DNA from: Bacillota bacterium
Lineage (GTDB): Bacteria; Bacillota; Negativicutes; CTSoil-072
Direction of reading: 5' to 3'
Length of the DNA stretch: 64,000 nucleotides
Assembly (NCBI GenBank): GCA_017889545.1
Contig: JAGFZV010000002.1
Location: 186,001 to 250,000 of the forward strand
The translations under genes and the position numbers were made by a program. How positions within the stretch are numbered: position 1 is the first letter of the stretch; the number at the start of each line of letters is the position of its first letter. The notes beneath the pieces were generated by a model. It had not been told where the DNA came from, did no database searches, and saw only the letters and a program-made list of their open reading frames with translations. Below, in pieces: positions 1 through 64,000 of the stretch.

Positions 1-2
1 TT

Positions 3-590
3 GCAAGCCCGCTGACCGATTATTCGGCAGAAAATACATCGATTGATATCACTTGGCGTCCTAATACGAGCATGACGAACAAGTATACGTCAGATATGTT
101 TGGTACCAGTTCTGACACTTTTGACGGGAAACGCGGAATTTTTGACTGGAGTGTGACTACTGGATTTGGCAATGATTTCGCCATTCAATATTCTCAATAC
201 CGGCCGGAGGGAAGATATGATTATGGCATGAATACCAAGGAATTGAACGTGCTGTATAAAATGAACAAAAACATGTCTGTTTTTGCCGGTTATCACCGTG
301 CCGGTTTCATCGGCGACTATGTAGATAACAAAACCAGCTGTTTGCAGGCTGGTATCATTGCTTACAATAAGGTAGCGGAGAAAACAACTTTGTACGGTCT
401 TGTTGGCGCCGGGGAAAAAATGCTCAACTGGGAAGTCGGCGTGTCGCAGGAAGTTGCCAAAAACTTGGAACTGAATTTCAACTATCGTTATAAACGGGTA
501 CAAGACTTCAGCACGGAGTATTATGGAACTACTTACAAGGAAGATATTATCGCCAAAGGGTTTGGTTACGGGGTAACGTATAAATTCTAA
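3..590 (+). CDS. Outer-membrane beta-barrel (porin-like) protein, C-terminal part
   Basis: The frame is open from the first bases of the window, so the start lies outside. The visible 195 residues are rich in alternating hydrophobic and polar stretches with many Tyr, Phe and Gly, and the protein ends in GFGYGVTYKF. A terminal aromatic residue after a beta strand is typical of outer-membrane barrels. Negativicutes have an outer membrane and abundant barrels with N-terminal SLH domains, so an SLH-porin is plausible, but that end is not visible. A strong bidirectional terminator follows. Confidence 0.75.
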   Translation, partial: ASPLTDYSAENTSIDITWRPNTSMTNKYTSDMFGTSSDTFDGKRGIFDWSVTTGFGNDFAIQYSQYRPEGRYDYGMNTKELNVLYKMNKNMSVFAGYHRAGFIGDYVDNKTSCLQAGIIAYNKVAEKTTLYGLVGAGEKMLNWEVGVSQEVAKNLELNFNYRYKRVQDFSTEYYGTTYKEDIIAKGFGYGVTYKF

Positions 591-627
591 CAAGTGAAAT
601 TGTTTCATAGGGTATTTTAAACAGAAA

Positions 628-676
628 AAGGATCCGCAACTATTTCTCAGATGATAGTTGCGGATCCTTAGTTTTT
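628..676 (+). terminator. Bidirectional rho-independent terminator
   Basis: A perfect 16-bp stem (628-643 with 654-669, core GGATCCGCAACTAT) has a 10-nt loop. It is followed by a T run on the plus strand, and by CCTTTTTC on the minus strand. It sits between convergent genes, the barrel protein and the small minus-strand gene. Confidence 0.9.
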
Positions 677-695
677 TGATCGAATAAAAAACAGA

Positions 696-902
696 TCAGG
701 GGATAAAATAAAAGATTTGCACGAAGTCGCCGGGGACTAGACAGTCAAAACCAAAATCGACTGCGTCTTCGGTTATGGTATAAGTACATTTATCCTGCAA
801 GCGGCCTTTTACGAAAACCTGAAAGATACAATCAGTGGGATACTCTGCTTTGATAATGCTGGTGCGGGCTGCAGTGTGAGCGGCTTGTTCAACGATACGC
901 AT
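696..902 (-). CDS. Small hypothetical protein (68 aa)
   Basis: A 68-residue protein of unknown function. The ATG is preceded by AAGGGGG at good spacing, and the gene ends just before the shared bidirectional terminator, so it is probably a real single-gene unit. The sequence has mixed charge, two Cys, no signal peptide or transmembrane segment, and a beta-rich C-terminus (VPGDFVQIFYFIP). I do not recognise the family. A small inverted-repeat element lies directly upstream at 937-987. Confidence 0.6.
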   Translation of the reverse strand: MRIVEQAAHTAARTSIIKAEYPTDCIFQVFVKGRLQDKCTYTITEDAVDFGFDCLVPGDFVQIFYFIP

Positions 903-936
903 TGGATAACCCCCTTAGGTTGTTTTTGCTATTTTC

Positions 937-987
937 AGACTGTTGCAAAAGGCCAAGCTGCGGCGGATTAACCTTTTTATACAGTCT
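937..987. repeat. Short dispersed element with terminal inverted repeats (copy 1)
   Basis: About 51 nt bounded by AGACTGTTGCAAAAGG and its near inverse CCTTTTTATACAGTCT, with the internal word CCAAGCTGCGGCG. The same ends and internal word recur at 19394, 31687-31806 and 39313-39474, with bare left-end traces near 19524 and 39487. This copy is the most compact and looks internally deleted. Confidence 0.65.
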
Positions 988-1068
988 TCTTTCCCGGTAT
1001 TAATTTATTCTGTTTCTTTAGCCATTTTCCTTTTTCTGCAGCGGCGTATTTTGGGTGGATTATGAAAA

Positions 1069-1101
1069 AAAGCCCTGCAGCGTTTTGACTGCAGGGCTTT
1101 G
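1069..1101 (-). terminator. Rho-independent terminator of the rubrerythrin gene
   Basis: The stem AAAGCCCTGCAG / CTGCAGGGCTTT is followed by a T run in the minus direction (seen as AAAAAA at 1065-1070 on the plus strand). It lies just beyond the rubrerythrin stop codon. Confidence 0.85.
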
Positions 1102-1113
1102 ATGGTAGGGGGA

Positions 1114-1662
1114 TTATTTGCTGAAATATCTGGTCAACATGCCTTTAAATGCTGCGCCGTGGCGCGCTTCGTCTTTGCACATTTCGTGAACGGTGTCATG
1201 AATGGCATCCAAGCCGAGTGCTTTGGCTTTCTTGGCGATAGCCAGTTTGCCTTCACAAGCGCCATATTCGGCATCTACTCTTAGTTCGAGATTCTTCTTA
1301 GTGGAAGTAGTGACTACTTCGCCGAGCAATTCAGCAAATTTAGCGGCATGCTCCGCTTCTTCGAAGGCGATCCGCTTATAGGCTTCGGCAACTTCCGGGA
1401 AACCTTCCCTGTCTGCTTGACGGCTCATAGCCAGATACATGCCGACTTCGGTGCACTCTCCCATGTAGTTCATTTTCAAACCTTCTATAATTTCAGCGTC
1501 GACACCGGCGGCTACGCCGATTCTGTGTTCATCGGCCCAATTCATAGCGAGATCGGATTTTTCGATAAATTTAGCAGCCGGAGCTTTACACTGAGGACAA
1601 AACTCGGGGGGCGCGTCGCCTTCGTGAGTATAACCGCAAATTGCACATACAAATTTTTTCAT
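1114..1662 (-). CDS. Rubrerythrin (reverse type, rubredoxin domain first)
   Basis: A 182-residue non-heme diiron peroxidase for hydrogen peroxide detoxification in anaerobes. The N-terminus has a rubredoxin-like iron site (CAIC near residues 6-9 and CPQC near 23-26). A ferritin-like four-helix domain follows with two EExxH-like iron motifs, FEEAEH and KDEARH. The rubredoxin-first order is that of reverse rubrerythrins, common in clostridia and relatives. ATG at 1662 is preferred because AGGAGG lies 8 nt upstream; a TTG six bases further up is too close to it. A sigma-A promoter and a terminator frame it as a monocistronic gene. Confidence 0.93.
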
Positions 1663-1709
1663 TTGCAACTCCTCCTAATAATTATTATTAATTAATAACT
1701 CATGTTGTT

Positions 1710-1737
1710 ATTATATCAAAGATCTAAAAAAATGCAA
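1710..1737 (-). promoter_or_regulatory. Sigma-A promoter of the rubrerythrin gene
   Basis: Read on the minus strand, TTGCAT (1737-1732) and TATAAT (1715-1710) are separated by 16 nt. This lies about 50 nt upstream of the ATG in an AT-rich leader. Confidence 0.65.
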
Positions 1738-1757
1738 CCCTTATTTGGATTCTTTTG

Positions 1758-2675
1758 TTAAGTTTGGGTGCATTTTTTTTCTTTTGCCACACAATAAGCA
1801 AGCGCCTGCCTGAAATCTTCCGGCAGAGGAGCTTGAACGGTAATTTCACGATCGTCTTTCAAACGGTGGAATGTAAGCGAGATTGCATGCAGGGCTTGGC
1901 GTTTCATCCAGGGCACGCGGACACCGTACATACCGTCGCCGATGAGAGGATGGCTGCTATGCGTCATATGCAGACGGATTTGATGCGTTCGGCCTGTTTC
2001 CAAAGACAATTCCAACAAAGAGATATCCCCCAACGTTTGGATTGTCCGGTAGTTTGTGACGGCTGGATCACCTTGGGGGCAGATAGAGCGTCGATTGGCC
2101 AGGGTTGGATGAGGGCCGATCGGCGCCTCAATTGTACCGGATGACGGATTGACGATGCCTTGTACCAAGGCTTGATAGGTCCGTGTAAGGATCCCTGTTT
2201 TTAGCTGCTGTTCCAGCAGGAATTGGCTGTAGGCGTCTTTGACGAACACGATGCAGCCGGAAGTATCCCTATCTAATCTGTGTAATGGGCGAACGGTGTT
2301 CGTACTGCCGCGTTGTTGCAGATGGTGGGCCAGGTAATTGGCTAACGTGCCGCTTGTTGTCCGCCCGGCGGGATGAACCAGCAGACCGGCCGGTTTATTT
2401 AACACCAACAGGTATTCATCTTCATAGAGGATATCGACGGATCCCGGCTCTGGGACAATGCCGTCCGGCTTTTCTTCCAATATGAGCACGTGCAAGACGT
2501 CCGCCGTTTTTATTTTTTTTTGCAGAAAAGCAGGCTTGCTGTTCAGGCGAATTCCTTTCAGGCGGGTAAGCTTTTGAATTTTCCGGCCCGAATAATGGAG
2601 GATCTGTTTCAGGTAGGCTTCGATCGTTAACCCGGCGTGTTCATTTGCGATAACGTGGGCATGAAATTTTTTCAT
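1758..2675 (-). CDS. RluA-family RNA pseudouridine synthase
   Basis: A 305-residue enzyme that isomerises uridine to pseudouridine in rRNA or tRNA. An S4-like RNA-binding segment (about residues 15-65) precedes the catalytic domain. The RluA signature HRLDRDTSG spans residues 132-140 and contains the catalytic Asp. GRTHQIRLHM and HPLIGDGMYG are the usual C-terminal motifs. The start has AAGGAGG at ideal spacing. The target site cannot be told from sequence, since RluA, RluC and RluD paralogues share these motifs. It is divergent from the PHP gene. Confidence 0.93.
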   Translation of the reverse strand: MKKFHAHVIANEHAGLTIEAYLKQILHYSGRKIQKLTRLKGIRLNSKPAFLQKKIKTADVLHVLILEEKPDGIVPEPGSVDILYEDEYLLVLNKPAGLLVHPAGRTTSGTLANYLAHHLQQRGSTNTVRPLHRLDRDTSGCIVFVKDAYSQFLLEQQLKTGILTRTYQALVQGIVNPSSGTIEAPIGPHPTLANRRSICPQGDPAVTNYRTIQTLGDISLLELSLETGRTHQIRLHMTHSSHPLIGDGMYGVRVPWMKRQALHAISLTFHRLKDDREITVQAPLPEDFRQALAYCVAKEKKCTQT

Positions 2676-2788
2676 TACAGCCTCCTTGTTTGGAAGTGGT
2701 TGAAGGACCTATTGCAGATTTTTGTCGGATGTGGTACTGTCAATCTGTTATGCTGTACACTATCAATGGATCTGGGGGAAATGACAAG

Positions 2789-3640
2789 ATGAGAATTGAT
2801 TATCACATGCATTTTGAATACGGCAGTTATGATTTGGAGTGGGTGAAGGGTTTTTTTCATCATGCCCGTGAACGAGGGGTCGATGAGATCGGGATATCCG
2901 AACACAGCCATACGTTTGTTGAATTTAAAGATTTGTATTTCGAAGAGTTGATTGTGGACGAATCTGAGATTGGCCGGTATCAGCGGCAATGGCTGGGGAA
3001 AAATAAGTTTCGCTACAGCCTGAACGATTATATGCAGTTTATGGGCGAATTGAAAGCCAAAGGCTATCCGGTAAAAACGGGGATCGAGGTCTGTAATTTC
3101 CGGAACCAGGAACGGGTACGGGAAATTTTAGCGCAGCACCAATTCGACTACGTCATTGGTTCTGTCCATTTTTTACGGGGCTGGGGCTACGATTTTTCGG
3201 ATCTAAAATTCGTTTGGGATCGTTACCGGCTGGAAGATATCTATGATTGGTATGCTGCAGAGATCAGCGGGTTATGTGCTTCGGGAAATTATAATATCCT
3301 CGGGCATCCGTTCAATATCCGCTTGTTCAAGCATTTTCCCGATTTTGATGTTCAGCCGTATCTGGACCGGGTTGCCGCTGCGCTGCAGCAGGCCGGAATG
3401 ACGATTGACGTTAATACAGGGACTTTGTACCGGTATCCGGTTGCTGAAATTTCTCCTTATCCTGCTTTTATGGAGACGGCCAGACGCTATGGATTGCCGA
3501 TCATCACTTCATCGGATGCCCATCAACCGGAGGACTGCGGTCGGTATATCGACCAGGCGGAAGCGTATGCCAAACGGTTCGGCTATGAAGACGTGCAAGT
3601 GTTTACCGGCCGCAAAGCCGTACCTCACAAGTTGAAATAA
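2789..3640 (+). CDS. PHP-domain phosphatase, histidinol-phosphatase (HisJ) type
   Basis: A 283-residue PHP-superfamily metallophosphoesterase. Metal-ligand motifs are in the expected order: DYHMHFEYG at the N-terminus, GISEHSH, GIEVC, GSVHFL, LGHPFN and SSDAHQPEDCG near the C-terminus. This is the pattern of HisJ-type histidinol phosphatases. No other his gene is nearby, so the substrate is uncertain. I placed the start at the ATG directly before RIDYHMH, with GGGGGAA upstream; a longer in-frame extension to 2690 has no convincing ribosome site and no family similarity. Confidence 0.85.
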   Translation: MRIDYHMHFEYGSYDLEWVKGFFHHARERGVDEIGISEHSHTFVEFKDLYFEELIVDESEIGRYQRQWLGKNKFRYSLNDYMQFMGELKAKGYPVKTGIEVCNFRNQERVREILAQHQFDYVIGSVHFLRGWGYDFSDLKFVWDRYRLEDIYDWYAAEISGLCASGNYNILGHPFNIRLFKHFPDFDVQPYLDRVAAALQQAGMTIDVNTGTLYRYPVAEISPYPAFMETARRYGLPIITSSDAHQPEDCGRYIDQAEAYAKRFGYEDVQVFTGRKAVPHKLK

Positions 3641-3641
3641 T

Positions 3642-3672
3642 GAGAAGCAAGGGGACAGGCACTTTGCTTCTC
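3642..3672 (+). terminator. Hairpin after the PHP gene, carrying the GGGGACAGGCAC word
   Basis: The stem GAGAAGCAA / TTGCTTCTC (3642-3650 with 3664-3672) encloses GGGGACAGGCAC. There is no clear T run, so terminator function is weak. It lies between convergent genes. Confidence 0.45.
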
Positions 3673-3700
3673 TCGTGAAACAGGAAGTAGGTCTTCTTGT

Positions 3701-4576
3701 TCATCGCTTTTCGATCACCAGGAAAACGCCTGCCATGATTAGAAGGGCTCCTGCCCAGAACGACAGCCCGACTTGTTCGCCAAGGAAAAACCAGCCAAGC
3801 AGCGTGCCGACCAATGGCTGAAAGAAGAAATATAGTCCTGCTTGTGAGGCGTCAACGAGCTGCAGGCCTTTGTTCCAGAAAAAGAAGGCGCCGGCGGTAG
3901 ATACAATTCCTAGATACAGGATGCCGCCCCAGATGACCGGCTGGGAAAGCAGGGTAATTTCATTGAACAGAGTACTTTGTGAAATGGTGAATGGCGTCAT
4001 CGCCACGATTGCCACGGCGATCGCGTAAGTGGTGATCACAAGCTGCGAATAGTGACTGGGAACCTTTTTGACCAGTACGGACATCAAGGCCCAGGTTAAT
4101 GCTGCAATTCCCAGGATGATACCGCCGAGTTGGGAGGCGCTATTGAGATCGCCTACACCGACGATAAAGAGTACACCGACGGTTGCCAGACAGACAGACA
4201 ATCCTTTTCGGACCGTGATGGGTTCTTTTAAAAGAAAACGGGCGAAGATGACCATGAAAGCAGGCGTTGCCGAGGTGATGACCGACCCCATTTGTGCAGA
4301 GGAAAGCTGAGTGCCGGCAAATTGCGCCCAAATGGACAGAAAATAGCCAATTAAGCCGATAGAAATGACAAGCGGGATGTCCTGCTTTCGCAGGGACCAG
4401 GATTGATTGCTGGCGATGCCTGCAATCACAAGAGCAACGAAGGCCACAATATAGCGGAGCCAGACTAATTCCAGCGGCGGGATGACCGTAAGGACGATTT
4501 TGCTGACAACGTACATGCCGCCCCAAATGCTGGCAGCCAGTGTTAGATAAATGGGTCCGAGATAGTTTTTTACCAT
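3701..4576 (-). CDS. EamA/DMT-family membrane transporter
   Basis: A 291-residue inner-membrane carrier with about ten transmembrane segments in two EamA halves. The first half starts LTLAASIWGGMYVVSK, and the second half has the repeated pattern ending in FFFQPLVGTLLGWFFLGE. These exporters move metabolites or drugs; the substrate is unknown. ATG 4576 has CAGGAG at good spacing. A longer in-frame extension would run through the hairpin and promoter region and is not credible. Confidence 0.88.
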   Translation of the reverse strand: MVKNYLGPIYLTLAASIWGGMYVVSKIVLTVIPPLELVWLRYIVAFVALVIAGIASNQSWSLRKQDIPLVISIGLIGYFLSIWAQFAGTQLSSAQMGSVITSATPAFMVIFARFLLKEPITVRKGLSVCLATVGVLFIVGVGDLNSASQLGGIILGIAALTWALMSVLVKKVPSHYSQLVITTYAIAVAIVAMTPFTISQSTLFNEITLLSQPVIWGGILYLGIVSTAGAFFFWNKGLQLVDASQAGLYFFFQPLVGTLLGWFFLGEQVGLSFWAGALLIMAGVFLVIEKR

Positions 4577-4618
4577 TTGTTGCGCTCCTGTGAAATAATT
4601 GATGGTTGTTCTGACAAA

Positions 4619-4676
4619 AACGATGCTGTACCGCCTCCCATTCTGTTGTGAAAGTGGGCGGAGATACAACATCGTT
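4619..4676 (-). promoter_or_regulatory. Leader hairpin plus T run upstream of the EamA gene (possible attenuator)
   Basis: On the minus strand a long imperfect stem (CGATGTTGTA... pairing with ...TACAGCATCG, core CCGCCCA/TGGG-GGCGG) is followed at once by TTTTTG. It lies between an extended -10 element and the coding start, about 40 nt before the ATG. This is the geometry of a transcription attenuator or of a short terminated leader RNA. No known riboswitch consensus was recognised. Confidence 0.5.
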
Positions 4677-4703
4677 GACGTATCGTCGCGAATGAATGGT
4701 TTG

Positions 4704-4712
4704 ATTATACCA
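4704..4712 (-). promoter_or_regulatory. Extended -10 promoter for the EamA gene
   Basis: Minus strand TGGTATAAT, a full -10 with the TGn extension. The -35 region is poor. Transcription would start near 4697, just before the leader hairpin. Confidence 0.5.
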
Positions 4713-4781
4713 TATTTCCCAGCACTTAACTCATTCATTTGCAAAAATCGTATAGGGTAAACTGGGAGTAATTATTTCCCA

Positions 4782-4833
4782 AACAAGGATAGTTACAAAA
4801 CGTTACTAGTATCGTTTTGTAACTATCCTTGTT
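4782..4833. repeat. Perfect 21-bp inverted repeat with 10-nt spacer
   Basis: AACAAGGATAGTTACAAAACG (4782-4802) is mirrored exactly at 4813-4833. The inner parts of both arms are versions of the 15-bp palindrome found further downstream. It is the distal edge of the control region and could also act as a terminator-like hairpin, with TTTT in the right flank. Confidence 0.8.
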
Positions 4834-5032
4834 TTATCAAGAGTTAATACCGATTTGAAAAAAAGTGGTAACAAAATGATACTAAAATGCACCGATTCAT
4901 TTTCTTTAGAATGAAATCACTTGTAAATAACAAATGGAAGCATTCATTCCGTTTTCAAAATGTTACAACAGTTTCAAATTGAAAACGGAGTAAAAACAGT
5001 ATGATCAGTTTATCATTGTAACAAATTGAAAC
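4792..5032. promoter_or_regulatory. Array of 15-bp palindromes GTWWCAAWTTGWWAC, candidate enhancer sites for the sigma-54 activator
   Basis: Six sites were read by eye: 4792-4806, 4809-4823, 4868-4882, 4952-4966, 4971-4985 and 5018-5032. The last one, GTAACAAATTGAAAC, fits the consensus fully; the others differ at one or two positions. They lie about 60 to 310 bp upstream of a -24/-12 promoter, the usual position for bacterial enhancer-binding proteins, and such an activator is encoded in the same cluster at 9628. The 590-bp gap between the EamA and KAS III-like genes is otherwise AT-rich and non-coding. Confidence 0.65.
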
Positions 5033-5086
5033 AATAGAATGCGAATAAAAAATAAATTCAAATTATTTTACAAAAACGGGGTTATT

Positions 5087-5102
5087 TGGCTTCGTTTTTG
5101 CT
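5087..5102 (+). promoter_or_regulatory. Sigma-54 (-24/-12) promoter of the CoA-ester catabolic cluster
   Basis: TTGGCTTCGTTTTTGCT has the invariant GG (5088-5089) and GC (5100-5101) separated by exactly ten bases, matching the RpoN consensus TGGCAC-N5-TTGC. Transcription would start near 5113, leaving a leader of about 55 nt with a GAGGAGAGGG ribosome site. Confidence 0.75.
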
Positions 5103-5168
5103 TTATATAAGGGTGAGTTGCGCAACTCAGGGAAATCGGTGAATGCCGCCATGAGGAGAGGGTAATTG

Positions 5169-6197
5169 ATGAACAAACAGGATTTTCAGGTTGGGATTGT
5201 AGGCTGGGGACTTTATTTGCCGGAAAATTTCATTACTGCGGAAGAATTGTCACCGCAGATTCATATTCCGTCCCACATCATTCGTGAAAAAATGGGTTTT
5301 GACCGCAAACCGGTCGGTGGTCCGGAAGATCACTGTGTGGAAATGGGAACCAAAGCGGCCCGCCAATGCCTGAGCAAGACGGGCGTTGATCCGAAAGAGA
5401 TTGATTTGGTGTTATGGGCCGGTGAAGATTATAAAGAATATGTTTGTTGGACAGCCGGAATCGCCGTACAGGAAAATATTGGCGCTTCGAATGCCTGGGC
5501 TTTTGATGTCGCATTGCGTTGTGCCGGAACGCCGTTGGCGTTGAAGGTCGCGAAAGATTTGATGTTTGCCAACCCGGAGTTAAAGACGGTTATGGTTGTT
5601 GGTGGAAACACGAATTGTTATTTGGTGGATTACCGTTGTCCGGAGCAATCGTTTATGTTTGATATGGCGCCTGGAGGATTAGCCATGATTTTAAAACGGG
5701 ACTGGCCGGAAAATCGCATTTTGGAGAGCCATGTGATCACCGAAAGTTCCATGCATATGGATGTAATTGGCGCAAAAGGCGGATCCAAGAACCCGTTGGA
5801 AAAAGACGATGTGGAGAACAACGGCTGGAAGTTGATTATGCCGGATCCGGCCGGAATGAAGCAGCGTCTCGGCGATAAGTCATTGCCGGCATTTACTGGA
5901 GCGGTACGGGGTGCATTGGAACGAAGCGGACTAACACAAGAAGATATTGGCTACATTTGTCCGGTACACATCAATCCGAAGGGGCATAAAGCTATTTTAG
6001 CCGAGCTTGGGGTTGCCGAGGACAAGGGAGCCTATTTGCAGCAATACGGTCACTGCGGTCATGCTGATCAGATTATCGGTTTGGAGATGGGATTGAAGGA
6101 AGGAAAAATCACGGATGGTACTCATGTCGTTTTCCTTGGCGCCGGAACGGGATATGCATTTTCGGCGACTGTAATCCAATGGGGCGGAACCAAATAG
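5169..6197 (+). CDS. KAS III-like (FabH-type) condensing enzyme / thiolase-fold protein
   Basis: A 342-residue thiolase-superfamily protein similar in layout to 3-oxoacyl-ACP synthase III. The nucleophilic Cys is C118 in ALRCAG. A His-x-Asn motif follows (VHINP, H267). The position where FabH carries Asn in a GNTS-like motif reads GHCGH here (H295), so the triad appears to be Cys-His-His. As first gene behind a sigma-54 promoter, beside CoA-transferases and an acyl-CoA dehydrogenase, it more likely works on CoA esters in catabolism, for example as a thiolase or acyl transferase, than in fatty acid synthesis. ATG 5169 is used; a TTG three bases earlier is less likely. Confidence 0.8.
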   Translation: MNKQDFQVGIVGWGLYLPENFITAEELSPQIHIPSHIIREKMGFDRKPVGGPEDHCVEMGTKAARQCLSKTGVDPKEIDLVLWAGEDYKEYVCWTAGIAVQENIGASNAWAFDVALRCAGTPLALKVAKDLMFANPELKTVMVVGGNTNCYLVDYRCPEQSFMFDMAPGGLAMILKRDWPENRILESHVITESSMHMDVIGAKGGSKNPLEKDDVENNGWKLIMPDPAGMKQRLGDKSLPAFTGAVRGALERSGLTQEDIGYICPVHINPKGHKAILAELGVAEDKGAYLQQYGHCGHADQIIGLEMGLKEGKITDGTHVVFLGAGTGYAFSATVIQWGGTK

Positions 6198-6219
6198 GCT
6201 GAAGAAGGGAATGAAAACA

Positions 6220-7515
6220 ATGTCTTTTGCCGAGTTATATAGACAGAAGTTAATTGCTGCTGAAGAAGCAGTAAAAAAAGTTCATAGCGACGACGAAATT
6301 GTTGTTGGTCTTGCGGCATCGGAAGCACCGGCTTTATTAAGCAAACTGCATTGTGTGAAGGACCAGGTGCAGAATGTATCGGTATTAATGACACTCACCC
6401 TGGGAGAGTATGACTTTTATATGAAACCGGAGATGAAGGGCCATTTTCTCTTAAACACCTGGTATCATGGCGCAGGACCTCGTAAAGCGCATGATTATGG
6501 TACGGTATCCTATAATCCGACCCACTTGCACAATGCGATGACGAAGCGTCTTACCGTAAAGAAACCCAAAATATTTTTCGGAACTGCGGCACCGATGGAC
6601 CAACATGGATACTTGAATTTATCTTTGGGTCTGACGTATGAAAAAGAGGCGATTGAAAATGCGGATCTGGTGATTTTAGAGGTCAATGAAAATTTGCCTC
6701 GGACTCATGGCGACACGCATATTCATATCCGTGATGTGGATTATGTGGTTGAAAACACAAAACCGGTCCCTGCACTGCCGCCTGTCGAACCGACGGAAAA
6801 GGACAAGATTATTGGCCGGTATGTTGCAGACTTAGTGGAAGACGGGGCGACCATTCAACTTGGAATTGGCGGAATATCCAATGCGGCGGCGCTGTTTTTG
6901 ACCGAAAAAAAAGATTTGGGCGTTCACACGGAAATGCTGTCAGATCCGATTGTCGACCTGGTGGAAGCCGGGGTGATCACCGGAAAGCGCAAAACGCTGT
7001 GGAAGGACAAAATTGTGGCCACCTTCGCTTTTGGTTCCAAGAAAATCTATGACTTTATTGACAACAATCCATCGGTCGAAATTCACCGGGGCTGTGTGGT
7101 GAACGATCCCAATGTGGTGGCGCAAAACTATAAAATGACGTCCATTAATACGACGCTGCAGGTAGACTTGTTCGGTCAGTGCTGCTCGGAAGCGATTGGC
7201 AGCAGGCAATACAGCGGCAGCGGCGGAGCGGCGGATACTGCAATCGGAGCGCAGCGTTCATTGGGCGGAAAATCAATCGTTGCGTTGTACTCAACGGCGA
7301 AGAAAGATTCCATTTCCTCTATTGTTTCTTCGTTGAGCCCCGGTGCAGCTGTAACCATTGCCCGTAATGATGTGGATTATGTAGTAACGGAATATGGCGT
7401 CGCGCATCTGCGCAGCTGCAATGTGCGGGAGAGAGTGGAGAAGCTGATCAATATCGCTCATCCCAAATTCCGCGATGCATTGAGGGAAGAGGCGGACAGG
7501 TTGGCTATCTGGTAA
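6220..7515 (+). CDS. CoA-transferase / acetyl-CoA hydrolase family protein (4-hydroxybutyrate CoA-transferase-like), copy 1
   Basis: A 431-residue family I-type CoA-transferase of the acetyl-CoA hydrolase/4-hydroxybutyrate CoA-transferase group. GLGVHTEM-like sequence (LGVHTEMLSD) places a Glu where this family has its catalytic residue, and the glycine-rich IQLGIGGISN and FSGSGG-like (YSGSGGAAD) motifs are present, as is YVVTEYGVAHLR near the end. It would activate a carboxylic acid with CoA from acetyl-CoA or another ester. ATG 6220 has GAAGGG 10 nt upstream; the ATG at 6211 is too close to it. It lies 22 nt after the KAS III-like gene. Confidence 0.88.
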   Translation: MSFAELYRQKLIAAEEAVKKVHSDDEIVVGLAASEAPALLSKLHCVKDQVQNVSVLMTLTLGEYDFYMKPEMKGHFLLNTWYHGAGPRKAHDYGTVSYNPTHLHNAMTKRLTVKKPKIFFGTAAPMDQHGYLNLSLGLTYEKEAIENADLVILEVNENLPRTHGDTHIHIRDVDYVVENTKPVPALPPVEPTEKDKIIGRYVADLVEDGATIQLGIGGISNAAALFLTEKKDLGVHTEMLSDPIVDLVEAGVITGKRKTLWKDKIVATFAFGSKKIYDFIDNNPSVEIHRGCVVNDPNVVAQNYKMTSINTTLQVDLFGQCCSEAIGSRQYSGSGGAADTAIGAQRSLGGKSIVALYSTAKKDSISSIVSSLSPGAAVTIARNDVDYVVTEYGVAHLRSCNVRERVEKLINIAHPKFRDALREEADRLAIW

Positions 7516-7553
7516 TATGGCGCTCCAAAAACGGATATGAAAGGTGGGGGAAA

Positions 7554-8819
7554 ATGAAAACGAAGCATAAAGTGATATCGGTGGTTATGTTTTGTTATTT
7601 GGTTGCCTGGTTGGACCGTATGGCTATTAGTATGGCCCTTCCATCCATGATGAAAGAACTGAACATGTCGCCGACCATGGCTGGGACAATTATGAGCGCG
7701 TTTTTCCTCGGTTATGCCGCTTTCCAAATGCCAGGAGGGATTTTAAGCGACAAAATCGGTCCGCGCAAGGTGATTACCGGTGCGTTGGCTTGGTGGTCGG
7801 TCTTCACTGCTTTTACCGGCGCCTGTACGTCGATGACATCCATGATGGTTACCCGGTTCCTGTTCGGTATCGGGGAAGGGGTCTTCCCCGGTCCGGTATG
7901 GCGTGTGATTGGCAATTGGTTCAGTAAAAAAGACCGGGCTACAGCCAATTCATTCATTCTGACTACGGTGGCTTTGGGGCCGGCGATTACGCCGTTGATT
8001 GTAGCGCCAATCCTCATTGCGTACGGCTGGCGGGTTATGTTCTATATTCTTGGGCTGGCAGGCGCTGTTTGTGTCGTAGCTTCCTGGCTCTATATTGCCA
8101 ATACGCCGAAAGAACACAAACGGATTACACAGGCGGAATTGGATCAGCATAATGCTGAAGTTGCTGCCGATGCCTTAACTTCGGACAAGGTGATGGCCAA
8201 GGCTTCATTGGGTCAATTAATGGCTTCACCGGCAATCTGGATTTTGTTTATTAGCGTTTTAACGCTGACGATCACCATTTATGGCTACTTGACCTGGCTT
8301 CCGGCTTATCTTATCAAGGTGCGCGGGTTATCGCTGGCCAAAGCGGGCATCGCTGCCTCGATACCGTTTTTCTTCGCAGCAATCGGTATGGCAGTTTCTG
8401 GCTGGCTGTCGGACAAATATTTCCGTAATAACCGGAAATATTTGGTGATCGCTTCCGAGTTATTGGGCGCATTTTTCCTCTATCAATTCTTCAATGTCGC
8501 CGATATGGCGACAGCCCAAATCTATCAGTGTGTAGCTGCGTTCTTTCTGTATATGGCGTTGGGGGCGATATGGACCTTGCCGGTCCTGATGATCCCAGTG
8601 CATTTAATGGGTTCCGGATCTGGATTTGTGAACACAGGCGGTCAATTGGGCGGATTTTTGGCGCCGCTGGCGATTGGTTTTATGATTGATTATTTTGGCG
8701 GTGATTATGTGGCCGGTTTTAATGTGCTGATTGGATCATCCATCATTTCCGCCGCGATTGTGGCGCTGTTTGTCAAAGAAAAAAAGGAAGTTGTCAACGT
8801 GGTTGAAGAGACTGTCTAA
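7554..8819 (+). CDS. MFS transporter, anion:cation symporter (ACS) type
   Basis: A 421-residue major facilitator with about 12 transmembrane segments. Features include WLDRMAISMALP in helix 1, the motif GILSDKIGPRK between helices 2 and 3, and FLFGIGEGVFPGPVWR in helix 4, which is characteristic of ACS-family organic-anion carriers (hexuronate, phthalate, tartrate and similar). Its place inside the CoA-ester cluster suggests uptake of the organic acid that the cluster degrades. The substrate cannot be read from sequence. The ATG has a GGTGGGG ribosome site. Confidence 0.88.
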   Translation: MKTKHKVISVVMFCYLVAWLDRMAISMALPSMMKELNMSPTMAGTIMSAFFLGYAAFQMPGGILSDKIGPRKVITGALAWWSVFTAFTGACTSMTSMMVTRFLFGIGEGVFPGPVWRVIGNWFSKKDRATANSFILTTVALGPAITPLIVAPILIAYGWRVMFYILGLAGAVCVVASWLYIANTPKEHKRITQAELDQHNAEVAADALTSDKVMAKASLGQLMASPAIWILFISVLTLTITIYGYLTWLPAYLIKVRGLSLAKAGIAASIPFFFAAIGMAVSGWLSDKYFRNNRKYLVIASELLGAFFLYQFFNVADMATAQIYQCVAAFFLYMALGAIWTLPVLMIPVHLMGSGSGFVNTGGQLGGFLAPLAIGFMIDYFGGDYVAGFNVLIGSSIISAAIVALFVKEKKEVVNVVEETV

Positions 8820-8834
8820 TTCAATACGGTTAGT

Positions 8835-8871
8835 GACAAAGCTGCTGCCCAATCATAGGGGCAGCTTTGTC
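8835..8871 (+). other. Intercistronic hairpin
   Basis: The stem GACAAAGCTGC / GCAGCTTTGTC (11 bp, with a further inner pairing TGCCC/GGGGCA) has no T run. It sits between the transporter and flavoprotein genes and may be an mRNA processing or stability element rather than a terminator. Confidence 0.6.
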
Positions 8872-8961
8872 GCGGATTCTTGCAAATCTCCGGTAAGGAA
8901 AGAGGAAAGGCCTCTAGTAAGGCCGAAAATAATAAAAATTAAGGCGGAGGAGTTGGCTAAT

Positions 8962-9603
8962 ATGAAGGCAATTGCAATTTGCGGCTCGCAGCGGGAGAAT
9001 GGCAATACGGAATTCTTTTTAAAGACGATGCTGGAGGGGCTGTCGGAACAAGGAATTGAAACGGAGTTTATTTCTTTGCAGGACAAAACGATTATGCCCT
9101 GCAAAGGCTGTTATGGCTGTTTGGAGAAAAAACAATGCGTTATTGACGATGATTTTGAAGAAATTTTTGCCAAGATGATGACCGCGGATGGAATTATTGT
9201 CGGCTCGCCTGTGTATGTTGCCAGGGCATCGTCTCTTCTGTCGGCTTTGTTGGAACGGGCTACTTTCTCCGGGCGGGCTTCCGGCCGGATGTTATCCGGG
9301 AAGGTCGGCGCGCCGGTTACTGTGGCCAGGCGAACCGGGCAGGCATTTGCCTCGGCGGAATTGCTGCTCTGGTATTTTATCAATGACATTACTATTCCGG
9401 GGTCTATGTATTGGAATATCGGCGTTGCCGGTGCAAAGGGCGCCAAGGATGCTGCCAATGATTTGGAAGGCATTGAAATTATGAAATATTCGGCGGTCAA
9501 CATGGCTCATGTGATGAAGGCGTTGCAGGCTTACCGGCAGACAAAACCGGAAAAGCCGGTGGATCGCAACACGTTGTTTTTTGACCCCGAAGCGCAAAAG
9601 TAA
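8962..9603 (+). CDS. Iron-sulfur flavoprotein / NADPH-dependent FMN reductase family
   Basis: A 213-residue flavodoxin-fold protein. The N-terminus CGSQRENGNTE is the FMN phosphate-binding loop. The compact motif C-x2-C-x2-C-x5-C (CKGCYGCLEKKQC, about residues 46-58) matches the 4Fe-4S motif of Isf-type iron-sulfur flavoproteins. GSPVYVARASS is the second flavin loop. It could pass electrons to or from the acyl-CoA dehydrogenase or reduce a substrate double bond; this is inference from context. ATG 8962 has GGAGGAG upstream. The reading frame is open further upstream, inside the transporter gene, without a start signal. Confidence 0.85.
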   Translation: MKAIAICGSQRENGNTEFFLKTMLEGLSEQGIETEFISLQDKTIMPCKGCYGCLEKKQCVIDDDFEEIFAKMMTADGIIVGSPVYVARASSLLSALLERATFSGRASGRMLSGKVGAPVTVARRTGQAFASAELLLWYFINDITIPGSMYWNIGVAGAKGAKDAANDLEGIEIMKYSAVNMAHVMKALQAYRQTKPEKPVDRNTLFFDPEAQK

Positions 9604-9627
9604 GCATATGGCAGGAGGTTCGTATCC

Positions 9628-11019
9628 ATGGAGCAGGAAATAGCCAGACATGAAGCGTTGGAAGCCGTATTTGTTGAAAACGTTTTCCGTATTTTTGATC
9701 ATATGCCGATCGGTATTAGCTTTGTGGATGCCAGTGGGAATGTTGTTCGTTTGAACAAGACGATGCTGGATTATTTCGGTCTGACCCACGAAGTGGAAGG
9801 GCGGCATATCACGGAAATTGAGCCAACTTCCCGTTTGCCGGTGGTCATGAAGACCATGAAAGCGGAGGTGGCTCATCGCCACCGGTTTGCCAATGGGCGC
9901 GAAGCGATTGTTCACCGCATTCCGGTCATTGACAACGGAAGGCTGATTGGAGCGATCGGGATTATTTTGTTTGGCGATCTGCAGGATATCTACATGCTGG
10001 CGGAAAAAAACAAGATCCTGCTCCGTAAACTGGCTGACTATGAGAAAGAACAGCGGCTGTATAAAACAAAATACAGCCTGAATGATATTGTCGGCACAAG
10101 CGATACGATGAAAGCCTGTAAAGAACAGGCCAAACGGATCGCCCGTTCCAATTCCAACGTGCTGATTACCGGCGAGAGCGGAGTGGGCAAGGAATTATTC
10201 GCCCATGCGATCCATGATGAGAGCGCGCGCAGGGAAGGTCCTTTCGTGCGTGTGAACTGTGCAGCGATTCCCGAAACTTTGCTGGAATCGGAATTGTTTG
10301 GCTATGAAGAAGGGTCGTTTACCGGCGCGAAAAAAGGTGGACAACCCGGGAAATTTGAACTCGCTGACGGGGGAACCATTTTTCTGGATGAAATTGGCGA
10401 TATGCCCTATGTGATGCAGGCCAAATTATTGCGCGTATTGCAAGAACGGGAATTTGAACGTGTAGGCGGCAAGGATATTATTCGTGTAAATGTACGGGTG
10501 ATTTCAGCAACCAATTCGGATCTCGAGAATTTGATTTCCAGCGGCGGATTCCGCAGCGACTTATTTTATCGGTTGAATGTATTGGCGTTAAAAATCCCGC
10601 CTCTGCGAGAACGGCAGGGAGATATACCCAATCTGATTTATCACTTTCTGAGTGTTTTGTATCAGGAAAATGGCTTGTACGCCACGCTTTCACCGGAATG
10701 TATGGCAGTATTGTGCAAGTATGAGTGGCCCGGAAATATCCGGGAACTCCGGAATGTGGTGGAAAAAATTGATTTGGAGGCGGAAGGGAGAGTGGCCGAG
10801 CTGGCTGATATCCCGCAATATGTTTTACGCAGTATCAATATTAAGAAAGTGCGGGTGTCGCCGGCAGCCGGTTTGGTTTCGGTATTGGAACGGGTGGAAG
10901 CAGAAGAAATCAAGCGGGCGATTGATTTGTGCGGCGGCAATAAAATCAAAGCGGCGGAATATCTGCAGATTCCCAAGGTTCGTCTATATCGAAAAGTAAA
11001 ACGTTATAAAATTGATTAA
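9628..11019 (+). CDS. Sigma-54-dependent transcriptional activator (PAS, AAA+, Fis-type HTH)
   Basis: A 463-residue bacterial enhancer-binding protein. A PAS-like sensor covers about residues 15-120. The AAA+ domain has Walker A GESGVGKE (182-189), the sigma-54 contact loop GSFTGA (229-234) and Walker [10 protein letters not shown] (250-258). The C-terminus holds a Fis-type helix-turn-helix ([20 protein letters not shown]). It lies within the cluster preceded by a -24/-12 promoter and repeated palindromes, so it is the likely activator of that promoter. The PAS domain suggests an intracellular ligand, possibly the substrate or its CoA ester. No receiver domain is present, so it is not a phosphorelay regulator. 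Confidence 0.95.
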
Positions 11020-11045
11020 AATTCAAAAAATTCCATAAACTATGA

Positions 11046-11051
11046 TATAAT
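11046..11051 (+). promoter_or_regulatory. Possible sigma-A -10 element for the small membrane peptide gene
   Basis: TATAAT follows the activator stop codon by 26 nt and precedes the peptide's GGGAGG by about 20 nt. The -35 region (TTCAAA near 11022) is weak. Confidence 0.4.
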
Positions 11052-11084
11052 ATGAGTTGAGATTGCAAAAAGGGAGGAATCGTT

Positions 11085-11213
11085 TTGGAAACGAAAACTT
11101 TCGCTTTTCATGCCAATCATATGCTCATTGCAAATTTAATGGCGGCATTGGGGCTGTTTGCTATTTTTCTGCCGGAAATTATTGAATCGTGTGGTAACAG
11201 AGATCGTTGCTGA
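11085..11213 (+). CDS. Small single-span membrane peptide (42 aa)
   Basis: A 42-codon reading frame starting at TTG, with GGGAGG 8 nt upstream and ending inside the left arm of a strong terminator. The product begins METKTFAFHA and has a hydrophobic stretch (about residues 13-33, MLIANLMAALGLFAIF) that could span the membrane, then a short polar tail with two Cys. I know no family for it. The signals around it (-10 box, ribosome site, terminator) support expression. It lies between the activator gene and the isomerase gene. Confidence 0.5.
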   Translation: METKTFAFHANHMLIANLMAALGLFAIFLPEIIESCGNRDRC

Positions 11214-11240
11214 AGCAATGGAAGTCTCTGTTTTTTTTTG
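11196..11240 (+). terminator. Rho-independent terminator after the small peptide gene
   Basis: The outer stem AACAGAGA / TCTCTGTT with an inner TTGC-TGAA-GCAA hairpin is followed by nine T residues. It separates the activator and peptide genes from the downstream isomerase gene, so the latter genes may need read-through or their own promoter. Confidence 0.85.
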
Positions 11241-11350
11241 AAATTGTACGCAATAATGATCGTCGTGTTTTTCAAGCAATCGTTCTGCCAATCGGAAAGA
11301 GGTGGTGAAAAGCATAGTCCCTGCAAAAAAAATAGTAGGAGGGGAATTGT

Positions 11351-12133
11351 ATGGGAGAAAAAGCGGTATTATTTGAAAAAAGCGGAGGTATAGCCACGAT
11401 CACGCTGAACAGGCCGGAGGCCATGAATTCCATGAACCAGGCGTTGGTCGATGATTGGATCGAAGCTTTGGCGTTGGCACAAAAAGATTCTGAGGTCAGG
11501 GCAGTTGTCATTACCGGCAGTGGAAAAGCATTTTGCGCCGGCGGCGATTTATTCTACCTTGCAAGTCTTAAGGAACCGATTGCCGCCCGTAAGTTTATTG
11601 AACAGGCCGGTACAATCATCAATGGCATTATGGGGATGGATAAACCGGTGATTGCCATGGTCAATGGCGTAGCTGCCGGGGCTGCTTTTAATATTGCTTT
11701 GGCTTGCGATATTGTTTTCTGTGCAAAATCAGCGCGTTTTGCCCAGAGTTTCATTAAGGTGGGGCTAGTTCCCGACTGCGGCGGATTGTACCTTTTGTCA
11801 AGGGTCGTTGGGATGCATAAAGCGAAGGAATTGATGTTTACAGCGGATTTAATCGATGCGGATACCGCTTTGCAGCTGGGAATTGTCAATCAGGTGGTTG
11901 AGCCTGAAGTACTTGCAGCTGTGACCTATGCGTTTGCAGAGCGAATGGTGAATGCAGCGCCGGTTGCTTTGGGCATGATCAAAAAAATGATCAATCGCAG
12001 CGGCAATCTTGACTTGGAGAGCACGTTGGAATTTGAGGCGGATATGCAAACGATTTGCATGCAGACTTCTGATCATCAGGAAGGTGTAAAAGCGTTTAAG
12101 GAAAAACGGGCGCCTGTATTTAAAGGACAGTAA
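11351..12133 (+). CDS. Enoyl-CoA hydratase/isomerase family protein, PaaG-like isomerase
   Basis: A 260-residue crotonase-fold protein. The oxyanion-hole motif FCAGGDL (61-67) and GVAAGAAFNIALACD are present. Both glutamates required by classical enoyl-CoA hydratases are replaced (N114 and F134 at their positions), while an Asp (D142) sits in GLVPDCGG, the arrangement of PaaG-type enoyl-CoA isomerases. It therefore probably shifts a double bond or rearranges a ring-derived CoA ester and does not add water. AGGAGGGG precedes the ATG. It is followed by a second CoA-transferase gene. Confidence 0.85.
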   Translation: MGEKAVLFEKSGGIATITLNRPEAMNSMNQALVDDWIEALALAQKDSEVRAVVITGSGKAFCAGGDLFYLASLKEPIAARKFIEQAGTIINGIMGMDKPVIAMVNGVAAGAAFNIALACDIVFCAKSARFAQSFIKVGLVPDCGGLYLLSRVVGMHKAKELMFTADLIDADTALQLGIVNQVVEPEVLAAVTYAFAERMVNAAPVALGMIKKMINRSGNLDLESTLEFEADMQTICMQTSDHQEGVKAFKEKRAPVFKGQ

Positions 12134-12202
12134 ATGTAGACTTGCTTCAGGCGAAATTTTAAATAGCAGAAAACATTGACTATCAAAAAGAGGAGGGTTA
12201 TG

Positions 12203-13516
12203 ATGGACTGGAAAGCAATGTATCAGAAAAAATTGGTGTCTGTAGAAGAAGCGGCAGCTGTCATCAAATCGAATGACCGGGTTTGGTATCCTCCATGTGG
12301 AAGTGCTCCTGTTGACTTGATCAATGCGATCAGCAAGCGCTACAAGGAACTGGAAAATGTGACGATGACCAGCGCATTAATTCTTTCTCCTTTCGACTAT
12401 TTAAAAGCGGAATGCATTGGCCATATCAAGCATCATACAACCTTTATGGGACCGGTAGAGCGCAAGTTTTATCCGCAAGGCAATGTCGATGTGACTTCCT
12501 ACCAGTTTGCCCACACCGATTGGCTGACGGAAAACAGGACGCGCGCTAACGTGTTTTTGGCTGAAGTTTCGCCGCCTGACGAGAACGGCAATATGAGTTA
12601 TGGTTCGATGGGGACTTTTAATGGCGCTACTGCTGCCAAAGTCGCCGGCACGATCATTGTCCAGGTCAATCAAGAGGTTCCTTATGTGTATGGCGGTCAG
12701 AAGTCGTTCATAAACGTGAAAGACGTAACCTATATCTGCGAGCAGGACCATAAAGTGCCTGAATTGCCGCAGCCGCCGGTAACCGATATTGCCAAAACCA
12801 TTGCTTCGCATATGGTCGATTATATTGAAAATGGTTCAACCATCCAGATCGGGTTGGGCGGGGTAGCGAACGCAGTCGGTTTTTTCCTCGAACACCATAA
12901 GGATCTGGGTGTGCATACTGAAATGTTTGTGGATTCGATGATCTCTCTTGTCGAAAAAGGAGTCATCACCGGAGCCAAAAAGACGCTTCACCCCGGTGAA
13001 ATTACCTGCAGTTTTGGCCTTGGGTCAGAAAAACTGTATCGGTTTATGCATAAAAATCCGATGCTCAAGACGTACCCGATTTCTTACATTGCGGATGAAA
13101 ATATTATTGCCAAGAACAACAATTTTATTTCCATTAATAATGCATTGATGTGCGACCTTACCGGACAAGCCTGTTCCGAATCACTGGGCTTCGATCAATT
13201 CAGCGGCACCGGCGGCCAGCTGAATTTTGTCCGCGGAGCGGCGATGTCTCCAGGCGGCAAGTCTTTCCTGGCTTTCCAGTCTTTTGCCACGATGAAGGAC
13301 GGTTCCTTGACTTCCAGAATTAGCGCTGTTCTACCGCCGGGTGCAGTCATTACGACTCCGCGTACCGATATCCAGTATGTGGTAACGGAATATGGTGTGG
13401 CCGACTTGAGAGGACAGAGCATCTCGGAACGGGTAAAAGAACTGGTTAAAGTTGCCCATCCGCAATTCAGGGAGGAACTTATGCAGGATGCGAAGAAGTA
13501 TGGTCTGTTGAGTTAA
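12203..13516 (+). CDS. CoA-transferase / acetyl-CoA hydrolase family protein, copy 2
   Basis: A 437-residue homologue of the first CoA-transferase in the cluster. The same landmarks occur: IQIGLGGVANAVG, LGVHTEMFVD with the presumed catalytic Glu, FSGTGGQLNF, and YVVTEYGVADLRG. The N-terminal part differs more from copy 1, which suggests a different acid or CoA donor. The start is uncertain by one codon: ATG 12200 and ATG 12203 follow AGGAGGG directly, and 12203 has the better spacing. Confidence 0.88.
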   Translation: MDWKAMYQKKLVSVEEAAAVIKSNDRVWYPPCGSAPVDLINAISKRYKELENVTMTSALILSPFDYLKAECIGHIKHHTTFMGPVERKFYPQGNVDVTSYQFAHTDWLTENRTRANVFLAEVSPPDENGNMSYGSMGTFNGATAAKVAGTIIVQVNQEVPYVYGGQKSFINVKDVTYICEQDHKVPELPQPPVTDIAKTIASHMVDYIENGSTIQIGLGGVANAVGFFLEHHKDLGVHTEMFVDSMISLVEKGVITGAKKTLHPGEITCSFGLGSEKLYRFMHKNPMLKTYPISYIADENIIAKNNNFISINNALMCDLTGQACSESLGFDQFSGTGGQLNFVRGAAMSPGGKSFLAFQSFATMKDGSLTSRISAVLPPGAVITTPRTDIQYVVTEYGVADLRGQSISERVKELVKVAHPQFREELMQDAKKYGLLS

Positions 13517-13524
13517 AACGGAAA

Positions 13525-13566
13525 GACCCTGCAAGACCCCGCCGCTTAGGCGTGGTCTTGCAGGTC
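13525..13566 (+). other. Intercistronic palindrome
   Basis: A nearly perfect hairpin (GACCCTGCAAGACCCCGCC, loop GCTTA, GGCGTGGTCTTGCAGGTC) has no T run. It lies between the CoA-transferase and acyl-CoA dehydrogenase genes. The words TGCAAGACCCCG and CTTAG resemble the hairpin at 30946-30973, so an IS200/IS605-end origin is possible. Confidence 0.6.
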
Positions 13567-13594
13567 AATCATAATAACTAATAGGGGGAATACT

Positions 13595-14731
13595 ATGTTT
13601 GACATGTCACTAACGGAAGAACAGATGATTTTGCAGCAAAATGTCCGTGAGTTTGTTCAGAAGAAGATTACCCCGGTTGCCAACAAATATGACCAATCCG
13701 GAGAATTTCCATGGGAAGTCATCAATGAGCTGATTGCCATGGATCTGCACTGCATGCCTGTCCCCGTCGAGTATGGCGGTCCAGGGCTGGATGCCGTGTC
13801 TTGCGCTCTTTTGGCGGAAGAATTAGGCAAAGGGGATGCCGGTATTGCGACTACGATCGCTGCCAATGGACTGACGTCTTATCCTGTTATGCTTGCCGGT
13901 ACGCCGGAACAGAAAAAAATGTATTTTGATATTCTGATGCAAGGGAAATTGGCTGGTTTTTGTCTTACTGAACCAAACGCCGGCTCGGATGCCGGCGGCG
14001 TCATGACGACTGCTGTGCGTGAAGGCGACGAATATGTACTGAATGGCACCAAGTGCTTTATTACCAATGGCGGAGTTGCCGATGTATATACCGTTTTTGC
14101 GAATGTGGATATAAAAAAAGGAATCCGGGGTTTGAGCGCTTTTATTGTTGAGCGCAGCCGGGAAGGAGTTCAGGTCGGCCAGGAAGAAGACAAAATGGGG
14201 ATCCGCACTTCAAACACCACGGAAGTCATTTTCAAAAATGTACGGGTTCCGGCTGACCATCTGCTTGGAAGAGAAGGCGAAGGCTTTAAAATTGCGATGC
14301 AGACGCTGGATGTCGCCCGTCCTATGGTGGGCGCAATTTCCGTCGGTTTGGCGCAATCAGCCTTGGACTTGGCGATAAATTATTCAAAAGAGCGGCGTCA
14401 ATTCGGAAAACCGATTGCTTCGCTGCAAGCGATCCAATTTATGCTGGCCGATATGGCAATCCAGATCGAAGCGGCACGCAGCATGGTGTACCGTGCTTGT
14501 TACCTGATTGACGCGAAAAAACCTCATGGTAAAGAAGCGGCGATTGCCAAAGTATTCGCATCGGATATGGCCATGCAGGTTACAACCGATGCAGTGCAGG
14601 TTTTTGGCGGATATGGATACAGTCGGCAATATCCGGTGGAAAAATTAATGCGTGATGCGAAAATCATGCAAATCTTTGAAGGCACGAATCAAATCCAGCG
14701 AGTCGTGATCGCCGGGCAGATTTTGCGGTAA
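13595..14731 (+). CDS. Acyl-CoA dehydrogenase (short-chain type)
   Basis: A 378-residue FAD enzyme oxidising an acyl-CoA to its 2-enoyl-CoA, or working in reverse. Signatures: GFCLTEPNAGSDAGG, KCFITNGGVAD, DKMGIRTSNTTEV, RRQFGKPIASLQAIQF, and FEGTNQIQRVVIA, whose Glu is at the catalytic base position of short-chain acyl-CoA dehydrogenases. No EtfAB genes are in the cluster, so electrons must go to an Etf encoded elsewhere or to the flavoprotein at 8962. A strong terminator follows; this is the last gene of the cluster. Confidence 0.94.
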   Translation: MFDMSLTEEQMILQQNVREFVQKKITPVANKYDQSGEFPWEVINELIAMDLHCMPVPVEYGGPGLDAVSCALLAEELGKGDAGIATTIAANGLTSYPVMLAGTPEQKKMYFDILMQGKLAGFCLTEPNAGSDAGGVMTTAVREGDEYVLNGTKCFITNGGVADVYTVFANVDIKKGIRGLSAFIVERSREGVQVGQEEDKMGIRTSNTTEVIFKNVRVPADHLLGREGEGFKIAMQTLDVARPMVGAISVGLAQSALDLAINYSKERRQFGKPIASLQAIQFMLADMAIQIEAARSMVYRACYLIDAKKPHGKEAAIAKVFASDMAMQVTTDAVQVFGGYGYSRQYPVEKLMRDAKIMQIFEGTNQIQRVVIAGQILR

Positions 14732-14774
14732 GCAAGATTTGCGTGCGGGTGTTTTGTAAAAATGATGAAATACA

Positions 14775-14820
14775 CAAGAAGCGCTATTTGTCTGCAGACA
14801 AATAGCGCTTCTTGTTGTAT
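14775..14820 (+). terminator. Rho-independent terminator closing the CoA-ester cluster
   Basis: A perfect 18-bp stem (14775-14792 with 14797-14814) around a TGCA loop, followed by TTGTATT. Confidence 0.8.
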
Positions 14821-14863
14821 TATAAAGAACGGGTTCATAAAGAATGAATAGGGAGAGAATAGC

Positions 14864-15412
14864 GTGTTAATAGAATTTGATGGAAAAAGACCGATCCTGG
14901 ATCCCAAAACGTTTATTGCCGACGGCGCAAAGGTGATCGGTGCGGTTACGATAAAGGAATTTGGCAGCGTTTGGTTCAATACGGTGATCCGCGGCGATGT
15001 GAATACCATTGAAATAGGCAAATACAGCAATATTCAGGACAATTCCGTGATCCATGTGGCAGGCGCCTACCCGACGATTGTCGGTGATTTTGTCACTGTC
15101 GGCCATAACGTGGTTTTGCATGGCTGTGTGGTGGAAGATCATTGCTTGATTGGCATGGGTGCGGTGGTCCTCAGCGGCGCAGTGATTGGCGAAGGAAGCA
15201 TCATTGCTGCCGGCGCGCTGGTTAAGGAGCGACAGGTAATTCCTCCGCACTCTTTGGTAATGGGACTTCCGGGGAAAGTCGTAAAAACGATCCCGGACAA
15301 GTGGAAGGAAATCCATGCGCAGGCTGTAAAATATAAAATGATATGGACGGAGCAGTACAGGATTATGCCTGATGCTGATGGTGAACGGTATAGCGGCGAA
15401 AAGATCGTGTAA
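14864..15412 (+). CDS. Gamma-class carbonic anhydrase-like protein
   Basis: A 182-residue left-handed beta-helix protein made of hexapeptide repeats. Three His in SVIHVAG, TVGHNVVLHG match the zinc ligands of gamma carbonic anhydrases. Bacterial members may hydrate CO2 or serve as uncharacterised YrdA/PaaY-like proteins; PaaY is a thioesterase in phenylacetate catabolism, which is notable beside the PaaG-like gene, but a terminator separates them. The start is GTG with GGGAGAG upstream. It converges on the MFS gene with only five bases between stop codons. Confidence 0.88.
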   Translation: MLIEFDGKRPILDPKTFIADGAKVIGAVTIKEFGSVWFNTVIRGDVNTIEIGKYSNIQDNSVIHVAGAYPTIVGDFVTVGHNVVLHGCVVEDHCLIGMGAVVLSGAVIGEGSIIAAGALVKERQVIPPHSLVMGLPGKVVKTIPDKWKEIHAQAVKYKMIWTEQYRIMPDADGERYSGEKIV

Positions 15413-15417
15413 GAGAA

Positions 15418-16818
15418 TTATTTGCTGATGACCCCATTTTGTCTTGCAACTTTGCCTCTGGCCAAAGAAGCGAACATGCCGATGGCGCAAATGATGGTGA
15501 ACACGATAAAGGCGTCGTGGGCGCTGGAAACCAGTGTTTGGCTGTCGGTGGAGCGCAGGATCGTATCGCTGGCATAGACGGACAGCAGTAACGTGATGAT
15601 CGCCATGCTGATTGCCTGGCCGGTAAGACGCATGGTTCCTAATGTTGATGCCGCTACGCTGTAGAACCGTTTTTCAACCGATCCCATGATGGCATTGTTA
15701 TTGGGTGAGGCGAATAAGGCAAAGCCCAGTCCAATCAAGGTTAAATTTGCGATGATCCTCCATATGGGAGTGTCGGGAGTAACGAAGATAAATAGAAACA
15801 GTCCCAATGTATTGAACCCCATCCCGCAGGACGCGACGATGCGGGGCTCAATGCGGTCGGAAAGTGCGCCGGCAAATGGGGAACAAAGCGCCATCAGCAG
15901 TGGCTGTGACAACATGATGAGGCCGGCGATTTGCGAATTGTATCCCATGACAACCTGCAGATATAAAGAGATAATAAAGCTGACTGCGAATGTTGCACAG
16001 TAGTTAATCATTGCCGCTAAATTAGAAAAAGCGAAAACCCGGTTGTCCCGAAACAGGCTGACGTGGAAAATCGGGAAACGAAGCTTGGACTCATAGTAGA
16101 CAAAGAAGGCTAATAAAGCCAGGCCAATCGCCAATAACAACTTAGCGGTTATGTTATTGGAAATCGAGGAAAGTCCGTATAAAATCGTTGGAATGGTCAC
16201 GATATACAGCAGACTGCCGATGATATCAAATTTTTCTTCTTTTGCATCGGCCCATTCCCCTTTCAATCGCCAAATAGCCAGTATGGCAATGCAGCCGGCG
16301 AGCAAACCAGTAAAGAAAAAGACGCTTCGCCAGCCAAACTGGTGAGTCATGAAACCGCCCAAGACCGGTCCCAATGACAGGCCGATATAAGTAGCGGCAG
16401 CGGTCAGCCCCATGGCGTGGCCGCGTTTGTGCGGCGGATAGACAGAGGTCAGGATGGCGATGCCGGTGCTGAAAATCATGGTACTGACGGCGCCATGGCA
16501 TGTTCGCAAAACGATCAAGGCGGACATGGACCAGGCCATCCCGGATAAAAAGGCAAAAAAAGAAAACAAGATGAGGCCGGCAGCCAGCACTTTTTTTCTG
16601 CCGATAATATCGGCGATCCTTCCGACCGGCAGCAAAAAAGCGGCGGAAGCGAGCAAATAACTGGCGACCATCCAACTGAGATGCAAAGGGCTGCTCTCGA
16701 ATTCAGCGCCAATGGCCGGGATGGCCAGGTTTGTCGCGCTGCCCATAAAAGGCGCCAAAAAAGAAGTGGTCATGACAACCAACAGTACTGCGTTTTCCAA
16801 TGATAAGGTAAAGTTCAT
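15418..16818 (-). CDS. MFS multidrug transporter, DHA2 (14-TM) type
   Basis: A 466-residue major facilitator with about 14 predicted transmembrane segments, as in EmrB/QacA-type drug:proton antiporters. Seen motifs: LHLSWMVASYLLASAAFLLPVGRIAD split around GRIADIIGRKK, and LSLGPVLGGFMTHQFGWR in the fifth helix (antiporter motif C). ATG 16818 has AAGGAG; the frame extends further upstream without support. No regulator is adjacent. Confidence 0.87.
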   Translation of the reverse strand: MNFTLSLENAVLLVVMTTSFLAPFMGSATNLAIPAIGAEFESSPLHLSWMVASYLLASAAFLLPVGRIADIIGRKKVLAAGLILFSFFAFLSGMAWSMSALIVLRTCHGAVSTMIFSTGIAILTSVYPPHKRGHAMGLTAAATYIGLSLGPVLGGFMTHQFGWRSVFFFTGLLAGCIAILAIWRLKGEWADAKEEKFDIIGSLLYIVTIPTILYGLSSISNNITAKLLLAIGLALLAFFVYYESKLRFPIFHVSLFRDNRVFAFSNLAAMINYCATFAVSFIISLYLQVVMGYNSQIAGLIMLSQPLLMALCSPFAGALSDRIEPRIVASCGMGFNTLGLFLFIFVTPDTPIWRIIANLTLIGLGFALFASPNNNAIMGSVEKRFYSVAASTLGTMRLTGQAISMAIITLLLSVYASDTILRSTDSQTLVSSAHDAFIVFTIICAIGMFASLARGKVARQNGVISK

Positions 16819-17065
16819 AAGGGCTCCTTTATTATGCGGTGTTAAGTCTTGCTTCAATTTATATTTTATGCCGAAGCGGCGCAGGATGCAATCACCTAAC
16901 ATTTTTTCATGATAAAAGAAAAGGTGTGCAATTAGTCGCTATAGGATGATAGAGGAAGATAATGCCGTAATAAATTTGTTTTATCGCATAGTCTGCTAGT
17001 TTAATAGTTTACCAAAATAAAGTAAAATGATTGCAGACTAATATCATGATATGGGGGTAATAAGA

Positions 17066-17836
17066 GTGAAGCGATTTTTAATGCTCGTGTTTGTCTTGGC
17101 TTTAGCCGGCTTGATGGTAGCAGGCTGCGGCGGACAGAAGAAAAAACTGGTGATCGGCCTGGATGATAATTTCCCGCCGATGGGTTTTCGGGATGACAAA
17201 AATGTGATTGTCGGCTTTGACATTGATCTTGCGAAGGAAGCGGCAAAACGGTTGAACATGGATGTGGAATTCAAGCCGATTGACTGGAACAGTAAAGAAG
17301 TAGAATTGAACAGCAAGCGGATTGATATGATCTGGAATGGTCTGACCGTTACGGAAAAACGGAAAGAAAATATCTTATTCAGCAATCCGTATATGGAAAA
17401 CGGTCAAGTCATTGTTGTATTAGCGGCCTCTCCCATTAAAACAAAAGCGGATTTGGCAGGAAAAATTGTTGGTACGCAAGAAGGCAGCAGCAGCATAGAT
17501 TCTATGCAAAAAGAGCCTAAAGTGTTCAATTCCTTAAAAGAACTGAAAAAGTATCCCGATAATATTGCCTCTTTCATGGATTTGACAAGCGGCCGGGTCG
17601 AAGCGATTGTTTTAGATGAGCTTGTTGCTCGCTATTATATCACTAAGAAGGCCAAAAATCCGAATGAATACAGAGTTTTGGATGAAAGTTTCGCTGCGGA
17701 GCAAATGGCTGTCGGGATGCGTAAGGGCGACACCGAATTGCAGGGTAAATTGCAAAAAGTTTTGGATGAAATGAAAAAAGACGGAACATCTGCCAAAATA
17801 TCTCAGCAATGGTTTGGCGCAAATTTGATAAAATAA
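17066..17836 (+). CDS. Polar amino acid ABC transporter substrate-binding lipoprotein
   Basis: A 256-residue solute-binding protein of family 3. A lipoprotein signal peptide ends in LMVAGC (Cys 21). The mature part begins LVIGLDDNFPPMGFRDD, with the FDIDLAKEAAKRL helix and NGLTVTEKRK motif typical of amino acid binders. GTG 17066 is chosen because GGGGGT lies at good spacing; the ATG at 17051 overlaps that signal. It forms an importer with the next two genes. Confidence 0.92.
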   Translation: MKRFLMLVFVLALAGLMVAGCGGQKKKLVIGLDDNFPPMGFRDDKNVIVGFDIDLAKEAAKRLNMDVEFKPIDWNSKEVELNSKRIDMIWNGLTVTEKRKENILFSNPYMENGQVIVVLAASPIKTKADLAGKIVGTQEGSSSIDSMQKEPKVFNSLKELKKYPDNIASFMDLTSGRVEAIVLDELVARYYITKKAKNPNEYRVLDESFAAEQMAVGMRKGDTELQGKLQKVLDEMKKDGTSAKISQQWFGANLIK

Positions 17837-17863
17837 ACGTATGTAGAGTGCCGTATTTTGATT

Positions 17864-17890
17864 GAGCCAATGGCGACCTGCCATTGGCTC
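17864..17890 (+). terminator. Intra-operon hairpin between binding protein and permease genes
   Basis: The stem GAGCCAATGGC / GCCATTGGCTC with a 5-nt loop and a short TTGTT tail. This probably lets the binding protein be made in excess over the membrane parts. Confidence 0.6.
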
Positions 17891-17972
17891 TTGTTGGCTT
17901 GATGGATCATACTATCTGATATCTGTTGCTTTTCCAGCGGTCTTTAAGTGGCATAGAATTGAGGTATTTTGC

Positions 17973-18626
17973 ATGGACTATGTATTAGAAATTCTTGGTC
18001 CCATGGTGGACGGATCGTTGATCACGATAAAAATGTTTGCGATTGTCATCGTATTGTCTCTACCGTTGGGCTTGCTCGTTTCTTTATTAAGAATATCCAG
18101 ATTTAAACCGTTGCGATTCGCGGTCGGCACATATATCTGGGTCATGCGGGGAACGCCGTTGATGCTGCAGCTGCTGTTCGTGTATTACGGACTGCCGTTT
18201 TTGCCGTTTGGCGGAATTATGCTGACGGATATGCAGGCGGCTGTTTTTGCATTTACGTTTAACTACGCGGCGTATACGGCTGAAATTTTCCGGGCCGGAA
18301 TCCAGTCGATTGACAAAGGACAGTACGAAGGCGCCAAAGCGTTGGGCATGACGTATATGCAAACGATGCGCCGGATTATTATACCGCAGATGATCAAACG
18401 GGTTTTGCCGCCGATCAGCAATGAAACCATATCATTGGTGAAAGATACTTCGTTAATCTATATTTTGGCGATGAATGATTTGCTGAGAACCACCCGGGCG
18501 ATTGTGCAGCGGGATTTTGATACTACGGCTTTTATTGTGGCAGGGGTTTTTTATCTGTTGATGACGTTAGTGGTTACTTTTGTTTTCGAAAGACTTGAAA
18601 AGCATTATGCGGCCTATGAGGGATAG
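17973..18626 (+). CDS. Polar amino acid ABC transporter permease
   Basis: A 217-residue inner-membrane protein of the HisM/GlnP family with about five transmembrane segments. The ABC-permease EAA loop is visible as [22 protein letters not shown]-like sequence near the middle. [18 protein letters not shown] is typical of this family. ATG 17973 has GAGG upstream. The stop codon overlaps the first start option of the ATPase gene. Confidence 0.92.
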
Positions 18627-18628
18627 TG

Positions 18629-19393
18629 ATGATGGATATGAAGATGATTGAAGTGCAAAGTGTATATAAAAGTTTCGGCAGTCTTGCTGTTTTAAAAGGC
18701 ATTTCATTGGATGTCGCCAAAGCGGAAGTTCTGGCGATCATCGGGCCATCCGGTTCAGGGAAAAGCACACTGTTGCGTTGTTTGAACCGTTTGGAGGAAA
18801 TCGATAAAGGAACGATCAAAATTGCCGGGCAGATTCTTGTGTCGGATGTTGACGGCGTCAGCCACTATGCGCCGCCTGCTGAGGCGTTGGCAATTTGCCG
18901 CCAAACGGGGATGATATTCCAGAACTTCAATTTATTCCCGCATATGACTGTTTTACAGAATGTCATGGAAGCTCCAATGACTGTAAAAAAGGTTAAAAAA
19001 TCGGAAATATTGCCGGAAGCGGAAGAATTGCTGCGTAGAGTGGGGCTATTTGAAAAACGGAATAACTATCCATCCCAGTTATCCGGCGGTCAAAAGCAGC
19101 GTGTGGCGATTGCCCGTGCATTGGCGATGAAACCCGATATCATGCTGTTTGATGAAGCTACGGCTTCGCTTGATCCGGAGCTTACGGCAGAGGTTCTAAA
19201 GGTCATCGGCCAGTTGGCCGAAGAACACATGACGATGATTGTGGTTACGCATGAGATGGGATTTGCCCGTGAAGTCGCTCACAGGGTGATTTTTATGGAT
19301 CATGGCGAAATTGTCGAAGAGGGACACCCCGATCAGATTTTCAGCCAACCTAAGCATCCCCGGACTCAGGCTTTTTTAAACAGCATATTGTAG
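18629..19393 (+). CDS. Polar amino acid ABC transporter ATP-binding protein
   Basis: A 254-residue GlnQ-type ATPase. Walker A is GPSGSGKST, the signature is [16 protein letters not shown], Walker B is [14 protein letters not shown], and the switch His is in VVTHEMGFA. It energises the importer formed with the two preceding genes. A short insertion around residues 70-90 ([13 protein letters not shown]) is unusual for GlnQ but not disruptive. GTG 18626 is an alternative start. Confidence 0.94.
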
Positions 19394-19516
19394 CAGACTG
19401 TTGAAAAAGGCCAATCTGCGGCGTCACGCCTGCGTTTGCTTGCTTGCGTACAACTTAGCACGCGGCGCATCGCAAGCCTCGCCGTTCCTTGCATCTCGAC
19501 CTTTTTGAACAGTCTG
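19394..19516. repeat. Dispersed element with terminal inverted repeats (copy 2)
   Basis: Bounded by CAGACTGTTGAAAAAGG and CCTTTTTGAACAGTCTG. The inside carries CAATCTGCGGCG, GTTTGCTTGCTTGCGTAC and GCAAGCCTCG...TTCCT.GCATCT, all shared with the copies near 31.7 kb and 39.3 kb. A second bare left end (TTGCAAAAGGCCAATCTGCGG) follows at 19526-19550. It has no coding potential. Confidence 0.75.
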
Positions 19517-19580
19517 AATTATCTTATGTTGCAAAAGGCCAATCTGCGGTGTAACAACTATGTCCCCTTGCTTCGAGAGG

Positions 19581-19606
19581 AGCCGTCTAACGGCTTCTTT
19601 TTTTTG
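19581..19606 (+). terminator. Rho-independent terminator
   Basis: AGCCGT-CTA-ACGGCT followed by a long T run. The same hairpin with T run occurs at 25830 after the rhodanese operon. The rest of the 373-bp gap to 19767 is the repeat element and AT-rich upstream DNA with an inverted repeat CCTTTCTATATAGAAAGG just before the ribosome site. Confidence 0.7.
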
Positions 19607-19766
19607 CGTGTAAGTGTTAATGAAAATGATTTACTTTTTTTAAAAAAAAGAAAGAAAAACCAGAAAATTCTTGCAAAAGAAGGAATTATGACTTATTTGT
19701 GGAATTTATGAAGAATAATAATGTATGGATAACCTTTCTATATAGAAAGGAAAGGGGAGGGCATGT

Positions 19767-20807
19767 ATGCGGCGATCAAAAAAAAGTATTGCAATGATTG
19801 TTTTGGCGTTGTGTTTAACTTTTTTGTTTACTGGTTGCGGCTCCAGGCAAACTGCGGTTGAAGATTTGAAGCCTGCACCAACAGTTGCCGTTGCTGAACC
19901 AACCGTTGTTTTGCAGGCGCAAACAGACGCATACCTAAAACAAAACCGGCTGCTTTTTGTTGAACCTCAGGAAATTTTGGAAAAAGCGGTAACGTCTGGT
20001 GATCAAAGCTATTATCTTGTGGATATCCGGAATGACGATCATTACGCCAACGCGCACATACCGGGAGCGATACATATCGCCTACGCCGATGTCTGGCGGC
20101 AGAATAAAATAGAATATTTGCCGAAGGACAAAAAAATCATCATCATTGATTATTCCGGACATACCGCCAGTCAAGTCGCTGCTTTCTGGGGGATGCTCGG
20201 ATTTGATGCCGTGGCCATGAAAAACGGAATGGCAGGCTGGACTCGCGAGAAGGAAGTGATCGGCGGAGCAGCATTGCCGTGTGAAGCGCAAAATTATCCG
20301 GTTGTAACGCTGGCTGCTGCCGCGCCGGTAGAAGAGTTTCTTCTGCCCCAATGGGAAACAAAAGCGACAAATTTTACAGAACTATTGATCAGCAGGTCAC
20401 AGGAAGCAACAGGGATTTTACCGGTCATTCAGTCCAAGGATTTTAAGGATAATATGAAAAAATATTCTATCATCGATATCCGGCAGCCGGAACATTATGC
20501 CGCGGGACATGTTGAAGGCGCTGTAAATATTCCTTTTCGTACGATTGCTGAAATGCAAAATTTAAAAAAACTTTCTCCCGATAAGGAGATTGTTGTGATT
20601 TGCTATGACGGGCATGCCTCCAGTCAGGCGGCCAGACTGTTGAATCAGCTGGGATATCATGCCACAGTGCTGAAGGATGGCATGAGCGCCTGGATTGCTG
20701 ACGAAAAGGTTATTGGTGCAAAGCCGATTGCCTGCAATATTGCCGAGAAGCCGATTGTCAAGTTGAATGCGCCATTGGAGGCCGGACCTTCAATGGCTGC
20801 AACCTGA
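19767..20807 (+). CDS. Tandem rhodanese-domain lipoprotein A
   Basis: A 346-residue exported lipoprotein (signal peptide ending FLFTGC). Two rhodanese domains follow, about residues 60-175 and 215-330. The second has the catalytic Cys in VVICYDGHASSQ. The first has Asp at that place (IIIDYSGHTASQ) and should not transfer sulfane sulfur. It is the first gene before a Psr/Phs-type molybdoenzyme, so it may bind or deliver sulfane sulfur or polysulfide at the outer face of the membrane; this is inference. The ATG has AAGGGGAGGG upstream. Confidence 0.9.
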   Translation: MRRSKKSIAMIVLALCLTFLFTGCGSRQTAVEDLKPAPTVAVAEPTVVLQAQTDAYLKQNRLLFVEPQEILEKAVTSGDQSYYLVDIRNDDHYANAHIPGAIHIAYADVWRQNKIEYLPKDKKIIIIDYSGHTASQVAAFWGMLGFDAVAMKNGMAGWTREKEVIGGAALPCEAQNYPVVTLAAAAPVEEFLLPQWETKATNFTELLISRSQEATGILPVIQSKDFKDNMKKYSIIDIRQPEHYAAGHVEGAVNIPFRTIAEMQNLKKLSPDKEIVVICYDGHASSQAARLLNQLGYHATVLKDGMSAWIADEKVIGAKPIACNIAEKPIVKLNAPLEAGPSMAAT

Positions 20808-20864
20808 GGGTGATCATAGTGCAGTCAGGTCTGGCTGCGTAAAGACAAACGGAAGGTGATAACG

Positions 20865-23090
20865 ATGTGGAATATTAGCAGACGAACTTTTCTTAAGGCA
20901 GGGATTGCTGCCGGTGCAGCCTGTGCAGCGCCGGTTGCCTTTGATTTCAAATCGTTTGTAAAAGGGTCGGCTGAAAGCCAAGTTGATCGTATTCCATCGA
21001 CTTGCAATGGTTGTTCAAGCAATTGCGCGATGTTTGTTTATGTGAAAAACGGACGGTTGTGGAAATTGGAAGGAATTCCAGGGGCGATGAGAAACGAAGG
21101 CACTCTTTGTGCCCGTGCTTATGGTGTTGCCGCGGATATTTACAATCCCGACCGGATAAAACAGCCGATGAAACGGGTCGGTGAAGGCAACCAGTTTGCG
21201 CCAATCAGTTGGGAACAGGCATTTAAAGAAATTGCTGAAAAACTGACGAAAATCATTGATAAAAATACCGGGAATTCGGTTGCCTGGATGGCTCACGGGG
21301 GCAAGGAAACATATGCGCAGATGCTTCTTGATGAGATTGGCGCGGCGACCTATATTACCCATTATTCGACCTGTTTTACGGCAAAAACAAATGCCTGGGA
21401 CAAGATGATCGGCGCACAACTCACTTCGGACATGGACCGGTCGAATTATATGCTGTTTGCCGGACGTAATTATGCCGGCGCCGTTATGCCCGGCGCCATG
21501 CGCAGGATCATGCGGGCTAAAAAACGGGGCGCTAAAATTATTGTGGTGGATCCACGCTTGTGTGAGTTGGCAAAAGTCGCTGATGAATGGATCCCAATAC
21601 GTCCGGGTACCGATCTTGCTTTTTTTCTGGGATTGGCGCACACGCTGATTATCGAGAAATTATATAATGCAGATTTTGTTGCAAAATTTGTTTTTGGGTT
21701 CGAAGAATTTTGGAATGCCAACAAAACGTTTACCGCTGACAAGGCGGCGGCAATCTGTGATATTCCGGCGGATAAAATCCGGTCGATCGCCAGAGAAATG
21801 GCTCGTAATGCGCCGGCTTCTTTCTTGGAACCGGGATATCATGGTTTGCACAACCATTATGTCAGCAGTACGCAAATTGCTCAGGCGAATGTGATTGTGA
21901 ACGCGTTGCTGGGTAACTTTTATCAGCATGGAGGGTTGATGCCCAGCGCTGCTCCCAAATTCGGCAAGCTATCTTTGCCTAAGAGACTTCAACCCGAAAA
22001 AGGTCCGCGGGCGGATGGCGCCGGGGTGAGAAATGAATATCCAACAGTGGAACCTGGTCGGGGAATTGCCCAAAATATGCCGGAATTAATTGCTCAGGGT
22101 AAGATAAAAGCGGTTTTCATTTATCACTATAATCCATTGCGAACTGCTCCCGACCCGGAATACCAGAAGAAAATCGCCAATGCGGAATTGGTTGTTTCGA
22201 TCCCGATCGATTGGAATGAAACATCGGTGTACGCAGCTCACTATATCTTGCCCGAACATTATTTTTTGGAGCGGCTGGAAACTCCCAAGTCACTTTCCGG
22301 AAATATTGCCTACGATTATCCGCAAGTGGTTATGCGCTTTCCTGCCATCAAACCGCTGCATGATACCAAATCGCTGCTGGATATTCTAAAAGGACTTACT
22401 GCCGCAATGAAAATTGATGACCTTTTTCCGTTTACCGTTGAGGAAGAGGCGGAGGCGATGCTGCGGCCGCTGAATATAAGTATCGCCAAGATGAAAGAAA
22501 CTGGTTGTTATGAGCTTCCGGATCCGGTCCGTCCCGGCTTCCCTATGATCGATGGAAAACCGGCTGGCAATTCGACGACCGGAAAAGTGGAGTTTTCCAT
22601 CGGAGCATTTAAGTTGCACGGCCGTCAGGGAGTTCCGGTATGGATCCCGCCGCTCGTCAGTCCCAAAGAGGACAACGAATTCCGGCTTATCCATGGAAAA
22701 CAGCCTTGGCACTCCCATTCAGTTACAAGTGATAGCCGGTATTTGATGGCTATTTCCGATAGTTATCATGGCAGTTGGCTGTGGATGAATTCCGTCCGGG
22801 CGGAAAAACTGGGGATTAAAAACGGCGATACGGTAACCGTTGAAGCCAATATTCGTTATGGTGAAACGTCCAGAAAGGTCAGCAAAACAATTCCGGTTAA
22901 AGTCACGGAAATGCTGCACCCGGAATGTGTCTGGGTTCCCTCTGGGTATGGAAATTTCTCGCCGCAAGCGAAATTTGGCTACCAAAAGGGGATCAATTAT
23001 AATGATTTTGCTGCGGCCAGAGTGGAGCCTCTTTCAGGCAGTTGCATGGTACAAGAAGTCATCGTAACCATCCGGAAGGGAGGAAAATAA
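20865..23090 (+). CDS. Molybdopterin oxidoreductase catalytic subunit (Psr/Phs-like), Tat-exported
   Basis: A 741-residue DMSO-reductase-superfamily enzyme. The N-terminus carries a twin-arginine signal, SRRTFLKAG. A 4Fe-4S motif C-x2-C-x3-C...C (CNGCSSNC then LCAR) follows. A Cys in HYSTCFTAK lies where Psr/Phs enzymes have their molybdenum ligand. The C-terminal pterin-binding domain contains LIHGKQPWHSHS. With the next two genes it forms a membrane-anchored three-subunit reductase; polysulfide, thiosulfate or a related sulfur compound is the likely substrate given the flanking rhodaneses. ATG 20865 is preferred over GTG 20856. No dedicated TorD-like chaperone gene is adjacent. Confidence 0.92.
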   Translation: MWNISRRTFLKAGIAAGAACAAPVAFDFKSFVKGSAESQVDRIPSTCNGCSSNCAMFVYVKNGRLWKLEGIPGAMRNEGTLCARAYGVAADIYNPDRIKQPMKRVGEGNQFAPISWEQAFKEIAEKLTKIIDKNTGNSVAWMAHGGKETYAQMLLDEIGAATYITHYSTCFTAKTNAWDKMIGAQLTSDMDRSNYMLFAGRNYAGAVMPGAMRRIMRAKKRGAKIIVVDPRLCELAKVADEWIPIRPGTDLAFFLGLAHTLIIEKLYNADFVAKFVFGFEEFWNANKTFTADKAAAICDIPADKIRSIAREMARNAPASFLEPGYHGLHNHYVSSTQIAQANVIVNALLGNFYQHGGLMPSAAPKFGKLSLPKRLQPEKGPRADGAGVRNEYPTVEPGRGIAQNMPELIAQGKIKAVFIYHYNPLRTAPDPEYQKKIANAELVVSIPIDWNETSVYAAHYILPEHYFLERLETPKSLSGNIAYDYPQVVMRFPAIKPLHDTKSLLDILKGLTAAMKIDDLFPFTVEEEAEAMLRPLNISIAKMKETGCYELPDPVRPGFPMIDGKPAGNSTTGKVEFSIGAFKLHGRQGVPVWIPPLVSPKEDNEFRLIHGKQPWHSHSVTSDSRYLMAISDSYHGSWLWMNSVRAEKLGIKNGDTVTVEANIRYGETSRKVSKTIPVKVTEMLHPECVWVPSGYGNFSPQAKFGYQKGINYNDFAAARVEPLSGSCMVQEVIVTIRKGGK

Positions 23091-23091
23091 A

Positions 23092-23637
23092 ATGCCGCAT
23101 TATGCTATGCTGATTGATGCAGCGCGTTGTACGGGATGTGCGGCCTGCCGGATTGCCTGTCAAATGCAATGGCAACTGCCGCCGGAAATTTTTTTCAATC
23201 GACTGGAGTTTCGCGAACAGGGAAAATATCCTCATGTCCAGCAGGAAATTGTGCCTGTGCAGTGTATGCATTGCGATCATCCGCCTTGCGCGACAGTATG
23301 TCCGACACAAGCTACGTATAAACGCGACGATGGCCTGGTGTTGATTGATGAGTCGAAATGCATAGGCTGTAAATACTGCGTTGTTGCTTGTCCTTATGAT
23401 GTAAGGCAGGTCAATGAACGGGGGATTCCCGAAAAGTGCCGTTTCTGCGCCGGCCATATTGAAAATGGCGGTCAGCCTCCATGCGTCACAACCTGTATGA
23501 ATACGGTCCGGGTGTTTGGAGATTTGGATGACCCGGACAGTGAGATCAGCCGGCAGATGAAGGAAAAAAATGTTTACCGGCTGGCGGAGTATAAAGGAAC
23601 AAAACCTCGTGTGTTCTATGTTAAGAACGGGGGGTGA
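23092..23637 (+). CDS. Four-cluster ferredoxin subunit (PsrB/PhsB/DmsB-like)
   Basis: A 181-residue electron-transfer subunit. Four groups of Cys bind four 4Fe-4S clusters: CTGCAACRIAC, CMHCDHPPCATVC, CIGCKYCVVAC, and CRFC with PPCVTTC. It carries electrons between the membrane quinone subunit and the molybdenum subunit. It has no export signal of its own, as expected for co-export with the Tat-targeted partner. The start codon follows the previous stop by one base, with GGGAGG upstream. Confidence 0.95.
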   Translation: MPHYAMLIDAARCTGCAACRIACQMQWQLPPEIFFNRLEFREQGKYPHVQQEIVPVQCMHCDHPPCATVCPTQATYKRDDGLVLIDESKCIGCKYCVVACPYDVRQVNERGIPEKCRFCAGHIENGGQPPCVTTCMNTVRVFGDLDDPDSEISRQMKEKNVYRLAEYKGTKPRVFYVKNGG

Positions 23638-23645
23638 GATCAAAT

Positions 23646-24752
23646 ATGCGAATGTTTGAACGATGGATGGCAATACCGGGCATTTTGGCTGCAATCGCTT
23701 TTGCGGGCGCGATTTACAAATGGGTCTATGGGGAACATGCATTAGGGACTTCGGCTGTGGTGCCATGGGGAAGTCTCATTGCCGGCTACGCATTTTTTGC
23801 TGCTGCTGCCACGGGAGTTGGATTAATTGGCGCTGTCGGCCATCTTAGCGGGAAACCGGCATTGGCGTCACTGGAAAAGAGAAGCTTGTTTCTATCGCTG
23901 GCGTTGTTACTATCCGGTTTTGTCTTGATTGGTGTGGAGCTTGGCAACCCTTTCCATTTAGTGTATGTTGTTATTTCACCGAATTTCCAATCTGGGATAT
24001 GGTGGATGAGTTTTCTGTATACGATTTATCTGGTTCTTTTGTTTATCGAATGCTATTTCAGTCAGGTGGATCCTGCAAATAAAAATCTGAAATTGGTCGG
24101 TGTGATTGCTATTGTCAGTAAAGTGGCGGCAGTATGCACTCTGGGGGCGATTTTTGCACTGGCGTCTACGCGCATTTTCTGGTCCGGCATTTACTTCCCG
24201 CTATACATATTGCTGACAGCTGTGCTTTCCGGAGCAGCTGCGCTGATACTCTCCCTATATCTTACGGGAAACGGCAAAGGGAAAACAGTGGACAGCCATG
24301 TTATGGCTGCATTAAGCAAGATTATGGCTGTAACGATTGTCTTGGCGCTGCTGTTTACTGCGGGGAAAATTCTTTACGACAGCCGGTCGGGCATTTCCGC
24401 TTTGCAAGATGCAGCGGCGGTTCTTGTCAGTGGTCCGCTTGCAGTGCGTTTCTGGGGCATGGAGGTCGTGGTCGGAATGCTTATTCCTCTAATGCTGATC
24501 TTCCGTTTTAATCTGACAAGAGTAGTCATTGCGGCAATTGCAGTATTGGCTGGCGTTTTTTTCATGCGGGTTGATTTCATTATGGCGGGTCAAATCGTAC
24601 CGCAAGTAGTGGTGGAAGGTGTCCAGCATGTTGTTTATCACAGTTATTCAATGACATGGACTGAATGGGCTCTGATTGCCGGAGCATTTGCCGCCAGTTC
24701 GCTCATGTATACCTTTTTTGAAAAAAAATTCAATCTCGATGTTGGTAAATAG
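23646..24752 (+). CDS. NrfD/PsrC-family membrane subunit
   Basis: A 368-residue integral membrane protein with nine or ten transmembrane segments. It is the quinol-interacting anchor of Psr/Phs/Nrf-type complexes. It is co-translated with the ferredoxin subunit; the frames overlap at a GTG, but the ATG at 23646 has GGGGGGTGA at better spacing. It should link menaquinol oxidation to reduction at the outer face. Confidence 0.92.
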   Translation: MRMFERWMAIPGILAAIAFAGAIYKWVYGEHALGTSAVVPWGSLIAGYAFFAAAATGVGLIGAVGHLSGKPALASLEKRSLFLSLALLLSGFVLIGVELGNPFHLVYVVISPNFQSGIWWMSFLYTIYLVLLFIECYFSQVDPANKNLKLVGVIAIVSKVAAVCTLGAIFALASTRIFWSGIYFPLYILLTAVLSGAAALILSLYLTGNGKGKTVDSHVMAALSKIMAVTIVLALLFTAGKILYDSRSGISALQDAAAVLVSGPLAVRFWGMEVVVGMLIPLMLIFRFNLTRVVIAAIAVLAGVFFMRVDFIMAGQIVPQVVVEGVQHVVYHSYSMTWTEWALIAGAFAASSLMYTFFEKKFNLDVGK

Positions 24753-24828
24753 GAAGTTTAAGGGGGGATCGGTTTCGCTTATTAGGGAAGTTTAACTTAA
24801 GATTACAAATATGAGAGGGGAATGAACT

Positions 24829-25761
24829 ATGTTGAAACAACGTATCACTTCTTTTGTTATCACGTTGATGCTATTACTTGCTTTTTTGGTTTCCGGTTGT
24901 GGTTCTCAGCAAACGAAAGCTCCGGAAAAACCGGCTCCTGCAGCAATTGACAATGTTGCAGTAACAAAGGAAGCGACTTGGGATGCTTACAAGAAAGTGG
25001 TAGCCGATGTTCAGGGCAAGACGTTTCCTCTTGACGCTGTTAAAGCCAAAGAATTGCTGACGGGCAATGAAAGCAAATATTTGATTATCGACATGAGATC
25101 GCCGGAAGATTATGCTCAGGGACACATCAAAGGCGCGGTCAATTTATCGGGCGTCCAATTGGCGGATTATCTGGACAAACTGCCTACGGATAAGACCTTG
25201 TTGCTTTATTGTTATACAGGACAAAATTGCGGTTTAGCAATGGTGCCTCTCAAAGCGTATGGCTACAAAGCGATATCTATTTCCAAGGGGTTCCCGGCTG
25301 TCCAAACTGCAGGCTTTGATTTGGACACGGCAACTGTCGCTTTTAAGCCGGCTGAAAACAAAGCTCCGGCAGATCCAAAAGTCGCTGCGGCTTTGACTGG
25401 AATAAAGGAAAATTATTCGGCTATCGCTAAGCAGGCTGCAGCTAAGACACTCATTCTGAAGGTATCGGATGCCAAAGCTTTGGTGGATGGCTCTCCGGAT
25501 AAATATGTGTATATTGATCTGCGAAATGCTGAAGACTATGAAAAAGCAAAGGTGAAGGGCGCCATCAGCGCTCCATTAGCGGATCTTCAGGCCAGGATAG
25601 CCAGTTTCCCGAAAGATAAGACACTGGTTTTGTATTGCTATAGCGGTCAGACGGCAGCAATGGCAACCGCACCTTTAAAAGCGGAAGGATTTAAAATGGT
25701 GTCGATTTCAGGCGGTTTCCCACAGGTAGAGGAAGGGAATTTGCCGATTGAAAGAAAGTAG
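24829..25761 (+). CDS. Tandem rhodanese-domain lipoprotein B
   Basis: A 310-residue lipoprotein with signal peptide ending LVSGC. It has two rhodanese domains (about residues 65-165 and 205-305). Both keep the catalytic Cys, in LLLYCYTGQNCG and LVLYCYSGQTAA. Compared with lipoprotein A, both domains could be active. It closes the molybdoenzyme operon and is followed by hairpins and a terminator. GAGGGG precedes the ATG. Confidence 0.9.
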   Translation: MLKQRITSFVITLMLLLAFLVSGCGSQQTKAPEKPAPAAIDNVAVTKEATWDAYKKVVADVQGKTFPLDAVKAKELLTGNESKYLIIDMRSPEDYAQGHIKGAVNLSGVQLADYLDKLPTDKTLLLYCYTGQNCGLAMVPLKAYGYKAISISKGFPAVQTAGFDLDTATVAFKPAENKAPADPKVAAALTGIKENYSAIAKQAAAKTLILKVSDAKALVDGSPDKYVYIDLRNAEDYEKAKVKGAISAPLADLQARIASFPKDKTLVLYCYSGQTAAMATAPLKAEGFKMVSISGGFPQVEEGNLPIERK

Positions 25762-25771
25762 CGGATCAATT

Positions 25772-25855
25772 TGTGCGGGACAACGAACCTGTTCCATTGT
25801 CCCACAGATCTCACATGTCTCACATGAAAGAAGCCGTCTAACGGCTTCTTTTTTT
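25772..25855 (+). terminator. Two hairpins ending the molybdoenzyme operon
   Basis: The first hairpin (GGGACAA / TTGTCCC, 25772-25806) is followed by GAAGCCGT / ACGGCTTC with a T run (25830-25855). The second is a near copy of the terminator at 19581. Confidence 0.8.
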
Positions 25856-25895
25856 AAACCGATTCGCTGATTTCTGAATATTGACAAAAATGGTC

Positions 25896-25924
25896 TTGAC
25901 AGACGGATGATCTCGTTATCTAAT
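25896..25924 (+). promoter_or_regulatory. Sigma-A promoter of the MacB-like exporter operon
   Basis: TTGACA, 17 nt, TCTAAT. A second TTGACA lies 15 bp upstream at 25881. The leader to ATG 25953 would be only about 22 nt. Confidence 0.65.
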
Positions 25925-25952
25925 GAAATTAACAAGGGAGGCGGAAAAAATC

Positions 25953-26711
25953 ATGGCAACCCGATGGCTGTCCTGGCTAGCGGCGGATGATTTGCCGCAG
26001 CCTCGTGCCGATGCAGCTGCAGTGGAACTGATTGATGTGCGTAAGGTTTACGTCACCGGCGCAGGAGAATTCGAAGCGTTGCGCGAGGTGAATTTTCGTG
26101 TGCGCGCGGGAGAATTTGTGGCGGTAGTCGGCAAGTCCGGCAGCGGGAAATCGACGCTGATCAATATGATTACGGGCATTGATCGCCCCACGGAAGGGGA
26201 AGTGTGGGTTGCCGGTACGCCCATCCATTTGTTGACGGAAAACCAGATTGCCATTTGGCGGGGCCGTACGGTAGGGGTAGTATTCCAATTTTTTCAACTT
26301 CTGCCAACCTTGACTGCACTGGAAAATGTGATGCTGCCGATGGATTTTTGCAATGTAAATCCTCCATCAGGCCGGTCTCAGCGAGCCTTGGAACTATTGG
26401 AAATGGTAGGGGTAGGGAACCAGGCGGATAAATTGCCGGCCAAATTGTCTGGAGGAGAGCAGCAGCGCGTTGCCATCGCCCGCTGTTTGGCCAATGACCC
26501 GCCGCTGATCGTAGCGGATGAACCTACCGGCAATTTGGACACGCAAACTGCATCTGCCGTGATCGATCTATTTGTTGAGCTGGCTCAAAAAGGGAAAACA
26601 ATTTTAATTGTGACTCATGATGAAGACATTGCGCAGCGCGGCAGCCGGATCGTGGTTGTATCGGAAGGAAGGATTGTAAGCTCCGCCGTTGCCGGGGAGG
26701 CTAAATCATGA
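25953..26711 (+). CDS. MacB/LolD-type ABC transporter ATP-binding protein
   Basis: A 252-residue ATPase of the MacB/LolD/FtsE group: Walker [10 protein letters not shown], signature [16 protein letters not shown], Walker [14 protein letters not shown]-loop VTHDED. It pairs with the FtsX-like permease, whose ATG overlaps its stop by four bases. ATG 25953 has AGGGAGGCGG upstream. Confidence 0.93.
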
Positions 26712-29140
26712 GTTCTTTGCTAGGGATTAGTCCGCGCTGGCATAAAGTCTGGGCGGATTTATGGGGCAATAAGCTCCGTACAGTCCTGGTCGTCTTATCC
26801 ATTTCGGTTGGTGTATTTGCCATTGGCATGTTATATAGCTGTTATCTGATGTTTGAACGCGACTTGACGAATAGCTGGAGATCGGCATCTCCGGCAAGCG
26901 CTAGTTTATACGCAGATCCGTTTGATGAGGAGCTGGTTGACAGCATTCGAAGTTTGCGGGGCGTCAAAGAGGCGGAAGGCAGGCGAAATGCCGATATTCG
27001 CGTCAAAACTGCCGACGGAGAGTGGCGGCAAATGTTTTTGACCGCCATACCGGATTATGTCAAACAAAAAGTAAATATTGTACGTCCTCAGACCGGCGCT
27101 TGGCCGCCGGGAGACGGTGATGTGCTGCTGGAACGCTCGTCTCTTCAGAACCTGGGAATTGCTCAGGGTGATACGATCCTGGTCGAAACGCCTGCCGGAA
27201 AAAAGAGGGAGATGAAGGTAACCGGCGTGGTGTATGATGCCAGTCAGATCCCCAGTTTGTTCAGCGGCCGCTATTATGGCTATATCAATATGGATACCCT
27301 GGAAAAAATTGATGCGAGCCGGCAATTGGATCAGGTGAATTTTGTCGTTCAGCCATGGGTGCTGCAAGGCCAGGCAACCGAACCGATCGACGCAGTGGGA
27401 CGAAAGGCATGGAGCAAGCTGGAACAGGGGAATACGACGGTCTTTTGGCTGCAGGTCAACAAGCCGGGGGAGCACATGCTGCAGAGTGCGATCAATGCAT
27501 TGATTTGGTTGCTGGCGGCGATGGGAGCGCTGTCCCTAATCCTCGGGACCTTTTTGCTGGTCAATACGGTATCCGCCATTTTGGCTCAACAGGTTCGACA
27601 AGTGGGCATTATGAAGGCGATCGGCGCCCGTAAGGGGCAAATCTTGCAGATGTATTTGACATTGGTTGGGTTATATGGAATTTTGGCATTGTTTGTTGCG
27701 GCGCCGCTGGGAGCGGTAGCGGCTGATGCAGTTACACGTTTTATTGCCGGGGTCTTCAATTTTAATTCCGGTGGCTTGGCATTGCCTTGGCAGGTCATCG
27801 CTCTGGAGGCGGGAGTAGCCCTTTTGGTGCCATTGATTGCTGCATTGTGGCCAATCTGGCGAGGGACGGGTGTGACGGTCAGGGAAGCGGTCAGCGATTA
27901 TGGTATTAGCACTGTTGAAGCCAGTGGATGGCTGGACCAACGGGTGGACAGTATTCTGGAGCGTCTCAAGAAGCTGCCCCGTCCGGTGTTGCTGTCGTTG
28001 CGCAATACGTTTCGCCGCAAGGGCAGACTAATTCTTACGCTGCTGACCTTGACGCTGGCAGGAACTGTATTTATGGCTGTTTTTTCCGTTCGGTCATCTT
28101 TGTATTCGACATTGGATGAAGCGATGGATTATTTTCATTATGATGTTTCCATCGGTTTTATTCAAAACTACCGGGCAAGCCGGATTGAACAGGAAGTGAT
28201 GCGGGTCTCTGGTGTGAAAACAGTAGAGGCCTGGGGGATGACTTCCGGACGGGTACTCAGGGATGAACGCAAGGAGTCGGAGGATGAGGCGAGCAAGAAT
28301 GTGTTTATTTTGGCCCCGCCGATTCAAACAACGATGGTTAAGCCCCGGATTGTTGAAGGGCGATGGCTTATTCCCGGCGATGAGAGCGCTTTGGTAGTAA
28401 ATACAGAGGTTGTCAAGGACAGTCCGCAGTTGAAAGTGGGCGGCCCGGCAGTGATCAAAGTGGGAACCCGAAGGCTGGTGTTCACAGTCGTTGGTGTTGT
28501 GCAAAGCACTTTAACCGGCCCGATTGTATATGCTCCTTATGACTGGCTTACCGCTGCAGTTCAGGAGGCGGGACGCGCGCGGTCAGTGCAGGTGGTGGCC
28601 CAGTCTGCAGATCCTAAGGAACAAAGCGTCTTAGGGCGAGCCTTGGAAGAACACATGAAAAAAAACAGCCTGCGCGTTCAAGAAGTCAATGTTATCTGGG
28701 AACTGAAACAACGGATCCGGGCACAGTTTGATATTATTACCACCTTTTTATTAATCATGGCGGTTTTGCTGGCGGTAGTCGGCGCCCTTGGATTGACGGG
28801 CACGATGGGGATTAATGTGCTGGAGCGGACGCGGGAAATCGGCGTGTTGCGGGCGATTGGAGCTTCCAGCCTGGATATTGGCAAAATCTTTGTCATAGAG
28901 GCTTTGTGTATCGGCTTGATCAGTTGGCTGGCCGGTTTGATTCTGGCATTGCCGGTGGCGGCTGTTTTGAGTTATCAGGTTGGCGTTCTGTTTTTACAAA
29001 ATCCGTTGACTTTTTCTTTTAGCTTTCTGGGAGTGGCCATATGGTTGGTATTGTCGCTTCTTTTATCCGTGCTGGCCAGTCTTTTGCCAGCCTGGAACGC
29101 ATCGCGGCTTAGCGTCAAGGATGTGCTGAGTTATGAATAA
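26708..29140 (+). CDS. Large ABC permease with two FtsX/MacB domains
   Basis: An 810-residue inner-membrane protein. It is built of two MacB-like units: a helix near residue 20 ([18 protein letters not shown]), a periplasmic domain, and a cluster of helices about 262-400; then a helix near 440, a second periplasmic domain about 465-660, and helices about 680-800. The double architecture means one polypeptide can supply both membrane halves. MacB-type systems act as mechanotransmission exporters of peptides, lipids or siderophores; the substrate is unknown. Confidence 0.9.
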
Positions 29141-29172
29141 TAATAATACTGGAAAACGGAGGTGGCAATGAA

Positions 29173-30051
29173 ATGCAAAAACGACACTGGTTGGTACTAC
29201 TCCTTCTCTTGCTTGTGGCTGCAAGTGGTTGGTGGTTCTGGAACAACCGGCAGGAAAAAGCAAAGACATTGCCGCCGGTGAAGGCGGACAGCAGGGTTCT
29301 GGCTGAGGGAATGATCTTTCCTGTCAAATATGCTCAATTAGTGATGCCTGTGGATGGCAACATTGGCGAAATTTTGGTGACGGAAGGCGAGCAAGTGAAA
29401 GTCGGGCAGCCGTTGATCCGGTTGATTCGTCAAGACTATAAAGCCCGGGTAGCCATTGTTCGCTCTGATTTGGCGCGAGCATCGGCAATTGTAGAACAGG
29501 CAATAGTGAACTTGGCAGATACAGAGCGGGAACTGCAGCGACAGCAAAGGCTCGATGAGATTGGAGCTATCCCGCGGCAGCAGTTTGATCAGGCACAGAC
29601 GGCAGCCGAGCGCAACCGGACAATTTTAGCGCAGGCGCAAGCGGAATTGCAAACGCAAAAACAAAGACTTTCTGAGACGGAAAGCCTGTTGGATAAAACG
29701 GAGCTGACTGCACCGATTGAAGGTACAGTCATGTATTTGGATGTGAAGCCGGGGGAACATGCGTCAATTGGCACTGTTCTGGTGCGGATTGCGGATGAAT
29801 CGTCATGGGAAATTCGCAGTGACGATTTGACGGAATTGGTTGTAGCGAAAGTGCGGATAGGCGATAGGGTATCACTGACATTTGATGGCTTGCCAGGAGT
29901 GGAAATTCCGGGCAAGGTTAAATTTATCCGCCCTTACGGAGAGAAAAAACGCGGCGATATTACGTATACTGTGACCATTGCTCCAGAACGTTGGGATGAC
30001 CGGCTGCGCTGGAATATGACAGCGCAGATTGCGATTGAACCAATGCAGTAA
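29173..30051 (+). CDS. HlyD-family periplasmic adaptor (membrane fusion protein)
   Basis: A 292-residue protein with an N-terminal membrane anchor (LVLLLLLLVAASGWWFW). A biotinyl-lipoyl-like half motif (GNIGEILVTEGEQVKVGQPLIRL) precedes a coiled-coil hairpin (about residues 95-175), then the second half (APIEGTVMYLDVKPGEHASIG). It is the adaptor of the exporter formed with the two preceding genes. No TolC-like gene follows. Confidence 0.92.
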   Translation: MQKRHWLVLLLLLLVAASGWWFWNNRQEKAKTLPPVKADSRVLAEGMIFPVKYAQLVMPVDGNIGEILVTEGEQVKVGQPLIRLIRQDYKARVAIVRSDLARASAIVEQAIVNLADTERELQRQQRLDEIGAIPRQQFDQAQTAAERNRTILAQAQAELQTQKQRLSETESLLDKTELTAPIEGTVMYLDVKPGEHASIGTVLVRIADESSWEIRSDDLTELVVAKVRIGDRVSLTFDGLPGVEIPGKVKFIRPYGEKKRGDITYTVTIAPERWDDRLRWNMTAQIAIEPMQ

Positions 30052-30158
30052 TATCAAGCGCCGCTATACATCGGAACGTGGCAGGATTAGTATGATTGCC
30101 TGTAGAAAACTAAGTACGGTAGAAAGAAATTAAAATCTCATTTGATTAGGTGATAAAA

Positions 30159-30926
30159 TTGACGGTAGAGCAAACACATTTGATCTTTGACACAAAAATC
30201 GGCGGAACGAAGCCAGTCACTCTCAGCAACAGGGAAATTCAATGTCCGTTTTGCCATCGCCATCTGTTGGATGGTATTATTGCAGAAGATGGACCTGTTA
30301 TGTTATTGCACAATAAATATCCAGTATTAAAGGATGCAGTTCAGACTGTGTTGATCGAAACCTACGACTGTACTTCTGAATTATCGACGTATTCGAAAGA
30401 ACATCTGTATAAAGTCATCCGGTTCGGCGTTGAAAAATGGCAGGAGATGATTGACAGCCACGAATTTTCTTCTGTAATTTTTTATAAAAACCATGGTCCG
30501 TATTCGGGGGGGACGATCTGGCATCCGCATATGCAAATTGTCGGGCTGAAAAATATCGACTACACGAAAAACATTTCAGTGGAAAGTTTACGCGGCGATA
30601 TTATTTTACAGGAGCCGGGGATTGAGTTAAATCTTTCCGACAAGCCTAAAATTGGGTTTTTTGAGTTTAATATCAATTTAGAAAATCCGGCATACATTAA
30701 TAAATTGGCGGATTATATTCAACTGGTCGTGCGGTATACGCTGCATTATTTGCATAGAAGCTGCAATAGTTACAACCTGTTTTTCTATCAGATTAACGGC
30801 CGGATATCTGTGAAAATTATGCCGCGCTTTGTTACATCTCCATTGTTTATCGGCTATTCCATTCCGCAGGTATCGAACCGGGGAGCGGAGGTTATTCAGG
30901 AAGTCCGCAACTTGTACAAAACGTAA
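30159..30926 (+). CDS. HIT/GalT-like protein (DUF4931 type)
   Basis: A 255-residue protein with a CPFC zinc-like motif near the N-terminus and GGTIWHPHMQIVG, the H-x-H-x-Q pattern of the HIT/galactose-1-phosphate uridylyltransferase superfamily. The length and layout recall Firmicutes DUF4931 proteins. Nucleotidyl transfer or hydrolysis is likely, but the substrate is unknown. TTG 30159 is chosen because AGGTGA lies just upstream; GTG 30150 overlaps that signal. Confidence 0.75.
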   Translation: MTVEQTHLIFDTKIGGTKPVTLSNREIQCPFCHRHLLDGIIAEDGPVMLLHNKYPVLKDAVQTVLIETYDCTSELSTYSKEHLYKVIRFGVEKWQEMIDSHEFSSVIFYKNHGPYSGGTIWHPHMQIVGLKNIDYTKNISVESLRGDIILQEPGIELNLSDKPKIGFFEFNINLENPAYINKLADYIQLVVRYTLHYLHRSCNSYNLFFYQINGRISVKIMPRFVTSPLFIGYSIPQVSNRGAEVIQEVRNLYKT

Positions 30927-30940
30927 TTTTATCCTTCGCA

Positions 30941-31078
30941 CAGCCTGTAAGACCCCGACCTCTTAGATCGGGGAGCCTGTACCCGAAGGGTGAAACAGGC
31001 TGTAGCTCGAAGTAAATTCGGCTAAGCTTCAGATGGAGTAATACCCAAATGGCACAGGCAATTCCACCTGAAGCAAGT
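30941..31078 (+). other. Highly structured non-coding segment, possible IS200/IS605-end remnant
   Basis: Successive hairpins: CCCCGA...TCGGGG (30953-30973); ACCC-GAA-GGGT (30981-30991); AGCCTGT / ACAGGCT, where the right arm (30995-31002) can pair with either of two left arms (30941-30948 or 30974-30980); and GCTTCAGATGGAGT with ATTCCACCTGAAGC (31025-31074). CCCCGACCTCTTAGATCGGGGAG looks like the right-end hairpin of IS200/IS605 elements, but no tnpA or tnpB is present. TTTATCCTTCGCACAG-CTG at its left recurs at 53354. Confidence 0.5.
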
Positions 31079-31122
31079 CTATATTTATGGCGAAACAGGT
31101 TCGTCGAAAGAGAGGAAGCAGT

Positions 31123-31659
31123 ATGCGTATTGCGAAAGAAGACTCATTGGTCCTGGTGGTTGACGTACAAGAAAAACTTGTTCCTCATATGCATGATAAG
31201 GAAGCGGCGGTTTCGAAAATGGTTACCCTTGTACGGGGCGCAAAGGTGTTGGATATTCCTGTTATTGCCGCCCGCCAATATCCTCAGGGCTTGGGCGATA
31301 TTGTGATGCCGCTTCGTCTGCAACTTGCCGAGTATCATGATAAAATGACATTCAGTTGCTGTGGGGATCCTTTGTTCATGGACGCTATCCGAAACAAGGG
31401 CAAAAAAAATGCAATCGTTATCGGTGTTGAAACGCATGTCTGTGTTCTGCAAACCGCCATTGACCTTAAAGCCGCCGGGTTTACGGTAATTGTGGCCGCT
31501 GATGCTGTCGCTTCGCGGTTTCAGCGGGATTATGAGATTGCTTTGAAACGGATGGAACAGGAAGGCATTCTTCTTACAACGACGGAGTCCGTGTTGTTCG
31601 AATTGTGTCGTCAGGCGGGTGGCGAAACCTTTAAGACTATTTCTAACTTGGTCAAATGA
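31123..31659 (+). CDS. Isochorismatase-family cysteine hydrolase
   Basis: A 178-residue hydrolase. The catalytic Asp is in LVLVVDVQEKL, and the nucleophilic Cys in GVETHVCVLQTAIDL, with the family's cis-peptide GVETH motif. Members include nicotinamidases, ureidoacrylate hydrolases and isochorismatases; the residues seen do not decide. ATG 31123 has AGAGGAA at good spacing; an ATG at 31087 lacks one. The structured segment lies directly upstream. Confidence 0.9.
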   Translation: MRIAKEDSLVLVVDVQEKLVPHMHDKEAAVSKMVTLVRGAKVLDIPVIAARQYPQGLGDIVMPLRLQLAEYHDKMTFSCCGDPLFMDAIRNKGKKNAIVIGVETHVCVLQTAIDLKAAGFTVIVAADAVASRFQRDYEIALKRMEQEGILLTTTESVLFELCRQAGGETFKTISNLVK

Positions 31660-31686
31660 ATGTAGACGAAAAAGGAACGTCCCCGG

Positions 31687-31806
31687 CTGTCCAACTAAAA
31701 GGCTGAGATGCTAGGAACAACGAGGATTGCGAAGTGCGCGTACTTATTTGTACGTAAGCAAGCAAACGTAGTTTTGACGACGCAGATTGGCCTTTTTCAA
31801 CAGTCT
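31687..31806. repeat. Dispersed element with terminal inverted repeats (copy 3, inverted)
   Basis: The reverse complement reads AGACTGTTGAAAAAGGCCAATCTGCG, then GTTTGCTTGCTTACGTAC, then GCAATCCTCG...TTCCTAGCATCTC and a diverged right end. It is a close relative of copy 2 in the opposite orientation, lying between the isochorismatase-family and ABC permease stop codons. Confidence 0.7.
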
Positions 31807-31807
31807 T

Positions 31808-32557
31808 TTAAGAGATCAAGCGTTTTTCCATTAATCGGATCGGCAACGGTAAGAGAAGTGCGCCCATCGCGGCCAGGATGCCGGAATGAACCCAAATGCT
31901 GGCCGTTACTTGGCCCAGCGCCAGGGCGCGGCATACCTCCACACTGTGGTACAGCGGGTTGAGCCAATTAATGGTTTGTGCCCAATCCGGCAGAGCGCTG
32001 ACGGGAAAATATAAGCCGCCAAAGAGAAAGAATGGCATAATCGCCAGGGTAATATAATAGTTGATGTACTCGATATTACTGGTCACACCGGTATAGCACA
32101 TGGCCAGAATGGCGAAAACGGCGCCGGGAAGCAGCAAAAAGAATGGAATTGCCAGTGCTGTGACCGAATGGATTTGACCGAGTGCAGCGACGACAATCAG
32201 GATGACCGTGCCGAACAGCACGCTTTTTATCAGACCAAATAAGATTTCGCCAAGTACGATATCTCGTACCGTGACGGGGCCGGCCAGCATGGCGTGAAAA
32301 GTTTTTTGGTAATGCAGGCGGACGAAGGTGCCATACGTGCATTCAAATGTGGAGGAATACATGGCAGAGAGGGCGACCATGCCCGGCGCGATAAATTGCA
32401 TGTAGCTCATGCCGTCAATTGACTGGACAAACGCCCCCAATCCGAAGCCCATGGCAAATAGATAGAGCAGCGGTTCAAGTACGTTAAACATCACATTATG
32501 CTGCCAGGTGCGGGCAAATACTTTCAAATGCCGTTTTACAACCCGGAAAGTATTCAT
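31808..32557 (-). CDS. ABC-2 type permease (NodJ-like)
   Basis: A 249-residue membrane protein with about six transmembrane segments. YMQFIAPGMVALSAMYSSTFE and MPFFLFGGLYFPVSALP are typical of ABC-2/NodJ-type exporters. ATG 32557 overlaps the ATPase stop by one base (TGATG) and has AAGGAG upstream. It forms an exporter for drugs, lipids or saccharides with that ATPase; the substrate is unknown. Confidence 0.9.
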   Translation of the reverse strand: MNTFRVVKRHLKVFARTWQHNVMFNVLEPLLYLFAMGFGLGAFVQSIDGMSYMQFIAPGMVALSAMYSSTFECTYGTFVRLHYQKTFHAMLAGPVTVRDIVLGEILFGLIKSVLFGTVILIVVAALGQIHSVTALAIPFFLLLPGAVFAILAMCYTGVTSNIEYINYYITLAIMPFFLFGGLYFPVSALPDWAQTINWLNPLYHSVEVCRALALGQVTASIWVHSGILAAMGALLLPLPIRLMEKRLIS

Positions 32558-33483
32558 CAGCGTTCCACTCCTTTACCGGTCAATTTTAAGAACACATCTT
32601 CCAGATTGGCTGGTCTTGAAAAACATGCTTCCAGGGGAACGCCAAGGTTGCCCGCAGTATCAGAAAGTTGGCTTTTATGGTGGGAATAGAGAAAAATTGC
32701 GTCTACAATCTGCAGCGCTTCAAAACCGGTTTTGTTGGCTTTTGCCATAAAGTCTGCAGGCAAGGCATGGATTGGCAGGCGGATTTCCAGGACATACGGC
32801 GGTATGTATCGCTCAATCAGTTCTTGGGGGCTGCCGGCAGCAAGGATCAGTCCTTCATGCATGATCACCAGCCGGTCGCATAATTGAGTGGCCTCTTCCA
32901 TGTAATGGGTTGTCAGGATGAGAGTAACACCTTCATTTTTGAGGTCTCTGAGTTTTTGCCATACCAGATGGCGGGCATGCGGATCCAGGCCGGTAGTCGG
33001 TTCATCCAGGATGATCAGCCGAGGATCGTTGATCAACGCTCTGGCGATTACCAGGCGGCGTTTCAGTCCGCCGGAAAGGCTTTCTACACTTGATGCTGCT
33101 TTTTCTTCGAGACCCATCAAAGCAAGCAGCTTTCGACCTTTCGTTCGCGCTTCTTTATGGCTCATCCCGAACAAGCCGCCGTAGACTTCCAAGTTTTCCA
33201 GCACGTTCAAATCAGGGTCCAGGTTGTCTTCCTGGGGAACAATTCCCAGGAATTTTTTTATTTCCGGTGGCGTGAGATGGATGGGGCGGTCAAAGATGCG
33301 CAGGCATCCTTCGTCAACAGTTGACAAGCCATAGATCATGCGCATAGTTGTCGATTTTCCGGCTCCATTGTGGCCGAGAAATCCGAAACATTCGCCTTCC
33401 TGTATATGAAAAGAAACATTGTTTAATGCCCGAAAAGTTCCATAGCATTTGCCAAGATGGTCAGCAACGACGATATCGCTCAA
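32557..33483 (-). CDS. ABC-2 type ATP-binding protein (NodI/DrrA-like)
   Basis: A 308-residue ATPase: Walker A GHNGAGKST, signature SLSGGLKRRLVIARAL, Walker B LIILDEPTTGLDP, H-loop TTHYMEE. The C-terminal extension ending ANLEDVFLKLTGKG is standard for DrrA/NodI proteins. The start is TTG 33483 with AGGGGTG 7 nt upstream; GTG 33492 overlaps that signal and is the alternative. Confidence 0.92.
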   Translation of the reverse strand: MSDIVVADHLGKCYGTFRALNNVSFHIQEGECFGFLGHNGAGKSTTMRMIYGLSTVDEGCLRIFDRPIHLTPPEIKKFLGIVPQEDNLDPDLNVLENLEVYGGLFGMSHKEARTKGRKLLALMGLEEKAASSVESLSGGLKRRLVIARALINDPRLIILDEPTTGLDPHARHLVWQKLRDLKNEGVTLILTTHYMEEATQLCDRLVIMHEGLILAAGSPQELIERYIPPYVLEIRLPIHALPADFMAKANKTGFEALQIVDAIFLYSHHKSQLSDTAGNLGVPLEACFSRPANLEDVFLKLTGKGVER

Positions 33484-33615
33484 TTTCAGCACCCCTATTT
33501 TTGGAAAGTATATTATAGGTATTGTACCATAACTTCACAGTGACAGATAGAAAACATCGCAGATGAAAACAAATAACAGAAAATTGCGAAAGAACGCAAT
33601 ATCAAAAAGTCATAG

Positions 33616-33624
33616 TGGTATAAT
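33616..33624 (+). promoter_or_regulatory. Extended -10 promoter before the hemolysin III gene
   Basis: TGGTATAAT, a complete -10 with TGn extension, 50 nt before the ATG. The -35 region is weak. Confidence 0.5.
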
Positions 33625-33673
33625 GGAGTTATAAGTTTGTGCTTCCGGTTGTGAGTGAGGAGGTCGATTTGAT

Positions 33674-34303
33674 ATGGAGGAAATGATGAATGCCGTTACT
33701 CATGGCATCGGCGCATTATTTTCATTCGCCGGCTTCGTTGTGCTTACTGCTTCGGCATATATGTATGGAACCGTGTGGCATTTGATTAGTTTTGCTGTCT
33801 ATGGATTTTCTCTGTTTTTACTTTATCTTGCATCTGCGCTGTACCATAGTTTTCGCAATGAAAAATTGAAATATATCTTCAGAATTTGCGACCATTCCGC
33901 GATCTATTTGTTAATTGCCGGCACCTATACGCCGTTTAGTTTGGTCTTGCTGCATGGATTTGTGGGTTGGATCATTTTGGGCGTGGTGTGGGCCTTGGCG
34001 GCGCTTGGCGTGATGCTCAAAATATTTTTTGGTGCGCGGTTGAAAGTGATGTCTACCATCTGCTATCTGATCATGGGCTGGTTGATCGTGGTTGTGATCA
34101 AGCCGATTGCTGCAGTTTTGCCTGCGGAAGGGCTTTTTTGGCTGGTAGGCGGCGGAGTTCTCTATACGATTGGTTCATTTTTTTATCTGAACCGCCGCAT
34201 CCCTTATCATCATGCAGTATGGCATTTGTTTGTACTGGCAGGCAGTATTGCCCATTTTGTTGTTGTATTTTATTATGTTCTTCCTGTTTCAATTGCTGGA
34301 TAA
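33674..34303 (+). CDS. Hemolysin III / YqfA-family (PAQR-like) membrane protein
   Basis: A 209-residue protein with seven predicted transmembrane segments. The family landmarks are NAVTHGIGAL at the start, SALYHSF, CDHSAIYLLIAGTYTPF, and the closing HAVWHLFVLAGSIAHF, whose His residues are the putative metal ligands of the PAQR/hemolysin III fold. Function in bacteria is poorly known (membrane homeostasis or hydrolase activity). Confidence 0.92.
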   Translation: MEEMMNAVTHGIGALFSFAGFVVLTASAYMYGTVWHLISFAVYGFSLFLLYLASALYHSFRNEKLKYIFRICDHSAIYLLIAGTYTPFSLVLLHGFVGWIILGVVWALAALGVMLKIFFGARLKVMSTICYLIMGWLIVVVIKPIAAVLPAEGLFWLVGGGVLYTIGSFFYLNRRIPYHHAVWHLFVLAGSIAHFVVVFYYVLPVSIAG

Positions 34304-34395
34304 GATAAGGTATACCGGGATATTTCGGGCGATACGGAAGTTTGCTGTTGAAAAAACGTTCTAAAGGTGCTATGCTTGATAACAAATAGAATAGT

Positions 34396-34491
34396 GAGGC
34401 AGGGGAGCTGGAGAGGCCGGCTGAGATATAGACCGTATTCGTTTATGACCCTTCAACCTGATCTGGGTAATGCCAGCGTAGGGATAAGCTT
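34396..34491 (+). promoter_or_regulatory. TPP riboswitch (THI element)
   Basis: The conserved parts are all present in order: GGGGAGC, GGCTGAGA, ACCCTTCAACCTGATCTGGGTAATGCCAGCGTAGGGA (split across 34447-34485). It precedes a thiamine-transport gene, so it should shut expression down when thiamine pyrophosphate binds. Confidence 0.96.
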
Positions 34492-34511
34492 GACGTTATA
34501 AGGCATTGGTG

Positions 34512-34544
34512 AAGCGTATTCCGGACAGGGGACGCTTTTTTTCT
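34512..34544 (+). terminator. Riboswitch expression-platform terminator
   Basis: AAGCGT (34512-34517) pairs with ACGCTT (34532-34537), followed by TTTTTTCTTT, between the TPP aptamer and thiW. The stem is short (6 bp), but the place and T run fit transcriptional attenuation. Confidence 0.6.
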
Positions 34545-34592
34545 TTGGGTTGCTTGCTGTCTCAGTATTTTCCCAAAAAAGGAGGATTGATT

Positions 34593-35081
34593 ATGCAGGT
34601 ACGAAAACTGACTTTTACTGCGTTATTTATTGCGATTGGTGTAATTTCCGCTCATCTGATCTATATTCCGGTCGGGGTTTCCCGCTGTTTTCCGGTTCAG
34701 CATGCAATCAATATTCTTTTGGCCGTGCTGTTGGGAACAAAATACTCCGTTAGCGCCGCCTTTGGCACTTCTGTGTTGCGAAATATTTTAGGAACAGGCT
34801 CATTGCTGGCTTTTCCTGGAAGTATGATCGGTGCGGCGTTATCGGGGTACTTGTACAAGAAAACAAATCATATTTTAGGGGCTATCGTTGGTGAAATTGT
34901 CGGAACTGGCATCTTGGGCGGAATGGTGGCTTTTCCCATTGCCAAATATTTGATTGGTTCACAAGTCGGAGCATTTTTCTTTGTGGTTCCGTTCCTGGTT
35001 AGTACGACTGGCGGAAGCATTATCGCCTATGTATTGTACAAAACACCGATTACGGCGTTTTTTCGCGAAAAAATGAATTAA
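34593..35081 (+). CDS. thiW: ThiW, ECF transporter S component for a thiamine precursor
   Basis: A 162-residue membrane protein with about five or six transmembrane segments. The ThiW pattern PVGVSRCFPVQHAIN and LRNILGTGSLLAFPGSMIGA is clear. ThiW proteins are substrate-binding S components that use shared EcfAA'T modules, probably to import the thiazole moiety of thiamine. TPP-riboswitch control supports this. ATG 34593 has AAAGGAGG. Confidence 0.93.
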   Translation: MQVRKLTFTALFIAIGVISAHLIYIPVGVSRCFPVQHAINILLAVLLGTKYSVSAAFGTSVLRNILGTGSLLAFPGSMIGAALSGYLYKKTNHILGAIVGEIVGTGILGGMVAFPIAKYLIGSQVGAFFFVVPFLVSTTGGSIIAYVLYKTPITAFFREKMN

Positions 35082-35103
35082 GGTTCTACAATTTTCAACT
35101 ATA

Positions 35104-35156
35104 AAAACCTGGTAAGGACAGGATTGAAATCCTGTCCTTACCAGGTTTTGTTTTTT
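35104..35156 (+). terminator. Rho-independent terminator of thiW
   Basis: A perfect 21-bp stem (35104-35124 with 35129-35149) with loop TGAA, then GTTTTTTT. Confidence 0.92.
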
Positions 35157-35258
35157 TATAGGTTGCGGCGATAGCAAAAGAAGTAGGCGAATTGGTAATA
35201 TCATGGTACAATAAATATATTTAGGCCTATTATGTGTTGCCTTGAGAAGGGTGAAATT

Positions 35259-36437
35259 TTGGAAAGATGGCAGAAAAGTTTATGGACTTTATGGGCATGT
35301 GTCCTTTTGTCAGCGGCAAGTTATACAATGGTTGTTCCGTTTCTGCCGCTTTATTTGCTGGATTTGGGCGTCAACTCCGCCAATATTAATTTATGGTCGG
35401 GAGTCGTTTTCTCGGTAACTTTCTTGATTAGTTCATTAATGGCGCCGTACTGGGGCGCGCGCGCCGACAGATACGGCAAGCGCAAAATGGTGATCCGGGC
35501 CGGCATTAGCTTAGGCGTTGTATATTTTTTAGGGGGTCTGGTCAGGACTCCGGAACAATTGTTTCTGGTGAGGGCATTGCAGGGGTTTGCCAACGGTTTT
35601 GTTCCGGCCTCTTTATCAATCGTTGCCTCTTCTGCGCCGGAAAACAAAATGGGTTGGAGCCTGGGCATCATGCAAACGGGGCTCGCGACCGGCGGGATAC
35701 TCGGTCCGTTATTGGGCGGCGTTCTGGCGCATTTGTTCGGGATGAGGGTTTCTTTTGCGATTGCGGCAGCCGCAATTCTTTTGGCGACGTTGGCTGTTTG
35801 GTTTTTTGTGGAAGAAAAACAATCAGAAACGCAACCGCAGGCCAGTACAATCCGGGATGATTTGAAAACAGCAGCCGGAAATACTCCGTTATTGGGAATT
35901 TTGCTGTTGCTCATGACCGTTCAAGTCGTTGTCATGATATTGCAGCCGTTGATTACTCTTCATGTAGCGCATTTACAGGGATCGCTTGAAGGCGCTGTAC
36001 TTTCCTCCGGAATTATTTTTTCCCTGACCGGCGTGGCTGGGATCCTTGCCGCTCCCTCTTGGGGCAAGTTTGGCCAGAATGTGGGTTTTTACAAAGTTTT
36101 ATGCATCGCGTTATTAGGTGCAGGCTTGATGAATAGTTGTCAATTTTTGGTCAGTAATATTTGGCAGTTCAGCATACTGCAGTTTGTTTTTGGGCTTTTT
36201 ATTATTGGTGTGTACCCATCTATTAATACGCTGATTGTCGAGCACACGGATTTGCATTTCCGTGGCAGGGCGTTTGGCCTTGCTACCAGCGCAAACCAGA
36301 TGGGTGGCATGATCGGTCCTTTGCTGGGCGGAATTGCCGGGTCTTGGATCAGCGTCAAGTACATCTTTGTGTCTACGGGAATATTATTATTGGTATCCTC
36401 TTTTCTTATTTGGAAGAAGGCGCGCCATGAAAAATAA
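35259..36437 (+). CDS. MFS transporter, MdtG-like drug efflux type
   Basis: A 392-residue 12-helix major facilitator. MVVPFLPLYLLDLGV in helix 1, APYWGARADRYGKRKM after helix 2, and GLATGGILGPLLGGVLA in helix 5 (antiporter motif C) fit MdtG/YfcJ-like multidrug carriers. The start is TTG 35259 with GAAGGGTG upstream; the frame is open to 35232 without a better signal. Confidence 0.85.
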   Translation: MERWQKSLWTLWACVLLSAASYTMVVPFLPLYLLDLGVNSANINLWSGVVFSVTFLISSLMAPYWGARADRYGKRKMVIRAGISLGVVYFLGGLVRTPEQLFLVRALQGFANGFVPASLSIVASSAPENKMGWSLGIMQTGLATGGILGPLLGGVLAHLFGMRVSFAIAAAAILLATLAVWFFVEEKQSETQPQASTIRDDLKTAAGNTPLLGILLLLMTVQVVVMILQPLITLHVAHLQGSLEGAVLSSGIIFSLTGVAGILAAPSWGKFGQNVGFYKVLCIALLGAGLMNSCQFLVSNIWQFSILQFVFGLFIIGVYPSINTLIVEHTDLHFRGRAFGLATSANQMGGMIGPLLGGIAGSWISVKYIFVSTGILLLVSSFLIWKKARHEK

Positions 36438-36483
36438 GTGGCATCCTTTTTAAACAAAGCATTTTTGGGAATAAACTTTACTC

Positions 36484-36511
36484 TTGCATATCGAAAAAAT
36501 CATTGTAAAAT
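36484..36511 (+). promoter_or_regulatory. Sigma-A promoter of the deacetylase/glycosidase operon
   Basis: TTGCAT, 16 nt, TAAAAT, about 80 nt before ATG 36590. The leader contains a GC hairpin (GGGC...GCCC, about 36534-36550). Confidence 0.5.
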
Positions 36512-36589
36512 AGATATGGGTCTTCTTTCGGGCGAAAATATGCCCCGAGCCTTCTGGACAAAACGAAATTTAATTTTTTGGGTGAAAAA

Positions 36590-37414
36590 ATGAAAAGAAA
36601 ATTATTCATAGTTGGAACTTTTATTGCCTTAATCGCTTTAATCGGTGTGTTTTATCAGCAAGGACGCACGCCTGACCAGCAGTCGAAGCCGGGTGCAGCA
36701 AGCATTGTAATGAAGTCTTCCCCGTTTGCTGAGGCGAAAGCTTTTCCACCGGGCGTACCGGTGCTGATGTACCACAGCATTGGCGAAGAACCGAATAATG
36801 ACGCTGTGATCAGTAAAGAACGGTTTGTTGAACAAATGAAATATTTGCATGAATCTGGTTATCATCCGGTTTCCTTAGACGACTTGCATGACTATCTTGC
36901 TTTGAAGAAGGAATTGCCGCTCAAACCGGTAGTCATTACGTTCGATGACGGGTACCGTGATACATATGAAATTGCTATGCCGGTATTGAAACAATATGGT
37001 TTTCGAAGTGTTCTCTTTTTCCCGGTCGGCAAGGATGGCGGACGACTTAGCTGGGCAGAACTGCGGGAAATGAAAGCGTCCGGCATGGAGATTGCTTCTC
37101 ATAGCTATAACCATCGCAGTATGGACGGTTTGTCCCGCGCGGAGCAAGCTCAAGAGATCCAAAATTCGAAAAAAACATTGGATCAGAATTTAAACCAGAA
37201 TACGCGCTGGTTCTGTTATCCGAATGGCCGCTATGGGCCGGAGACACTTGAACTTCTGAAGGCCAACGGTTTTACGGTTGCGGTTACAACAGAACCCGGG
37301 TGGGTGAAGCCGGGCGATCATCCTTTGACGTTACGCCGCATTTGGATGGGCAATAGTGTTGATTTAAAACATTTTGAAGAACGCTTAACAAGGGAAAAAT
37401 ATTCCATATTATAG
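36590..37414 (+). CDS. Polysaccharide deacetylase (NodB fold), membrane-anchored or secreted
   Basis: A 274-residue carbohydrate esterase family 4 protein. An N-terminal hydrophobic segment (LFIVGTFIALIALIGVFY) is a signal or anchor. VPVLMYHSI starts the domain, TFDDGYRD contains the catalytic and metal-binding Asp pair, and HSYNH gives the metal His residues. It removes N-acetyl groups from peptidoglycan or an exopolysaccharide outside the cytoplasm. It is the first gene of a three-gene envelope operon. Confidence 0.92.
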   Translation: MKRKLFIVGTFIALIALIGVFYQQGRTPDQQSKPGAASIVMKSSPFAEAKAFPPGVPVLMYHSIGEEPNNDAVISKERFVEQMKYLHESGYHPVSLDDLHDYLALKKELPLKPVVITFDDGYRDTYEIAMPVLKQYGFRSVLFFPVGKDGGRLSWAELREMKASGMEIASHSYNHRSMDGLSRAEQAQEIQNSKKTLDQNLNQNTRWFCYPNGRYGPETLELLKANGFTVAVTTEPGWVKPGDHPLTLRRIWMGNSVDLKHFEERLTREKYSIL

Positions 37415-37471
37415 TGAAAAAAGCAATAGATTTTGATTAAAATTGAAACGAAAAAGCAAAGGGGACGAGGA

Positions 37472-38428
37472 ATGGCTGCATTATCATCCATAAAAAACAA
37501 TGTGTATCTTCGTATTGTGGCGATTAATCTGATCATTTTTTTTCTGAGCGCTCCATTATTAATCTTGTATGGTCCGTTTAAAAATATTCGCAGCAGTGTT
37601 GTCGGCGCTATTATGACATCAAGACATCCCCATTACATTACCTGGCTTCTTTCCGATCAAGAGATCCAGGCAATTGCAAAAGAAGCAGGCGGGGCAGGGA
37701 ATGTGCGGCAGGATATTTTTAGTTTTGCCAAAAGTAATGATGCAAAACTCCATTTGACCAATATCAAAAGCAACCGGTTTCATGGCTATTTGCTGGAAGT
37801 GCCGGACCCTTCCCGGGTAAAGGTGGCGACAGCCCGTGATCTTCAAGAAAAGGGAGATACGGTCAGCATGATTGCGTTGAATAACAATGCGATCGCCGCG
37901 ATCAATGCCGGTGGTTTTTACGATCCGGAGGGAACAGGTGTGGGGCGTCTTCCATATGGAGTAATTGTGCAAAATGGTAAGTTTATTATCGGCGGCGACA
38001 TTAACGAGCAAGTCCCGTTCGTCGGATTTACCAAAGCAGGAAGTCTGGTTGCCGGGAATTATACGGCAAAAGAAATGCGGAATATGAATGTAGCAGAGGG
38101 AGTGACCTTTGGGCCGCCGCTGATTGTTAATGGCAAAAAAATGATCACCAGCGGGGATGGAGGCTGGGGCGTGGCGCCGCGGACGGCAATCGGGCAGCGT
38201 AAAGATGGCACGGTGCTGCTTCTGGTGATTGATGGTCGTCAGCCTGGTTATTCGATCGGGGCCACTCTTTTGGATGTGCAGAACATTTTATATGAACAGG
38301 GAGCTTATATAGCGGCTAATTTGGACGGCGGTTCGAGCGCAACTTTGTTCTACAATGGCAATGTAGTGAACAAGCCGTGCGATATGCTGGGGGAAAGAAT
38401 GATCCCAACGGCTTTTGTCATTAAATAG
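37472..38428 (+). CDS. Phosphodiester glycosidase (NAGPA-domain) family exoprotein
   Basis: A 318-residue protein with an N-terminal transmembrane segment (YLRIVAINLIIFFLSAPLLILYG). The NAGPA/phosphodiester glycosidase domain covers about residues 100-318, with AAINAGGFYDPEG, GVAPRTAIGQ, LLLVIDGRQPGYSIGAT and ANLDGGSSATLFY. Family members cleave sugar phosphodiesters; many bacterial ones sit in exopolysaccharide loci. ATG 37472 has AAAGGGGACGAGGA just before it. Confidence 0.88.
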   Translation: MAALSSIKNNVYLRIVAINLIIFFLSAPLLILYGPFKNIRSSVVGAIMTSRHPHYITWLLSDQEIQAIAKEAGGAGNVRQDIFSFAKSNDAKLHLTNIKSNRFHGYLLEVPDPSRVKVATARDLQEKGDTVSMIALNNNAIAAINAGGFYDPEGTGVGRLPYGVIVQNGKFIIGGDINEQVPFVGFTKAGSLVAGNYTAKEMRNMNVAEGVTFGPPLIVNGKKMITSGDGGWGVAPRTAIGQRKDGTVLLLVIDGRQPGYSIGATLLDVQNILYEQGAYIAANLDGGSSATLFYNGNVVNKPCDMLGERMIPTAFVIK

Positions 38429-38443
38429 CAAGGAGGAACACAG

Positions 38444-39310
38444 TTGAAGATATCCCGCAAAATATTAGCCGTTATTGTTATTGGTATTATGCTTCAGGCG
38501 AGCGTTTATATCTACTTGGATCAGGTGCTGCTGGCTCCGTCTTCTTCGTTTCAGGTTACTGAGGCCGACCAGTCTCAGGGACATATTACAGGGAAGGCGT
38601 ATTATTCCTTTGATCGCCGGTTTATGGCAATTACTAAGGAGAATTCTGTCGAAATTTACAGTCTGCCAGGGAAAATGCTGGTTCGGACAATCACGCTGGA
38701 AAATCGGCGCGTTTCGTACTTCAAATGGTTGGATGACCGCAATTTGGCTTTGCTGGGAACCTATCCGACAGGGAGTTCAACGACGAACAATCAAGTGATT
38801 TTGGCGCAAATTAACCCGTTGACGGAAGGTCATGAACTTTCGACCAAATTGACCAATCTTCCTAAAGACAGTAAAATTACGGAAGTCGCTTTTTCAACGG
38901 CTACGAACGTAATTTATATGCAGGTACAGGTTTCGGCCAATCCGGACCGTTATCGGATTTACCGCACGGATGCGAACCAGGAATTGGCCCGCATTTATTT
39001 CAATAACAACAATGTCGGTCGTATTGGCGTGCTATATGATCAGGATTCGCTGATTTTCGACAATTTGGATGACAATACGGTGATGGTGCGGCATGGAAAT
39101 GGGAGCTGGAAAACAATTTCGCCGGCAAAAGGGAAGTATCGTCTGGTGAATGTGGATGGGAAAAATGTGATCCACATAGCGAAACTGAATGCCAACGGAT
39201 TAGCGGATGAAATTGTTTTATTGAATGTAACCGGCAATGTGCTGGAAAAAAGAACATTGCCAACGCCGATGGATATTGCGCAGCTGAGAATCAGCACACT
39301 CAACAAGTAG
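38444..39310 (+). CDS. Exported beta-rich protein of unknown function
   Basis: A 288-residue protein starting at TTG with AAGGAGGAA. An N-terminal signal or anchor (ILAVIVIGIMLQASVYIYL) precedes an all-beta sequence with WD40/propeller-like spacing (YYSFDRRFMAITKENSVEIYS, VSYFKWLDDRNLALLG). No catalytic motif is evident. It lies 16 bp after the phosphodiester glycosidase gene and is probably its partner at the cell surface. I cannot assign a family. Confidence 0.8.
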   Translation: MKISRKILAVIVIGIMLQASVYIYLDQVLLAPSSSFQVTEADQSQGHITGKAYYSFDRRFMAITKENSVEIYSLPGKMLVRTITLENRRVSYFKWLDDRNLALLGTYPTGSSTTNNQVILAQINPLTEGHELSTKLTNLPKDSKITEVAFSTATNVIYMQVQVSANPDRYRIYRTDANQELARIYFNNNNVGRIGVLYDQDSLIFDNLDDNTVMVRHGNGSWKTISPAKGKYRLVNVDGKNVIHIAKLNANGLADEIVLLNVTGNVLEKRTLPTPMDIAQLRISTLNK

Positions 39311-39312
39311 AG

Positions 39313-39474
39313 AGGCTGTTGAAAAAGGTCAATCTGCAACAAACGGATAATATCCAACGCTTCGACTCTATCGCTTGACCTCCGCTTTTGGATAATTATC
39401 CGTTTGTAGCTTCAGGTTTTTGCTCGCGTCGCAAGCCTCGCTGTTCCTGGCATCTTAACCTTTTTGAACAGCCT
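39313..39474. repeat. Dispersed element with terminal inverted repeats (copy 4) with a nested palindrome
   Basis: Bounded by AGGCTGTTGAAAAAGG and CCTTTTTGAACAGCCT. The right half (GTCGCAAGCCTCG...TTCCTGGCATCTTAACC) matches copy 2. The left interior holds a different inverted repeat (ACAAACGGATAAT and ATTATCCGTTTGT-like arms about 25 nt apart). A bare left end (GTTGAAAAAGGCCAATCTGCG) follows at 39490-39511. Confidence 0.7.
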
Positions 39475-39534
39475 TCTTTACTATGATGTTGTTGAAAAAG
39501 GCCAATCTGCGTTGGTAGAATGATATTCACACAA

Positions 39535-39580
39535 AAAAGCGTCTGGGGGAATTTTCCCCAGACGCTTTTGGTTTTTATTT
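39535..39580 (-). terminator. Terminator of the lut operon, also usable from the plus strand
   Basis: AAAAGCGTCTGGGG / CCCCAGACGCTTTT, T-rich on both sides (TTTTTTG on minus, GGTTTTTATTTTT on plus). It lies between convergent transcription units. Confidence 0.88.
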
Positions 39581-41755
39581 TTTCTTTTTATCCAGTTCTT
39601 CCGCCAGGATATCGGCGACGTGTTTTACTTTGATATTCGGCGCTTGTTTGTCCAGACCGCCGCGGATTTGCATCATGCAGGCCGGGCAGCCGACGGCGAC
39701 AACTTCTGCGCCGCTGTCTTTGATGTTTGTGATTTTCTGGTTTAGGATCGGGATCGATAAATCGGCGTGCTTGACGCCGAAGGCGCCGGACATCCCGCAG
39801 CATTTATCGCAGTCTTTCATTTCGACCAGTTCGTAATCGGAGGTGGAGCGCAGCAATTTGCGGGGCTCTTTGAAAATTCCCAGCACGCGCCTCATATGGC
39901 AGGAGTCATGGTAGGTCACTTTCTTAGCGCCGGCGTTTGCTTCACCCAGACGCCCGGCTTTTTCATACTCTTCGGCGACGAAGGAGGTGAATTCGCGTAC
40001 TTTGGCCGCGATTTTTTTGGCCCGTGCGTTCCATTCCGGGTCCTCGTGCAGAATTTCGGGATAGGTTTCTTTCCACATTTCTGCACAGGTAGGGCAGGCG
40101 GCGAGGATAATATCCGGGTTTACTGCTTCAAAGGCAGCAATGTTCGCTTTGGCCATTTTGCGGGTCGTTTCTATATCGCCAAAGCCGATGACCGGTTTGC
40201 CGCAGCAGCTTTGGTCTTGCGGGAAGACAACGCTCATGTTGAGATCGTTGAGAACCTTAACGACCGCTTCGCCGGTTTCCGGGTAGACAAAATCCAGGCT
40301 GCATCCGCTGAAGAAAGCGATCTTTTTCGTCGGATTTTGCGGGTTTTTAGCGACCTTGTCAATCGTATCCCGAAGCGGTGTCGGAGCGATTGCCGGCAGA
40401 CTTCGGTCTTTAGCCAGGCCGGCCAGGAACAATGGCAGGTGACGAATCAGCCGGCCGGTTTGGAAAGGCATTTGCCCAACCTTGGCTAAACGGAGCAAGG
40501 TATGGAATACTTTGCGGTTTCCGACGATTTCAAAGATGTTTTTCATGGCAAACGGCAGGCCGTTTTCTTTTGCATTTCGGATCCGCAGTTCTTCTATCAG
40601 GCCGGGGATGTTGATTTTTCCCGGACAAACTTCCGTACAACGCCGGCAGCCGATGCACAGTTCATTGATTTTTTCAAAATCACCCATGCTGTTTAAGAAT
40701 GCGGTCAGGATGGCTCCAATCCCGCCGGCATATATATGTCCGTACACATGACCGCCAACCAGGGCGTAAACAGGGCAAACGTTGAGGCAGGAGGCACAGC
40801 GGACGCATTGATAAATTTCCTTGAATTTTTCGTCATGGGCGGCTCGCAGACGGCCGTTATCAAACAAAATGATATGAAGTTCTTTTTCCTGCTCTGTCCA
40901 TTGGCCGTCTTTCTTTACCATGACAGGCGTGGGGCCGCAGATCATGCTCATATAACTTGTCATCAACTGGCAGGTGGCATTGCGCGGCAAAGTCCGCAAA
41001 ATCGGCACCGCGTCTTTTAAGGTGGGTATCAATTTTTCATAACCAATGATGACCACATGAATAGGAGGAAGCGAAGTTGTCAGACGACCGTTGCCTTCGT
41101 TGGTTACCAAGCCGACTGCGCCATTTTCCGCCACGCCAAAATTGGCTCCGGATATGCCCATATCGGCCTGCAGAAATTCCTGACGCAAGTTTTTGCGGGC
41201 TACTTGAACCATTAATGGAATATCAGGTGGAATATCTGTCTTCAATTCCTTGGAAAAATACCCGGCTACCTGGTATCGGTTCAAGTGGATTGCGGGCATA
41301 ACCATATGGGAAGGCTTATGGCCGGCAATGGCGATGATCCATTCGCCCAGATCTGTTTCACGAACCCGCAGCCCGGCGTCGATCAGATCTTTGTTTAAAT
41401 GAATTTCTTCTGAAGCCATGGATTTTGATTTGACGATGCGTTTAACGCCTTTTTCCCGGCAAAGATCCAGAAGATATTTCTTTAGGGCGGGTCCATCCGC
41501 CGCTCGAAAGACTTTGGCGCCCCGTTTTTCGGCTTCCGCTACAAATTGGTCCGCAACTTCCTCAATTCTGGCTACGGTGTCCATTTTGGTCTGTTTGACC
41601 TGGTCGCGCAGCGCTTCAATATCTTCGACATTTTCATAAGCTTTGAGGCGGGAGACCGGGTAGGCTTCGGCAAAACGGCCGAGAGCGCCGCGCAGCACCT
41701 CATCTTTTAGTTTTTCTTCGATTTCCTGTTGGATATTTCGGTTACTGCTTTCCAT
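39575..41755 (-). CDS. LutB-LutA fusion: lactate-utilisation LUD / ferredoxin / CCG-domain protein
   Basis: A 726-residue protein. An LUD domain (about residues 70-300) is followed by two 4Fe-4S motifs (CVRCASCLNVCP and CIGCRRCTEVCP, about 315-395), as in LutB. The C-terminal third carries two CCG modules (DQSCCGKP near 515 and DCDKCCGMSG near 655) of the LutA/GlpC/HdrD type. It is thus a natural fusion of LutB and LutA and should transfer electrons from L-lactate oxidation together with LutC. The ATG overlaps the lutC stop (TAATG). Confidence 0.92.
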   Translation of the reverse strand: MESSNRNIQQEIEEKLKDEVLRGALGRFAEAYPVSRLKAYENVEDIEALRDQVKQTKMDTVARIEEVADQFVAEAEKRGAKVFRAADGPALKKYLLDLCREKGVKRIVKSKSMASEEIHLNKDLIDAGLRVRETDLGEWIIAIAGHKPSHMVMPAIHLNRYQVAGYFSKELKTDIPPDIPLMVQVARKNLRQEFLQADMGISGANFGVAENGAVGLVTNEGNGRLTTSLPPIHVVIIGYEKLIPTLKDAVPILRTLPRNATCQLMTSYMSMICGPTPVMVKKDGQWTEQEKELHIILFDNGRLRAAHDEKFKEIYQCVRCASCLNVCPVYALVGGHVYGHIYAGGIGAILTAFLNSMGDFEKINELCIGCRRCTEVCPGKINIPGLIEELRIRNAKENGLPFAMKNIFEIVGNRKVFHTLLRLAKVGQMPFQTGRLIRHLPLFLAGLAKDRSLPAIAPTPLRDTIDKVAKNPQNPTKKIAFFSGCSLDFVYPETGEAVVKVLNDLNMSVVFPQDQSCCGKPVIGFGDIETTRKMAKANIAAFEAVNPDIILAACPTCAEMWKETYPEILHEDPEWNARAKKIAAKVREFTSFVAEEYEKAGRLGEANAGAKKVTYHDSCHMRRVLGIFKEPRKLLRSTSDYELVEMKDCDKCCGMSGAFGVKHADLSIPILNQKITNIKDSGAEVVAVGCPACMMQIRGGLDKQAPNIKVKHVADILAEELDKKKK

Positions 41756-42369
41756 TAGGCAACACCTCCGCTTACGGGTTCGTCTACGGCAATGACGATA
41801 AACCGGCTGGGACCATGTACGCCGATCGTCAGGACCCGTTCGATATCGGCGGTGCGGCTGGGCCCGGTGATCAGACTGAGATAGCCGCGCTGGAAGACTT
41901 GCGAAAAGACGTCAAAAGCCTGCTCAACGCCGGGAACAATTCGACTGCTGGGCATAAAAGCAATATGAACCGGTGGCAGCATGGAAACCAAACGACTTTC
42001 AATCGCATAGGCGTCTTGACATACGCTTCCGGTTTCGGCGATCCCGAACTCCACTCCGGAAATTCCGATATCCGCTGTTTCTGCATGCTCTGCAATGTCG
42101 TTTTGGCTGGTATACAGTTCAATTCCCATTGCTTGTAATTCCTCATTGACACCGGAAGCCTGCTGAAGTACATTATCAACGGAAACTACTTTTTTTGCAT
42201 TGGTAAATTTAATGAGATTTGTGATGATTTCTTTTGCTTCGACAGGAGTTTTCACGCGGAAGATTTCCGCCGAAGCTTGCTTGGCCTTTGCCTCGAATTC
42301 TTCGAAGTACTCCGGTCCGCAGGTCGTCGTCAGTAAAACTTTTTCCCAGTTTTCACAGACTTTTTTCAT
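41755..42369 (-). CDS. lutC: LutC-like LUD-domain protein
   Basis: A 204-residue LUD-domain protein. ADIGISGVEFGIAETGS and the closing ITGPSRTADIERVLTIGVHGP are LutC signatures. It is the third component of the LutABC lactate oxidation complex; here it is the first gene of a two-gene operon. ATG 42369 has GAGGAGTG; the frame extends to 42771 without similarity or a ribosome site and overlaps the leader of the opposite operon. Confidence 0.92.
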   Translation of the reverse strand: MKKVCENWEKVLLTTTCGPEYFEEFEAKAKQASAEIFRVKTPVEAKEIITNLIKFTNAKKVVSVDNVLQQASGVNEELQAMGIELYTSQNDIAEHAETADIGISGVEFGIAETGSVCQDAYAIESRLVSMLPPVHIAFMPSSRIVPGVEQAFDVFSQVFQRGYLSLITGPSRTADIERVLTIGVHGPSRFIVIAVDEPVSGGVA

Positions 42370-42562
42370 GACATCACTCCTCAGAAAATAATAAGAATCA
42401 ATGAATACAGTAGGTACAACCGCTTTTAATGATACTATTTCGAACCAGAGGGGAAAAGTCCTGCATTTTCTGCAGGAAAATAAGTATTTCCATGGAATAT
42501 CTAGATAATTTGCAGCGATATGCAAATAAAACAGAATGAATGGACTGAAATGAGGTGCTTTT

Positions 42563-42952
42563 ATGAAATCAGGGTATATTGTGTTAGCGCATGGCAGTAA
42601 TGCCAGCGTCAGTGAAGCGAACCAGATCGCGTTTGAGATTGCTGCTATTTTGCGGCAAAAATCAGAGGGTGTGTTGATAGAAACTGCTATTTTGAACCGG
42701 GATTCCGGATTGCCGGGCATTGAAGAATGCGTTGAACGGCTGGTCGCAGCCGGGGTAGAGGAAATCATCATCGCACCGTTGTTTTTGTCCGGCGGGATGC
42801 ATATCCGAAGCGGAATTCCGGAAGAGATTGCCCGTTTGCAGGCGCGTTATCCAATGGTTCCGATCCGGATGACCGAACCGTTGGGCGCTGATCCACGGCT
42901 GGCTGATATTCTTTTGGACCGGATACGGGGTTTGGCGGATCAGAATGAATGA
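42563..42952 (+). CDS. cbiX: Small CbiX-type chelatase (CbiXS), cobalt/sirohydrochlorin
   Basis: A 129-residue single-domain chelatase of the short CbiX type. LAHGSNA (His 10) and FLSGGMHIRSGI (His 75) give the metal-site His residues. It would insert cobalt into sirohydrochlorin, although the other corrin-ring genes are not here and the rest of the operon is for late steps. The 190-bp divergent gap to lutC holds a hairpin (CCTGCA...TGCAGG, 42470-42476 to 42482-42488) and no recognisable B12 riboswitch. Confidence 0.85.
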   Translation: MKSGYIVLAHGSNASVSEANQIAFEIAAILRQKSEGVLIETAILNRDSGLPGIEECVERLVAAGVEEIIIAPLFLSGGMHIRSGIPEEIARLQARYPMVPIRMTEPLGADPRLADILLDRIRGLADQNE

Positions 42953-42975
42953 GAGTTTGAAACAGGAGGAAAACG

Positions 42976-43545
42976 ATGACGAAGAAATTGGTATTGGTGA
43001 CAGGCGGCGCACGAAGCGGCAAAAGTAGTTTTGCAGAAGAATATGCAGCAAAGTGCGGTGCCTGGGTGGAATATATTGCTACGGCACAAGCGGGCGATGA
43101 AGAGATGAAAACCCGTGTAGCTCTCCATCGTCAGCGGCGTCCGGCTGGCTGGAAAACGATTGAAGCCCCTTATGATGCTGTACCTGCAATGAAAGAAGCT
43201 GTTCAAAGGGCGGATGCCGTGTTGTTCGATTGTCTTACGTTGTATATCAGTAATTTATTGTTGGCGCCAAAGATGCCGTCTGATCCGTTGAAACGTTCAA
43301 AGATCGTGCTGGACCGGTGGAAGGATCTGCTGTCGGTTGCAGCGGCTGGAACAGCCAGCGTGATCATTGTTACGAATGAGGTCGGCTGCGGCATTGTGCC
43401 GGAAAATGCGCTGGCCAGAGAATTCAGGGATTTGTCAGGTTTTGCCAACCAAATTGCGGCGAAGTGGGCGGATGAAGTATATTTAATGACATGCGGTCTG
43501 GCCATAGATGTCAAAAAAATGGCTGTGAATAGCAAATGCGATTGA
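42976..43545 (+). CDS. cobU: Adenosylcobinamide kinase/guanylyltransferase
   Basis: A 189-residue bifunctional enzyme that phosphorylates adenosylcobinamide and adds GMP. The P-loop is VTGGARSGKSSF, followed by HRQRRPAGWKTIEAP with the guanylylated His region, DCLTLYISNLL and VTNEVGCGIVP. It feeds adenosyl-GDP-cobinamide to CobS. AGGAGG precedes the ATG. Confidence 0.95.
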   Translation: MTKKLVLVTGGARSGKSSFAEEYAAKCGAWVEYIATAQAGDEEMKTRVALHRQRRPAGWKTIEAPYDAVPAMKEAVQRADAVLFDCLTLYISNLLLAPKMPSDPLKRSKIVLDRWKDLLSVAAAGTASVIIVTNEVGCGIVPENALAREFRDLSGFANQIAAKWADEVYLMTCGLAIDVKKMAVNSKCD

Positions 43546-43580
43546 AAATTGGCAGGACATGCAGTCAGGAGGTCAAGAGG

Positions 43581-44639
43581 TTGAATTTACTGCAGGATGC
43601 AATCCATAAAATTCAATGTCCGGATAGGCAGGCAGAGCAACGGGTAAAAGAAGCTTTTGCCCAGCGTGGGGGAAAGGCGGATGACTGGGGCGAAATAGCT
43701 GATTTGACAGCTCGTTATGCTGCTGCGAGAGGTTGCTCGCGACTCGCAATTCCCCGCAAGGCGGTTGTATTGATGGCTGCCGATCATGGTGTCGCTGCCA
43801 GGGGGGTGAGCGCTTTCTCGCAAGAAGTGACTGTTCAGATGATTTGCGGTTATTTAGCCGGCTGCACAGGGGCAAATGTGATGGCCCGCCATGCGGGCGC
43901 GGAGTTGATTATTGTCGATGTTGGTGTAAAAGGGGATTTGCCGCCGGACCCACGGATTATCAATCGCAAAGTTGCCCGGGGAACAGCTGATTTTGCTTAT
44001 GGCCCGGCTATGTCGCGCGCAGATGCCGTGAAAGCATTGGAAGCAGGGATTGAGGTTGCGTATGAATGCGCTGCGAATGGAGTTCAGTTGCTGGGCTTGG
44101 CGGAGATGGGCATCGGCAATACGACATCCAGTGCGGCGATTGCGTCGGTGATGTGCAATCTGCCTGTAGACCAATCGGTTGGCAGGGGTTCCGGCATAGG
44201 CGATCAACGGCTGCAAATAAAAAAACAAGCGGTTTTGAGTGCGCTGGCGGTTAATAATCCCAATCGTTCAGACGTATTGGACGTGTTAAGTAAAGTTGGC
44301 GGTTTTGAAATCGCAGGGCTGGCGGGAGTCATCTTAGGCGGGGCAGCTTGCAGGGTTCCTGTTTTTGTAGACGGAATTATTACGACTGCCGCTGCGTTGA
44401 TTGCGCAAGGACTACACCCGCTGGCGTGCGAGTATATGCTGGGATCGCATATATCTGCGGAACCGGCTCACCGAGAAATGCTGGAGACCTTAGGGGTGTC
44501 GGCGCCGTTGAATTTGGGAATGCGTCTGGGTGAGGGTACCGGGGCATCTTTGGGAATGACTCTGTTGGATGCCGGCATTGGAATTGCCGAGAATTTATTT
44601 GGAAATGGAGAGGCCGGTGTGGTTGGCTATGAAGAGTAG
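43581..44639 (+). CDS. CobT-family nicotinate-nucleotide:base phosphoribosyltransferase, ArsA-like
   Basis: A 352-residue CobT homologue that makes the alpha-ribotide of the lower ligand base. Both CobT catalytic glutamate motifs are kept: EMGIGNTTSS and RLGEGTGAS. However, the N-terminal KPxGSLG loop of usual CobT proteins is absent and replaced by RGGKADDWGE. A shorter homologue at 45388 has that loop but lacks the catalytic Glu. This division resembles the ArsAB heterodimer of Sporomusa ovata, which activates phenol and p-cresol. TTG 43581 has AGGAGG 8 nt upstream. Confidence 0.85.
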   Translation: MNLLQDAIHKIQCPDRQAEQRVKEAFAQRGGKADDWGEIADLTARYAAARGCSRLAIPRKAVVLMAADHGVAARGVSAFSQEVTVQMICGYLAGCTGANVMARHAGAELIIVDVGVKGDLPPDPRIINRKVARGTADFAYGPAMSRADAVKALEAGIEVAYECAANGVQLLGLAEMGIGNTTSSAAIASVMCNLPVDQSVGRGSGIGDQRLQIKKQAVLSALAVNNPNRSDVLDVLSKVGGFEIAGLAGVILGGAACRVPVFVDGIITTAAALIAQGLHPLACEYMLGSHISAEPAHREMLETLGVSAPLNLGMRLGEGTGASLGMTLLDAGIGIAENLFGNGEAGVVGYEE

Positions 44640-45369
44640 TATTCGTGATTTTATTACGGCACTGCAATTTCTGACGTGCATTCAAGTCGGCCCTCCCGGT
44701 GAATGGTCGGCAGAACAATGCGGGCGAAGCGTGCGTTATTTTCCGTTGGTCGGTGCAGCAATCGGTCTGGTATTGGCGCTTGTAAATTATTCACTTTCCC
44801 ATTATTTGCTGCCGCATGTTTCGGTTATGATTCTGCTGATTACGGAGATCTGGTTAACGGGCGCCTTGCACTTCGATGGCTTTATGGACACAGCGGATGG
44901 GATTTTTTCTCATCGATCCAGGGAGAGAATGCTGGACATTATGAGGGACAGCCGTGTAGGGGTGCACGCTGTTACTGCGTTTGGCGTACTGTTGTTATTA
45001 AAATATTCGCTGCTGCTGGATTTGGCGCCGGGGGCTTTGCCCAAAGCATTATTTGTGATGCCGATAGCCGGACGGATGGCTATGGTCATTGCCATCACCA
45101 GTTTTCCAATGGCGCGCATAGACGGCTTGGGAAAAGCGTTTTCGGAGTGTTCCGGGCGCTGGGCATTCCCCGTGGCCGCTTTGCTTACCTTTGCTCTTGT
45201 GGCGCCGCTGGGGTGGCTGGCAATTTTAACTTGCTTGTCTGCTTGTCTGCTTGGTTTTGGACTGGCGCGATGGCTGTCGGGAAAATTAGGTGGACTGACT
45301 GGTGACACGTACGGGGCGGTTAATGAAGTAACGCAGGCAGCTGTACTGTTGTTCTGGCTGTTTTTTTAG
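44629..45369 (+). CDS. cobS: Adenosylcobinamide-GDP ribazoletransferase (cobalamin synthase)
   Basis: A 246-residue integral membrane protein joining adenosyl-GDP-cobinamide to the alpha-ribotide. LTGALHFDGFMDTADGIF carries the conserved D-x3-D-like acidic motif, and GGLTGDTYGAVNEVTQA is the CobS C-terminal signature. The start overlaps the end of the preceding gene. ATG 44629 is used, but TTG 44623, with GGAGAGG at better spacing, is an equal candidate. Confidence 0.93.
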   Translation: MKSSIRDFITALQFLTCIQVGPPGEWSAEQCGRSVRYFPLVGAAIGLVLALVNYSLSHYLLPHVSVMILLITEIWLTGALHFDGFMDTADGIFSHRSRERMLDIMRDSRVGVHAVTAFGVLLLLKYSLLLDLAPGALPKALFVMPIAGRMAMVIAITSFPMARIDGLGKAFSECSGRWAFPVAALLTFALVAPLGWLAILTCLSACLLGFGLARWLSGKLGGLTGDTYGAVNEVTQAAVLLFWLFF

Positions 45370-45387
45370 TATCTGAAGGAGGACTGG

Positions 45388-46239
45388 ATGAATACAATTG
45401 TCAAGATGATCAATACAATTCAACCTCTTGATGCGCAAGCAAGCGCGATGGTCCGGCAACGCTTTGATTCTTTGATAAAGCCGCGGGGCAGCCTGGGGAT
45501 ATTGGAAGAAATGACGGCGCAAACAGCCGGGATTAGGCAGGCAGCGCCGCTTTTTTTGCTGAATAAGACAATCATCCATGTCGCTGCGCAACAAGGACTT
45601 CCTGCGCCGTCTTTTATTTCTTCGCCTGCAATAACAACAGTTTTACTGCCTTTATTGCAACAAGACCAATTAAAAGACGGGACGGTTCTGCAATTAATCC
45701 GCCAAGGAATAGCTGCTGCATCTTTACAGATAGACCAAGGCGCAGAGATGTTGGGGATTAGTCAGGACGCGATCACGGATAAGAGCGTTCAGAGCTTGGC
45801 AGGTGAGCTGCTGATGATGCAAGGACAGGGAAAAGAAGCCTTGGACAAGCTCGTTTGCTTGTTGGAACGGTGCGAAAACCATCCGGTTGCTGTTTTGCTG
45901 GGGATTATTCTGACCGGTGCAGCCCGGCGTGTTCCTGTTGTGCTGGACGGATTGGCTACGGCATGCGCTGCGTTGGCGGCCTGTCGGCTTAATTCAAACA
46001 GCGGCGGATACACCATCGGGGTGTATTTGTCTTCGTACCCTGAGCATGAGCAGATTTTTGCGATGCTCGGGCACAAACCCGGTTTGCCATTGAGATTGTC
46101 CGTCGGCAGCGGCATCGGAACGATTTTGACACTGTCATTGCTTGATGCTGGGATTAAGGCATTGACAGAAATGGGAACATTTGATGGAGCCGGAGTCTCC
46201 GCAGCGTTGCAAGATTTGCCGCAACGGCAGGATTATTGA
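45388..46239 (+). CDS. Truncated/diverged CobT homologue, ArsB-like
   Basis: A 283-residue CobT-fold protein, about 70 residues shorter than CobT. It has the N-terminal loop KPRGSLGILEEM and the core GAARRVPVVLDG. The catalytic motif RLGEGTGA is replaced by RLSVGSGIG, so the general base Glu is lost, and EMGIGNT is missing. Alone it should be inactive; as a partner of the complete homologue two genes upstream it fits the second subunit of an ArsAB-like heterodimer. AGGAGG precedes the ATG. Confidence 0.82.
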   Translation: MNTIVKMINTIQPLDAQASAMVRQRFDSLIKPRGSLGILEEMTAQTAGIRQAAPLFLLNKTIIHVAAQQGLPAPSFISSPAITTVLLPLLQQDQLKDGTVLQLIRQGIAAASLQIDQGAEMLGISQDAITDKSVQSLAGELLMMQGQGKEALDKLVCLLERCENHPVAVLLGIILTGAARRVPVVLDGLATACAALAACRLNSNSGGYTIGVYLSSYPEHEQIFAMLGHKPGLPLRLSVGSGIGTILTLSLLDAGIKALTEMGTFDGAGVSAALQDLPQRQDY

Positions 46240-46315
46240 TGAATAACAGGGAATAGTTCTTTGCAAGGAAGAAGATTTAAGCGAACTTAAGTTTTTGTTG
46301 GGGTGGTAGCAGAAA

Positions 46316-46924
46316 ATGACGCGAATTGTTTTGGTTCGGCATGGGCAAACCTTATGGAACTTGGAATTGAAGTACCAGGGACATGCAGACATTGGGTTAA
46401 GTCCTGCAGGGTTGGAACAAGCAGCCCAAGTTGCCGGACGCCTGGCCGGGATCAATCCGGCAGCGGTTTACTCAAGCGATCTTAGCCGCGCCTTTCATAC
46501 AGCCCAAATTATTGCCGCAAAGTACGGCCTGCCGGTAAACAAGATTCCGGATTTGCGGGAAGTTAATTTCGGCGAATGGGAAGGCAAAAATTATGAATCG
46601 ATCAATAGCCAATGGCCGGCGCTGATGGGAAAATTATTTACTCATCCGGATGAGATAGAAATTCCTGGCGGAGAAACGTTCCAGACATTGCAGGACAGGG
46701 CGATGAAGGCAGTGGACCATCTGGCGTCCCGTCATGCGGAGGAAACAATTGTTGTTGTTTCACATGGCGCAACAATTCGGGCAATCTTATGCGCAATTTT
46801 ACATATGCCGCTGAAATATATTTGGAATATTAAACAAGATAATACAGCGGTAAATGTCATTGAAATTTATCCGAAGCGGGCGATTGTTTCTTTGGTGAAT
46901 GACACCAATCATCTGACGCCTTGA
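46316..46924 (+). CDS. cobC: Alpha-ribazole phosphatase-like histidine phosphatase
   Basis: A 202-residue phosphoglycerate-mutase-like phosphatase. LVRHGQTLWN holds the catalytic His, and VVSHGATIRAIL the second His. At the end of a cobamide operon it is most likely CobC, which removes phosphate from the alpha-ribotide or from cobamide phosphate. A 76-bp gap separates it from the ArsB-like gene. Confidence 0.85.
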   Translation: MTRIVLVRHGQTLWNLELKYQGHADIGLSPAGLEQAAQVAGRLAGINPAAVYSSDLSRAFHTAQIIAAKYGLPVNKIPDLREVNFGEWEGKNYESINSQWPALMGKLFTHPDEIEIPGGETFQTLQDRAMKAVDHLASRHAEETIVVVSHGATIRAILCAILHMPLKYIWNIKQDNTAVNVIEIYPKRAIVSLVNDTNHLTP

Positions 46925-46961
46925 GAGGCTGGCAGACAAAAAATTTTATAAGGAGTCGACT

Positions 46962-47756
46962 ATGAACAATATGGAACAACAATTGTCCGAAGAACGGTTT
47001 GCGGTTTTGGTCGATGGCGATAATGCCCAGGCTTCGCTGGTTGTTGAAGTCTTAAAGGAAGTTTCGAAATATGGGAAAATAACGATCCGTCGGGTCTATG
47101 GGGACTGGACGACGCGTGAAATGGAATCCTGGAAAAAATATTTGCCGCAAAATGCGCTGCAGCCGGTTCAGCAGTTTCGCAACACGACAGGGAAGAATGC
47201 CACTGACAGTGCGATGATTATTGATGCAATGGATATTCTGTACGGGGGAAATGTTGATGGTTTTGCCATTGTATCCAGTGATAGTGATTATACCCGCTTG
47301 GCAGTTCGCTTACGGGAAAATGGCAAAATGGTCATTGGATTGGGCAGAAAACAGACTCCGGAGCCTTTTGTACGGGCTTGTGATTTGTTCGTTTATACGG
47401 AGAATTTAATCAAACAGCCAATCGCGCGAGGGTTGCTGAAACCAAAGGAAAAGCCAATTGCAGAGCGCAAACAGGATAATAACAATAAAGTGCCTAAAGA
47501 ATTGGACGCCGATCTGGAAAATGAACTTTCTTTAATTGCCCAAGCGTATGAAATGGTAGCGCAGGAAGATGGATGGGCCCGGTTGTCTGATCTTGGCAAA
47601 GCTCTTCACAAAGTGGACCCGGCTTTTGATTTACGGACGTATGGACAGTCGCAGCTTTCGAAAATGATCGAAGCACATGCGGATCTGTATGAATTGGAGA
47701 GAGAAAAGAAAAAAGGTCCGTCGCAGATTTATATTCGCCGGCGGGAACTTAAGTAG
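46962..47756 (+). CDS. NYN-domain nuclease-like protein with C-terminal OST-HTH/LOTUS domain
   Basis: A 264-residue protein. The N-terminal NYN (PIN-like) domain, about residues 10-145, has the acidic set LVDGDNAQ, ATDSAMIIDAMD and VSSDSDYTRLA that binds metal. A linker rich in Lys and Asn follows, and the C-terminus (about 185-255) reads as a LOTUS/OST-HTH domain (DGWARLSDLGKAL, FDLRTYGQSQLSKMI). An RNA-directed nuclease role is likely. GGAG precedes the ATG. Confidence 0.88.
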   Translation: MNNMEQQLSEERFAVLVDGDNAQASLVVEVLKEVSKYGKITIRRVYGDWTTREMESWKKYLPQNALQPVQQFRNTTGKNATDSAMIIDAMDILYGGNVDGFAIVSSDSDYTRLAVRLRENGKMVIGLGRKQTPEPFVRACDLFVYTENLIKQPIARGLLKPKEKPIAERKQDNNNKVPKELDADLENELSLIAQAYEMVAQEDGWARLSDLGKALHKVDPAFDLRTYGQSQLSKMIEAHADLYELEREKKKGPSQIYIRRRELK

Positions 47757-47806
47757 CGTTGGAACTGTAAAACAATGTACCGGAAAACCGGGGGCGGAAG
47801 ATGCAG

Positions 47807-47835
47807 TTGACCGCTTTTCTTAACAGGAATATAAT
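47807..47835 (+). promoter_or_regulatory. Sigma-A promoter of the CoA-binding/thioredoxin operon
   Basis: TTGACC, 17 nt, TATAAT. The leader of about 120 nt carries an inverted repeat ACAGAAAGTA-GTTA-TACTTTCTGT at 47908-47931. Confidence 0.8.
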
Positions 47836-47967
47836 GTAATTATTAGAAAACCCGGCTTTCGCCGAGCGTTTATAGCGACGGTGGAAGCTGTTGGTTGCCC
47901 TTATGTCACAGAAAGTAGTTATACTTTCTGTAAGACAAAGGAAAAACAGGCGGAAGGAGAGATGTTT

Positions 47968-48360
47968 TTGAGCGATATTCAAGAAATGTTGAAACTGAAA
48001 ACTTGGGCGGTAGTCGGAGCGACGGACAACCAAGAAAAATTTGGATACAAAATTTTCAGGTGTATGAAAGCAGCAGGCTACGAAGTCTACCCCGTGAATC
48101 CCGGGGTTGAAGAGGTCATGGGAGAACATTGCTACCCAACCTTGGCTGATCTGCCGGTTCGTCCGGAGGCTGTTGATTTAGTCGTTAACCGCCGGGTAGG
48201 CGTTAAGGTCGTTGAACAGTGTGCAGAGCTGGGCATTGAAAATATTTGGATGCAACCGGGGGCGAATGCGGAAAATGTGGTTGCTTTGGCCAAGGAAAAG
48301 GGCCTGAAAGTAATACATGATGCTTGCATTATGACCGAGATTCTTTATCAGAAGGGGTGA
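47968..48360 (+). CDS. CoA-binding domain protein (YccU-like)
   Basis: A 130-residue Rossmann-fold protein. WAVVGATDNQEKFGYKIFRCM is the nucleotide-binding loop of the succinyl-CoA synthetase alpha-like CoA-binding fold, and NIWMQPGANAENVV is the second signature. Function is unclear; CoA or dinucleotide binding is expected. The start is TTG 47968 (GGAAGGAG 8 nt away) or ATG 47962. It is co-transcribed with thioredoxin. Confidence 0.85.
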   Translation: MSDIQEMLKLKTWAVVGATDNQEKFGYKIFRCMKAAGYEVYPVNPGVEEVMGEHCYPTLADLPVRPEAVDLVVNRRVGVKVVEQCAELGIENIWMQPGANAENVVALAKEKGLKVIHDACIMTEILYQKG

Positions 48361-48366
48361 GTGAAC

Positions 48367-48690
48367 ATGGCAAATGTCATCGAAGTGAATGAGAAGAATT
48401 TCCGTGAAGAGGTTCTGGAAGCGGATATGCCGGTTTTGGTGGACTATTGGGCTACCTGGTGCGGTTATTGTTCACGGTTGGCTCCGGTTCTTGATGAATT
48501 AGCGGCAGAAATGGGAGATCAGGTTAAATTCGTAAAGGTGGATGTGGATCACAATCGTTCTTTGGCTCAGGACCAGAGTGTGCAGGGGCTGCCAACGATG
48601 ATCCTTTTCAAGGATGGCGAAGCGGTTGAAAAAATCACCGGGTTCATGCCTAAAGCCAGTATCCTAGCGAAGATTAAGCCATTATTATAA
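48367..48690 (+). CDS. Thioredoxin
   Basis: A 107-residue thioredoxin. The redox motif is ATWCGYCSRLAP (WCGYC instead of WCGPC), followed by VKVDVDHNRSLAQDQSVQGLPTMILFKDG with the cis-Pro. The replacement of Pro by Tyr in the active site should change the redox potential. It is six bases after the CoA-binding gene and ends at a terminator. Confidence 0.93.
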   Translation: MANVIEVNEKNFREEVLEADMPVLVDYWATWCGYCSRLAPVLDELAAEMGDQVKFVKVDVDHNRSLAQDQSVQGLPTMILFKDGEAVEKITGFMPKASILAKIKPLL

Positions 48691-48703
48691 TCAGGAAAAA
48701 GAA

Positions 48704-48750
48704 AACAGCACGCCGGGCGAATTCTCCGCCTGCGTGCTGTTGCTTTTTTC
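48704..48750 (+). terminator. Rho-independent terminator between convergent genes
   Basis: AACAGCACGC / GCGTGCTGTT with an inner GGCG/CGCC pairing, then TTTTTT. On the minus strand the stem is followed by TTTTCTTTTT, so it can serve both directions. Confidence 0.88.
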
Positions 48751-48752
48751 TA

Positions 48753-48956
48753 TTATGCTTTTTGAACGGCTTTGTTTAGGTCTGCAACAAGAGCGTCTAC
48801 ATCAATGCCATGGCCTTGAGCTCCCTGCTCAATATTTTCAAACCGGGCGGCGACGCAACCGAGACAGCCCATGCCATAGGAAGCAAAAACCTCTATCGAT
48901 TGCGGGTATTTCTGGGCAACTTCAATAATGCTCATATCTTTGCTGATGATTGTCAT
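48753..48956 (-). CDS. DUF1858 / hybrid-cluster-associated redox disulfide protein
   Basis: A 67-residue protein. ISKDMSIIEVAQKYP opens the DUF1858 fold, and GMGCLGC is the redox dithiol motif of small proteins linked with hybrid cluster proteins. No hcp gene is nearby. ATG 48956 has AGGAGG. Confidence 0.9.
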   Translation of the reverse strand: MTIISKDMSIIEVAQKYPQSIEVFASYGMGCLGCVAARFENIEQGAQGHGIDVDALVADLNKAVQKA

Positions 48957-49166
48957 ATTCCTAACCTCCTTATTGTATCGTGCAACTGTGAAAATCAAAG
49001 ACAGTATATCACAAAAAGGATTTTTTGACTATATTCTCAGATTATTTTTAACAGGGCGTATTTTGACTGGAAATTTAATATGAAAAGGGGTAAAATAATA
49101 CCATTGCACACAAACACTTCACTTGGGGCAGTCTACATTGATGTTGTTAGAGGTTGATCGGCAGTA

Positions 49167-49976
49167 ATGGAAAAAATCGCTTTTTTTATTGGACCTTTGC
49201 CGTTTTATTGGTATGGGTTGATATTGTCTTTTGCTATATTGGCGGCCTTGTTGGTTACGGTATGGCAGGCTCGTCTGCGGCGGGAAGACGTTCGACGGGT
49301 TTTGGATTTATTTTTATATGGGATACCGATTGGCTTTTTTTTCGCTCGGCTGTACTATGTATTTCTGAATTGGCAGTTATATGTTGCAGAGCCGGCAAGA
49401 AGCCTGTCTTTGGCGAGCGGCGGCTTTGTCTTGGATGGCGCTTTGGCGAGCATTGTTGTCTTTCTTTATTTTTATGCGAAACGGCATCGACTATCCGTTG
49501 GGCGCTGGCTTGATATTGCCGCTCCCGGATTGGCTCTTGGTCATGCGATCGGTTTATGGGCAAGAATTATGAATGAGGAAGGCTTTGGCCGGCCGACCGA
49601 TAGTCCCAGAGGGTTTTACATCGACTTTGCCCATCGGCCCGAAACGTATCAGGAGTTTGATTTTTTTGAGCCAGTCTGTTTGTATTCTTCCGGTTGGAGC
49701 AGCCTCCTCTTTCTCTTCTTGCTTGTCGCTGTCTTTATTCAGATCCGTACCGGGCGTTTGAAGCCGGGAAGCATATTCTTGCTGTATATTGTCCTGTTTT
49801 CTTTGGGACGCTTTATTTTCGAAGGCTTGCGTCTTGATCTGGATTACGTTGTTGGGTTGCCGGTTACGCAAATTTTCAGCGGAATTCTTGGTTTTGGCGC
49901 CTTAGCATTGTTTTTATGGCTGCATTATCAACCGGTCTTTTCGAATGAAAGGCCGCAAAGGTGGTCTGGTTTATGA
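49167..49976 (+). CDS. Lgt-like prolipoprotein diacylglyceryl transferase homologue with altered active site
   Basis: A 269-residue membrane protein of the Lgt family. FYWYGLILSF keeps the conserved Tyr, and GRFIFEGLRLD keeps the C-terminal Arg/Glu. The central signature, normally GRxGNxxNxExxG, reads GLWARIMNEEGFG, so the Arg and the first Asn (R143 and N146 of E. coli Lgt) are replaced, while Glu and Gly at the end remain. The SFHGG loop reads VLDGA. A changed or lost transferase activity is likely, and a standard lgt may exist elsewhere. The start codon lacks a strong ribosome site. Confidence 0.8.
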   Translation: MEKIAFFIGPLPFYWYGLILSFAILAALLVTVWQARLRREDVRRVLDLFLYGIPIGFFFARLYYVFLNWQLYVAEPARSLSLASGGFVLDGALASIVVFLYFYAKRHRLSVGRWLDIAAPGLALGHAIGLWARIMNEEGFGRPTDSPRGFYIDFAHRPETYQEFDFFEPVCLYSSGWSSLLFLFLLVAVFIQIRTGRLKPGSIFLLYIVLFSLGRFIFEGLRLDLDYVVGLPVTQIFSGILGFGALALFLWLHYQPVFSNERPQRWSGL

Positions 49977-50437
49977 CGCCAGCATTGGCAAGAGTAGAAA
50001 ACTTTATCAGCAGTTATCCTGATTTGAAAGTCATTCTATTTGATAGCAGTACGCATACAGCGGAGTTAGCGGCTCAGGCGCTGGGCGTAACACCGGGGCA
50101 AATTGCCAAGACCTTAGTCTTTTTGGCGGATGCCAAAGCGGTTATCGTGGTTACTTGCGGCGATAAGAAAGTCGATACGAAACAGTTGGCCAGGTCATTG
50201 GATGTGAAAAAAGTGAAATTTGCCGATGCCGAACTGGTTGCTGAGTTGACAGGGTTTCCGCCGGGCGGAGTTTCACCGTTGGGGTTGACGAAGGAGATCC
50301 CTATTTATTTGGATCAAAGCTTATATCAATATGATACGGTGTATGCAGCGGCTGGAACAGCCAATTCCGCATTGCCCGTCCGTCCGGACCGGCTGAAAGA
50401 AATAACAGGCGGATCGTTGGTTTCCGTATGCAAATAA
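49973..50437 (+). CDS. YbaK/EbsC-family aminoacyl-tRNA deacylase
   Basis: A 154-residue protein of the YbaK/ProX editing fold. QIAKTLVFLAD contains the conserved Lys, and FPPGGVSPLG with DQSLYQYDTVYAAAG are family motifs. It hydrolyses misacylated tRNA (Cys- or Ala-tRNAPro types). ATG 49973 overlaps the Lgt-like stop by four bases (ATGA), so the two are translationally coupled. Confidence 0.9.
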   Translation: MTPALARVENFISSYPDLKVILFDSSTHTAELAAQALGVTPGQIAKTLVFLADAKAVIVVTCGDKKVDTKQLARSLDVKKVKFADAELVAELTGFPPGGVSPLGLTKEIPIYLDQSLYQYDTVYAAAGTANSALPVRPDRLKEITGGSLVSVCK

Positions 50438-50449
50438 GAGGGATGATGT

Positions 50450-51271
50450 ATGAAATCAGGGCATAGACAAACCTGCACCTTAATCGCTGTGATTGTGATG
50501 CTGCTTTTTATCGCCTCGACTGTCGCCGGAACGAGGGCTGTTGTGGCGGGCCGCGATCAGGATAAGCCGCCGAGTATTGTGGATATTCCGATCTTGAATT
50601 ACCATAAGGTCGATACGATCCACCATTCTTTGTCCGTTTTGCCGGAAAACTTTGAGAAGCAGATGGCGTACTTGAATGATAACGGGTTCCATACCATCAC
50701 GCCGGATCAACTAATGGCTTATCTTAAATTTGGCAAGCCATTGCCCGAGAAGCCGGTGATGATTACATTCGATGACGGATATCTTGACAACTATGCGAAT
50801 GCTTTTCCCAGTATGAAGAAATATGGCTTTACCGGGACGATTTTTCTGGTCACCGCGAAAATCGGTCAGGATCAACGGTTCATGAACTGGGATCAAGTAC
50901 GTGAGATGCAGCAGGCAGGCTTTGTGTTTGGCTCGCATACGGCAAACCACACGGCGTTGACGAAAGTGGATGCAGCGCAGGCAGAGGCGGAACTGGTTGG
51001 ATCGCGCGATGAAATGGAACGGCAACTGGGCCAAAAACCACGCTATTTTGCGTATCCGACCGGAACGTATAATTTGCAGATTGAACAGGCGGTACGTCAG
51101 GCTGGGTATCGGGCGGCATTTACCGTTCGATACGGGCAAGTGGGGCCTGACAGCGATCTTTATGCATTGGAACGCATTCCGATTTTTCAAAGTGAGAACA
51201 CATTTCGCAGTTTTTTTATCCGGCTGAACGGCGCAACATTGCTGGAACGGCTGGGAATGATACGAAATTAA
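50450..51271 (+). CDS. Polysaccharide deacetylase (NodB fold), second copy
   Basis: A 273-residue exported deacetylase. The signal segment is LIAVIVMLLFIASTVAGTRA. VDIPILNYHKV starts the domain; ITFDDGYLD and HTANH are the catalytic and metal motifs. It resembles the deacetylase at 36590 but is clearly a separate paralogue. It follows the YbaK gene by 12 bp. Confidence 0.92.
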   Translation: MKSGHRQTCTLIAVIVMLLFIASTVAGTRAVVAGRDQDKPPSIVDIPILNYHKVDTIHHSLSVLPENFEKQMAYLNDNGFHTITPDQLMAYLKFGKPLPEKPVMITFDDGYLDNYANAFPSMKKYGFTGTIFLVTAKIGQDQRFMNWDQVREMQQAGFVFGSHTANHTALTKVDAAQAEAELVGSRDEMERQLGQKPRYFAYPTGTYNLQIEQAVRQAGYRAAFTVRYGQVGPDSDLYALERIPIFQSENTFRSFFIRLNGATLLERLGMIRN

Positions 51272-51278
51272 TTTTTTC

Positions 51279-51311
51279 AAAATCCTTCATTTTTTAGAAG
51301 GATTTTTTTTA
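51279..51311 (+). terminator. Rho-independent terminator before the dcw cluster
   Basis: AAAATCCTTC / GAAGGATTTT with a T run. Confidence 0.85.
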
Positions 51312-51330
51312 TTTTGCGCGAAAATCTATA

Positions 51331-51360
51331 TTAAGTGGTGTAAAGTGGCGCAAAGTGGTG
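51331..51360 (+). promoter_or_regulatory. MraZ-box direct repeats
   Basis: Three head-to-tail 10-bp units, TTAAGTGGTG, TAAAGTGGCG and CAAAGTGGTG, directly before mraZ. AAAGTGG repeats at 10-bp spacing are the known operator for MraZ self-control of the dcw operon in Gram-positive relatives. Confidence 0.85.
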
Positions 51361-51381
51361 AATGAAGGCGGTGAACGGGCT

Positions 51382-51813
51382 TTGTTTATGGGTGAATATC
51401 AACATAACGTTGATAGCAAGGGACGTGTTATTTTGCCGGCGAAGTTCCGCGAACTGCTGGGCGAAATGTTCGTCGCCACAAAAGGCCTTGACCGGTGTTT
51501 GTTCATTTATCCCAAAGAAGAATGGACGATTTTAGAGGAAAAGCTGAAAAAACTGCCGCTGGCAAAACAGGAAGCGCGCGCTTTCGTCCGGTTTTTTTTC
51601 TCGGGAGCGGCAGAATTGGAATTTGATAAACAAGGACGGGTGCTTCTGCCCAATAATTTGCGTGATTACGCTGGGTTGGAAAAAGACATTGTTGTCGTCG
51701 GTGTTTCCAGCCGGATTGAAATTTGGGACAAGCAAGCCTGGATTGATTACAATAACGAGATAGGTCCGACCGTGACGCAGATCGCTGAAAATTTGGTTGA
51801 TTTGGGAATTTGA
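51382..51813 (+). CDS. mraZ: MraZ, transcriptional regulator of the dcw cluster
   Basis: A 143-residue DNA-binding protein with two SpoVT/AbrB-like halves. [21 protein letters not shown] is the family start, and [17 protein letters not shown] the second half. The start is TTG 51382, giving the usual MFMGEYQ N-terminus; an in-frame GTG at 51355 lies inside the operator repeats. It should bind the repeats just upstream. Confidence 0.95.
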
Positions 51814-51827
51814 TGAGGTGATCTTCT

Positions 51828-52784
51828 TTGGAAGAATTTTCGCATGTGAGTGTCTTGTTCCATGAAAGCCTGAACGCTTTAATAACAGATCCGGAAGGGA
51901 TTTACGTTGACTGTACATTAGGAGGCGCCGGCCATTCGGCTGGTATTGCCGCTCGATTGCGGCCCAAAGGCAGGCTGATTGGAATTGACCAGGACCCGGA
52001 CGCGATCCGGGCAGCCCGTGAACGGCTTTTGGCCTTTCCTTGTCAGGTTGATATCGTACAGGAAAACTTCCGGTTTTTGCCTGCTATTCTTGACCGTCTG
52101 GGGATTAAAGAGGTCGATGGAATATTGTTTGACCTAGGTGTTTCATCGTATCAGCTTGATCGCCCCGAACGCGGGTTTTCCTATATGCAGGATGCTCCGT
52201 TGGATATGCGGATGGACCCGGGAGCGGCATTGTCCGCTTATCAGGTTGTCAATGATTATTCGGAAGAAGAATTGGCGAAACTGATTTTTCGTTATGGCGA
52301 AGAACGCTGGGCGAAGCGCATCGCAAAATTTATTGGTGAGAAACGAAAAGGGAAGCCGGTTGAAACAACCGGTGAACTGGTAGAGATTATAAAAGCCGCT
52401 ATTCCGGCCAAGGCTCGCCGGGAGGGGCCTCATCCGGCTAAACGGACTTTCCAGGCGATACGGATTGAAGTAAATGGGGAACTGGAAATTCTGGAACAAA
52501 CGTTTATCGCTGCTGTTAAGCGTTTGAAACCTGGTGGCCGGTTGTGTATTATTACCTTTCACTCTTTAGAAGATAGAATTGCCAAACACACTTTGAAATC
52601 ATTAGCGCAGGGCTGTATTTGTCCTCCTCATTTGCCGATATGCAATTGCAAGCATCAGCCTGAAGTGAAAATTTTCGGTAAGGCTATCGCTCCAACCGCT
52701 GAGGAAATTGAGAACAATCCCCGGTCACGCAGCGCGCGGCTTCGGGTTGCAGAGAAAATAGTGTCAGGCAAAGTTGCGAACTAA
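51828..52784 (+). CDS. rsmH: 16S rRNA (cytosine-1402-N4)-methyltransferase
   Basis: A 318-residue SAM-dependent methyltransferase. [17 protein letters not shown] is the SAM loop, [15 protein letters not shown] and [17 protein letters not shown] are RsmH signatures, and [13 protein letters not shown] closes the domain. The start is TTG with GAGGTGATC. It lies 14 bp after mraZ. Confidence 0.96.
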
Positions 52785-52810
52785 TTATAAAAAGGGGGGG
52801 CCATGAAAGA

Positions 52811-53269
52811 ATGTTAGCAAAGAGAAAAGAAGAATGGGATTTTTATGTGGAACAAACGGCTCCGGATGTTTCCGCCAAGGTAAAGGAAACATACCCAGTT
52901 CGTCAATTGCAGACTCGATTTTTTGGACTTATTCTTTTTTTGGCTGCAATGGCGATGATCCTTACGCTTCAGAATTCATTCATCGTAAGAAACGGTTATG
53001 ATGTTGTGCAAGTAAAAAGTGACATTGTTAAAATGGAAAAAGAAAATGAACTTTTGCAGTTGGATATTGCAAAAATGAAGTCTCCGCAACGAATCCAGGC
53101 GATTGCAGCCAAGGATCTGGGGATGATTTCGCCGCAAAATATTTATCATGCGTCTGCCGGTTCACAGAAGGCAAGCTATGTGACGATTGCACAACAGCAG
53201 CAGTCGAAAGAAAATCGGGGCGCAGGGATTTTTGCCTTCAATAAAACGGAAACGAAGAACGGATTATAG
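52811..53269 (+). CDS. ftsL: Cell division protein FtsL-like
   Basis: A 152-residue bitopic protein. A cytoplasmic N-terminus of about 40 residues precedes one transmembrane segment (FFGLILFLAAMAMILTL) and a heptad-rich extracytoplasmic coiled coil (VVQVKSDIVKMEKENELLQL). Position after rsmH fits FtsL of the divisome. It is followed by a terminator, not by ftsI. Confidence 0.85.
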   Translation: MLAKRKEEWDFYVEQTAPDVSAKVKETYPVRQLQTRFFGLILFLAAMAMILTLQNSFIVRNGYDVVQVKSDIVKMEKENELLQLDIAKMKSPQRIQAIAAKDLGMISPQNIYHASAGSQKASYVTIAQQQQSKENRGAGIFAFNKTETKNGL

Positions 53270-53295
53270 GTAAGATAAGGTACCGGATAACGCAG

Positions 53296-53320
53296 CAGCA
53301 GCCATTTTGGCTGCTGTTTT
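53296..53320 (+). terminator. Rho-independent terminator after ftsL
   Basis: CAGCAGCCA / TGGCTGCTG with a 3-nt loop, then TTTTGC. Confidence 0.75.
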
Positions 53321-53353
53321 GCATAGAAAACGGTTCACCCTTCTGCGTCATGC

Positions 53354-53413
53354 TTTATCCTTCGCACAGTCTGGCAGGTCTGCATTCATGTTTTGCGGGC
53401 AACAGACTTTTTT
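53354..53413 (+). terminator. Second terminator-like hairpin with a repeated word, in the ftsL-murE gap
   Basis: AGTCTG (53368-53373) pairs with CAGACT (53403-53408), followed by TTTTTT. Its left flank, TTTATCCTTCGCACAG-CTG, is shared with the structured segment at 30929-30946. The gap is where ftsI/spoVD lies in most Firmicutes dcw clusters. Confidence 0.5.
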
Positions 53414-53521
53414 GCGGAAAGAGTTGCAAAAAGGTCGCCAGAGTGTAAGAATAGAGAGTGTGTTTTAGGGTGAGTTTTAGGAACGGAAGGGATTTTCCTG
53501 AAGAGTATTGGAGGTGGCAAT

Positions 53522-55012
53522 ATGGCTAAAAGTTTACAGGAGTTGACATCGTTGTTGCCGAATGCCGCGGTTGACGGAGACATTGCAATTGAAATTACAT
53601 CGATAACCCATGATTCCCGTGAAGTCGTTCCAGGTACTTTGTTTGTATGTCTTACGGGAGCCAAGGCGGATGGACACGATTATATTGCCCAGGCGAGGAA
53701 ACAAGGCGCAGCAGCTGTTTTGGTTGAAAAACCGGTTGACGATGTGGACGGACTTACGGTAATTACCGTGAAAGATACTCGCAGTGCGATGCAGATAACC
53801 GCCCCGGCTTTTTTTGATTATCCGGCCCGGAAAATGCGTCTGATTGGGGTTACCGGTACCAATGGCAAAACGACGACGACGCATATTCTGCGCAGTATTC
53901 TAAGCAACGCCGGGTTCAAGGTTGGATTGATCGGTACAATCCACACATTAATTGGGGATCAGGTTTTCCCAATGAAAAATACGACACCGGACGTAATTGA
54001 TTTGCAGGCGCTGTTAGCTAAGATGGTTGAAGAGGGGATGGACTATGCGGTGATGGAAGTTTCTTCGCATGCTGTTGCCTTAAACCGCATTGCCGGCTGT
54101 GAATTTGATGTTGGAGTATTCACCAATATCACTCGTGATCACTTGGATTTTCATCAGACCTTCGAAAATTATATAGACGCCAAGGCCGGTTTGTTTCGGC
54201 ATTTAGGCGCAGCGGGCTCGGTCAAGACAAATAAAATGGCAATCATCAACATTGACGATCCTGCAGGAGCCGTAATGCAGGCGAATTCGTCCTGCAGCAT
54301 AATGACTTATGGATTAAGCGAAAAGGCTTCGTTGAGGGCCGCCAATATCCATGTACATGCCGATGGCGTTTCGTTTTCTGTGGAAGGATCCTTCGGCAGT
54401 ATTCCTCTGCAACTGAAGATTACAGGTATTTTTAATGTATATAACGTATTGGCGGCCGTTGGCGCCGCGTTGGCTGAACAAGTAGGCTGGCCGTTAATCA
54501 AAAAGGCCTTGGAGGAATTTGAGAGTGTACCGGGCCGGTTTGAACTGGTGCGGACCGGGTTGCCGTTTAGCATCATTGTCGATTACGCGCATACCCCGGA
54601 TGGGTTGGAGAATATTTTGAAGACCGCGCGTGAATTTGCCATTGGAAGGATCCTGATTGTGTTTGGCTGCGGCGGAGACCGGGATCGGACCAAACGTCCG
54701 ATCATGGGACAGTTGGCAGTCAAATATGCCGACATTGCGATCGCGACTTCGGATAATCCCCGGACAGAAGACCCGGCAGCAATTTTACAGGAAATCGAAG
54801 TAGGCATGAAGCAGGGCGAAACAGATGAGAAACAATATGAAATTATTATTGATCGAAAATCGGCAATCAAGAGAGCTCTTCAACTTGCCGGTAAGCAGGA
54901 TATTGTCATTATTGCCGGCAAGGGGCATGAAACCTATCAGATACTTGGCAATAAGACCATTCATTTCGATGACCGTGAAATGGCTCGACAGCTTGCTCAG
55001 GAGGTGGTGTGA
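53522..55012 (+). CDS. murE: UDP-MurNAc-L-Ala-D-Glu:meso-diaminopimelate ligase
   Basis: A 496-residue Mur ligase. Walker A is GVTGTNGKTTTTH. The DNPR sequence in SDNPRTEDP is the motif of enzymes adding meso-diaminopimelate (lysine enzymes differ here). GKGHETYQ is near the C-terminus. It is the third amino acid addition in peptidoglycan precursor synthesis. GGAGGTGG precedes the ATG. Confidence 0.96.
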   Translation: MAKSLQELTSLLPNAAVDGDIAIEITSITHDSREVVPGTLFVCLTGAKADGHDYIAQARKQGAAAVLVEKPVDDVDGLTVITVKDTRSAMQITAPAFFDYPARKMRLIGVTGTNGKTTTTHILRSILSNAGFKVGLIGTIHTLIGDQVFPMKNTTPDVIDLQALLAKMVEEGMDYAVMEVSSHAVALNRIAGCEFDVGVFTNITRDHLDFHQTFENYIDAKAGLFRHLGAAGSVKTNKMAIINIDDPAGAVMQANSSCSIMTYGLSEKASLRAANIHVHADGVSFSVEGSFGSIPLQLKITGIFNVYNVLAAVGAALAEQVGWPLIKKALEEFESVPGRFELVRTGLPFSIIVDYAHTPDGLENILKTAREFAIGRILIVFGCGGDRDRTKRPIMGQLAVKYADIAIATSDNPRTEDPAAILQEIEVGMKQGETDEKQYEIIIDRKSAIKRALQLAGKQDIVIIAGKGHETYQILGNKTIHFDDREMARQLAQEVV

Positions 55013-56403
55013 TGGCGTCATTTACTGTAGCGGAAGTGCTTGCGGTGACCCAAACCTTGCTGGACGGAGCTGTTTTTCAAGAGACGTTTTCTGGAGTATC
55101 AACAGACACGCGAACGCTGGAACCGGGAAATTTATTTATTGCTTTGTCCGGTGACCGGTTTGACGGTCACCGTTTCCTAAAACAAGCTGCCAAAGCCGGA
55201 GCGGCCGGAGTATTGATCAGCATGACGGCGGCGCTGCAAGATTTACCGGCTGGTATTACGGTGTTTCGTGCAGCGGATACGTTGGCAGCATTTCAGGGAC
55301 TGGCAAAATTTCATCGACAGAGGTATACTATTCCAGTGGTAGCAATCACCGGCTCCAATGGCAAAACAACGACGAAAGACTTGACGGCGGCAATATTGGC
55401 CAGCCGCTGGCGTGTTTTAAAAACGGAAGCGAATTATAACAATGAGATCGGGTTGCCGAAAACGTTACTTTCCCTTGCTTCAGAACACCAGGCTGCTGTG
55501 CTGGAGATGGGCATGCGCGGAACCGGTCAAATTCGGGCGTTATGTGAAATCGCGGCGCCTACAATTGGTATTATCACGAATGTAAGTGAAACTCATATTG
55601 AATTATTGGGTTCTCTGGAAAATATTGCAAAAGCAAAGCGCGAATTGGTGGAATCAATTCCTGCAAGCGGCACGGTTATTTTGAACGCGGATAATTCTTA
55701 TGTATCGGCAATGCGGGAACAGGCAGTTGGCCATGTAGTGACGTATGGTCTGGGGTTGGATGCCGATGTTCGGGCCGAACAAATTGAAACCGGGCAGGAG
55801 ACGACAAAGTTTGTCTGTCATACGCAGCAGGGTGAATTTGCTGTTGTCCTTCCTGCGATCGGGCGGCATAATGTTTACAATGCACTGGCAGCGATAGCGG
55901 CCGGTTTGGCGATGGGGCTTGTTCCACAGGAAATTCAGGCTGGAATCAGCAGTTTTGCGACGACTGCTATGCGTTTGCACAAGATTGCTGTGGGCGGCTG
56001 CACCATATTGAATGATACGTACAATGCCAGTCCTGCGTCGATGGCTGCAGCGATCGACGCACTCGTCAGCATAGCGGTTGGCCGGCGAGTAGCGGTGCTG
56101 GCCGACATGCTGGAATTAGGGGATATTGCGATAAGTGCGCATCGCCAAATCGGCGAAAAGCTGGCGAACGAAAAAATTGATGTGCTGGTTACAGTTGGAG
56201 AATTGGCGAAGCATATTGCCGCTGCCGCCAAAGAAAAAGGCCTTGTCGGCGCAGTGGCTTGTTCGGATCATGCGGCGGCTCAGAGAGAATTGAACAGGCT
56301 GTTGAAGCCTGGAGATACGATTTTGGTAAAAGGTTCCCGGGGAATGAAAATGGAGCAGATTGTTGATTATCTGTCAAATATCAGTACCGGGACTGCATCA
56401 TAG
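55012..56403 (+). CDS. murF: UDP-MurNAc-tripeptide:D-Ala-D-Ala ligase
   Basis: A 463-residue Mur ligase. AITGSNGKTTTKD is the ATP loop, and LNDTYNASPASMAAA the MurF signature. ATG 55012 overlaps the murE stop (TGATG) with AGGAGGTG just upstream, so translation is coupled. Confidence 0.96.
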   Translation: MASFTVAEVLAVTQTLLDGAVFQETFSGVSTDTRTLEPGNLFIALSGDRFDGHRFLKQAAKAGAAGVLISMTAALQDLPAGITVFRAADTLAAFQGLAKFHRQRYTIPVVAITGSNGKTTTKDLTAAILASRWRVLKTEANYNNEIGLPKTLLSLASEHQAAVLEMGMRGTGQIRALCEIAAPTIGIITNVSETHIELLGSLENIAKAKRELVESIPASGTVILNADNSYVSAMREQAVGHVVTYGLGLDADVRAEQIETGQETTKFVCHTQQGEFAVVLPAIGRHNVYNALAAIAAGLAMGLVPQEIQAGISSFATTAMRLHKIAVGGCTILNDTYNASPASMAAAIDALVSIAVGRRVAVLADMLELGDIAISAHRQIGEKLANEKIDVLVTVGELAKHIAAAAKEKGLVGAVACSDHAAAQRELNRLLKPGDTILVKGSRGMKMEQIVDYLSNISTGTAS

Positions 56404-56429
56404 TGCGAACAAGCTAATGGAGGATTTGT

Positions 56430-57404
56430 ATGCAGGAATTGTTTTATGCTGCAGCGTTGTCATGTACTGTGGCTTTGGTGTTGGGACCATTGATCCTTCC
56501 TGTCTTGAGCAAGCTTAAGTTTGGGCAGAGTATCCGTGAGGAGGGGCCGCAGGGGCATTATGCGAAGGCAGGAACGCCTACAATGGGCGGGGTAATTATT
56601 CTGACGGCGCTTACAGCGGCTTCGCTGTTTTTTGCAGGCGGCAGCAGGGAATTGTGGTTGGTTTTATTTGTTACCGTCGGACATGGGGTTATTGGCTTTC
56701 TGGATGATTATATCAAGGTTGCTTTAAAACGGTCATTAGGACTGAAGGCAAGGCAAAAATTGGCTGGACAAGTCCTGATAGCAGCAGTATTGGCATATGT
56801 GGCAACTGTTTTTTTTGGCCGGGGGACAGATCTTTGGATCCCTTTTGTGGGGGCCCAGGTTGAGTTAGGGTTCTTTTATTACATTTTGATTTTTTTGGTG
56901 TTAGTCGGTACAACAAATGCGGTGAATTTGACAGATGGATTGGACGGCCTTGCCGCCGGCACCGGCACAATTGCGTCACTGGCATACGCTTGCATTGCAT
57001 TTTTTTTCGGACATGCGGAATTAGCTGTTTTTTGTATGGCTCTGGCCGGCGCTTGTTTAGGTTTTTTACGTTATAATGCCCATCCGGCAAGGGTTTTCAT
57101 GGGAGATACCGGCTCGTTGGCGATTGGCGGCGCCCTGGCGGCGGTCGCAGTGATGACCAAGACGGAATTACTGCTGGTTGTCGTTGGCGGAGTCTTTGTT
57201 GTAGAAGCATTATCCGTAATTATCCAAGTGATTTCGTTTAAGTCGACTGGAAAACGGGTTTTTCGGATGAGTCCGATCCACCATCATTTTGAATTGTCTG
57301 GATGGGCGGAAACAAAAGTCGTGAAAGTATTTTGGCTAGCTGGCGCAATTTGTGCGTTGCTTGGATTATCGATGATGATCATCAGCCGGTCGGGAGGAAT
57401 ATGA
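56430..57404 (+). CDS. mraY: Phospho-MurNAc-pentapeptide transferase
   Basis: A 324-residue membrane enzyme forming lipid I. GFLDDYIKV, NAVNLTDGLDGLAAG, FMGDTGSLA and the HHHFELSGWAE loop are the conserved MraY motifs. About ten transmembrane segments. GGAGG precedes the ATG. Confidence 0.97.
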   Translation: MQELFYAAALSCTVALVLGPLILPVLSKLKFGQSIREEGPQGHYAKAGTPTMGGVIILTALTAASLFFAGGSRELWLVLFVTVGHGVIGFLDDYIKVALKRSLGLKARQKLAGQVLIAAVLAYVATVFFGRGTDLWIPFVGAQVELGFFYYILIFLVLVGTTNAVNLTDGLDGLAAGTGTIASLAYACIAFFFGHAELAVFCMALAGACLGFLRYNAHPARVFMGDTGSLAIGGALAAVAVMTKTELLLVVVGGVFVVEALSVIIQVISFKSTGKRVFRMSPIHHHFELSGWAETKVVKVFWLAGAICALLGLSMMIISRSGGI

Positions 57405-57405
57405 A

Positions 57406-58761
57406 GTGAAATTTGCGAATAAAAAAATCGTAGTATTAGGGGCGGGGGTCAGCGGCATTGCTGTAGCCCTTATTTTGCAGCAAGAGGGCGCGAACGTGAT
57501 TCTTAGCGATACGCGTGCCCGGGAACAATTGCGTCATGATGTGGCCCCGCTGGAAAGCGCAGGAGTAACACTGATACTTGGCGAACAGAGCGCGACATTG
57601 TTGTCTGCTGTTGATTATCTGGTATTATCGCCTGGAGTGTCCGTATATCATCCTCTGGTCGAGGAAGCCAGAAAGCGTGGCATACTTGTCATGAGTGAAA
57701 TTGAAGTCGCTTATCATCTATGCCGGGTACCGATTGTGGCGATTACGGGTACGAATGGCAAAACGACAACGACAACCCTGGTAGGTGAGATGTTTCGGAA
57801 GGCGGGAATTCATATTGCTGTTGGCGGCAATATTGGCGAGGCGTTATCGCAAGAAGTGCGTGATTTATTGCCGGGAAGCGCTGCAGTGGCGGAAATATCC
57901 AGTTTCCAGCTGGAAGGTGCGATCGATTTCCGGCCACATATTGCCGCTATACTGAATATTACACCGGACCATATTGACCGCCATCGTACACTGGAGAATT
58001 ACCGGGCAACGAAAGAGAAAATTTTTGCCCGGCAGACTCCGGAAGATTTTCTTATTCTGAACTATGATGATCCGACAGTACGCTCTATGGCGGAAAAAAC
58101 TTCTTCCCAGGTTTTTTTCTTTAGTCGCCGGCAGATACTGCCATCAGGTATTTTTTTGGATGGGGATATGCTTCGAATCTGCTGGAAGGACCAGGACCTT
58201 GTTGTGTGTTCAGTAGCGGATATGAAATTATTTGGAGCCCATAATGTGGAAAATGCTTTGGCCGCCTGTGCCGCAGCGTATCTATACGGCATCGGAGTGC
58301 AGGATATGGCGGCAGTATTAAAAACGTTTGCCGGAGTGGAACACCGAATTGAACCGGTAGCTACGCTTGGCGGCGTAACTTATTACAATGATTCCAAGGC
58401 CACTAATCCGGAATCATCGATAAAGGCGCTGGAAGCTTTCGAAGGACATATCATTTTGATTGCCGGCGGCCGGGATAAAAATACGGATTTAACAGAATTC
58501 ATGAAATTAGCCGCCGAAAAAACGGATGCATTGATTTTACTGGGTGAAGCAAAGGAACGCTTTGCCGAGGCTGCGGCTAAACAAGGCGTTCAGCAAATTC
58601 ATCATGCCGCTGATTTTCCGGAGGCGGTGAAATTGGCTGCGCAGTTAGCCAAACCGCCGCAAGTCGTCTTGTTGTCGCCGGCCTGTGCGAGTTATGACAT
58701 GTTTAATAATTATGAAGAGCGCGGCAGAGTCTTTAAGGAATTGGTGCGCTCATTGACATAA
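57406..58761 (+). CDS. murD: UDP-MurNAc-L-alanine:D-glutamate ligase
   Basis: A 451-residue Mur ligase. VVLGAGVSGIAVA opens the UDP-binding domain, AITGTNGKTTTTT is the ATP loop, and YNDSKATNPESS is the MurD signature. The start is GTG with GGGAGGAA. The next gene is murG, with no ftsW/spoVE between them. Confidence 0.96.
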   Translation: MKFANKKIVVLGAGVSGIAVALILQQEGANVILSDTRAREQLRHDVAPLESAGVTLILGEQSATLLSAVDYLVLSPGVSVYHPLVEEARKRGILVMSEIEVAYHLCRVPIVAITGTNGKTTTTTLVGEMFRKAGIHIAVGGNIGEALSQEVRDLLPGSAAVAEISSFQLEGAIDFRPHIAAILNITPDHIDRHRTLENYRATKEKIFARQTPEDFLILNYDDPTVRSMAEKTSSQVFFFSRRQILPSGIFLDGDMLRICWKDQDLVVCSVADMKLFGAHNVENALAACAAAYLYGIGVQDMAAVLKTFAGVEHRIEPVATLGGVTYYNDSKATNPESSIKALEAFEGHIILIAGGRDKNTDLTEFMKLAAEKTDALILLGEAKERFAEAAAKQGVQQIHHAADFPEAVKLAAQLAKPPQVVLLSPACASYDMFNNYEERGRVFKELVRSLT

Positions 58762-58790
58762 ATGAGCTTTGAAAGTAAGGAGGATTTTTT

Positions 58791-59933
58791 GTGCGGATTA
58801 TCATGGTCGGCGGGGGTACCGGCGGACATATTTACCCTGCCATTACGATTGCCCGGGTCATGCAGGCCGAGGCGCCAAACTGCGAAGTGCTGTTTATCGG
58901 TACGGAGCAAGGGTTGGAAGCTGATATTATACCAAAAGAAGGATTTGATTTTGCTACCATTGATATCTGCGGGTTAGAACGTAAAATCTCCTGGAAGAAT
59001 ATAAAGACATTAGGGAAAATAGTAGGAAGTTTATGGCAATCATGGAAAATTATTCGCAAATTCCAACCGGATTTGCTGATTGGAACCGGCGGTTATACTT
59101 GCGGACCGGTGTTGCTGGCAGGGAGCTTAATGAGGATCCCGACGCTGATCCAGGAACAAAACGTGATTCCTGGAATCACCAACAAAATCTTGGCGAAGTT
59201 TGTGAGTCGGGTTGCTGTGGGATATCCGGAAGCGGTTTCGGCTTTTGACGATGAAAAAAAAGTAGTCGTGACCGGCAATCCTATCCGGAATGACGTTATT
59301 TCCGTCAGCAGAGAGGAAGGGTTGGCGGCTTTCGGGTTGGATCCTGCCAAACTGACGGTGCTGGTTTCCGGCGGCAGCAGAGGAGCCCGCAGTATTAACC
59401 GGGCGATGGAATTTGTCTGTCGGCAGATTGCCGAACGAAACGATGTTCAAATCTTGCATGTTACCGGACAAAGCGAGTATAATGATGTGGTCGGAAAATA
59501 TAAGCAATCGAATATTGACGGCAATTCTGCCGGCAATATTGTCGTAAAGCCTTATTTGTACAATATGCCGCTGGCATTAGCGGTTGCAGATGTGGTTGTG
59601 TTCCGGGCTGGGGCCGTTGGGTTGGCAGAGATTACGGCGCGCGGTATCCCATCGATTTTGATACCCTATCCCTATGCGGCGGAAAATCACCAGGAGTTTA
59701 ATGCCCGGGTATTGGAAAAAGCGGGTGCAGCCGTGATCATCCGTGATTTTGAGTTAACTGGTCCGTTATTACATGCAACCATAAAGGAATTGTTGGAAAA
59801 CCGGGATCGGTTAGCCAGGATGTCAGCTGCCAGTAAAAAATTAGGCCGTCCGCAGGCCGCCCATGATATTGTCCAGTCGGCCCTGCAACTTGTAGCGTCG
59901 TATGGTGTAAAGACGCCGGAGCGCACTGAATAA
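58791..59933 (+). CDS. murG: UDP-GlcNAc:lipid I N-acetylglucosaminyltransferase
   Basis: A 380-residue GT-B transferase making lipid II at the inner face of the membrane. GGGTGGHIYPAIT, GTGGYTCGPVLLAG, SGGSRGARSIN and PYPYAAENHQEFNA are MurG motifs. The start is GTG with AGGAGG. Confidence 0.96.
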   Translation: MRIIMVGGGTGGHIYPAITIARVMQAEAPNCEVLFIGTEQGLEADIIPKEGFDFATIDICGLERKISWKNIKTLGKIVGSLWQSWKIIRKFQPDLLIGTGGYTCGPVLLAGSLMRIPTLIQEQNVIPGITNKILAKFVSRVAVGYPEAVSAFDDEKKVVVTGNPIRNDVISVSREEGLAAFGLDPAKLTVLVSGGSRGARSINRAMEFVCRQIAERNDVQILHVTGQSEYNDVVGKYKQSNIDGNSAGNIVVKPYLYNMPLALAVADVVVFRAGAVGLAEITARGIPSILIPYPYAAENHQEFNARVLEKAGAAVIIRDFELTGPLLHATIKELLENRDRLARMSAASKKLGRPQAAHDIVQSALQLVASYGVKTPERTE

Positions 59934-60012
59934 AGAAGAGTTTCGATACATGCAACAAAATGCGCAAATGACCGTATCAATTAGGGATGCGTTTTTGAAA
60001 GGGGATACTAGT

Positions 60013-61401
60013 TTGCTGGAAAAGTTAAAACATATTCATTTTATTGGAATTGGCGGGGCAGGCATGAGTGCGATTGCCAAGATACTGTTGGAGATGGGCT
60101 TCACGGTGTCTGGATCTGATTTGTGCCAAACGGATATGACCATGAAATTAGCGAAAGCGGGTGCGATGATTTTCACCGGTCATGCAGCTGAAAATATTGT
60201 TTCCGCTGATGCGGTAGTGATTTCCACTGCCATTCCGGAACAAAATCCGGAATTGAGGGCAGCGCGTGAACAAGGCATAGTGGTGTTTCACCGGGCTGAT
60301 CTGGTTGCTGCAGTGATGAACCTGCAGTCAGGGATTGCTGTGGCCGGCGCGCATGGAAAGACCACAACAACTTCGATGATCGCTTTGATGCTGGAGAAGG
60401 CGGGTGTTGACCCTACGGTGATTATTGGCGGCGAATTGCACGATATCGGCGGAAACGCAAAGCTGGGAAAAGGAAAATATCTTGTTGCCGAAGCAGATGA
60501 AAGCGACGGGTCGTTCTTAAAATATTCTCCCCATATTGCCGTTGTGACGAATATTGAGAATGATCATATGGATCATTACAAAACAATGGAGAATATTAAG
60601 TTGGCATTTCGTGCGTTTCTTTCGCATATATCGGCGGATGGGGCGGCTGTTGTTTGCTTTGACAATGCGTATCTGCGCGAATTGGCCGCTTTGACGGATC
60701 GCACGTATTTTTCCTATGCGATTGATCATGAAGCGGATTATATGGCGAAAAATATCCGTACTTTTGGCGCTGCTACAATGTATGACGTGTTTTACCATGG
60801 CGCATTACTGGGAACGGTAAAAATTGATGTTCCCGGACGGCATAATATATTGAATTCTTTGGCGGCTTTAATCGTTGGATTAACTGTTGGCCTTGATTTT
60901 GACGTTGCCGCGGCGGGCTTGTCCTGCTTTACAGGTGTAAAACGCCGTTTTCAGACGAAGGGGCGTGTCAGTGGCGTCTGGGTAGTCGATGATTATGCTC
61001 ATCACCCTACAGAGATCAAAACTACGTTAATGGCAGCCCGGCAAACAAATCCCGGTCGTCTGATTTGCGTATTTCAACCGCATCGCTACACGCGGACTGC
61101 ATTCTTGCGTGAAGAATTCGGCAAGGCTTTTGAGCCGGCTGATTTACTGGTTTTGACGGATATTTATGCCGCAGGCGAAAATCCTATTGAGGGAATTAGC
61201 GGTTTGACGATCCCAGAAGAGGTCGAGCGCCAGGCCAAACAAAGGCCGACATATATTTCTGATCGTACGAAAATTGCCCGTTATTTGGCTGAAATTGTAG
61301 AAGAAGGCGATTTGGTTATTACGATGGGCGCAGGAAATATTTATTTGGCAGGGGAAGAACTGGTGGAAAAATTGGTGTCAACGCAAAGTGTAGCGCAATA
61401 A
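60013..61401 (+). CDS. murC: UDP-MurNAc:L-alanine ligase
   Basis: A 462-residue Mur ligase. IHFIGIGGAGMSAIA is the UDP-binding loop, AGAHGKTTTTS the ATP loop, and DDYAHHPTEI the C-terminal signature. TTG 60013 is preferred because AAAGGGGA lies 7 nt upstream and gives the usual MurC N-terminus; ATG 59950 (21 residues longer) is the alternative. In Firmicutes murB often follows; here ddl does. Confidence 0.95.
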   Translation: MLEKLKHIHFIGIGGAGMSAIAKILLEMGFTVSGSDLCQTDMTMKLAKAGAMIFTGHAAENIVSADAVVISTAIPEQNPELRAAREQGIVVFHRADLVAAVMNLQSGIAVAGAHGKTTTTSMIALMLEKAGVDPTVIIGGELHDIGGNAKLGKGKYLVAEADESDGSFLKYSPHIAVVTNIENDHMDHYKTMENIKLAFRAFLSHISADGAAVVCFDNAYLRELAALTDRTYFSYAIDHEADYMAKNIRTFGAATMYDVFYHGALLGTVKIDVPGRHNILNSLAALIVGLTVGLDFDVAAAGLSCFTGVKRRFQTKGRVSGVWVVDDYAHHPTEIKTTLMAARQTNPGRLICVFQPHRYTRTAFLREEFGKAFEPADLLVLTDIYAAGENPIEGISGLTIPEEVERQAKQRPTYISDRTKIARYLAEIVEEGDLVITMGAGNIYLAGEELVEKLVSTQSVAQ

Positions 61402-61455
61402 GCAAATAAGGTGTATGATAAAAAATACAATGCTGGATGTAAGGAAGGGAAAAGA

Positions 61456-62394
61456 ATGATGCTAACTAAGCGGATCGGTGTTGTCATGGGCGGTCCCTCT
61501 GCAGAACGGGAAGTTTCTCTGAACACTGGGAAGGCTATTTTGGCAGGACTGCAGGAAAAAGGATATCAAGCGGTAGGAATTGATTTGGATCCGCCCCGTT
61601 TTTTTGAACAGATCAAAGAAGCGGGTGTCGACATTGTATTCAATGCGATCCATGGCGTATTCGGCGAAGACGGGCGGATACAGGGGGCTTTGGAATTGCT
61701 GGGAATACCGTATACAGGCTCCGGCGTTTTGGCCAGTGCGATGGCAATGGACAAGGGAATTTCCAAGCGCATGTTTGTATCCGCAGGAGTACCGACTCCC
61801 AAGTCGCGGTTGTATGACAAGAATATGATCGCGGTCGATTTTGCGTCGGCAGTAACAGCTGAATTCGGGATGCCGGTAGTTGTTAAGCCTGTCACGCAGG
61901 GATCCAGTATTGGATTGTTTATTGTTGATCAGCCTGCAGAATTGCTGACAAGCCTCAAAGAGGCGCTTCGCTACAGTGAGCAGGTTTTAGTGGAAGAATT
62001 TATTCGCGGCCGCGAAATCACAGTCTCCGTATTGGCGGATGACACGTTTCGCACATTGCCAATTATAGAAATTGTTCCTTGTTCCGGTCGCTATGATTAC
62101 CATTCCAAGTATACGAAAGGTGCTACGGAATATATTGTTCCGGCTTTGTTGGATGAAACGGCTGCAGCCGGTGCACGGCAGGCGGCGATTGAAGCTTGCC
62201 GCGTGTTAGGTTGCCGGGGCGTTGCAAGAGTGGACATTATTCTCGATGAACAAGGTAATCCTTATGTTCTGGAAGTGAATACCATTCCTGGCATGACGGC
62301 AACGAGCCTCGTGCCGAAAGCAGCTGCTGCAGTCGGTATTTCGTTTGCCGATCTTTGTGAGCAAATTTTACTGATGGCTTTATTAAATAAATGA
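61456..62394 (+). CDS. ddl: D-alanine:D-alanine ligase
   Basis: A 312-residue ATP-grasp ligase. VVMGGPSAEREVSL is the Ddl start, EEFIRGREITVSVL and LEVNTIPGMTATSL are conserved motifs, and a Tyr sits in GRYDYHSKYTKG on the omega loop, as in D-Ala (not D-Lac) ligases. ATG 61456 has GGAAGGG upstream; the frame is open to 61411. Confidence 0.95.
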   Translation: MMLTKRIGVVMGGPSAEREVSLNTGKAILAGLQEKGYQAVGIDLDPPRFFEQIKEAGVDIVFNAIHGVFGEDGRIQGALELLGIPYTGSGVLASAMAMDKGISKRMFVSAGVPTPKSRLYDKNMIAVDFASAVTAEFGMPVVVKPVTQGSSIGLFIVDQPAELLTSLKEALRYSEQVLVEEFIRGREITVSVLADDTFRTLPIIEIVPCSGRYDYHSKYTKGATEYIVPALLDETAAAGARQAAIEACRVLGCRGVARVDIILDEQGNPYVLEVNTIPGMTATSLVPKAAAAVGISFADLCEQILLMALLNK

Positions 62395-62453
62395 AGACAC
62401 CTGATCGCAAACCAGGTTTGTAGGCAGGAAGCGGGATGCAGGGGTGAAGAAGA

Positions 62454-63212
62454 ATGGAAAGCAAAGAGCAATATCAGTCGGACCGGGATTGCCCCTCAAA
62501 GCCGCGGGGCGGATCAGGTCTGTTGACGTTGTTATTCATTGCGGTTGTAATGGCAATGGTTATTTTTGCTGCCAATTCGAGCCTTTTTGTGGTTGGATCA
62601 GTGGTCGTTGAAGGAAGTTCGACTATTACCCAGGAAGAAATATTACGGATTGCTGGTGTTCCTGAACGATACAACATATTTCAGCTAAACACGCGCGATA
62701 TTAAGGAAAGATTGTCCGGAGATTTGCGCATTGCCAATGTCGATGTTTCCCGCAGCTTTCCGTCAACAATCATCATCCATGTCATGGAACGCAAACCGCT
62801 AATTTATGTGGCAACGAATTATGGATTTGCTGAAATGGACAGGACAGGCCTGATATTGGCCGCTTACAAAAACCTTCGAAACGTCAATATTCCCATCCTT
62901 ACAGGCGTCACTCTGACGAACCAGTATGTGGGTGATCCGATCCCCCCGGGGCCGATCGGAGACGTATTGTTTTTTTTGGAAAATCTGGATGCCGACACAT
63001 TCAATCAAATATCGGAGGTCAACATTCGTGCGGATGGATATCTGTCCGCCTACACCACGCATCCGATCCAAATCCGGCTAGGCGGCAATGAGCGCTTGGC
63101 AGACAAAGCAAAACTTACGATCGATATTTTACAGGAAATTAATCAGAAAAAATTAGCGATTGACTATATCGACATGAACTCTGCAGCGCCGATTATCAAG
63201 GCTAGAAAATGA
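62454..63212 (+). CDS. ftsQ: Cell division protein FtsQ/DivIB
   Basis: A 252-residue bitopic protein with a short cytoplasmic tail, a transmembrane helix (LLTLLFIAVVMAMVIFAA), and a POTRA domain starting FVVGSVVVEGSSTITQEEILRIAGV. SRSFPSTIIIHVMERKP is the typical FtsQ/DivIB beta segment. It belongs to the FtsQLB divisome subcomplex with FtsL encoded upstream. Confidence 0.93.
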   Translation: MESKEQYQSDRDCPSKPRGGSGLLTLLFIAVVMAMVIFAANSSLFVVGSVVVEGSSTITQEEILRIAGVPERYNIFQLNTRDIKERLSGDLRIANVDVSRSFPSTIIIHVMERKPLIYVATNYGFAEMDRTGLILAAYKNLRNVNIPILTGVTLTNQYVGDPIPPGPIGDVLFFLENLDADTFNQISEVNIRADGYLSAYTTHPIQIRLGGNERLADKAKLTIDILQEINQKKLAIDYIDMNSAAPIIKARK

Positions 63213-63242
63213 TGTTTTAGGTGACGGAAGGAGCGGTACATT

Positions 63243-63935
63243 TTGTTTGCGGTTAAACAGGGACAGATTGCTTTGGCCTTGGTCTGTGTGGTTCTTGGGG
63301 TGATGGTTGCTGTGCAGTTTCGTACTACGCAGGATATCCGAAGTACGGTTCCTTTTCAGCGGGTTGAAGATTTATCGCAGCGGTTAAGTCAAACGGAAAA
63401 AGAGCGGGATGCGCTGCAGCAGCAGGTGAAAGAGCTTAGCCAATCTTCGCATTCTGAAGCGACCTCCAAAGAACAGGAACTGGTGAAAATGGGAGCCGGC
63501 GTCGTTGCGCTTCAAGGTCAAGGGATACTTGTTTCGATTGATGACAGTAAGCGAGCTTCAAAGCCGGGTGAAAACCCAAACTTATATCTGATTCATGACG
63601 ATGACATCTTGAAGGTCATTAATGAATTGTGGGCGGCAGGAGCAGAAGCAATGTCGATCAATGAGCAGCGTTTGATCGCCAGTTCGGAAATCCGTTGCGC
63701 AGGACCGACTTTGTCGGTAAACAATACACGCTATTCGCCTCCTTATGAGATACGTGCGATTGGCGATCCGCAGACGTTGGAAAATTCTTTGCGGATGCGG
63801 GGCGGCGTGGTTGAAACCTTGCAGTTTTGGGGAATTCAGGTCACAATTCGGAAACAGGATATGGTTACTGTACCTGCGTATAAAGGGACTTTTCGCTTTG
63901 AATACGCTACCCCGGTGAAAGGAAGTGGGAAATAA
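63243..63935 (+). CDS. DUF881-family membrane protein (YlxW/YlxX-like)
   Basis: A 230-residue protein starting at TTG with GGAAGGAG. It has an N-terminal transmembrane segment, a coiled coil (LSQRLSQTEKERDALQQQVKEL), then the DUF881 domain with VALQGQGILVSIDDS and NELWAAGAEAMSINEQRL. In Bacillus its relatives lie between divIB and sbp, as here. The role in division or the envelope is unknown. Confidence 0.9.
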   Translation: MFAVKQGQIALALVCVVLGVMVAVQFRTTQDIRSTVPFQRVEDLSQRLSQTEKERDALQQQVKELSQSSHSEATSKEQELVKMGAGVVALQGQGILVSIDDSKRASKPGENPNLYLIHDDDILKVINELWAAGAEAMSINEQRLIASSEIRCAGPTLSVNNTRYSPPYEIRAIGDPQTLENSLRMRGGVVETLQFWGIQVTIRKQDMVTVPAYKGTFRFEYATPVKGSGK

Positions 63936-64000
63936 TGCTGCTTCCTGTTATCGGTATACTAATCGGTTTATTGATCGGGATGTATTTCCCGTTTAGCATC
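63935..64000 (+). CDS. sbp: Small basic protein Sbp (DUF1290), N-terminal part
   Basis: Only the first 22 codons are in the window: a hydrophobic, Gly/Ile-rich start (MLLPVIGILIGLLIGM). The ATG overlaps the previous stop (TAATG). Identification rests on this start and on the conserved order ftsQ, DUF881, sbp. Confidence 0.75.
   Translation, partial: MLLPVIGILIGLLIGMYFPFSI

Follow-up and report, generated by a model that had tools for sequence, protein, structure and literature searches.

A conserved, probable operator array and a start-site palindrome at the predicted sigma-54 promoter of a putative organic-acid operon in a Negativicutes genome

How is the small gene cluster that begins at position 5169 of this stretch switched on, and which protein reads the palindromes that are repeated in front of it? 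The window, meaning the whole 64 kb of DNA analysed here, is part of genome G000 (3.27 Mb, 50 contigs, 96% complete); a porin-like frame of Gram-negative type, together with the relatives, makes the Negativicutes its probable class. An earlier note had drawn attention to six palindromes located upstream of a -24/-12 promoter and had proposed that they form a new operator for an enhancer-binding protein. Sequence comparisons make it likely that this stretch of upstream DNA controls a small organic-acid operon, in which the activator encoded at 9628 would bind an array of GTWACAAAAYGWWAC sites and open the sigma-54 RNA polymerase. They also point to a second element, a palindrome at the predicted transcription start, which may be read by something else.

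The promoter itself is TTGGCTTCGTTTTTGCT (5086..5102, plus strand). It contains a -24 box (TTGGC) and a -12 box (TTGC), which together span 5086..5101. Within them, the GG of the GG-N10-GC motif occupies 5088-5089 and the GC 5100-5101 with ten bases in between, confirming the exact spacing (5088-5101) that had been claimed. Both boxes are invariant in an alignment of three genomes, comprising the window and its relatives G063 and G021. The predicted transcription start is 5113 (plus strand), as inferred from a distance of 12 nt past the -12 C. In the whole genome, TTGGC-N7-TTGC-W is found 67 times, against 23 for the control. Transcription from a sigma-A promoter, the alternative that had been raised, is not favoured by a sigma-A-type scan of 4600-5168, which gave no match above 9/12; over 4600-11500 the scan gave 14 matches against 11.2 expected. 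The best sigma-A-like promoter of that larger interval, at 11022-11051 (TTCAAA-18-TATAAT with a TG, 10/12), lies directly after the activator gene and perhaps serves the downstream acyl-CoA genes. An inverted repeat followed by a T run at 5071-5100 (CAAAAACG..CGTTTTTG) resembles a terminator and overlaps the -24/-12 element. In G063 (L057, near 10775-10750) TGTGCCA..TGGCACA followed by six T overlaps the -24/-12 in the same manner with other letters; because the sequence is not conserved, we take the terminator-like element to be due to chance.

Five genes follow on one strand (5169-11019, all plus). They encode a KASIII-like 3-oxoacyl-ACP synthase (5169..6197; NF005308, 406.5 bits for a cut-off of 315), a CoA-transferase assigned by family matches to the acetyl-CoA hydrolase/transferase family (6211..7515), an MFS transporter whose best NCBIfam matches are organic-anion transporters, under their cut-offs (7554..8819), a flavoprotein that matches the NADPH-dependent FMN reductase family (8959..9603) and a sigma-54 activator composed, according to Pfam, of PAS, AAA+ (GSFTGA) and Fis HTH domains (9628..11019), which is the likely operator binder. 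The occurrence of such an activator in the same conserved cluster, already pointed out in the earlier note, is well founded: its matches to Sigma54_activat (PF00158, 244.7 bits) and to the Fis-type DNA-binding domain HTH_8 (38.3 bits, cut-off 22) are both well above the cut-offs. The PAS matches are close to theirs (PAS_10, 24.2 vs 22.1; PAS_8, 22 vs 21.8), with PAS_9 and PAS just under. The GAFTGA-loop motif reads GSFTGA in the window activator and GAFTGA in those of G063 and G021. The KASIII of the window and those of six relatives' loci (L057, L058 and L089-L092, in frames picked by that motif) carry a YGH-x-G motif, of which the YGH presumably stands at the place of the active-site Asn motif of FabH, the Asn appearing to be His. 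This suggests that the KASIII-like protein has a Cys-His-His site.

Palindromes are crowded upstream of this promoter. At two mismatches or fewer, GTWWCAAWTTGWWAC has 9 matches in the 64 kb against 1.86 expected (100 shuffles, largest 5, none reaching nine), and six of the nine are packed into the 241 bases of 4792-5032. This loose pattern has 108 matches per strand in the genome against 83 for the control, so it is the clustering of the sites, not their count, that matters. One of the six is perfect (5018), two have one mismatch (4868 and 4971) and three have two (4792, 4809 and 4952); GTWWCAAWTTGWWAC, the consensus first put forward, is therefore not the best one. A better consensus, GTWACAAAAYGWWAC, was obtained from orthologous promoters; the genome contains it exactly only three times, each time within the array (4792+, 4809-, 4868+). 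There is no genome-wide enrichment of GTWACAAAAYGWWAC at up to two mismatches (57 and 54 matches, control 80 and 108), nor of the degenerate consensus GKWRCAAAAYGWWAC at up to one (17 and 12, control 22 and 21). Seven matches to GTWACAAAAYGWWAC have a single mismatch, site 5018 being one; inspection of the other six (L096-L101) led to no second target being accepted. Frames of 249-601 codons enclose four of them (L096-L099), L100 sits on the border of a 320-codon frame and L101 is just 5' of a 332-codon frame. L101 is the sole outside match followed by a GG-N10-GC within 300 bp (about 130 bp downstream), and this motif, which falls inside the 332-codon frame, is probably due to chance.

To rank the sites we used a forward matrix built from nine sites of G063, G021 and G430, chosen by eye. 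When run over all window positions, it places 4868, 5018, 4809 and 4792 at ranks 1, 2, 3 and 4, and 4952 and 4971 at ranks 15 and 35. The array is four strong sites and two weak ones, not six equal ones. With centres counted from the predicted start at 5113, the strong sites are operator 1 (GTTACAAAACGTTAC, 4792..4806, plus strand, -314), operator 2 (GTTACAAAACGATAC, 4809..4823, minus strand, -297), operator 3 (GTAACAAAATGATAC, 4868..4882, plus strand, -238) and operator 6 (GTAACAAATTGAAAC, 5018..5032, plus strand, -88, compared with -90 in G063). The weak, operator-like sites are TTTTCAAAATGTTAC (4952..4966, plus strand, -154), which none of the listed G063 sites matches, and GTTTCAAATTGAAAA (4971..4985, no strand assigned, -135), whose place at -135 is taken in G063 by a strong site. 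The Rfam matches found at 4761-4996 were all under gathering scores.

Operators 1 and 2 need to be considered together. Each occupies the inner part of one arm of a 54-bp inverted repeat (4781..4834, no strand, 26/27 pairs), the two standing head to head around CTAG. As they form one inverted repeat, the six copies are not independent: the array of six GTWWCAAWTTGWWAC-like sites does exist, but with four strong members, two of which belong to a single repeat. G063 keeps these operators as a pair, with an equal spacing of 17 bp and 14/16 inner pairs; the outer arms are not kept there (16/27 pairs). In the window, the outer arms (AAACAAGGATA) extend past the operators.

Close relatives of the cluster are few. 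Close orthologues of the activator are present in two of 100 relatives, G063 (79%) and G021 (72%), the next being at 49%, and KASIII proteins at least 72% identical are found in three of 380 genomes of the class, G000 included, the next being at 41%. G063 keeps all five genes (KASIII 72%, CoA-transferase 76%, MFS 77%, flavoprotein 71%, activator 79%) and G021 four of the five, a sodium:solute symporter replacing the MFS transporter. Among the five conserved genes, the activator comes last both in the window and in G021, and fourth in G063, where it precedes the flavoprotein, an order opposite to that of the window. The genes that lie downstream in the window (enoyl-CoA hydratase, a separate second CoA-transferase, acyl-CoA dehydrogenase and a carbonic-anhydrase-like gene) were not found in the 15-16 kb stretches of G063 and G021.

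Operator sites and the -24/-12 element recur at the orthologous promoters of both genomes. The centres are at -300, -283, -227, -135 and -90 in G063, compared with -314, -297, -238, -154, -135 and -88 in the window. G021 has two sites only, at -203 and -145, each one mismatch away from GKWRCAAAAYGWWAC; its one exact consensus match lies elsewhere, inside a reading frame. Because the nine sites of the forward matrix were picked by eye, a reverse matrix made from the six window sites is the cleaner test. In the 16-kb locus of G063 (L057), the eight highest scores of this matrix all fall in the orthologous promoter, and its ranks 1 and 3 in G021 (L058) and rank 2 in G430 (L090) are at the promoter. 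The best eight scores of L089 and L091 include none in the promoter regions inspected, and in L092 only the eighth-best score (9.7 bits) is in the promoter region.

A wider comparison covered 398 genomes from across the phylum; besides those already named, 16 encode an activator at E 1e-125 or better and at most 57% identity. Five of these neighbourhoods were opened (G625, G750, G430, G572 and G501), and four contain both KASIII and the CoA-transferase: G625 and G750 (activator 57%), G430 and G572 (activator 49%). G501, without KASIII and this CoA-transferase, was dropped, and nine distant activators (32-52% identity) from a scan of the genome collection were not taken into the comparison. G430 has two sites 18 bp apart (-245 and -227). 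No clear sites were seen in the sigma-54 promoter regions of G625, G750 and G572 (L089, L092 and L091), with one possible site each in G625 and G750 (GTAGCGAAAAGCTAC at -223 and -222). The palindromes are thus conserved upstream of the clusters of G063, G021 and, more distantly, G430, but not clearly beyond, and the activator is not always accompanied by the operator. The KASIII paralogues of G063, G086 and G032 (35-41%) have no -24/-12 element in the 660 bases inspected and no match to the operator or to TTGCGCAA in their loci.

The four related clusters also contain frames for a branched-chain-type ABC transporter and an alpha/beta-hydrolase, identified by eye. The importer found near the KASIII/CoA-transferase pair is therefore of the MFS, the sodium:solute symporter or (by eye) the branched-chain ABC type depending on the genome, and the pathway seems to swap its importer. 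Because three transporter types accompany the same pair, we infer that the substrate of the operon is an organic acid.

Could the array be bound by a regulator other than the 9628 protein, either another activator of the genome or a factor unrelated to sigma-54? The genome has 34 stretches that match PF00158 in its 3.27 Mb, a large set of which one is inside the window interval, and three of the related clusters (G625, G750 and G572) have this type of activator without clear sites. We nevertheless consider such a regulator improbable because (i), the sites are arrayed before a -24/-12 element in a conserved cluster, (ii), no sigma-54 activator other than the 9628 protein was found in the window and (iii), exact GTWACAAAAYGWWAC sites occur nowhere else in this 96% complete genome. 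That the array is a set of chance matches is hardly credible: the region is A/T-rich and two of the six sites are weak, but no shuffle of the 100 reached nine matches and the sites are conserved at near-equal positions in G063.

We thus favour binding by the 9628 protein and propose the following sequence of events. The activator would sense a metabolite via its PAS domain and bind, presumably as dimers, to the GTWACAAAAYGWWAC sites located about 90-315 bp 5' of the start, the outermost two being bound as a head-to-head pair. By analogy with its family, DNA looping and ATP hydrolysis would then open the sigma-54 RNA polymerase at 5086-5101. As this promoter stands at the head of a unit of genes on one strand to which the activator gene belongs, the activator would probably raise its own level and the circuit would be self-amplifying.

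By comparison, this system fits the known picture of activator regulons in Clostridiales, where Nie et al. (2019) describe 39 activator groups with UAS motifs (PMC6615313). As presented there, 170 of 263 activators have a single target operon and most UAS are 100-250 bp upstream of a TTGGCATNNNNNTTGCT promoter. Like the window activator, these are PAS-bearing one-component proteins with Fis-type domains, encoded mostly near their target and often served by several UAS, and GSFTGA is one of the loop variants named in that paper. A private operator for each PAS/AAA+/Fis activator being common in that account (PMC6615313), the claim of a new operator was overstated. The targets described include the cotX/cotY and gntT operons, and Table 1 of the paper shows no KASIII - CoA-transferase - MFS - flavoprotein unit such as that of the window. 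The commonest UAS class there, TGT-N10-12-ACA, describes one of the four strong window sites (5018, TGT-N11-ACA); the others read AGT..ACT (two) or GGT..ACT (one), and both G430 sites fit the class. The window operator may equal one of the 15 distinct motifs given in PMC6615313.

Individual systems show partial likenesses. AdhR of Clostridium beijerinckii, which acts on adhA1 and adhA2, is described as binding by its HTH domain to three UAS 5' of a -24/-12 promoter, the loss of any one severely impairing activity (PMC7017808). It differs from the window activator by its GAF sensor and its targets (PMC7017808), and its UAS are of the TGT-N10-12-ACA class according to PMC6615313. Among the NCBIfam families, PrdR (NF041552) matches the activator best (457.8 bits, under the cut-off of 795), but the window unit has no proline reductase genes. 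CbrB of Pseudomonas putida is a response regulator. Its subsites TGTTAC and GTAACA, as reported, resemble the window half sites, but there are three of them, otherwise arranged and with a relaxed consensus (PMC6296734). Literature searches for the four operator 15-mers and two family names, and for sigma54, enhancer and Negativicutes in combination, returned no paper.

The activator may not be the only input. A second element, absent from the earlier note, is located at the predicted start: GAGTTGCGCAACTC (5115..5128, no strand) is a palindrome of 14 bp, symmetric over 5114-5129. All 14 letters, including the central GCGC, are identical in the promoters of G000, G063 and G021, which belong to three different families. 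The palindrome lies 13 (window), 13 (G063) and 14 nt (G021) past the -12 C, and would thus begin at +3, +3 and +4, respectively, if transcription begins 12 nt past that C. Aligning the promoters gives 416 non-coding columns, 88 of them invariant, and the invariant runs of at least four are CAAA, TTGGC, TTGC and GAGTTGCGCAACTC, the last being the longest (14). Shuffling these columns 100000 times never produced a run of 14, although the procedure ignores local clustering of conservation. The flanks vary yet stay symmetric (T..A in the window, AATC..GATT in G063, AT..AT in G021). Exact copies were found in four of the 380 class genomes, one copy in each: three are the promoters discussed here and the fourth, in G271, was set aside as it is inside a 499-codon open frame. 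These alignments show GAGTTGCGCAACTC to be strongly constrained in sequence, and it probably contributes a second level of control that is specific to this promoter.

Copies of GAGTTGCGCAACTC with up to two mismatches, the exact one included, number 5 in G000 (control 13) and 13 in G063 (control 16); G021 alone has an excess (16, control 5). The two near copies inspected, L060 (G000) and L153 (G021), are both inside reading frames. The TTGCGCAA core is absent from the related-cluster loci of G625, G750, G430 and G572. After any -24/-12 element, this core is found at 26 places in 24 of the 380 class genomes. In the 20 places measured, an arm longer than 6 is seen only in G063 (arm 11) and in the window (arm 8), and of the six places outside those 20, only G021 was read by other means. 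The control for this count (2 matches) was not taken as a null because it is a CpG-rich string read backwards. Among all 67 TTGGC-N7-TTGC-W matches of the genome, only the window promoter and L124 have a palindrome arm longer than 4 at the start. L124 (1501-1545) has TTGGC-N7-TTGCA and, beyond it at roughly the window distance, the palindrome TATTTCCCGGGAAATA, but it is inside ksgA and we regard it as a coincidence. Rfam has nothing at the position of the palindrome, and literature searches for GAGTTGCGCAACTC, which returned only irrelevant 10- or 12-letter parts, and for start-site palindromes at sigma-54 promoters found nothing relevant.

What, then, would read the palindrome? We give about an even chance to a dedicated repressor, encoded by an unlinked gene, which would use GAGTTGCGCAACTC as its operator and block the sigma-54 RNA polymerase at the start, as a second input to the operon. 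For LacI-type repressors, even palindromes centred on CG are typical. The identity of all 14 letters across three families, the shuffles and the near-constant spacing from the -12 C all argue for a DNA operator; on the other side, each genome has one exact copy, near copies are not in excess in G000 and G063, no repressor gene is among the five conserved genes and no relevant paper containing the sequence was found. It is possible, with a lower probability, that the palindrome acts as RNA, by forming at the extreme 5' end of the message a GCGC-looped hairpin that would stabilise the message or be bound by a protein. The stem would indeed begin 0-1 nt from the 5' end if the start is 12 nt past the -12 C, and the predicted folds, of 6, 9 and 7 pairs, have energies of -4.7, -9.3 and -6.0 kcal/mol with RNA starts chosen by us, the 9 pairs of G063 requiring a start 2 nt earlier (otherwise 7). 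The outer pairs vary but stay paired; such changed but symmetric flanks fit either a DNA operator or an RNA hairpin. The identity of all 14 letters, loop included, exceeds what a plain stem needs, the only other long arm among the genome's -24/-12 matches is the one inside ksgA, and Rfam recognises nothing there. Since stem and loop letters are fully identical, we favour a reader of sequence, and a DNA operator is somewhat likelier than an RNA hairpin.

Two inputs to one sigma-54 promoter have been described for the cel operon of Bacillus thuringiensis, which according to the report has three predicted UAS, two of them shown to matter singly, and a site for a second regulator (PMC10864463). 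There, the activator CelR is of the PRD type, unlike the window activator, and the additional regulator is CcpA, which binds a cre (PMC10864463). It is tempting to speculate, though we hold it rather unlikely as a whole, that with GAGTTGCGCAACTC enhancer-dependent transcription has acquired a second gate of a new kind. This single-copy element, recognised by a dedicated repressor or working as an RNA hairpin at the 5' terminus, would veto or time an operon that is in other respects run by its own self-amplifying activator. With this analysis, an uncharacterised activator gains a proposed operator consensus and a likely target operon, and the inducer of this regulator would point to the substrate of the KASIII/CoA-transferase pathway. 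The palindrome at the start provides, in addition, a sharply defined and easily tested element.

Follow-up and report, generated by a model that had tools for sequence, protein, structure and literature searches.

A Negativicutes relative of the respiratory selenite reductase (srr) operon, with a first rhodanese lipoprotein from a family that has mostly lost its supposed sulfur-carrying cysteine

The five-gene molybdoenzyme locus analyzed here is related to the srr operon of Bacillus selenitireducens MLS10. Its novelty lies in the first of its two rhodanese lipoproteins, whose family has mostly lost the cysteine supposed to carry sulfur. The original prediction knew of no described system with this design; the layout is already present in srrEABCDF of MLS10, a respiratory selenite reductase reportedly presented by Wells et al. 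in 2019. The gene arrangement is confirmed and is more strongly conserved than a single sequence could reveal, and the sulfane-sulfur relay proposed for it seems only partly compatible with the sequences compared.

The locus lies in the window, that is, the whole analyzed stretch of 64,000 nucleotides, from a host judged by relatedness to be a Negativicute. The five open reading frames between 19767 and 25761 were found where they had been predicted, with Pfam domains of the predicted families, and the features are as follows.

19575..19601, + strand: intrinsic terminator 5' of the five genes, GAGAGGAGCCGTCTAACGGCTTCTTTT then a T-run; -15.7 kcal/mol
19767..20807, + strand: E, SrrE-type lipoprotein with two rhodanese folds (Pfam Rhodanese x2)
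20856..23090, + strand: A, SrrA-type Mo-bisPGD catalytic subunit with a Tat signal (Pfam, motifs, tree)
23092..23637, + strand: B, four-cluster 4Fe-4S electron-transfer subunit (Pfam Fer4; 16 Cys)
23634..24752, + strand: C, NrfD/PsrC-type membrane anchor with a putative quinol site (Pfam NrfD, 88.8 bits)
24829..25761, + strand: F, tandem-rhodanese lipoprotein in the SrrF position (Pfam Rhodanese x2; loops)
25826..25852, + strand: intrinsic terminator 3' of F, before a MacAB-like exporter, GAAAGAAGCCGTCTAACGGCTTCTTTTTTT; -16.0 kcal/mol

Genes E, A, B, C and F are separated by 48, 1, -4 and 76 bases. As near-identical terminators bracket them, one at each side, they very probably form a single transcription unit. 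We excluded the MacAB-like exporter at 25923-30051 from the operon, as a terminator stands between the two and the exporter does not adjoin the operon in relatives; its LolD/MacB-like ATPase, duplicated FtsX-type permease and HlyD-type adaptor constitute a separate exporter. An Rfam search found no Moco or other riboswitch 5' of the operon. A TPP riboswitch (RF00059, 62.2 bits) was detected at 34391-34501 of the window.

The MLS10 operon is composed of srrA, srrB, srrC and srrD, together with the rhodanese proteins srrE and srrF, and the published masses are 38 (E), 45 (F), 80 (A), 17 (B), 43 (C) and 24 kDa (D) (review PMC12481199). B. selenitireducens is now placed by NCBI in Salisediminibacterium, and Salisediminibacterium genome G006 carries E-A-B-C-D-F with products of 38, 82, 20, 43, 24 and 46 kDa. 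From the genus and the subunit sizes we treated G006 as MLS10, and all sequences called MLS10 here carry this assignment. The window and the MLS10 operon share the E-A-B-C order, rhodanese genes at both ends, a Tat-exported PsrA-like A in the same supported clade, a four-cluster B and a membrane anchor C. They differ in three respects: srrD is not at the window locus; window F contains two rhodanese domains (CY[ST]GQ), whereas MLS10 SrrF has three (CGGxxC, CGGxxC, CASGAR); and the first and second domains of E carry Asp and Cys in the window but Cys and Gly in MLS10.

A scan of genome contigs, in which the operon or the part of it held by a contig was counted, found it in Negativicutes MAGs, Natroniella sulfidigena, Salipaludibacillus, a Peptococcaceae MAG and Salisediminibacterium halotolerans. 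E stands directly upstream of A in all 20 members of the clade of A, as well as in the partial member L010, and directly upstream of the molybdoenzyme in none of 12 sister-clade members (the contigs L010 and L014 end before F). Since every clade member has this pair, conservation of the five-gene set is well beyond chance. E is found in 7 of 381 Negativicutes genomes, and the same seven carry A at an identity of at least 70% in a sample of 121 genomes. The survey of neighbourhoods that had been suggested did recover the exact E-A-B-C-F order of the window, in the f26 and f30 relatives; the order is E-A-B-D-F-C in the f22 relatives, E-A-B-C-D-F in Bacilli, and E-A-B-D-F with no adjacent C in Natroniella and G375. 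The chaperone gene srrD is absent between C and F at the window locus, and the only two PF02613 matches of the host genome adjoin other MopB operons. Because srrD is likewise absent in the f26 and f30 relatives, we regard its presence as variable, and not as defining, for srr-type operons.

The catalytic subunit carries Molybdopterin, Molydop_binding and Molybdop_Fe4S4 domains and a TAT signal (Pfam), with RRTFLK as its Tat motif. Cys 50, 53, 57 and 85 are the predicted Fe4S4 ligands and Cys173 the predicted Mo ligand, which aligns with the Mo-ligand region of Thermus thermophilus PsrA (2vpw). In the phylogenetic tree, A falls within a clade of 20 members that has 100/100 support, is supported at 100 in a larger quick tree too, contains the MLS10-assigned SrrA and is separate from PhsA, PsrA and ArrA. 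Its identity to the MLS10-assigned SrrA is 57%; a [NiFe]-hydrogenase-linked paralogue encoded by the host genome reaches 44%, PhsA proteins 32-34%, T. thermophilus PsrA 32% and ArrA 30%. Assignment as a PhsA thiosulfate reductase was rejected, as A scores 369 bits against an NCBIfam equivalog cut-off of 694 and lies apart in the tree. Assignment as an ArrA arsenate reductase was also rejected (146 bits against a cut-off of 1600; ArrA lies outside the clade of A). Grouping with a non-sulfur clade, for example arsenate reductases, had been named as evidence against the original prediction; A does not group with arsenate reductases, yet it clusters with a selenite reductase.

We then considered the two lipoproteins, for which the original prediction had claimed a surface location and two rhodanese domains each. 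Both are lipoproteins, with a lipobox ending at Cys24, but Negativicutes are a diderm class, and periplasmic anchoring is therefore as likely as surface exposure. Both also have two rhodanese folds, and the AlphaFold model of E (pLDDT 86.8, pTM 0.83) matches PDB rhodaneses; however, the first-domain loop of window E, DYSGHTASQ (aa 128), carries Asp where the catalytic Cys is expected, and only the second (CYDGHASSQ) retains that Cys. Window E is 31% identical to the MLS10-assigned SrrE (E 4e-50). Among 20 homologues, domain 1 shows Cys (11) or Asp (9) at this position, and domain 2 shows Gly (8), Asp (6), Cys (5) or Ser (1). Thus, the catalytic Cys is missing from at least one domain in 19 of the 20 and from both in five, and a single homologue has both. 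The conserved active-site Cys expected of a catalytic sulfurtransferase is not a feature of the E family, window E keeping one, in domain 2. Retention of the fold and position of E with loss of its catalytic residue speaks against E as a step in a conserved sulfur relay; given these counts, such a role cannot be general. In addition, the C-terminal tail of E (~20765-20804) is strongly conserved, reading LNAPLxPGPSxAAT in Negativicutes, and ends in a Cys-containing GEASCG or EAGCS-like sequence in most Bacilli; it is possibly a binding or carrier tail.

Lipoprotein F presents a different picture. Its loops in the window, CYTGQ and CYSGQ, both have the Cys, and the conserved active-site Cys expected of a sulfurtransferase was found in both domains of all seven Negativicutes homologues; SrrF of Bacilli keeps it in all three domains. 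No three-domain SrrF orthologue was found at the F position of the window, where the protein has two domains only, related to the first two of the three in SrrF (hhalign, 98.8%). We therefore treat window F as a variant in the SrrF slot, distantly related and with no clear orthology; its predicted structure was of low confidence (pLDDT 54) and was set aside. Moreover, the SrrF homologues of Natroniella (L052 5566-6792, minus strand) and G375 (L099 9708-10925, plus strand) are each interrupted by a single in-frame TGA. It falls precisely where the second rhodanese loop has its second Cys (CGGFFC in Bacilli; here CGGFQ-TGA), and similarity continues to either side of it. About 16 bases 3' of the TGA starts a hairpin whose loop opens with G (z -2.7 and -3.3), and SelB is present in both genomes. 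These homologues are candidate selenocysteine forms of SrrF.

Overall, the locus probably represents a Negativicutes member of the srr family encoding a quinol-linked periplasmic reductase, whose substrate is most likely selenite or a chalcogen compound like it. What the original prediction had right is an exported reductase that is linked to quinol, belongs broadly to the Psr/Phs/Srr lineage and is partnered by two tandem-rhodanese proteins. Gene content, order, clade and terminators were read from the sequence; electron route and substrate are what we infer. Menaquinol would be oxidized at C, and its electrons would travel by way of B and its four clusters to the Mo-bisPGD centre of periplasmic A. 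There, an oxidized chalcogen compound would be reduced, conversion of selenite to elemental selenium being the most likely reaction. As its rhodanese Cys is unconserved, E would probably serve chiefly to dock with A or present substrate to it, while F, in which both rhodanese domains retain their Cys, would probably deal with persulfide or selenopersulfide, either as donor or in product removal. Selenite is favoured by the 57% identity of A to SrrA within one clade, by the E-A pair found throughout that clade and in none of the sister-clade members, by the separate PhsA of the host and by the closeness of the published Srr masses to those of the G006 gene order; rhodaneses beside SrrA are also cited in the literature as a signature of selenite reducers. 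Against it, only one clade member has an enzyme assay in the literature, so the substrate may vary, the window operon has no srrD, F is no clear orthologue of the three-domain SrrF, and the comparison with MLS10 depends on the assignment of G006.

The strongest competitor, which we consider less likely, is a polysulfide or elemental-sulfur reductase to which E and F pass sulfane sulfur, as originally predicted and as in Wolinella Sud-Psr or the haloarchaeal rhodanese-Psr systems. In Wolinella succinogenes, Sud is a periplasmic rhodanese working with a quinol-linked Psr, a pairing that resembles the window by description, but Sud is a single-domain protein, unlike the tandem rhodaneses found here. 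T. thermophilus PsrABC (2vpw) shares the A/B/C architecture and the aligned Cys173 region, but its PsrA is only 32% identical to A, and we know of no rhodanese pair associated with it. In PMC6176080 and PMC5437934, the second of which cites Wolinella Sud-Psr, haloarchaeal rhodanese-Psr operons are tied to sulfur respiration by proteomics; as described there, a Psr-type enzyme, periplasmic in one case, has one adjacent rhodanese gene, against two in the window. Further in favour of sulfur, Cys is kept at three of the four rhodanese sites of the window, and Natroniella sulfidigena, described as a sulfur respirer, carries an srr-type operon whose molybdoenzyme is its single close relative of A. 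A relay feeding a sulfur reductase is nonetheless doubtful, as A clusters with SrrA, away from PsrA and PhsA, the host has a PhsA besides, and the Cys of E is unconserved, even though F keeps both of its own. Clade membership points to selenite and the Natroniella operon to sulfur, and on such comparisons we would rank selenite first and sulfur second. Another oxyanion (tellurite, thiosulfate, tetrathionate or arsenate) is improbable, the counter-evidence bearing on the last three: the wider MopB clade includes thiosulfate, tetrathionate and arsenate enzymes, but A has low identity to ArrA and PhsA, the TtrA model gives 50 bits against a cut-off of 1750, and the host has a separate, true PhsA at C40 (968.6 bits against 694), so thiosulfate reduction has its own candidate.

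These comparisons extend the srr-type operon beyond alkaliphilic Bacilli. Negativicutes and Halanaerobiales join them in one clade, whose fixed E-A pair can serve as a neighbourhood marker for candidate chalcogen respirers. As the rhodanese partners cannot all be sulfurtransferases, the roles of SrrE and SrrF become testable. Tentatively, and with less confidence than we place in the srr assignment, SrrE might be a pseudo-rhodanese, a tandem-rhodanese scaffold in which the catalytic Cys has given way to Asp or Gly and which the molybdoenzyme requires as a partner to dock substrate, with thiol chemistry (thiol and selenol in Halanaerobiales) residing on F. If so, the operon would serve to handle chalcogens rather than to relay sulfur.

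Additional molybdoenzymes related to A were observed. A sister group in Bacilli and Halanaerobiales (L100 3781-7413, L101 5263-9773, L102 4658-9136 and L054 7291-10853) has a chaperone gene and lacks rhodanese neighbours. The host itself has a paralogous operon (L049 5772-12106; G000:C22) encoding a HycI protease, an SrrA-related molybdoenzyme, a 4Fe-4S protein, the small and large subunits of a [NiFe]-hydrogenase and a TorD-type chaperone; NrfD is absent. Genes for such a molybdoenzyme, its 4Fe-4S protein and both hydrogenase subunits recur in seven other Negativicutes genomes, and in L045 (G109) a HycI-molybdoenzyme pair lies directly 3' of the srr-type operon. Judged by its gene content, this paralogous operon looks like an exported hydrogen-driven reductase complex.
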